A stretch of 9,004 nt of DNA, taken from assembly GCA_028822575.1 (NCBI GenBank), contig JAPKDN010000091.1:1-9004 (forward strand), written 5' to 3'. Shown piece after piece: positions 1-9,004 of this stretch (the stretch's first letter is position 1; every line of letters begins with the position of its first letter). Below the pieces are notes generated by a model. It did not search any database and was not told the DNA's origin. It worked only from the letters and a program-made list of their open reading frames with translations. This DNA comes from Alphaproteobacteria bacterium. GTDB lineage: Bacteria > Pseudomonadota > Alphaproteobacteria > Thalassobaculales > Thalassobaculaceae. The position numbers and the translations under genes are program-made.

Positions 1-678
1 CAACCAGTTAATTATCCTTTTATAACGAATGACTTTGATGCCTTTTTTAAGTATGACTTTGATGTCGTGCTCGAGGTAGCCGGGCATGCAGCGGTGATAG
101 ATCATGCCGAGAAAATCCTACGCGCCAAGATTGACATGATTGTGACCTCGGTCGGCGCCTTCACCGATGACGCGGTCTATCAGGGCTGTATCGAAGCCGC
201 TCGAAGCGCTGGCTCCAGGCTGATCATTCCGTCGGCCGGTATCGGCGCGTTGGACACGCTTTCCGCCGCCGCCGTCGGTGGGCTGACATCGGTCCATATG
301 ATTGTGCGCAAGGATCCCTCCGCCTGGTACGGGACCCATGCCGAGGGTGTCTTCGACCTGCCCGGGATGACCGAGCCGACCGTGATATTCGAGGGCAGCC
401 CACGCGAAGGGGCGGCGCTCTATCCGCAGAACGTGAATATCTCGGCGGCGGTCTCGCTTGCCGGGATGGGACTGGACGATACACGGTTGACGGTCATCGC
501 CGACACCGATATCGACACCCATGTCTGCGAGATCCACGCCGAGGGCGCGTTCGGAAAATTCAGTTTCGTCGAGAACCTCGCGATCGCCGAGAGTAACCGC
601 AAGACCGCTAAGGTCGTCGCCATGGCGGTGATGAAGACCGTCCGCCAGATGGTCAGCCCGGTCGTCATTGGCGCCTAA
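1..678 (+). CDS. Aspartate dehydrogenase-like protein (DUF108 family), 5' end outside the window
   Basis: The frame is open from base 1 to the TAA at 676-678, giving 225 visible residues; the N-terminal Rossmann start lies upstream. Visible motifs fit the L-aspartate dehydrogenase (NadX-like) family: the end of the NAD-binding domain (DVVLEVAGHAAV, then SVGAFTDD at residues 50-57), the domain-linking PSAGIGALD (77-85), and YPQNVNISAA (about 141-150) followed by AEGAFG. Family members convert L-aspartate and NAD(P)+ to iminoaspartate/oxaloacetate and ammonia. Family members I know usually carry an N-x-H-E-I motif before the G-x-FG segment. Here it reads H-V-C-E-I (residues 174-178), so the usual catalytic His position appears to be Cys and the true substrate may differ. 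A GTG at 67 is an internal codon, not a start, because homology continues upstream of it. The gene converges on the next one with only 9 bp between stops. Confidence 0.8.
   Translation, partial: QPVNYPFITNDFDAFFKYDFDVVLEVAGHAAVIDHAEKILRAKIDMIVTSVGAFTDDAVYQGCIEAARSAGSRLIIPSAGIGALDTLSAAAVGGLTSVHMIVRKDPSAWYGTHAEGVFDLPGMTEPTVIFEGSPREGAALYPQNVNISAAVSLAGMGLDDTRLTVIADTDIDTHVCEIHAEGAFGKFSFVENLAIAESNRKTAKVVAMAVMKTVRQMVSPVVIGA
29..64 (+). repeat. 12-bp in-frame direct repeat in AT-rich 5' segment
   Basis: ATGACTTTGATG occurs at 29-40 and again at 53-64. The spacing is 24 bp, exactly eight codons, so it encodes a repeated D-F-D within NDFDAFFKYDFDVV. It lies in the first 60 bases, which contain about 17 G/C (28%), while the sequence becomes strongly GC-rich from about base 65. 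The repeat is seen directly; any origin by duplication is inference. Confidence 0.5.
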
Positions 679-687
679 TGTTCGGAG

Positions 688-1734
688 CTAAACTTTGTTC
701 ACCGGATGTTTTGGCGCCTCGCCGCTTAGTACCCGAACCATGTCGGCTCCGGCGGTGCCGGCGATGGTGCGCAGGCACTCCCGCGTCGAGCCGGCCATAT
801 GCGGTGTCAGGATAAGATTGGGCGCCTCGTAGATCGGGCTTTTCGGATCCGGCGGCTCCCCTTCCAACACATCGAGTGCGGCGCCCCCGAGGCGTCCGTC
901 TATTAACGCTTGGGCCAGCGCTGCTTCGTCGATCAGGCTGCCGCGCGCGCAATTGACGATCATGGCGGTGGATTTCATGCCCGCGATCGTCTCGGCGTTA
1001 ATCATGTGCCGTGTCACCGGGATCGCCGGTGCATGCAGGGAAAGGATATCGGCGCTGCCAAGCACGCCCTCGAACGTCATGGACTCCGCGCCGCGTCGGG
1101 TAATCTCCGCGTCGTCAAGGGTGGGATCATGCGCGATCACACCCATCCCGAAAGCGCTGGCGATCCGGGCGACCCGCTGGCCGATCTGTCCCAGCCCGAT
1201 CAACCCGAGGATCCGACCCTTTAATTCGCCGCCGGTATGTCGCGCGCTGTCCCAGGCTCTGTCCGCCTTGGTTTTGTGCGCGGCGTCGGGGATCTGGCGA
1301 AACAGCGAAAGCATCAGACCAAAGGTGATCTCGGTGACCGCGTCGGCGTTGGCGCCCGGGGTGTTGGTGACCAGAACTCCCCGTTCGGTACAGGCTGCGA
1401 CATCGACTGGATCGACACCGGCGCCGTGCACCGCGATCACCTTCAGGTCCGGCAGGCGATCGAGCAACGATGCTGTGATATAGCCCGAGCGTAGCAGGAG
1501 TGCGCCGGCGCCCTGAAGCTTGCTCGCCCAATGCGCCTCTTCACCGGCCGAGAGCGGCTTGTAAGGCAGGGCGATATTGCGCACCTCGAAGGTATCTCCG
1601 GCGGCGTCGTTAACTGGCGCTTCCAGGATGGGGAGCTCCGCCGTCGCGGCAAGCGCGATCCAAGGTGTTGTGTCTGCGCTCTTGGCATTGGTTCCTAGCG
1701 TTCGAGCCAATTGGGTTGAGCGGATATTATCCAT
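688..1734 (-). CDS. D-isomer-specific 2-hydroxyacid dehydrogenase (PGDH-like)
   Basis: The protein has 348 residues with the two-domain D-2-hydroxyacid dehydrogenase plan. The Rossmann motif G-L-G-Q-I-G is at 180-185, and the Asp at 203 (AHDP) ending strand 2 suggests NAD rather than NADP. The catalytic set is Arg264 (NCARGSLID), Glu293 (LEGEPP) and His312 (TPHMAGS). Upstream, VHGAGVDPVDVAA (102-114) is the usual substrate-loop region. The family reduces 2-oxoacids to D-2-hydroxyacids, or the reverse; the substrate cannot be read from sequence. Relatives include phosphoglycerate, glyoxylate/hydroxypyruvate and (S)-sulfolactate dehydrogenases. The ATG at 1734 was chosen because no better start precedes the homology, although residues 1-25 look like extra N-terminal sequence and no clear Shine-Dalgarno is visible. 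A dyad (1738-1759) ends 3 nt before this ATG. The gene is divergent from the Ldh2-type dehydrogenase and may share its control region. Confidence 0.88.
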   Translation of the reverse strand: MDNIRSTQLARTLGTNAKSADTTPWIALAATAELPILEAPVNDAAGDTFEVRNIALPYKPLSAGEEAHWASKLQGAGALLLRSGYITASLLDRLPDLKVIAVHGAGVDPVDVAACTERGVLVTNTPGANADAVTEITFGLMLSLFRQIPDAAHKTKADRAWDSARHTGGELKGRILGLIGLGQIGQRVARIASAFGMGVIAHDPTLDDAEITRRGAESMTFEGVLGSADILSLHAPAIPVTRHMINAETIAGMKSTAMIVNCARGSLIDEAALAQALIDGRLGGAALDVLEGEPPDPKSPIYEAPNLILTPHMAGSTRECLRTIAGTAGADMVRVLSGEAPKHPVNKV

Positions 1735-1737
1735 ATC

Positions 1738-1759
1738 CCGAGGAATTGGAATGCCTCGG
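1738..1759. promoter_or_regulatory. 22-bp dyad symmetry, candidate operator or RBS-masking hairpin
   Basis: The arms CCGAGG (1738-1743) and CCTCGG (1754-1759) are perfect inverted repeats. Inside them ATT (1745-1747) and AAT (1750-1752) also pair, so 9 of 11 positions are complementary around a GG centre. The dyad ends 3 nt before the ATG of the minus-strand 2-hydroxyacid dehydrogenase, where its ribosome binding site should be. It could be a protein-binding operator, or in the minus-strand transcript a hairpin that hides the ribosome site. The symmetry is seen; the function is inferred. Confidence 0.5.
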
Positions 1760-1762
1760 TCC

Positions 1763-1801
1763 GTCCCGTAAAGTAACGCTAACGAAACTTATTGCCGGGA
1801 C
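1763..1801. promoter_or_regulatory. Second, wider dyad overlapping the Shine-Dalgarno of the Ldh2-type gene
   Basis: GTCCCG (1763-1768) and CGGGAC (1796-1801) form a perfect 6-bp inverted repeat. AAGT (1771-1774) and ACTT (1787-1790) form an inner pair. Between them TAACG is directly repeated (1774-1778 and 1780-1784). The right arm contains GGGA (1797-1800), the only Shine-Dalgarno-like bases before the ATG at 1810. Pairing in RNA would cover it if transcription starts upstream of 1763. No convincing -35/-10 pair was found for either gene in this 75-bp gap. Confidence 0.35.
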
Positions 1802-1809
1802 ACCCCAAA

Positions 1810-2835
1810 ATGCCGACTTCGCCGATGAACCCCGAGAGCCTCACCGCCCTGATCCGTAACTCGCTCGCCGCCGGTGGGTTTTCCGACGTCAATGCTGATA
1901 TCGTCTCGGGTCATTTGGTGGATGCCGAGATGAAGGGTGTCGCGAGCCATGGTGTGAACCGACTAGGTCTTTATCTCGGCGAGGCCAAGCGCGACGTGAT
2001 TGACCCCGCCGCCGACCCGCTGATTACCGAGCCTCGGCCCGGCATGATGCATGTGGATGGCGCGCGTGGCATTGGCATCGTTGCCATGAAGCGAGCGACC
2101 GATGCCGGCATCGCGGCGGCGCGGGAGCTGGGCATGGCCACCGTCGGGATCGTCAAATGCGGCCATACCGGGCGCATGGGCGCCTATGGCGAGCAGGCGG
2201 CGGAGGCGGGGTTCATGGCACTTAGTCTAGGCGGTGGTGGTCGGCAGCTTTGGGGCAACGTGGTGCCGTTCGGCGGCCAAGACCCGATGATGAGCACCAA
2301 TCCTTATACCCTGGCGCTGCCGGGTGGGCAGGGCGATCCGGTGGTCTGTGATTTCGCGATATCGACCTGGCCGGCCGGCAAGGTCGCGGTGGCGCGGGCG
2401 AATGGCGATACGCTGCCGCTGGATGTGGTGGTGGACAAGAATGGCGCCCCCTCCACGGACCCGGAGGCCTTTTATGACGGCGGCGCGTTGTTGCCGGCGG
2501 CGGGCGCCAAAGGGAGCGGCATGGGTATCATCGCCGAGCTGATGGGCGACGCAATGTTGGGCGAGGCGGTGGAGTATAATTGGCTCATGGTGTTGATCCG
2601 GGCCGACGCGTTCCGGCCGATGACGGACTATACCGAGGCGGCCGAGGGCTTTATGGCCGAGGTGCGGGGCTCTTCCCCTGCGCCCGGATTTGATTCCGTG
2701 ATGATGCCCGGAGAACGCGAGACATCGCGCGCGCGCGCGGCGGCCGAGACGGGAATTGTCGTGGGCGATGGTGTTTGGAACGGGATTATCGAGGCCGCGA
2801 ACTCGGTGGGTGTTAAGCCGGAGGACTATGTCTGA
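1810..2835 (+). CDS. Malate/L-lactate dehydrogenase family oxidoreductase (type 2, Ldh2/ComC-like)
   Basis: The protein has 341 residues, a usual length for the Ldh_2 family (type-2 malate/lactate, ureidoglycolate, 2,3-diketogulonate, (R)-sulfolactate and piperideine-2-carboxylate dehydrogenases). These use NAD(P)H in a fold unrelated to Rossmann enzymes. Visible landmarks are the catalytic-region SHGVNR (46-51), VGIVKCGHTGRMGAYGEQA (112-130), VPFGGQDPMMSTNP (152-165), DFAIST-x-PAGKV (181-192), and the GGALLPAAGAKGSGMGI stretch (224-240) with the E-L pair after it. Substrate specificity cannot be assigned. The ATG at 1810 was chosen over an in-frame TTG at 1792 and an ATG at 1825 because GGGA lies 9 nt upstream of it and the protein keeps a normal N-terminus. 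It is divergent from the D-type hydroxyacid dehydrogenase, so two enzymes of opposite typical stereopreference share one control region. A (CG)7 run lies near codon 306-310. Confidence 0.88.
   Translation: MPTSPMNPESLTALIRNSLAAGGFSDVNADIVSGHLVDAEMKGVASHGVNRLGLYLGEAKRDVIDPAADPLITEPRPGMMHVDGARGIGIVAMKRATDAGIAAARELGMATVGIVKCGHTGRMGAYGEQAAEAGFMALSLGGGGRQLWGNVVPFGGQDPMMSTNPYTLALPGGQGDPVVCDFAISTWPAGKVAVARANGDTLPLDVVVDKNGAPSTDPEAFYDGGALLPAAGAKGSGMGIIAELMGDAMLGEAVEYNWLMVLIRADAFRPMTDYTEAAEGFMAEVRGSSPAPGFDSVMMPGERETSRARAAAETGIVVGDGVWNGIIEAANSVGVKPEDYV
2726..2739. repeat. (CG)7 alternating dinucleotide run inside the Ldh2-type gene
   Basis: Fourteen bases of strictly alternating C and G encode the Ser-Arg-Ala-Arg-Ala part of the C-terminal region. 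Such runs can adopt Z-form DNA, and gain or loss of a unit would shift the frame. It may simply reflect GC-rich codon use for Arg and Ala. Confidence 0.6.
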
Positions 2836-3044
2836 GCAGGTTCGCGGGCAAGACGTGGGGAGGTGTGTCATTCGCGTGGATGGCTGAATCCCGCTCACCG
2901 GTACGCCGACGCTTTACCCGGGGTGACCTTGACGTCTCCCGATATTTCAGCGTTTTCGCGCCCTCCACCGCGATTGCCGCTTGGTGATGCCGGAAGGATG
3001 GTTAATTCTTTCGATATTGAATGAAGTGGAGCGCGGAGAAACCG

Positions 3045-4136
3045 ATGAATCATGTAAGCTCTGATTTGGTGCACCGGGCCCCGATCGACGACGCGAGTGC
3101 CTGGACGCCGGATGACGTAAAACGGGACACGGATTGGGATGTAACGCTCGGCGCCGTGGAGGTGGCTGACCTGATTGCTGCATTAGAGGCGACGCACCGT
3201 ACCGGGGTACCGTTGGCGGCGATCAACCGGGATAACTTTCCGTTACCGAACAGCGCTGGGGTAATTAAACGCATCCGAGATGAACTGCGCGCCGGTCGGG
3301 GATTCGCGTTGATGCACGGATTTCCGGTGGAGCTCCAAGAGCGCGAGGATATCGCGCGGATGTATTGGGGTTTCTGCGCGCATCTCGGCATCGGTGTGAC
3401 CCAGAACAGCGACGCCGGGTTGATCCACTATGTGACCGAGGGACGGCTCAGGCCCAGTCAGGGGACCCGCGGCGTGGGGAATCCCGGCAAGGTCTCGCTG
3501 CATGTCGATTTGGCGGATTGCACGACGCTTTTATGTGTTCAACAGGCCGTTGATTCGCCGCATAGCCAATTAGCGAGCTCGACGACGATTCATAACGCCT
3601 TCCTAGAGAGGGCTCCGGAACGACTGGAACGCTTGTATCAGGGCTTTGCCTGGGACCGGCAGAACGAACATGGCGAGACCGAGACGGCGACCACCGGGTA
3701 TCGGGTGCCGGTTTTTAGTCAGCGTGAGGGCGTGGTCTCGTGCCGCTATAACCGGAACTGGATCACCAAGGCGGCCATCCGTGGAGATGGATTTTCCCAT
3801 GACGAAACGGCGCTGCTGGATCTTCTAGATGACTTGGCGCAAGAGCATCGTTTCGGATTTCGGTTTCAGCCTGGCGACGTACAGTTCGTGAACAATTACA
3901 CCGTTCTGCATGGCCGTGCGCCGCATAAGCCGGCGGCGAGCGAGGATGACGTGCGGGTTCTCATGCGGGTCTGGTTCGATATGGAAGACATTCGCCCCTT
4001 CGCCGACGACGCCATCATCCGTTACGGCATCATTCGGCACGGCAAACTTGGTTGGTCGGCGGCGGATCTGATGGCTGGTCTTGATGGCCGCGCTCACCCA
4101 AGGCGGATGGAAGACCAGGCACCGCTGTTGGCATGA
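3045..4136 (+). CDS. TauD/TfdA-family Fe(II)/2-oxoglutarate-dependent dioxygenase
   Basis: This is a 363-residue protein of the clavaminate synthase-like double-stranded beta-helix superfamily. The iron-binding facial triad is visible as His153 and Asp155 (SLHVDLADC) and His289 (NNYTVLHGR), with Arg304/Arg308 (VRVLMRVWF) as candidates for binding the 2-oxoglutarate carboxylate. FALMHGFPV (88-95) is the N-terminal strand typical of the family. Members couple 2-oxoglutarate decarboxylation to hydroxylation, often with release of sulfite, an aldehyde or glyoxylate; the substrate here is unknown. An in-frame ATG at 3021 exists, but 3045 was chosen because GGAG (3035-3038) lies 6 nt before it. The 209 bp upstream (2836-3044) hold no gene and no convincing promoter, so whether it is co-transcribed with the Ldh2-type gene is open. 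It converges on the nitrile hydratase alpha gene, with 32 bp between stop codons. Confidence 0.88.
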   Translation: MNHVSSDLVHRAPIDDASAWTPDDVKRDTDWDVTLGAVEVADLIAALEATHRTGVPLAAINRDNFPLPNSAGVIKRIRDELRAGRGFALMHGFPVELQEREDIARMYWGFCAHLGIGVTQNSDAGLIHYVTEGRLRPSQGTRGVGNPGKVSLHVDLADCTTLLCVQQAVDSPHSQLASSTTIHNAFLERAPERLERLYQGFAWDRQNEHGETETATTGYRVPVFSQREGVVSCRYNRNWITKAAIRGDGFSHDETALLDLLDDLAQEHRFGFRFQPGDVQFVNNYTVLHGRAPHKPAASEDDVRVLMRVWFDMEDIRPFADDAIIRYGIIRHGKLGWSAADLMAGLDGRAHPRRMEDQAPLLA

Positions 4137-4162
4137 GGGCTCATTCGGGCGGTGGAAGCCCT
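4136..4162. terminator. Weak inverted repeat between convergent genes
   Basis: AGGGCT (4136-4141) and AGCCCT (4157-4162) can pair as a 6-bp stem with a 15-nt loop in the 32-bp gap between the dioxygenase and the nitrile hydratase alpha gene. There is no T-tract on either strand, so it is at best a weak bidirectional terminator. It is reported because a convergent junction is where one is expected. Confidence 0.22.
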
Positions 4163-4168
4163 GCTTGA

Positions 4169-4819
4169 CTATCGAACCCCGCCCGACCCAAAGGCCTCTG
4201 CGGTTCCGATCATCGAGTCGCGGCTGACCAGATCCGCCAGTTCCGCCTCACTCATCCCTTCGGTTCCCTGGGGGCGACGGGGGAGGACCAAATACCGGCA
4301 GTCGGCGGTTGAATCGACGACGCGAACCTCCATGCTCTCGGGCAATGCGGTGCCGAATTCCTTCAGTACGGCGCGAGGTTCGCGCACGGCGCGGGAGCGG
4401 TATTCGCGTGATTTGTACCAGAGTGGTGGCATGCCGAGCAGTGGCCGGGGATAACAAGAGCACAGGGTACAAACGACCATGTGATGCAGATCGTTGGTGT
4501 TCTCCAGCGCGATCAGTTTCAACGCCTCGACCTCGAAGCCCATCTCGGCGACGGCGGCGTTGCCGTCCTCTAGCAGGCGTCGGCGAAAGGCACGGTCGGT
4601 CCAGGCGCGGGCCACGATTTTGGCGCCACCCTCGGGAGATTTTTTCTCCCAGGCCTCGATCTGGTCCTGAACCTCGCGGGCGGTAATGACGCCCTTGTCA
4701 ATCAACAGCTCACGGAGAGTGATTTCCAGAAATTCCCAATCCTCGCTCGGTTCCGTGATGTCGGGCTGAAAGGTTGTGTGATCATGGCCGTGGTCGTGGG
4801 TATGGTCATGTGTGCTCAT
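4169..4819 (-). CDS. nthA: Nitrile hydratase-type alpha subunit (cobalt type) / thiocyanate hydrolase gamma-like
   Basis: This 216-residue metal-binding subunit follows the nitrile hydratase alpha family along most of its length: GAKIVARAWTD (65-75), ENTNDLHHMVVCTLCSCYP (106-124), YRSRAVREPRAVL (140-152) and a C-terminal LVSRDSMIG. The claw V-C-T-L-C-S-C places the ligands at Cys117, Cys120 and Cys122; Thr118 is the residue associated with low-spin Co(III) rather than Fe(III) enzymes. Known relatives hydrate nitriles to amides or, as thiocyanate hydrolase, turn thiocyanate into carbonyl sulfide and ammonia. Two features stand out: an N-terminus with seven His in 14 residues (MSTHDHTHDHGHDH) and Arg125 after the claw (CYPRP), where well-studied nitrile hydratases have Trp. 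The ATG at 4819 overlaps the TGA of the upstream beta-like gene by 4 bp, which fixes the start; the frame stays open further upstream, but that stretch does not look like protein of this family. Confidence 0.93.
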   Translation of the reverse strand: MSTHDHTHDHGHDHTTFQPDITEPSEDWEFLEITLRELLIDKGVITAREVQDQIEAWEKKSPEGGAKIVARAWTDRAFRRRLLEDGNAAVAEMGFEVEALKLIALENTNDLHHMVVCTLCSCYPRPLLGMPPLWYKSREYRSRAVREPRAVLKEFGTALPESMEVRVVDSTADCRYLVLPRRPQGTEGMSEAELADLVSRDSMIGTAEAFGSGGVR

Positions 4820-5103
4820 AGCGGTTCCAACCATGTTTCGTAAATATCGGCAGCGACCGTATCGCCCGGGGCATAAGCGCCGTCGCCCGCCCAAGTTTCG
4901 TCCATGGTGAACAATACCTGATAGAGATGGAGCCGCGGCAACCCCGAAAGTCCGTAGGCCAGTCGCTCCGGATTTGGAAAATCGCCGAAATGGCGAATTA
5001 TTTCGCCGGTGCAACCGCGTAGAAACAGCGGAGTGCGCACATGGCCCGGCGGCAGGCCTTGGGAAATGCGAACCTTGTCGCCAATCGCATGGGCCCCGGT
5101 CAT
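4816..5103 (-). CDS. Split nitrile hydratase beta subunit, C-terminal half (SH3-like domain)
   Basis: This 95-residue protein matches only the C-terminal SH3-like barrel of nitrile hydratase beta: AIGDKVRI (6-13), GHVRTPLFLRGCTGEI (20-35), NPERLAYG (44-51), LYQVLFTMDETW (60-71) and a closing ADIYETWLEPL. Arg23 in H-V-R-T-P aligns by motif with the conserved beta Arg (Arg157 in Rhodococcus numbering) that hydrogen-bonds oxidised claw cysteines. In thiocyanate hydrolase this half is a separate subunit (ScnA), and a three-polypeptide toyocamycin nitrile hydratase is also known. The ATG at 5103 was chosen because it overlaps the upstream stop (TGA at 5102-5100) as ATGA, and VRISQG homology begins just after it; the frame is open to 5211 but the extra residues are low-complexity shadow of the neighbour. 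Its own stop overlaps the alpha start in the same way, indicating translational coupling. Confidence 0.88.
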   Translation of the reverse strand: MTGAHAIGDKVRISQGLPPGHVRTPLFLRGCTGEIIRHFGDFPNPERLAYGLSGLPRLHLYQVLFTMDETWAGDGAYAPGDTVAADIYETWLEPL

Positions 5104-5435
5104 GAGGCGACCTTGGCATGTCTGGCCTTGACCTCGGCGAGTTTTACCTCGATCTCGGCCTCGCTCAGCACGCCTTTCTCGATCAGCAACCCTCGCATCG
5201 CCAGAATCCAACGTTCATAATAGGCCGATTCCTTATAAATTAAGGGCTCAAGGCTTTCTATCGTTCGGCGGTTCTCGTCGGTTGCCCAAAACGACCTTGG
5301 CTTAGAGCGGAGCAGCATCATCATCGCGTCTATGCGCCGCTCGCTCAGCGTGGGTTCATGTTCCGAGGTATCGATCGGCCCACCGGGCAGGCCTCCGAGA
5401 TCGCTGATCGCGCGTTCAGTCATGTCGCCATCCAT
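5100..5435 (-). CDS. Split nitrile hydratase beta subunit, N-terminal half
   Basis: This 111-residue protein resembles the helical N-terminal half of nitrile hydratase beta (ScnB-like in thiocyanate hydrolase): SDLGGLPGGP (11-20) corresponds to the family's D-x-GG start, and YKESAYYERWILAMRGLL (67-84) with GVLSEAEIEVKL to the conserved helix-turn-helix that follows. One of Arg56/Arg57 probably corresponds to the second conserved active-site beta Arg (Arg52 in Rhodococcus numbering). It is less likely to be a nitrile hydratase activator, which shares part of this fold, because the D-x-GG segment and the order N-half, C-half, alpha match the enzyme. The ATG at 5435 was preferred. ATG 5423 is also possible, with GGA 7 nt upstream, and a TTG at 5459 extends the frame without a ribosome site. 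It is the first gene of the operon. Confidence 0.8.
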   Translation of the reverse strand: MDGDMTERAISDLGGLPGGPIDTSEHEPTLSERRIDAMMMLLRSKPRSFWATDENRRTIESLEPLIYKESAYYERWILAMRGLLIEKGVLSEAEIEVKLAEVKARHAKVAS

Positions 5436-5515
5436 TTGTTCTTGGGTCAGTTTAACCAATCGCTGGGGTGGACGGAAAGGAAAACTCCGAGGGGCGGTGT
5501 AACCACGCGATTTCT

Positions 5516-5543
5516 ATTTGATCCATCGCCCTCCCGTTCTCAA
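5516..5543 (-). promoter_or_regulatory. Candidate sigma-70-type promoter for the split hydratase operon
   Basis: On the minus strand TTGAGA (5543-5538, 5 of 6 matches to the -35 consensus) is followed after 16 bp by TCAAAT (5521-5516, 4 of 6 matches to -10). Transcription would start near 5509, giving a leader of about 75 nt before the ATG at 5435. The element is read by eye in a GC-rich background and is only a candidate. Confidence 0.3.
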
Positions 5544-5587
5544 GGGCCTCATGGAAAGAAACCGACACCCCCCGGCTGGTTTGCGCC

Positions 5588-5593
5588 TATAGT
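5588..5593 (+). promoter_or_regulatory. Possible -10 element upstream of the MFS gene
   Basis: TATAGT matches five of six positions of the -10 consensus in the 214-bp divergent gap, 56 bp before the chosen MFS start. The best upstream -35-like bases are poor (CCGACA at 5562-5567, with a 20-bp spacer). Support is weak. Confidence 0.2.
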
Positions 5594-5649
5594 CCTAGTT
5601 TCAAGGAAAGGCCCTCGCGCTTGGTGGCCTGCCAGCGGCATTGGCGTCA

Positions 5650-7194
5650 ATGGTTGATCGTAAACCAGCTCGTGAATTTAACGCGGAGACGGATCCTATA
5701 GGGATGCGTCACTGGTTGATCCTGGCGACGGTTCAGATCACGACGCTGACATTCGGCATGACCATCACTGGCACCAATGTTGTGCTCCCCCAGCTCAAGG
5801 GGGCTATGTCGGCGACGCCGGATCAAATCGCCTGGGTGGTGACCTTCAACCTGGTTGGCACCGCGATCGCGACGCCCTTGACCGGATGGCTCGCTGGCAC
5901 CTTTGGGTGGCGGTATCTGTTGTTCGGTAGTCTTTCCGGGTTCACGATCTTCACGGCGCTTTGCGGAATGGCAGATTCGTTGGAGTCGCTGGTGTTGTTC
6001 AGGGTTGGGCAGGGGGCGTTCGGGGCACCGTTGATGCCGCTTGGCCAAGGGATGATTCTGGCGACTTTCCCGCGTCGATTGCACCCGATGGCGCTGATGG
6101 TTTGGGGAATCGGGGGGGTGATTGGGCCGGTGATGGGGCCGATCATGGGCGGCTTTGTCGCCGAGGCGCTGAATTGGCGTTGGGTGTTTTTTATGATTGT
6201 GCCGCTGGGTCTGCTCAGCATTTTCATCGCCGCGATCTCGGTTGGTGATCAGGGCAGGAGCGAGGCCAAGAAGTTTGACGCCACAGGTTTCGTCGCCCTC
6301 GCGCTCGCTATCGGCGCTACACAGCTGATGCTCGATCGGGGCTCGCGCCTCGATTGGTTCGAGTCTTGGGAGGTTATCCTCGAGGCTTGTGTCGCGTTTG
6401 CTGGGTTTTATGTTTTCGTTGTCCACACCTTTACCACCGAGAATCCATTCCTTAACCCGCGTCTGTTCCTGGATCGCAATTTCGCCCTGGGATGTCTCAC
6501 CGCGTTTGCCATGGGGTGGATGAGCTACACACCCATCGTGTTGTTCCCGCCATTGTTGCAGGAGTTGCGGGGCTATCCAGACTCCGTCGTTGGCACTCTC
6601 ATCGCGGCGCGGGGGTTTGGCAATTGGTTGAGTTTCCTGATCGTCGTCCCTTTCACCCGCAAGGCGCCGAGATTGGCGCTGGCGGTGGGGCTGGCCTGTC
6701 AGGCCTTGGCCGGATGGCAGATGGGAGCGCTGGACATCAATTTGACGGAGAGCGATGTATTTTGGACCAACACGCTTCAAGGCTTTGGCTTTGGTCTCGC
6801 CTATACGCCGATGGCCACCTTGGCGTTCTCTACCTTGTCATCAAAGCTGATGGTCGAGGGATCGGCGGTGTTTAATCTACTGCGCCACTATGGCAGTAGT
6901 GTTTTTATCTCCATTAGCATCATGGTTCTGGTTCAAAGTACGGCCTGGAACTACTCTGATATGACGACCTTGATGACCCCGTTCAATGAATTGCTTCGTT
7001 TCCCGGCGGTCAGCGGCGACTGGTCGCTGGATAGCCTATCCGGGCTTTTGGCGTTGAGCAGCGAGATCAAGCGTCAGGCGCAAATGATCGGCTATATCAA
7101 TGCGTTCCAGCTATTCGCCATCGCGGCCGCCTTCGCGATCCCAATGAGCTTCCTGTTCGCGGATCCGAACGGCCCGGCGGCGGTGAAGCGGTGA
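5650..7194 (+). CDS. DHA2-family (EmrB/QacA-like) MFS transporter
   Basis: This 514-residue inner-membrane protein has many hydrophobic segments spread over two halves, the size and pattern of the 14-TM DHA2 drug:H+ antiporter family. It shows the first helix TTLTFGMTITGTNVVLPQL (31-49), the motif A region GWLAGTFGWRYLLFG (79-93), the RVGQGAFGAPLMPLGQG segment (118-134), and antiporter motif C GIGGVIGPVMGPIMGG (153-168). The C-half signature GFGLAYTPMATLAF is at 380-393, followed by GSAVFNLLRHYGSSV (404-418). Motif C suggests proton-coupled export, although some DHA2 relatives import. The ATG at 5650 was taken over a TTG at 5641; ATG 5704 (Met19), just before the first hydrophobic helix, is a possible alternative. 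It is divergent from the hydratase operon and runs in the same direction as the flavoprotein that follows after 63 bp, so a role in handling substrate or product of either is plausible but unproven. Confidence 0.9.
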   Translation: MVDRKPAREFNAETDPIGMRHWLILATVQITTLTFGMTITGTNVVLPQLKGAMSATPDQIAWVVTFNLVGTAIATPLTGWLAGTFGWRYLLFGSLSGFTIFTALCGMADSLESLVLFRVGQGAFGAPLMPLGQGMILATFPRRLHPMALMVWGIGGVIGPVMGPIMGGFVAEALNWRWVFFMIVPLGLLSIFIAAISVGDQGRSEAKKFDATGFVALALAIGATQLMLDRGSRLDWFESWEVILEACVAFAGFYVFVVHTFTTENPFLNPRLFLDRNFALGCLTAFAMGWMSYTPIVLFPPLLQELRGYPDSVVGTLIAARGFGNWLSFLIVVPFTRKAPRLALAVGLACQALAGWQMGALDINLTESDVFWTNTLQGFGFGLAYTPMATLAFSTLSSKLMVEGSAVFNLLRHYGSSVFISISIMVLVQSTAWNYSDMTTLMTPFNELLRFPAVSGDWSLDSLSGLLALSSEIKRQAQMIGYINAFQLFAIAAAFAIPMSFLFADPNGPAAVKR

Positions 7195-7200
7195 GGGGCG

Positions 7201-7231
7201 TTGACATAACGCGCGCGCTCCGCCGCAATAC
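7201..7231 (+). promoter_or_regulatory. Candidate promoter for the flavoprotein gene
   Basis: A perfect -35 hexamer TTGACA (7201-7206) begins 6 bp after the MFS stop codon. The best -10-like bases are GCAATA or CAATAC (7225-7231) at an 18-19 bp spacing, which is weak. If real, the flavoprotein can be transcribed independently of the transporter. Confidence 0.4.
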
Positions 7232-7257
7232 CCTCTCGCCACCAGGGAGGGCGCCCG

Positions 7258-8427
7258 ATGGATCAGCTTAACCCCACCCACCTGCTGTCACGGGCCCGCG
7301 CGCTTGGGCCGGAGCTTGACGCGGCGGCGGTGGAGATCGAGCGGACCAAGCGGATGCCGGCGGACCTGCTGGCCAAGATCCACGAGGCGCGGTTGGGCCG
7401 GATGTTCCTACCGAAAATTTACGGTGGTGACGAGGTCGATCCGTGTACTTACCTTGATGCGCTCGAGGCGGTCTCGCGCCATGACGCCTCGGTCGGTTGG
7501 AATCTATTCGTTGCCAATAGTTCGGCGCTGATCACGCCGTTTCTAGAGCCGGAGACCGCGCGAACAATCTATGCCGAGCCGCATGCCTGGATGTCCTGGG
7601 GGCCGCCGGACGCGCAAAAGGCGAAAGCCGTGGATGGGGGCTATATCGTTAACGGCACTTGGGGGTTTTCCAGTGGCTGCCGACAGGCGAATTGGATGGG
7701 CGCGCATTGCATGGTTGAGGAGAAGGATGGCTCGGTCCGGCTCAACGCCGCCGGGCGTCCGTCGATCACCAGTTTCCTGTTTCCAGCCACACAAGCGACC
7801 TTGCACGACACTTGGGACACGATCGGTCTACGTGGCACCGCCTCGGACAGCTATACGGTCGACAAGGTCTTCGTGCCAGATGCTTTCACCGGGAGCCGCG
7901 AGGAGCCGAATAATCGCCGGGTTCCGGGACCGCTTTACTGGTTCACCCAGCAGGGGCTTTACGCGGTTGGCGTGGCGGCGGTGGCGCTTGGGACGGCGGG
8001 CGCGATGTTGTCGGCCTTCATGGATTTGGCGACGCAGAAGTCGCCGCGCGGCCAGGCTCGGCTCGCCGATCGTGACACGACGCGGGCGTTGGTGGCCTTA
8101 TCGGAGGCGCGGTTGGGCTCCGCACGATCGTATCTGGTTGATGTGCTTTCTGGCTACTCCGCCGCCGCTGAGGATACTGGCGCCATGGGGGTCGAGGACC
8201 GCGCCAAGGTGCGTCTGGCAACGACGAATGCCATCATTGGCGCCATCGATGTTGCCGATCGAATTCACAAGGCGGCGGGCGTGTCGGCGATCTTCGTCGG
8301 CAAAAACCCGTTCGAACGGCGGTGGCGCGATATCCATACCCTCAGCCAGCAGATCCAGGCGCGCGATGCTCATTTCGAGGTCGTTGGACAGGTTATGCTG
8401 GGCGATCCGCCGGCGGTTTTCTTATAG
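7258..8427 (+). CDS. Acyl-CoA dehydrogenase-fold flavoprotein, probable two-component (class D) monooxygenase
   Basis: This 389-residue protein has the three-part acyl-CoA dehydrogenase fold: an N-terminal helical domain with LPKIYGGDEV (51-60) and SRHDASVGWN (73-82), a middle beta domain with GTWGFSSGCRQANWMG (133-148) and WDTIGLRGTASDSY (186-199), and a C-terminal helical domain ending RRWRDIHTLSQQIQARDAHFE (354-374). The G-x-W-x-F-x-SG pattern, VG-x-N near residue 80 and the RD-x-H C-terminus are typical of HsaA/DszC/hydroxyphenylacetate hydroxylase relatives (Acyl-CoA_dh_2). These take reduced FMN or FAD from a partner reductase and hydroxylate or oxidise an organic substrate. I see no acyl-CoA dehydrogenase catalytic Glu motif, but cannot align it. 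No flavin reductase gene lies in the window. GGGAGG (7245-7250) sits 7 nt before the ATG, a strong ribosome site that fixes the start. Confidence 0.85.
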   Translation: MDQLNPTHLLSRARALGPELDAAAVEIERTKRMPADLLAKIHEARLGRMFLPKIYGGDEVDPCTYLDALEAVSRHDASVGWNLFVANSSALITPFLEPETARTIYAEPHAWMSWGPPDAQKAKAVDGGYIVNGTWGFSSGCRQANWMGAHCMVEEKDGSVRLNAAGRPSITSFLFPATQATLHDTWDTIGLRGTASDSYTVDKVFVPDAFTGSREEPNNRRVPGPLYWFTQQGLYAVGVAAVALGTAGAMLSAFMDLATQKSPRGQARLADRDTTRALVALSEARLGSARSYLVDVLSGYSAAAEDTGAMGVEDRAKVRLATTNAIIGAIDVADRIHKAAGVSAIFVGKNPFERRWRDIHTLSQQIQARDAHFEVVGQVMLGDPPAVFL

Positions 8428-8444
8428 AGCCGTGGCCTCTTGCC

Positions 8445-8474
8445 GTCGGGCCAGCTAAAGCTGGTGCTATTGCT
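8445..8474. repeat. Hairpin repeat, copy 1
   Basis: CCAGC (8451-8455) and GCTGG (8460-8464) form a 5-bp stem around TAAA. The 30-bp unit starting GTCGGGCCAGC aligns without gaps to copy 2 at 8637-8666 with 22 of 30 identities, and most differences are transitions. It begins 18 bp after the flavoprotein stop. This looks like a diverged extragenic palindromic element. Confidence 0.45.
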
Positions 8475-8476
8475 CT

Positions 8477-8491
8477 GGCGTTCGAAACGCC
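8477..8491. terminator. Hairpin GGCGTT-CGA-AACGCC after the flavoprotein gene
   Basis: A perfect 6-bp stem with a 3-nt loop lies 50 bp after the stop codon at 8427 and directly follows repeat copy 1. No T-tract follows, so it is at best an imperfect intrinsic terminator; together with the CCAGC hairpin it forms a tandem stem-loop that could also stabilise the mRNA 3' end. Confidence 0.25.
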
Positions 8492-8636
8492 GCATCGGCT
8501 CAATCGAAACAGCTGGTATCTTGCCGGTAACCACGTCGGGTTTAGCCCCTGTTTTCTTGGGAGCGACGGGTTGACTTGGTCTGGTCAGGTCGAACCAATT
8601 CGGTTGACGGTTTTGAGGCCTAGACAACAGTCCATC

Positions 8637-8666
8637 GTCAAGCCAGCGAAGGCTGGGGCCACTTCT
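8637..8666. repeat. Hairpin repeat, copy 2
   Basis: CCAGC (8643-8647) and GCTGG (8652-8656) flank a GAAG loop inside a unit starting GTCAAGCCAGC, matching copy 1 at 22 of 30 positions. It too is followed by a second inverted repeat (GCGTC 8667-8671 and GACGC 8683-8687, 11-nt loop), so the repeated unit may be about 50 bp. The CCAGCGAAGGCTGG core resembles dispersed intergenic palindromes I associate with alphaproteobacteria, but this needs a genome-wide count. Confidence 0.5.
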
Positions 8667-8879
8667 GCGTCTGTACCGACGTGACGCTCGCTGGGCGGGC
8701 GCGGGCGTCCTTCAATCTTCGAGCCGCCGAAGGTGATGCAATGGCCAACAGCTTTGACCCATGCGACGGAATGGTTGATCCAGGCGCATTCGTCACCAAC
8801 TATACCCGCAGCTCGTGCATCAGCAGCCTAGCGCCCAACCCGGCCACGCGGCGCGCAATTTTGCCAATGGGAGAGATCC

Positions 8880-9004
8880 ATGCCCGATACCCAGGACATT
8901 GATTACGACGCCAGACGGGCCGCGCTGGTTGAGAAGTTTGCGCCGTCCGCCGCGCCGGGGGAATCAAGCGCTGTAGGTACCGGCGGGGTGGATCATCTGG
9001 CGCT
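8880..9004 (+). CDS. N-terminus of a probable VOC-family (glyoxalase/dioxygenase fold) protein, cut by window end
   Basis: An ATG at 8880 with GGAG (8870-8873) 6 nt upstream opens a frame of 41 complete codons that runs off the window. The visible protein begins MPDTQDIDYDARRAALVEKF and reaches GGVDHLA-(L) at residues 35-42. The G-V-D-H-L-A-L pattern is how many vicinal oxygen chelate domains start, the His being the first metal ligand of the beta-alpha-beta-beta-beta unit. The 34 residues before it would be an N-terminal extension. Only this motif supports the family call. It runs in the same direction as the flavoprotein, 452 bp away with hairpins between, so co-transcription is doubtful. 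Confidence 0.5.
   Translation, partial: MPDTQDIDYDARRAALVEKFAPSAAPGESSAVGTGGVDHLA

Follow-up and report, generated by a model that had tools for sequence, protein, structure and literature searches.

The window analysed here (9,004 nucleotides of an alphaproteobacterial contig) encodes a nitrile hydratase-family enzyme whose beta subunit is divided between two genes, betaN and betaC, and which belongs to a seemingly activator-free class; new here is that the activator model matches 23/23 genomes with a one-gene-beta enzyme versus 0/31 genomes with split operons only. From the genes, their class, their residues and the activator model matches missing in relatives, all of them observed, we infer as somewhat probable an alpha.betaN.betaC enzyme that uses cobalt, acts on small polar or anionic nitriles, works without a separate activator and has betaN as its cobalt-loading chaperone.

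Gene layout and the split beta subunit

The betaN, betaC and alpha genes are consecutive on the minus strand, and in the open reading frames of the window both junctions are ATGA overlaps of 4 bp. The coordinates and chain lengths of the initial annotation, both overlaps and the C-T-L-C-S-C claw were all confirmed on the window sequence, as was its description of a beta subunit split in two, in the order beta-N, beta-C, alpha of thiocyanate hydrolase. The following features are referred to below:

5100..5435, minus strand: betaN subunit gene (NHase_beta_N, Pfam 9.3e-19), 111 aa; the start may be 5423
4816..5103, minus strand: betaC subunit gene (NHase_beta_C, Pfam 2.2e-15), 95 aa
4169..4819, minus strand: alpha subunit gene (NHase_alpha, Pfam 2.1e-80), 216 aa
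5100..5103, minus strand: ATGA overlap betaN/betaC; 4-bp overlap available in 12/13 clade members
4816..4819, minus strand: ATGA overlap betaC/alpha; 4-bp overlap available in 13/13 clade members
4454..4471, minus strand: metal-binding claw C117-T-L-C-S-C122 of alpha
4445..4447, minus strand: alpha R125, equivalent to gammaR136 of thiocyanate hydrolase and W116 of Pseudonocardia thermophila nitrile hydratase
5271..5273, minus strand: betaN N55, aligned with betaR90 of thiocyanate hydrolase
5265..5270, minus strand: betaN R56 (aligned with betaR91) and R57 (a further basic residue, common in the class)
5035..5037, minus strand: betaC R23 in GHVRTP, aligned with GHTRMP of nitrile hydratase beta
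4778..4810, minus strand: His-rich N-terminus of alpha, HDHTHDHGHDH
5641..7194, plus strand: EmrB-like MFS transporter, divergent from the operon

The betaN gene may start at the ATG at 5423 instead of 5435, because in the related loci L001, L004, L006 and L008 the frame has no start codon before the matching Met. Alpha has the CxLCSC claw within an NHase_alpha domain, its partners are NHase_beta_N and NHase_beta_C chains, and the window chains have the fold of solved members of the nitrile hydratase superfamily. The T of the claw presumably marks the cobalt type; we take betaN R56 to be the claw-contacting Arg of nitrile hydratases and betaC R23 the second such Arg, R157 of nitrile hydratase beta. 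Alpha also matches NHLP leader-peptide models (window 4172-4819; TIGR03793 71.1 bits, cut-off 50.9), and nitrile hydratase alpha is akin to RiPP leader peptides.

Since the two beta halves match complementary stretches (4-101 and 138-225) of a single 226-position model of nitrile hydratase beta, betaN and betaC together correspond to one beta subunit without a linker. Their combined 206 aa (111+95) is the size of a whole beta chain (206-233 aa among solved structures), and the 216 aa of alpha fall within the 203-226 aa of the solved nitrile hydratase alpha chains listed, bar one 290-aa construct. The chains had been called short, which holds against Thiobacillus thiocyanate hydrolase and fails against nitrile hydratase, where alpha is of normal length and the halves add up to a whole beta. 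Production of the three chains at 1:1:1 is plausible, judging from the ATGA overlaps.

To place this layout, architecture was sampled in 149 operons, window included, with identical alphas counted once. They were drawn from searches for relatives, one of them contributing 30 loci, plus the 30 best and 80 hand-chosen places from a list of family alphas (E<=1e-40; 140/385 genomes in a sample of the class of G005), and the sample leans towards the query's relatives. Seven loci (L066, L114, L117, L118, L121, L135 and L139), all with YPR after the claw, were excluded for want of an adjacent betaN and betaC pair over thresholds. The sample comprised 86 betaN-betaC-alpha operons, 54 alpha-beta and one beta-alpha operon with a one-gene beta, and eight alpha-first operons with a split beta. 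With 86/149 operons sharing it, the gene order is not unusual: the window enzyme is a distinct branch within a common three-chain class of Alphaproteobacteria, not a rarity.

A frameshift, an assembly error or a decaying gene might also divide a beta subunit, and 55/149 operons do have a one-gene beta; we nevertheless assign this origin a negligible probability. Across the window's clade (13 rows: the window, L001-L011 and L035) the beta is split in 13/13 members, so that a joined frame in close relatives, which the initial annotation had named as evidence to the contrary, was found in none. A 4-bp overlap is available at both junctions in 12/13, taking the in-frame start nearest to such an overlap (GTG in L035); the sole exception is a 1-bp gap between betaN and betaC in L008. 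In addition, betaC is conserved along its length (66-87% identity in L001-L008), and the betaN-betaC-alpha arrangement recurs in 86 operons. Frameshift or assembly error is thus ruled out by relatives that are split alike.

Pocket residues and placement in the family

The residue three positions after the claw (claw+3) separates the architectures. In the 86 betaN-betaC-alpha operons it is R in 74, K in 5 and V in 7 (R/K 79/86), and in the 63 others W in 57, F in 3 and H in 3 (R/K 0/63); a smaller, earlier count over 75 operons gave R/K in 51/51 split versus 0/24, the V exceptions appearing only in the larger sample. The residue after the conserved beta arginine behaves similarly, being basic in 78/86 betaN-betaC-alpha operons versus 1/63 others. 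Splitting alone does not bring the claw+3 R, because the eight alpha-first split operons keep W. In the window, claw+3 is R125 of alpha, in place of the aromatic residue or His that follows the claw in two-gene nitrile hydratase; it corresponds to gammaR136 of thiocyanate hydrolase, with the chain letters confirmed against PDB 2dd4. The titles of two further PDB entries describe swaps at this position (3vyg, thiocyanate hydrolase R136W; 3vyh, nitrile hydratase alphaW116R) and so mark it as one tested by others. A 2013 paper reportedly found that two pocket arginines, betaR90 and gammaR136, control thiocyanate selectivity. The betaR90 column holds N55 in the window and R in 0/86 split operons (L 48, N 15, M 6, S 6, F 3, H 3, T 2, Q 2, G 1).

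The trees point to the same division; all are unrooted, and the characterised enzymes placed in them are thiocyanate hydrolase and two nitrile hydratases. In the alpha tree (79 rows) the split class and thiocyanate hydrolase form one side of a branch at 100/99. This branch reappeared when the three chains were concatenated and the two trait columns left out, at 98 with a quick method (151 rows) and at 100/98 with a careful one (66 rows). As the split class is one branch, its shared traits reflect one history, not many independent ones. On this side, the alpha tree joins thiocyanate hydrolase to L093 rather than to the window's clade, with low support (70/80), and both three-chain trees show it as basal on a very long branch (1.58-1.59); in the 66-row tree the branch parting the other split rows from it stands at 86/71. 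Among the enzymes placed, the window's chains fall in no characterised clade, which bears out the suggestion of a branch apart from characterised enzymes with its substrate unassigned.

These data bear on whether the window encodes a true thiocyanate hydrolase, converting thiocyanate to carbonyl sulfide and ammonia, which we consider highly doubtful. The resemblance to the Thiobacillus thioparus enzyme (2dd4) is considerable: three chains, betaN (scnB), betaC (scnA) and alpha (scnC), with the same split and, presumably, the same scn gene order; the claw CTLCSCYPR; the gammaR136 equivalent; a His-rich N-terminus; and a place on the same side of the main branch. (Excerpts of PMC7193024 write the thiocyanate hydrolase genes as alpha, beta, gamma, activator.) Against it stand N at the betaR90 position, R being found there in none of the split operons; an alpha score of 192.8 bits with the thiocyanate hydrolase gamma model (NCBIfam TIGR03887), below its cut-off of 291.45; the long basal branch and weak pairing of the authentic enzyme; and annotated neighbours that include no carbonyl sulfide hydrolase-type or sulfur-oxidation gene. 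The window's betaN and betaC also lack the N-terminal extensions of the 2dd4 chains (~37 and ~32 residues), and its class has no activator model match.

Likewise rather unlikely is an ordinary nitrile hydratase, acting on neutral organic nitriles, whose only peculiarity is a split beta gene. Among solved structures, nitrile hydratases give the best matches in both sequence and model comparisons, and alpha passes the cut-off of the nitrile hydratase alpha model (NCBIfam TIGR01323, 257.8 versus 249.85 bits). In a structure comparison betaN was tied between thiocyanate hydrolase and nitrile hydratase while alpha was somewhat nearer nitrile hydratase, which, taken alone, speaks against placement on the thiocyanate hydrolase side. 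Unlike the two-gene cobalt nitrile hydratases of P. thermophila (1ire/4ob3) and Pseudomonas putida (3qxe), however, the window enzyme has a split beta and R for W (or F or H) after the claw, a change that the W of the alpha-first split operons shows not to come with splitting; its class has no activator model match, and it lies opposite the one-gene-beta enzymes across the supported branch. The initial remark that alpha reads like a nitrile hydratase therefore holds for the family score, whereas the tree and the claw+3 residue place it on the thiocyanate hydrolase side. Because thiocyanate hydrolase is basal and N55 occupies the betaR90 column, despite R125, the window enzyme would be classed neither as an established thiocyanate hydrolase nor as an ordinary nitrile hydratase; its sequence puts it on the same side of the family as thiocyanate hydrolase. 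Among other members of the family, the toyocamycin nitrile hydratase ToyJKL also has three subunits.

Distribution of the activator

The nitrile hydratase accessory protein model (TIGR03889, cut-off 46 bits) exceeded its cut-off in all 23 genomes with a one-gene-beta enzyme (the one-gene beta was seen in each, including G152) and in none of the 31 relatives' genomes where only split operons were seen; where the latter gave sub-cut-off matches, these all fell within the genomes' own betaN genes. Among the window proteins scanned, none exceeded the TIGR03889 cut-off either, with a model that may miss P15K. The window's betaN is homologous to the nitrile hydratase activators (P14K, NhlE), matching TIGR03889 at 17.8 bits; it differs from them in scoring far below the cut-off, in having the beta arginine and in serving as a structural chain.

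Five genomes call for care: in G456 betaN and betaC lie ~2.7 kb from alpha; in G001 the second alpha is a fragment at a contig end; in G007 the second alpha has betaC beside it and YPR after the claw, and the contig ends before betaN; in G006 the betaN match of the second alpha, which also has YPR after the claw, is broken over two frames; and in G495 a second PF21006 match lies inside its alpha. G550 encodes a free-standing protein of ~97 aa that resembles betaN (L188 1059-1319, contig C2; 25.4 bits with PF21006) among other genes, away from its single split operon, with no TIGR03889 match; it could be an activator missed by the model, and counts against the activator-free reading. This protein adjoins isochorismatase-like and cupin-like frames (names by eye).

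According to the excerpts of PMC7193024 available, nearly every nitrile hydratase cluster has an activator, full activity depends on it, and none of the six gene orders listed there is betaN-betaC-alpha without an activator; thiocyanate hydrolase itself has one (excerpts of PMC3511329), and activators resemble beta and may share its binding site on alpha (excerpts of PMC4709657). Because activators are near-universal and beta-like in these excerpts while relatives of the window lack an activator match, we propose that free betaN may do both jobs. In several proteins (e.g. P0155, P0173 and P0182, and at loci L118, L121 and L139) betaN is fused directly to alpha via a His-rich stretch; these natural fusions are in keeping with a double role of betaN, but no proof of it. 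A His-rich alpha N-terminus was rejected as a mark of activator-free enzymes, since alpha-first one-gene-beta enzymes share it (medians of 6 in these versus 7 His per 40 aa). In the parts of the family literature consulted we found no description of the activator-free state of the class or of its half-set of selectivity residues.

Neighbourhood, proposed mechanism and meaning

The closest species-genome records are alphaproteobacterial, two of them of the SAR116 cluster, and the organism of the window is therefore probably marine; the literature search returned no paper on nitrile hydratase together with SAR116. In 8/8 of the loci L001-L008 the operon is flanked by a divergently oriented EmrB-like MFS transporter gene, in 6/8 an Ldh_2 gene adjoins the operon, and some of these loci have a 2-hydroxyacid dehydrogenase, TauD or acyl-CoA dehydrogenase-like flavoprotein nearby; L009-L011 have other neighbours. 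Reading the substrate from gene neighbours was abandoned, since no annotated neighbour names one, and amidase, cyanase and carbonyl sulfide hydrolase-type domains were absent from the part of the neighbours that was annotated. At window 691-2835, a divergent D-2-hydroxyacid dehydrogenase and an Ldh_2-family dehydrogenase are reminiscent of the sulfolactate pair SlcC/ComC; the sulfolactate model scored 141.8, far below its cut-off of 500. After the operon of a Rhizobiales relative (L009 6620-11675) come DUF4387, AtuA-like and DRL-type genes, and then genes clustering with those for the SDR and enolase-superfamily proteins in L005-L008.

A second set occurs in 8/11 of the genomes behind L001-L011 (G002, G003 and G006-G011; loci L016, L017, L019, L020, L021, L028, L185 and L186). 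It is betaN-betaC-alpha in six genomes, with alpha 53-57% identical to that of the window, and partial in G006 and G007; at L185 1302-1587 (G006 contig C61, SAR116) its betaN match is spread over two frames, of 70 and 55 aa, that overlap, perhaps through a frameshift or decay. Single betaN-His-rich-alpha chains were seen at L118, L121 and L139, where no betaC was seen beside them, and in P0155, P0158, P0173, P0182, P0184, P0191 and P0203. BetaC genes are fewer than alpha genes in G638 (1 versus 2), G433 (1 versus 3) and G549 (1 versus 3), which may indicate an enzyme without betaC, a shared betaC or incomplete assemblies.

In the mechanism we favour, the CTLCSC claw of alpha would hold the cobalt centre of a single nitrile hydratase-family enzyme, betaN and betaC would stand for one beta subunit, each giving one arginine that holds the oxidised claw (presumably R56 and R23), and the class would have the split, the gene order and one of the two substrate-selecting arginines in common with thiocyanate hydrolase without being thiocyanate hydrolase proper. 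Free-standing betaN, an activator homologue, would probably form an alpha-betaN complex first; cobalt insertion and cysteine oxidation would take place there, before betaC joins to complete the enzyme. In this family the low-spin metal has two backbone nitrogens and three cysteines (two oxidised) as ligands; it activates the CN group, and water adds to the carbon. Here the enzyme would most likely hydrate the CN group of a nitrile that is small and either polar or anionic, such nitriles being favoured by the positive charge that R125, and perhaps R57, would add near the pocket; cyano-acids as candidate substrates are guesses.

A broader possibility, offered tentatively, is that a widespread class shed its dedicated activator by splitting beta, with betaN serving both as a subunit and as a self-subunit-swapping cobalt chaperone, an R-lined pocket suited to anionic nitriles, and thiocyanate hydrolase as one offshoot. 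The fusion nitrile hydratase of Monosiga brevicollis resembles this class in having beta before alpha, a His-rich stretch between them and no activator found, according to excerpts of PMC2603476 and PMC7193024, and differs in being one fused beta-His-alpha chain; it might descend from the three-chain class.

Two points appear worth testing, namely the seemingly activator-free state of the class and its half-set of thiocyanate hydrolase selectivity residues. How the cobalt-loading helper proteins of nitrile hydratases work is debated, although they are needed for full activity, and a class with no helper model match and a free helper-homologous subunit would make self-subunit-swapping directly testable with three small genes. 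Many natural enzymes, moreover, keep one selectivity arginine of thiocyanate hydrolase without the other, and the class may have a bearing on nitrile use by marine bacteria.
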